Source: an uncultured Paracoccaceae bacterium
GTDB lineage: Bacteria; Pseudomonadota; Alphaproteobacteria; Rhodobacterales; Rhodobacteraceae
Assembly (NCBI GenBank): GCA_937916485.1
Contig: CALFSV010000115.1
Location: 1-7,889, forward strand
Length of the DNA stretch: 7,889 bases
Reading direction: 5' to 3'
The notes beneath the pieces are model-generated. The model had not been told where the DNA came from and made no database searches. It saw nothing but the letters and a program-made list of their open reading frames with translations. Shown here piece by piece: positions 1 through 7,889 of the stretch (positions within the stretch are counted from its first letter, which is position 1; each line of letters starts with the position of its first letter). A program made the translations under genes and the position numbers.

Positions 1-30
1 GATTTTTCGACTGAATAAGTGAGGTGGCTG

Positions 31-618
31 ATGGATTTGCCAACATTGTTCGAAGTCCTCGCGGCCAGTTTTGATGGTCCAGAAGATATTGAGAAACAAG
101 CGCAAGACGCGCTTCGCACAGCTGATTTTGCAACGCAAACCACCTATGATATGCATCCACTAACAGAGCCGTTCACGACCGTTATGTCACACCCTGACGC
201 ACATCCCGTCTGCAGCGTTATTGGGCAAACTCCACTGCCTTGGGCACCTCCGGAAACATCTTCTGATCCGCTTTACATCGCGCATAGCCTGCCGAAGGTG
301 AATGTGGAATTGTTGGGCCCCGACGGTCTGGTCAAGTCAGAGAAGGTCCGGTTGGGGCTCTATGGCATGTTGCCGAATTTCGAATATGGCATACGGAGCC
401 ACCCCGCCGAAGAGGTGTTTGTCATGTTTGCAGGGCAAGCCTTCTGGAAACGGGGTGCGGCAGCCTACGAAATCCTTGGACCGGGCGGGCGATCCTATCA
501 TCCTTCCATGATGCCCCATGCCAACAAGACTGGAGAAGTGGCGTTCTTATCGGCCTATGTCTGGCATGGCGACGTGTCGACCGAGCAGTATGTTTATGAT
601 GGATATCCCGACGCCTAG
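31..618 (+). CDS. DMSP lyase-family cupin (DddQ-like)
   Basis: Small single-domain cupin of about 195 aa, the usual length of DddQ-type DMSP lyases, which cleave dimethylsulfoniopropionate to DMS and acrylate. Residue numbers here count from the GTG at 19. A helical N-terminal ~90 residues precede the cupin barrel. The metal motif is at H128-x3-E132 (SHPAEEVF), and the second metal histidine is H167 in PSMMPHANKT; the 39-residue spacing resembles DddQ. Y123, five residues before H128, matches the upstream tyrosine of DddQ. In DddQ the motif is H-x3-E-x-Y and that tyrosine is reported as a metal ligand/catalytic residue; here it is F134. Family membership is well supported but lyase activity is doubtful. 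I chose ATG at 31 because GAGGTGG at 21-27 is a good ribosome binding site for it, and the GTG at 19 lies beside that site; an in-frame TAA at 16-18 rules out anything longer. The gene converges on the demethylase-like gene, with stops 2 nt apart. Confidence 0.78.
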   Translation: MDLPTLFEVLAASFDGPEDIEKQAQDALRTADFATQTTYDMHPLTEPFTTVMSHPDAHPVCSVIGQTPLPWAPPETSSDPLYIAHSLPKVNVELLGPDGLVKSEKVRLGLYGMLPNFEYGIRSHPAEEVFVMFAGQAFWKRGAAAYEILGPGGRSYHPSMMPHANKTGEVAFLSAYVWHGDVSTEQYVYDGYPDA

Positions 619-620
619 GT

Positions 621-1730
621 TCAGCACATTGGTAGCGTGGTCACGATGCCGTTCGAAACGCTGCCATCTTGAACTTGAACTGTTACCGCTTGACCTGCAT
701 CCCAAAACGCACGATCTATCATGGATTGCCCAACATTACATTTCAGGCGCGGGGACCAGATGGCAGAGGTAATCTGACCCACGCGCGTATCACCAACCAT
801 CACAGGCCAAGGTTTGGAACAAGTCGGGCAGTGCCCACCGTCAAATGTTACACCGCGCATTTCACGCGTCACACCCTTTGCCGCGATATCCTGCAACGCC
901 TTGCGCCCGATGTAGTCAATTGAGCCATCGGTCACGCAAAACTTGCCATGCCCAATCTCAAACGGGTTGTTCTCGCGCGTGAACTCATTGCCGTATGACA
1001 AAAGGCCGCCTTCAATCCGCTCTATCAGGTTGGGGCAACCGGGGGTGATGTTATGCGCTTGACCTGCGTCCCAGATGGCGTCCCAGAGTGCCGTTCCCAG
1101 GTGCCCCCCCTCCAGATATATCTCGAACCCGCCTTGGCGTGAATAGCCCGAGCGGGCGATCAATTGTCTGGTGCCCTGAAAGTCGACCCAGCCGTATTTG
1201 AAAAAGCCGACATCGCGGATATGCGCGCCGAAAAGCTCTGCCAGCAGATCTTCGGCCTTTGGACCTTGCACAGCCAGTGGCGACACATCAGGTTCGCTCA
1301 CCGCGACATCCAGACCACGCCCCAAGGCAAGACCCATCGCATAAAGCAAAACGTCACTGTCCGCGATGGACAGCCAGAACCGGTCCTCTGCCAGTTTCAA
1401 CATGACGGGATCGTTGATCATGCCAGCCTGTGCATCGATGATCGGAATGTAAAAACAGTCGCCGATCTTTGCGCGGGCGATATTGCGCGGTGTCATCAAT
1501 TGTACAAGGGCAGCAGCATCCAGTCCCGCAATCTGGACTTGACGCTGGCAGGAGACATCCCAGATCTGGACGTGGGCCCGCAGGTGCCAGTAATCCTCCT
1601 CCAGCGTGGGCTGGAACGCCTTGGGCAGCAGCATGTGATTGACGACGGAAAAGCCCCTCACACCGTTCTGTTCGACACGGTCGGTATAAGGCGTGCGGCG
1701 GATGCGCCGCGACATGTTCAGGCCGTCCAT
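621..1730 (-). CDS. dmdA: DMSP demethylase-like GcvT-family protein
   Basis: Soluble tetrahydrofolate-dependent methyltransferase of the GcvT/DmdA family, 369 aa, which I recall as also the length of SAR11 DmdA. DmdA moves a methyl group from DMSP to THF, giving methylmercaptopropionate. From residue 1: N-terminal SRRIRRTPY (7-15) and NHMLLPKAF (31-39), NDP (106-108) after the AGM turn, SIADSDVLL (121-129), EPDVSPLAVQGPKA (146-159), RSGYSRQGGFEIY (193-205), GCPNLIERIEGGLLSYGN (231-248), and a C-terminal beta-barrel domain with WSPRLKCNVG (325-334). These blocks follow DmdA more closely than glycine-cleavage T proteins. By my memory of the SAR11 structure, Trp197 lies in the substrate pocket; the equivalent here is Y196, while E203 and Y205 are kept. 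The start at 1730 is chosen because its ATG overlaps the upstream TGA (TGATG) and fits the family length; a longer frame from TTG at 1862 would run 130 nt into the upstream gene. It could be true DmdA or a paralogue for another methylated onium compound. Confidence 0.8.
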   Translation of the reverse strand: MDGLNMSRRIRRTPYTDRVEQNGVRGFSVVNHMLLPKAFQPTLEEDYWHLRAHVQIWDVSCQRQVQIAGLDAAALVQLMTPRNIARAKIGDCFYIPIIDAQAGMINDPVMLKLAEDRFWLSIADSDVLLYAMGLALGRGLDVAVSEPDVSPLAVQGPKAEDLLAELFGAHIRDVGFFKYGWVDFQGTRQLIARSGYSRQGGFEIYLEGGHLGTALWDAIWDAGQAHNITPGCPNLIERIEGGLLSYGNEFTRENNPFEIGHGKFCVTDGSIDYIGRKALQDIAAKGVTREMRGVTFDGGHCPTCSKPWPVMVGDTRVGQITSAIWSPRLKCNVGQSMIDRAFWDAGQAVTVQVQDGSVSNGIVTTLPMC

Positions 1731-2065
1731 CAGCGCGAGGTCCACATCGAATAGGAATTGGGGTTCAAGATAATCGGCATATGATATGCGCCTTCGGGGT
1801 CTGTCATGGCAAAGCGCAGCGCGATTTGCGTGACCGCAGCGGGCATGTTGCGGGCGGCCCAATAGCGGGCAGTGTCAAAGACCAATTCATACATCGCGTC
1901 AGGATCAATGTCTTTGGCGTCGATGTTTTCTGATAGCCGGCCGCCTTCATCCATCTGCGCGGTAAAGGTCACGGTGCTTGTGGTCAGGTTCGTCAATGTC
2001 ACAGGAATCTCTCCCGCATGGGTGCCATCAGTGCCATTGAGCGTATGCGACGTAAGAGTTGCCAT
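1730..2065 (-). CDS. transthyretin-like hydroxyisourate hydrolase homologue
   Basis: A 111-aa protein with the full transthyretin-like fold pattern of 5-hydroxyisourate hydrolase (HIUase), which opens the product of urate oxidation. Matches in order: LTSHTLN (4-10) with the conserved His at H7; MDEGGR (38-43) with the conserved Arg at R43; YELVFDTARYW (59-69); and YHMPIILNPNSYS (94-106) with the conserved His at H95. The family's diagnostic C-terminal YRGS is replaced by WTSR (108-111), which ends the protein. Canonical HIUases use the three conserved residues plus the YRGS tail in the active site of a tetramer, so substrate preference has probably changed. No urate oxidase, OHCU decarboxylase or allantoinase is visible in the window, which argues against purine breakdown. 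The ATG overlaps the stop of the ThDP gene by one base (TAATG) and its own TGA overlaps the next ATG. With no strong ribosome binding site of its own, it is probably translated by coupling. Confidence 0.82.
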   Translation of the reverse strand: MATLTSHTLNGTDGTHAGEIPVTLTNLTTSTVTFTAQMDEGGRLSENIDAKDIDPDAMYELVFDTARYWAARNMPAAVTQIALRFAMTDPEGAYHMPIILNPNSYSMWTSR

Positions 2066-3783
2066 TATTCAATCGAAGCCTTGTCCCGTTTATCTGATGT
2101 TGCGGCCACAATCGGGCTAATCACACCGCGACATTTGACATTCACAATGGCAGTTTTGCCGCTGGCCATCGCCCGTTGCAAGGCGGGGGCAAGTTGGTCG
2201 CGTGTTTCCACCAATTCACCATGCCCACCTAGACCTTCGCACATCGCGTGGAACGGAATATCGCGGAAATCGGTGGCAAAGTGTTTGCCGTTCGCAAACA
2301 GGCGTTCTTGTTGCTGCGAGATACAGTCCAGACCGCCATTGTTGTCGATCACGATGGTGATGGGCAGATTGTCCTGAAAGGCGGATTCAATCGACAGGCC
2401 GCCAGACAGAAACGCGCCATCGCCGGAGATCACTACCACATTGCGATTTGGATGCAGCGCCTTGGCAGAGACGCCAAAGGACACTCCAACCCCAAGCAAA
2501 GAGTAATTGCCGGGGTGCATGATCCCGCCCAGTTTCTGCCCGCGCCATCCGGCCATGTTCACCGCAATCTCTGACCAGAAATGGGTGTTGCCGCCGTCAA
2601 AGATCAGCCAGTCGTTTTCGCCCATTTGCTCCTGCACGTCCAGTGACAGTTGCAGAGGGTGCATCTTGCCGGGCTTGGCACTCTCGGCTTCGATATGGGC
2701 GTACCATTCATCCACCCAAGCAGCTCGGCGGGTCCGTTGCAGATCAAACCATTCGGGCCACATTTTGCCCACGCCGCTCAAGGCCTCAAGGAAGGCGCCG
2801 GGATCGCAGAGCAGCACCTCGTCGGCAGCTTGATTGTATTCTAATTCTTCGTGACTGCCGTTGATGCAGACCAGTGTTTGATCCTCCGTGAAAAACGGCG
2901 GATTGCCAAAGTTCATTTGATTGTCCAGACGCGCCCCGATCATCAGGACCAAATCAGCCTCGTGAATGGCGGGTTTCGACGGGTGATACTGGTGAAAATC
3001 TGCAAGGCCCATATAGGCCTCACATTCTTCGCCAAGCAGTTTGGAATGATAAGGAACGTTGAAAATCGGTAAGCGCAGGGCTTTACCGACCTGTTCCAGC
3101 TTCTCCTCGGACTTGGACCACCAGACGCCATGACCACCGATGATAACGGGACGCTTTGCGTTTTTCACCTTCTCCAAAACTACGCCTAAGGCGGTAGGGT
3201 CAGGCCATGCACGCGGGGCAGTGCGATCCGTGCGGTTGAACGGGCGCTCGTCCAGTCCCGCATCGGGCGCGAAGGATGAGAACATGATGTCCACCGGCAA
3301 TGAGATATGGACAGGGCCGGGGTAGCCGGTTGTTGCGGCGGTCCATGCGCGGTTTACAAACTCGCTGATCCGTTCGCCATCGGTGATCTGGGCGGAATAC
3401 TTGACCAAGGGGGCCGCAATGGCGACATCGTCGATCTCTTTGAAACCGCCCGCACCCTGACGTTTGAGCGTTGATGATCCGGTGACAAAAATGACCGGGC
3501 TGCGTTCGCCGCCTGCCTCCAGCATCGCGGGCACGGCGTTAGCAAAGCCTTCGGGGCCGACAAGGCAAACGACGGGTTTGCGGGTGATGCGGGCGTGACC
3601 ATCCGCCAAATGCCCTGCGATCTGTTCATGAGGGGTGTTGATGACCGGCATCTGACATTCCATGAATCCTTCAAGCGCAGGATTGCAAAAGCCACCGGCT
3701 AGCGTGAACACATGGTCCACCCCTTTTTCTTTGAGGGCGCGGGCCAGCAAAGCGCCGCCTCTGATCATTTTGGAATCCGTCAT
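2065..3783 (-). CDS. ThDP-dependent enzyme (acetolactate synthase/2-oxoacid decarboxylase group)
   Basis: Cytosolic thiamine-diphosphate enzyme of 572 aa with all three domains of the acetolactate synthase/benzoylformate decarboxylase superfamily. The N-terminal PYR domain has FTLAGGFCNPAL (26-37) and PHEQIAGHLADGHAR (51-65), with the cofactor-activating glutamate E53. A central domain (~190-350) contains VIIGGHG. The C-terminal PP domain has GDG at 454-456 followed by NN at 481-482, the Mg/diphosphate motif. It is not glyoxylate carboligase, which lacks the glutamate. The LVGPEGFANAV stretch (74-84) replaces the region that carries the catalytic His of benzoylformate decarboxylase, so the reaction cannot be fixed by motif: decarboxylation of a 2-oxo acid, C-C ligation or acyl-CoA lysis remain possible. 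Its place 15 nt after a 2-hydroxy acid oxidase, as in mandelate operons, suggests that it takes that enzyme's 2-oxo acid product. The ATG at 3783 has a GTAGGA-type ribosome binding site around 3792-3797, overlapping the upstream stop. Confidence 0.88.
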   Translation of the reverse strand: MTDSKMIRGGALLARALKEKGVDHVFTLAGGFCNPALEGFMECQMPVINTPHEQIAGHLADGHARITRKPVVCLVGPEGFANAVPAMLEAGGERSPVIFVTGSSTLKRQGAGGFKEIDDVAIAAPLVKYSAQITDGERISEFVNRAWTAATTGYPGPVHISLPVDIMFSSFAPDAGLDERPFNRTDRTAPRAWPDPTALGVVLEKVKNAKRPVIIGGHGVWWSKSEEKLEQVGKALRLPIFNVPYHSKLLGEECEAYMGLADFHQYHPSKPAIHEADLVLMIGARLDNQMNFGNPPFFTEDQTLVCINGSHEELEYNQAADEVLLCDPGAFLEALSGVGKMWPEWFDLQRTRRAAWVDEWYAHIEAESAKPGKMHPLQLSLDVQEQMGENDWLIFDGGNTHFWSEIAVNMAGWRGQKLGGIMHPGNYSLLGVGVSFGVSAKALHPNRNVVVISGDGAFLSGGLSIESAFQDNLPITIVIDNNGGLDCISQQQERLFANGKHFATDFRDIPFHAMCEGLGGHGELVETRDQLAPALQRAMASGKTAIVNVKCRGVISPIVAATSDKRDKASIE

Positions 3784-3798
3784 TGGATATGTCCTACT

Positions 3799-4995
3799 TC
3801 AGGTTTTGGCGGCGAGCCGCAAGGCCGCCTGTGTTTTCGTTTCCGCATCAACGTGCGCGTGACTCGCGTCTTGGAAAATGACATTGGGTCCAAGCTGGTC
3901 AATCGAAGTGATGCCCAATTGCGCCATTACAACACTGATATCTGTCGCAAAGCAGCTCAGAAGCGCGTTCAGACCGGCCGCGCCTTCGGCCCCCAAAGCA
4001 AAGAGGGCAGGGCGCCCAATCATCACAAAATCAGCACCAAGGGCGAGCGCCTTGATGATGTCTTCACCATTGCGAATGCCACTGTCGAACAACAGCGGGA
4101 ATTCGGGACCAACAGCGGCACGGATCAGTGGCAAAAGCCGGATCGCGGGGGGAACGCTGTCCAACTGCCGCCCGCCATGGTTCGAGACATAGATTGCGTC
4201 GGCCCCCAAACTGCGGATGCGGAGTGCATCCGCCGCAGATGTCACACCTTTGACAATCAGCTTGCCCGGCCATTTGCCCCGCAACCGCTCCAGAAACGCC
4301 CAGTCTGCACCAGACCGGCTTGCCCCGCGATCAAAGGTGTTGCTGCCTTTACTATCGGTAAAGTTCATCGGGCGCGGCGCGCCTGCAGCCAGCGTGCTGA
4401 GAGACCAGCTTGGGTGGGTGGCGAAGTCCCAGAATGCGCGGGGCGTCATGGCAAAGGGAACCGTGAAGCCATTGCGCAGATCGCGCACCCTGCGAGAAAC
4501 CTGCGGCACATCCACCGTCAAGATCAGCGTTTCATATCCGGCAATTTGGGCACGTTCGACCATGGCAAAAGATGCCTCTTGAGAACCGCCAAAATAGAGC
4601 TGGAACCAAGCATGCAGTCCCGCCATGCGCGCCATATCTTCAATTGAGGTGGAGGCGGCGGAGGACAGGCACATGGGGAAATCCATGGCCTTTGAGGCAC
4701 TTGCAATCGACGCGTCGGCCATCGGATGCACAAGATTGCACATGCCCATAGGGGCGATTCCAAATGGCACTTTGTAGGATTGCCCCATAAAAGTCGTGGC
4801 TAGAGAAGACTGTGCGACATCTGTCATCACACGGGGTTGCAGCATGACATTATCGAACTGAGAGACATTGCGCGCCGTGCCGACTTCGCGCCCAGAAGCC
4901 CCTTCGACAAAATCAAAGACAAGCCGGGGCAGCCGCCGGTCAGCCAGCCGTCTCGCGTCTTCGTTCGAAAAAATTCTGCTACTGCGCTGCATCAT
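3799..4995 (-). CDS. FMN-dependent alpha-hydroxy acid oxidase/dehydrogenase
   Basis: Member of the FMN-binding (TIM barrel) family of lactate dehydrogenase LldD, mandelate dehydrogenase and glycolate oxidase; it oxidises a 2-hydroxy acid to a 2-oxo acid. At 398 aa it has LldD length. Visible active-site and FMN residues: QLY (Y134), TVD (D162), SRR (R169), VKG (K249), the base histidine and arginine in SNHGGRQLD (H273, R276), and DSGIRNG plus MIGRP (R308, R328) for FMN phosphate. The tyrosine near the N-terminus that binds substrate carboxylate (Tyr24 of spinach glycolate oxidase) is F29 here, in LVFDFVEGA. There is no signal peptide; some relatives are membrane-associated, but nothing in the sequence decides this. 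First gene of the minus-strand operon, 15 nt before the ThDP gene. Two adjacent ATGs (4995, 4992) are possible starts; AAGG at 5010-5007 is a weak ribosome binding site. Substrate unknown; lactate, glycolate, mandelate-like or larger 2-hydroxy acids are all possible. Confidence 0.9.
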   Translation of the reverse strand: MMQRSSRIFSNEDARRLADRRLPRLVFDFVEGASGREVGTARNVSQFDNVMLQPRVMTDVAQSSLATTFMGQSYKVPFGIAPMGMCNLVHPMADASIASASKAMDFPMCLSSAASTSIEDMARMAGLHAWFQLYFGGSQEASFAMVERAQIAGYETLILTVDVPQVSRRVRDLRNGFTVPFAMTPRAFWDFATHPSWSLSTLAAGAPRPMNFTDSKGSNTFDRGASRSGADWAFLERLRGKWPGKLIVKGVTSAADALRIRSLGADAIYVSNHGGRQLDSVPPAIRLLPLIRAAVGPEFPLLFDSGIRNGEDIIKALALGADFVMIGRPALFALGAEGAAGLNALLSCFATDISVVMAQLGITSIDQLGPNVIFQDASHAHVDAETKTQAALRLAAKT

Positions 4996-5162
4996 ACGGG
5001 CGAATGCCTTTAATTATGTCTGATTTCTCTCAGTTTAAAAGAATTTGGTTGCCCTGACCAATCGAATAATCTCTCTAACCCATACGTCAGGGCTATTCCT
5101 TTTCGCATTCATACGTCCAATGAATATGTCGCCTCGCTTTTTCGATTAGTCAAGAACTCGGA

Positions 5163-5187
5163 CTAAAGTTTATGCTTTAAACATTAG
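5163..5187. promoter_or_regulatory. quasi-palindromic operator candidate
   Basis: Arms CTAAAGTTTA and TAAACATTAG flank a 5-nt centre (TGCTT); nine of ten arm positions are complementary, and one further pair (5161/5189) matches beyond a mismatch. It covers the likely -10 element TATGCT of the transporter promoter and lies 83 nt before the dctP ATG, the usual position of a repressor site. The cognate regulator is unknown. Confidence 0.5.
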
Positions 5188-5260
5188 ACGAGGCTTTACC
5201 GTCGCCTCACATATTGCGCTTGAACGCTTTGCAACAGGAACGTTGGGCGCGCATCGTTTG

Positions 5261-5266
5261 GGAGAA
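5261..5266 (+). promoter_or_regulatory. dctP ribosome binding site
   Basis: GGAGAA ends 4 nt before the ATG at 5271 (a short but workable spacing) and decides the start. The frame is open back to a TTG at 5214, but the residues encoded between them would put a non-hydrophobic extension in front of the signal peptide. Confidence 0.6.
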
Positions 5267-5270
5267 CCCG

Positions 5271-6293
5271 ATGACATTTCGAGAATCAACTCAGAGGCTC
5301 AAAGTTAGCTGTGCGGTGGTTGCTGTGGGCGCAATTTCACTGATACTCACGGGCGCCGTCAGCGCACAGGAATATACTGCGCGACTGTCGGTGCACTGGG
5401 GACCAACACACCATAGTGCAATTCACGCCAAGATGTTCGCTGACGAGGTTAACAAACGCGCCGATGGGCGGCTTCGTATCGACTATTTTCCGTCCGGTCA
5501 GCTTTTTGGCGTCCGCGAGCAACTTGGCGCGGTTACCTCTGGAGCCATTGAGATGGGCGGTATCGTCGGGGTGGTGTCGTTTCCGCCGATCAACAAGAAT
5601 TTTAACGTGGTTTCGATCACCGGTATGTTCGACAGCTATGGCGAACAGCGCGCATTCTTTCAGGACGATCCAACTGGCAAGGCCGTTTGGGATGACATTA
5701 CAAAAAAATCAGACTCTGTACTGTTGATGTATGACCCCGTTGGTCCTGTGATGACCTTCTCAACACAGGAATTGAATGGCGTGAAGTCGATGTCAGGCTT
5801 AAAGGCTCGGGCCTTGATCGGGGCAGAGCGGCCGATGTGGGAGGCACTTGGCGCCAACACGGTGTCCATGCCGACGGGGGAGGTCTATTCTGGTCTTCAA
5901 ACCGGTATGATCGACACGATCAACAGCCCTCCAGGTTCCATCCGCGCGTTCAGCTGGTGGGAATACCTTACTCATGGTCAAAAGCCATACCAATACTACG
6001 CGGATGCCTACATCATGGCGAACAAGACATGGTTCAACGGGCTCCCTCAGGACTTGCAGCAATTGCTGATCAACGTGGGCCAAGAGGTCGGCCAAATATC
6101 GACTGACGAGATCCTGAAGACAGGCGAGGAAACGCTGACAGAATTTCAAGAACGTGGTGGGATCGTCACCAAACTCGAAGGCGACGCGCTGGCCGAATTC
6201 AACACGTTGATGAGCGACAAAGTGATACCAGTCATTGCAGACACAGTTGATGCAGATGTTATCTCAGCAGCTTCTGCTTTCGCCGCCAACTGA
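5271..6293 (+). CDS. dctP: TRAP transporter substrate-binding protein DctP
   Basis: Periplasmic solute receptor of a tripartite ATP-independent periplasmic (TRAP) transporter; 340 aa, normal for the family. Residues 1-32 form a Sec signal peptide: basic start, hydrophobic core (VAVGAISLILTGAV, 17-30) and a predicted cut after AVSA, before Q33. Family marks are HWGPTHHSA (42-50), FADEVNKRADGRLRIDYFP (56-74), SGLKARAL (175-182) with the conserved ligand-binding arginine at R180, and PTGEVYSGLQTGMID (201-215). That arginine normally salt-bridges the carboxylate of the ligand, so the cargo is probably an organic acid or zwitterion with a carboxyl group. Aromatic residues NSPPGSIRAFSWWEY (218-232) occupy the region that shapes the pocket; they might suit a cationic or bulky group, but this is inference. 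First gene of the rightward operon, divergent from the oxidase operon, which suggests that it imports that pathway's substrate. Confidence 0.93.
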   Translation: MTFRESTQRLKVSCAVVAVGAISLILTGAVSAQEYTARLSVHWGPTHHSAIHAKMFADEVNKRADGRLRIDYFPSGQLFGVREQLGAVTSGAIEMGGIVGVVSFPPINKNFNVVSITGMFDSYGEQRAFFQDDPTGKAVWDDITKKSDSVLLMYDPVGPVMTFSTQELNGVKSMSGLKARALIGAERPMWEALGANTVSMPTGEVYSGLQTGMIDTINSPPGSIRAFSWWEYLTHGQKPYQYYADAYIMANKTWFNGLPQDLQQLLINVGQEVGQISTDEILKTGEETLTEFQERGGIVTKLEGDALAEFNTLMSDKVIPVIADTVDADVISAASAFAAN

Positions 6294-6310
6294 GATGAAT
6301 GAAAGCGAAC

Positions 6311-6360
6311 GCCTGCGCAGTCTGTGTGGGCGTCACACTAACACCTGCGGGGCTGTTTTC
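6311..6360 (+). terminator. dctP-dctQ intercistronic hairpin
   Basis: Hairpin starting 17 nt after the dctP stop. GCC (6311-6313) pairs with GGC (6351-6353), CGCAG (6316-6320) with CTGCG (6345-6349), and GTGTG (6324-6328) with CACAC (6334-6338) around a 5-nt loop. TGTTTTC (6354-6360) follows, giving a terminator-like outline. As an attenuator or a 3'-end stabiliser it would let the binding protein be made in excess over the membrane subunits. The 3' arm also contains GGGG (6349-6352), the only purine-rich stretch before the dctQ ATG. Confidence 0.5.
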
Positions 6361-6362
6361 TA

Positions 6363-6881
6363 ATGACAACGATCTTGTCGTTAATGCGTATCCTCAACGG
6401 CGCGCTTGAAAAACTCACCGCTGTGATATCTTCCAGCCTTGCGGCGATTATGGTTCTGGCCCTGACCGGAAGCGCAGTGACACGCTATATAAGCGGCACC
6501 GGGTACGACTGGTTCATCGAATTGCCCCCGGCGTTGGTGCCTTGGATGGTTTTTCCGCTACTGGGGCCGTTGCTGCGGTCAGGATCGCATATTCAGGTCG
6601 ACCTGCTGCCTACTCTCTTGGAGGGCAAGGCGGCGCTGTGGCTCAAGTTGTTTGTCTATTCACTGATGGTTTTGGGGTCATTGATTTTCCTGCAAGCGGG
6701 GAATGAGGCTGTAGCTTTGTTCCGTCGTCTTGGCCAACTCATGGAACTGGAAATCGAACTGCCGATCTGGTGGATGTATTTGGCGTTTCCAACTGGTTTT
6801 TTCATTCTTTTGCTCTTTTCATTTGAGTTGTGGCTAGAGACGCTCTGTGAACTGACAACCCGTGAAGGAACCGCATCATGA
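6363..6881 (+). CDS. dctQ: TRAP transporter small permease subunit DctQ
   Basis: Small integral membrane subunit of the TRAP transporter, 172 aa, with the four expected hydrophobic segments at roughly 20-40, 55-72, 92-112 and 135-158. The family signature RSGSHIQVDLLP (72-83) sits after the second segment. DctQ packs against DctM and helps dock the loaded binding protein. It follows dctP by 69 nt, a gap that holds a hairpin with a T-rich tail, and it lacks a good ribosome binding site: only GGGG, inside the hairpin arm, lies about 10 nt upstream. Translation may therefore depend on that structure. The stop overlaps the dctM start by 4 nt (ATGA), so the two membrane subunits are translationally coupled. 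ATG at 6384 is an alternative start, but it has no ribosome binding site either and would shorten the N-terminus only slightly. Confidence 0.9.
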   Translation: MTTILSLMRILNGALEKLTAVISSSLAAIMVLALTGSAVTRYISGTGYDWFIELPPALVPWMVFPLLGPLLRSGSHIQVDLLPTLLEGKAALWLKLFVYSLMVLGSLIFLQAGNEAVALFRRLGQLMELEIELPIWWMYLAFPTGFFILLLFSFELWLETLCELTTREGTAS

Positions 6882-7889
6882 ACGCTGCTGCTACGTTACT
6901 TTCTATGCTCTTGCTGCTTTTGTCGGTGCCGATCTTTATGGTCTTTGGCCTGGGCAGTGCTTCAGTGGCGATACTTGGCATGGACCTTCCATGGTCCACA
7001 CTTATTCAGGTCTCCTTTGGATCGATGACCAAACATGTGCTGATTGCAGTGCCGTTGTTCATTTTCACGGGCATGGTCATGCTGCGAGGTGGCGCCGCCG
7101 CAAGGCTGGTTCATTTTGCCACCACATTGGTTGGCCATTGGCCTGGTGGCCTGGGTTTGGCGATGATCCTTGCTATGGGTTTTTTCGCAGCGTTCTGCGG
7201 ATCTATTCTGGCGGCGATTACTGCGGTAGGTACGATTATGATCCCAAAGATGGTCGAACAAGGCTATCCAAAACCCTTTGTAATCGTGCTCGCAGCCTCT
7301 GCTGCGTTTCTGGAAGCGCTGATCCCACCGTCTAACGCAGCGATCCTTTTCAGCGCGCTGACCGATGTGCCAGTGTCGCGCACATTTGCCGCGGGTTTCG
7401 TGCCGGGCATTGTTTTGCTGGTTCTTTTGTCCATCGTTGTCACATGGCGCTGCCGCAATCTGCGCAATCCTGAGAAAGCGACCGCCGCTGAGCGTTTGTC
7501 AGCCTTCCGCTCCGCCGTACCGGGATTATTCACGCCATTTATTATTCTGGGTGGCATCTATGCTGGATTGCTGACGCCCTCTGAATCTGCCGCCGTTGCG
7601 GGTATCTGGGCCATTCTGATCGGTATTTTGATTTATCGGGAGCTGACGTTTCGCGCGCTTTTAGACGCTTTGCATCAGACCGCGCGGATCACTGCTGTGA
7701 TCTTTTCCATCATCGCGATGGCCACTTTCTTGAGCGTTGTTTTGACCTATACTCAGGCGCCGCAAAAGCTGATTGCCTTTTTCACTGAAATGGGTGGCAC
7801 GCCGATGGCATTCTGGCTGGCTGTTGCGGTGATTTGCCTGATCCTTGGCACCTTCGTTGAGATTGTGCCGGTGTTTTATCTCACTGTGC
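6878..7889 (+). CDS. dctM: TRAP transporter large permease subunit DctM (partial, 3' end missing)
   Basis: N-terminal 337 residues of the large TRAP permease, which carries out Na+-driven substrate transport; complete homologues have about 425 aa, so roughly a fifth is outside the window. The frame is open from the ATG at 6878 to the last base. Hydrophobic segments run through most of the sequence. Family motifs: FFAAFCGSILAAITAVGTIM (102-121), IPPSN (149-153) and GGIYAGLLTPSESAAVA (225-241). In several places where common DctM sequences have SGS or GG-type small residues, this one has FCGS and ASAAFLEA, a mild divergence that may reflect a different cargo. AAGGA at 6865-6869 is a good ribosome binding site, and the ATG overlaps the dctQ stop (ATGA), the usual coupling of these two genes. 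Confidence 0.92.
   Translation, partial: MNAAATLLSMLLLLLSVPIFMVFGLGSASVAILGMDLPWSTLIQVSFGSMTKHVLIAVPLFIFTGMVMLRGGAAARLVHFATTLVGHWPGGLGLAMILAMGFFAAFCGSILAAITAVGTIMIPKMVEQGYPKPFVIVLAASAAFLEALIPPSNAAILFSALTDVPVSRTFAAGFVPGIVLLVLLSIVVTWRCRNLRNPEKATAAERLSAFRSAVPGLFTPFIILGGIYAGLLTPSESAAVAGIWAILIGILIYRELTFRALLDALHQTARITAVIFSIIAMATFLSVVLTYTQAPQKLIAFFTEMGGTPMAFWLAVAVICLILGTFVEIVPVFYLTV

Follow-up and report, generated by a model that had tools for sequence, protein, structure and literature searches.

A conserved four-gene operon of roseobacters and some SAR11 bacteria carries a distinct group of DmdA-family proteins and may serve the use of a methylated 2-hydroxy acid

An operon encoding an FMN-dependent L-2-hydroxy acid dehydrogenase, a ThDP-dependent enzyme, a transthyretin/HIUase-family hydrolase (hereafter HIU) and a DmdA-family protein is a real and widespread module of roseobacters and some SAR11 bacteria, as established by its conserved gene adjacency, the separate grouping of its DmdA protein, the replacements Y32V and E63Q in that protein, and the second DmdA that coexists with it in SAR11 genomes. 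We consider it reasonably probable that marine bacteria use the operon to break down a small methylated 2-hydroxy acid after its import, removing the methyl group in a THF-dependent step. Bacteria of the surface ocean feed to a large extent on methylated osmolytes, and dmdA serves as a standard marker gene for the demethylation of DMSP; a further DmdA group, tied to a different operon in SAR11 and roseobacters, would suggest a substrate that has gone unmeasured, and estimates built on dmdA could be biased by it. Searches of the accessible parts of the open-licence literature revealed no account of the operon, and neither the ThDP enzyme nor HIU is named by NCBIfam above a cut-off, in line with the initial annotation, which knew of no described locus with this combination.

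Within the 7,889-nucleotide stretch analyzed (the window), the four genes occupy the minus strand in the order FMN dehydrogenase (3799..4995; PF01070, 403.9 bits), ThDP enzyme (2065..3783; the three TPP domains PF02776, PF00205 and PF02775), HIU (1730..2065; PF00576, 65.2 bits) and DmdA (621..1730; NCBIfam NF009133, 569.7 bits against a curated cut-off of 410). The tight spacing that had been claimed for them is borne out, with 15 bp between the first two genes and 1-bp overlaps at both the ThDP/HIU and HIU/DmdA junctions. Divergent from the operon, as also described at the outset, are the plus-strand genes of a TRAP importer: the solute-binding protein DctP (5271..6293; PF03480, 139.2 bits, scored on a longer frame from 5214), the small permease DctQ (6363..6881; PF04290, 63.7 bits) and the large permease DctM (6878..7889; PF06808, 240.4 bits), which runs past the window and is complete, at 422 amino acids, in a related locus (L003). 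The contig of 9506 bases has one end 95 bases ahead of window position 1, and beyond the far end of the window lie the rest of dctM and then a LysR gene.

Converging on the operon is a plus-strand gene for a DddQ-like cupin (31..618; PF16867, 53.1 bits over the C-terminal half). The cupin matches the family of the DMSP lyase DddQ and keeps the equivalents of H125, E129 and H163; it differs in having Phe at the position of Tyr131, which we take to be the catalytic tyrosine, and Arg at that of His123, and it is not conserved with the operon. Its presence had been correctly noted, but a gene found in 3/80 related loci (L004-L006, 98-100% identical to the window cupin) lies outside the conserved unit and was rejected as part of it. 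Importers vary likewise, DctP occurring in 3/80 loci and a Dpp-type permease in 44/80; the TRAP importer and the cupin are local extras.

The conservation of the four genes was assessed in 80 loci collected with HIU as bait (43 non-SAR11 and 37 SAR11), with flanks that were too short dropped from the adjacency counts. The ThDP gene adjoins HIU in all 78 loci with enough flank (42/42 non-SAR11, 36/36 SAR11), DmdA does so in 71/78 (35/42 and 36/36), and the FMN gene lies upstream in 63/72 (31/40 and 32/32). Rare co-occurrence, which would have counted against a common pathway, was therefore not what was found, and on these counts a chance assembly of the four genes was rejected. One protein search found 243 matches, of which 120 were listed, and 29 of these were aligned with the window protein. 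Among 248 genomes of the family, every DmdA match of at least 64% identity (9/9) adjoins HIU, as do matches of 49-55% identity in three further genomes (G033, G090, G172). The HIU marker was found at E 4e-35 or better in 17/197 sampled genomes of the SAR11 family, and named strains with the operon include Planktotalea frisia SH6-1 and Leisingera sp. ANG-Vp. Three loci (L042, L059 and L154) hold ThDP-HIU pairs behind TctA/TctC importers without FMN and DmdA genes, the last being the locus of genome G234, which has a strong HIU match and no DmdA; hence, neither oxidation nor demethylation belongs to the module in every case.

The operon DmdA is probably, from its sequence, a THF-dependent methyltransferase of a distinct group. 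It shares with DMSP demethylases, both the Pelagibacter enzyme 3TFH and the Ruegeria type (presumably locus tag SPO1913), its family, its passing of model NF009133 and its folate-contact positions; it differs in its own tree group, in Y32V and E63Q, in its fixed FMN-ThDP-HIU surroundings and, in SAR11, in its coexistence with a second DmdA. In a quick tree, 56 operon DmdAs formed a separate group (SH-aLRT 96) apart from ordinary DmdAs, the latter represented by 20 roseobacter proteins chosen by identity (51-55%) and by 3TFH as the sole named DmdA. At 3TFH position 32, Tyr in 21/21 ordinary DmdAs stands against Val in 55/56 operon DmdAs (with one gap), and at position 63, Glu in 21/21 against Gln in 54/56. 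The folate-contact residues E204 and Y206 are retained in 56/56 and 55/56, respectively; their role is taken from the accessible part of PMC7487153 and was transferred through an apparently constant numbering offset. A second, ordinary-looking DmdA homolog of 49-51% identity was present in 24/27 operon-bearing SAR11 genomes. The window genome (about 90% complete) gave no further DmdA match above 36% identity, so the operon DmdA could be its only one.

The best full-length match of known function to the FMN enzyme is (S)-mandelate dehydrogenase (MDH), and the alignment runs through the stretch of MDH that we take to be its membrane segment. The initial annotation was right about the family, but "dehydrogenase" is a better label than its "oxidase." Equivalents of MDH Q129, Y131 and R165 are kept in 72/72 distinct orthologs, the position of Y26, presumably the Tyr contacting the substrate carboxylate, is Phe in 69/72 and Tyr in 3/72, and the Lys, His and Arg of the VKG and SNHGGRQL motifs are aligned in the window protein. 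In L036, a second ThDP-HIU copy adjoins a GlcD-like FAD oxidase in place of the FMN enzyme (L035 likewise, by likeness), a swap to be expected should either enantiomer of a 2-hydroxy acid undergo oxidation.

The ThDP enzyme is probably a 2-oxo acid decarboxylase or lyase, and of 86 distinct sequences at least 95% retain the HEQ glutamate and the GDG motif; it stayed under the cut-off of each of the 25 NCBIfam models listed. At E 1e-160, it was matched in 6/385 genomes of the class, its own included, and in its own genome alone among 299 of the phylum sample, both searches scoring at most three or four candidates per genome, such that misses are possible. A plasmid search with the same query gave no match at E 1e-150. 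HIU belongs to the transthyretin/HIUase family, as a subfamily of its own, and, like PucM, has a His-Arg-His triad (PucM H7, R42 and H98, which we take to be catalytic in HIUase) that is invariant in 85/85 distinct sequences. It differs from HIUase in scoring 65.5 bits against TIGR02962, under the curated cut-off of 87.45, in having Trp in 84/85 sequences (a gap in the other) at PucM Y111, the Tyr of what is presumably the C-terminal HIUase signature, YRGS, and in a context other than purine catabolism. No NCBIfam name was obtained for it above a cut-off, and the family's ordinary role in purine catabolism was rejected on the cut-off and the signature.

Given these features, a pathway is proposed in which the substrate would enter through the TRAP importer here, and through a Dpp-type ABC importer in those relatives that carry one. 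The FMN dehydrogenase would oxidize the substrate at its 2-hydroxy group, giving a 2-oxo acid, with electrons passing probably to the membrane; the ThDP enzyme would then decarboxylate the product or cleave a C-C bond, and the HIU-like enzyme would perform a hydrolytic step closely coupled to it. Finally, the DmdA-group enzyme would pass the methyl group to tetrahydrofolate for C1 oxidation. Both the reactions and their order are predictions. The mandelate pathway, composed of mandelate dehydrogenase and benzoylformate decarboxylase, likewise places a ThDP enzyme after an FMN 2-hydroxy acid dehydrogenase. The operon differs in that its ThDP enzyme is nearest to other chains, those of 2-hydroxyacyl-CoA lyase/oxalyl-CoA decarboxylase and benzaldehyde lyase, and in the addition of HIU and DmdA.

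The methyl group most likely sits on sulfur, an S-methyl compound being favored by genes of the SBP56 (methanethiol-oxidase) type. These occur in 5/43 non-SAR11 loci (L015, L030, L037, L038 and L040), with Pfam confirming those of L015, L030 and L038; the proteins of L030 and L015 carry all three motifs described in the literature for cluster-1 methanethiol oxidases, and the partial one of L038 carries two. With ancestry uncorrected, any SBP56 was found in 10/12 operon genomes vs. 72/236 others (Fisher p 4e-4), and the type of about 450 amino acids in 8/12 vs. 20/236 (p 4e-6) or, among genomes with a DmdA homolog, 8/12 vs. 17/115 (p 2e-4); a longer type showed no association (4/12 vs. 46/236; p 0.2), the division by length having been set after the scores were seen. 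None was found in the 37 SAR11 loci or in the window genome. Since at least eight genomes also have SBP56 genes no more than 6 kb from DmdA-family genes that do not belong to this operon, they may track DmdA relatives generally.

Of the original proposal, a 2-hydroxy acid remains likely and sulfur chemistry gains some support from SBP56, but DMSHB specifically lacks support in the form put forward. By that route, oxidation of DMSHB would give 4-dimethylsulfonio-2-oxobutyrate, whose decarboxylation to DMSP-aldehyde and further oxidation would yield DMSP for demethylation by the operon DmdA. The FMN-ThDP logic known from mandelate operons, the homology to DmdA and the SBP56 association agree with it, and the accessible part of PMC11306096 presents DMSHB as a natural intermediate and describes the DsyD domain, to which alone it credits a decarboxylase activity of this kind among known enzymes, as resembling ureidoglycolate lyase. 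Nevertheless, plain DMSHB is disfavored by the intact HIU triad, a hydrolytic step for which, as first recognized, it has no need; by nearby amide hydrolases (S51, and an asparaginase in L152); by the Dpp importers; and by the ThDP-HIU pairs without FMN or DmdA. Moreover, the cupin is unconserved, and aldehyde dehydrogenase, already reported as missing from view, is no regular neighbor (L008 only among the 80 loci, and L153 among 17 further loci). We regard this route as very improbable. That the operon DmdA simply demethylates DMSP, with the other three genes serving a neighboring reaction, is a little easier to credit but still distinctly unlikely: the window protein exceeds the curated cut-off and may be the only DmdA of its genome, against which stand the separate group with its fixed replacements and the additional homolog in most operon-bearing SAR11 genomes.

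A quaternary or tertiary amine, such as a betaine- or carnitine-like hydroxy acid losing N-methyl groups to the DmdA-group and MttB proteins, would account for MttB family genes in 8/43 non-SAR11 and 5/17 further loci, and for the carnitine 3-dehydrogenase (above cut-off) and keto-acid cleavage family genes that adjoin the operon in L156. However, the direct methyl transfer known for DmdA starts from a sulfonium, the SBP56 association points elsewhere, and MttB was not matched in the 37 SAR11 loci or in L005, a near-identical relative of the window; hence, this alternative is judged unlikely, even though the accessible part of PMC12478193 connects pfam06253 (MttB family) proteins with the demethylation of glycine betaine in R. 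pomeroyi. There is only a small chance that a methylated ureide, a hydantoin or another cyclic amide serves as the substrate, with HIU opening the ring and the FMN and ThDP enzymes processing the resulting acid. The invariant triad would suit such a substrate, as would LDH2-family neighbors in 6/43 non-SAR11 loci (under the cut-off for ureidoglycolate dehydrogenase, among others), agmatinase-family genes near L162 and L165, and the asparaginase, but the C-terminal signature is altered in 84/85 sequences and no purine-pathway family was recognized among the 32 neighbor clusters common to at least three loci, part of which were Pfam-scanned.

Returning to the favored reading, a methylated 2-hydroxy acid, further genes of methyl transfer near the operon speak for it: MttB in 8/43 non-SAR11 loci, a second DmdA-like gene in SAR11 loci and a homocysteine S-methyltransferase family gene in L153. 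It is a fair possibility, though short of an even chance, that proteins of the operon DmdA group are not DMSP demethylases and instead carry out methyl transfer in an unrecognized pathway, one by which part of SAR11 and the roseobacters would use a methylated compound abundant in the sea; if so, surveys using DmdA models wrongly count them as DMSP demethylation.

All four operon families reported in the initial annotation, together with the divergent TRAP importer and the adjacent cupin, were recovered in the window. Genes for an FMN-dependent 2-hydroxy acid dehydrogenase (FMN_dh), a ThDP enzyme, an HIUase-like hydrolase (HIU) and a DmdA-family protein lie on the minus strand with spacings of 15, -1 and -1 bp; the importer diverges from the operon and the DddQ-like cupin occupies its opposite flank. 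The contig is 9506 bases long and carries a LysR gene past DctM. Strain IMCC1909 has an almost identical locus (L005; proteins 98-99% identical to those of the window). Past the cupin it encodes an LDH2-type protein, an ABC importer of the Dpp type and a hydrolase of family S51, named by Pfam matches of their homologues; the genome of the window may share this arrangement.

Rare co-occurrence, set beforehand as the finding that would count against the four genes being one unit, was not observed, as judged from adjacency in HIU-baited loci and from DmdA-HIU pairing in 248 genomes of the window's family. With an alignment of the HIU protein as bait, the best 80 of 88 relative-encoding loci were kept (43 non-SAR11, 37 SAR11), all containing HIU by construction. 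Where flank sufficed, ThDP adjoined HIU in 42/42 non-SAR11 and 36/36 SAR11 loci, DmdA was adjacent in 35/42 and 36/36, and the FMN gene lay upstream in 31/40 and 32/32, the SAR11 loci being near-copies of each other and the 36 not independent cases. Adjacent DmdA was missing from L027 (where it lies ~2.5 kb off on the opposite strand), L033, L035, L036, L038, L042 and L059, and upstream FMN from L012, L017, L027, L030, L033, L037, L040, L042 and L059. In the 248-genome sample, viewed without HIU bait, a DmdA homologue was found at E 1e-60 in 127 genomes; matches of at least 64% identity occurred in nine, all nine beside HIU. More distant DmdA-HIU pairs were found in G033, G090 and G172, and G234 has HIU without DmdA. 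HIU was matched at E 1e-12 in 59 genomes, the remainder of which scored 50-58 bits, the range of G090 and G172, and were left out of the pair counts.

In L042, L059 and L154 the ThDP-HIU pair stands alone, without FMN or DmdA, behind genes of a tripartite tricarboxylate transporter (Pfam-confirmed as TctA, TctC or both), which suggests that this pair is the innermost core. In L042, a MesX gene (11668-12645; PF08908, 587 bits) lies ~2.3 kb beyond the pair, followed by what reads as a methionine-synthase-like gene.

The 56 operon DmdA sequences formed one group (SH-aLRT 96) apart from the Pelagibacter structure 3TFH and 20 roseobacter DmdAs chosen by identity, on a quick tree whose long branches include 3TFH, L153, L155, L156 and L157. 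Folate-contact positions are retained; position 32 is Y in 21/21 ordinary DmdAs and V in 55/56 operon proteins, and position 63 is E in 21/21 and Q in 54/56. A second DmdA homologue (49-51% identity) was found in 24 of 27 operon-bearing SAR11 genomes by whole-genome search of these incomplete genomes, which represent 27 of the 37 SAR11 loci; in the window's genome (~90% complete), nothing besides the operon DmdA matched above 36% identity. For HTCC1062, Sun et al. (2011; PMC3160333) describe a DmdA together with additional DmdA-related genes whose substrate is unknown. The HIU marker was present at E 4e-35 or better in 17/197 SAR11-family genomes, with weak matches only in 15 more. The cluster begins, in L044 and other SAR11 loci, with a second DmdA-like gene (~33% identity; L044:4208-5431) and a hydrolase of family S51. 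Second DmdA homologues of ~45% identity also accompany the operon in L023 and L026 (filed under Sulfurimonas and Neomarinimicrobiota MAGs), contigs that are possibly mis-binned.

The reading given in the initial annotation is supported in part: a conserved pathway without description in the literature searched is likely, and DMSHB, the substrate it named, is one candidate among several. To judge from the families and residues observed, most likely the substrate would be imported and oxidised by the FMN enzyme to a 2-oxo acid, ThDP-dependent cleavage coupled with HIU hydrolysis would follow, and a THF-dependent methyl transfer would come last. A 2-hydroxy acid is indicated by the FMN enzyme, by LDH2 and PanE relatives near the operon, and by a GlcD-like FAD oxidase adjoining a second ThDP-HIU copy. 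In that copy (L036:335-4747; L035 is alike), the oxidase and a TauD dioxygenase replace the FMN enzyme. The position of Y26 in (S)-mandelate dehydrogenase is F in 69/72 FMN enzymes. This change may point to an uncommon type of substrate, perhaps one that lacks a free carboxylate beside the hydroxyl (as amides and lactones do). Clues to an amide are the HIU triad, invariant in 85/85, the S51 hydrolase (6/43 non-SAR11, 32/37 SAR11 loci), the Dpp permease (14/43 and 30/37) and an asparaginase in L152; MttB genes in operon loci and, in L156, a carnitine dehydrogenase gene together with one of the keto-acid cleavage family are clues to nitrogen.

SBP56 genes near the operon are a clue to a sulfur substrate. 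They occur in 5/43 non-SAR11 loci (L015, L030, L037, L038, L040), three of which (L030, L037, L040) are a single lineage on the DmdA tree, and in 0/37 SAR11 loci; the window's genome has no SBP56. All three motifs that characterise cluster-1 methanethiol oxidases are present in the L030 and L015 proteins; methanethiol consumption is reported for two representatives of that cluster (PMC10936201). In G201, the operon DmdA has an SBP56 fragment (L163:1914-2207) at a distance of 7 kb. By counts that ignore ancestry, any SBP56 was present in 10/12 operon genomes versus 72/236 others, and the ~450 aa type, in a length split drawn after scores were known, in 8/12 versus 20/236 (8/12 versus 17/115 among genomes with a DmdA homologue); the longer type showed no link (4/12 versus 46/236). 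Outside the operon, SBP56 and DmdA-family genes also occur within ~6 kb of each other in G036, G043, G066, G006, G161, G113, G208 and G240.
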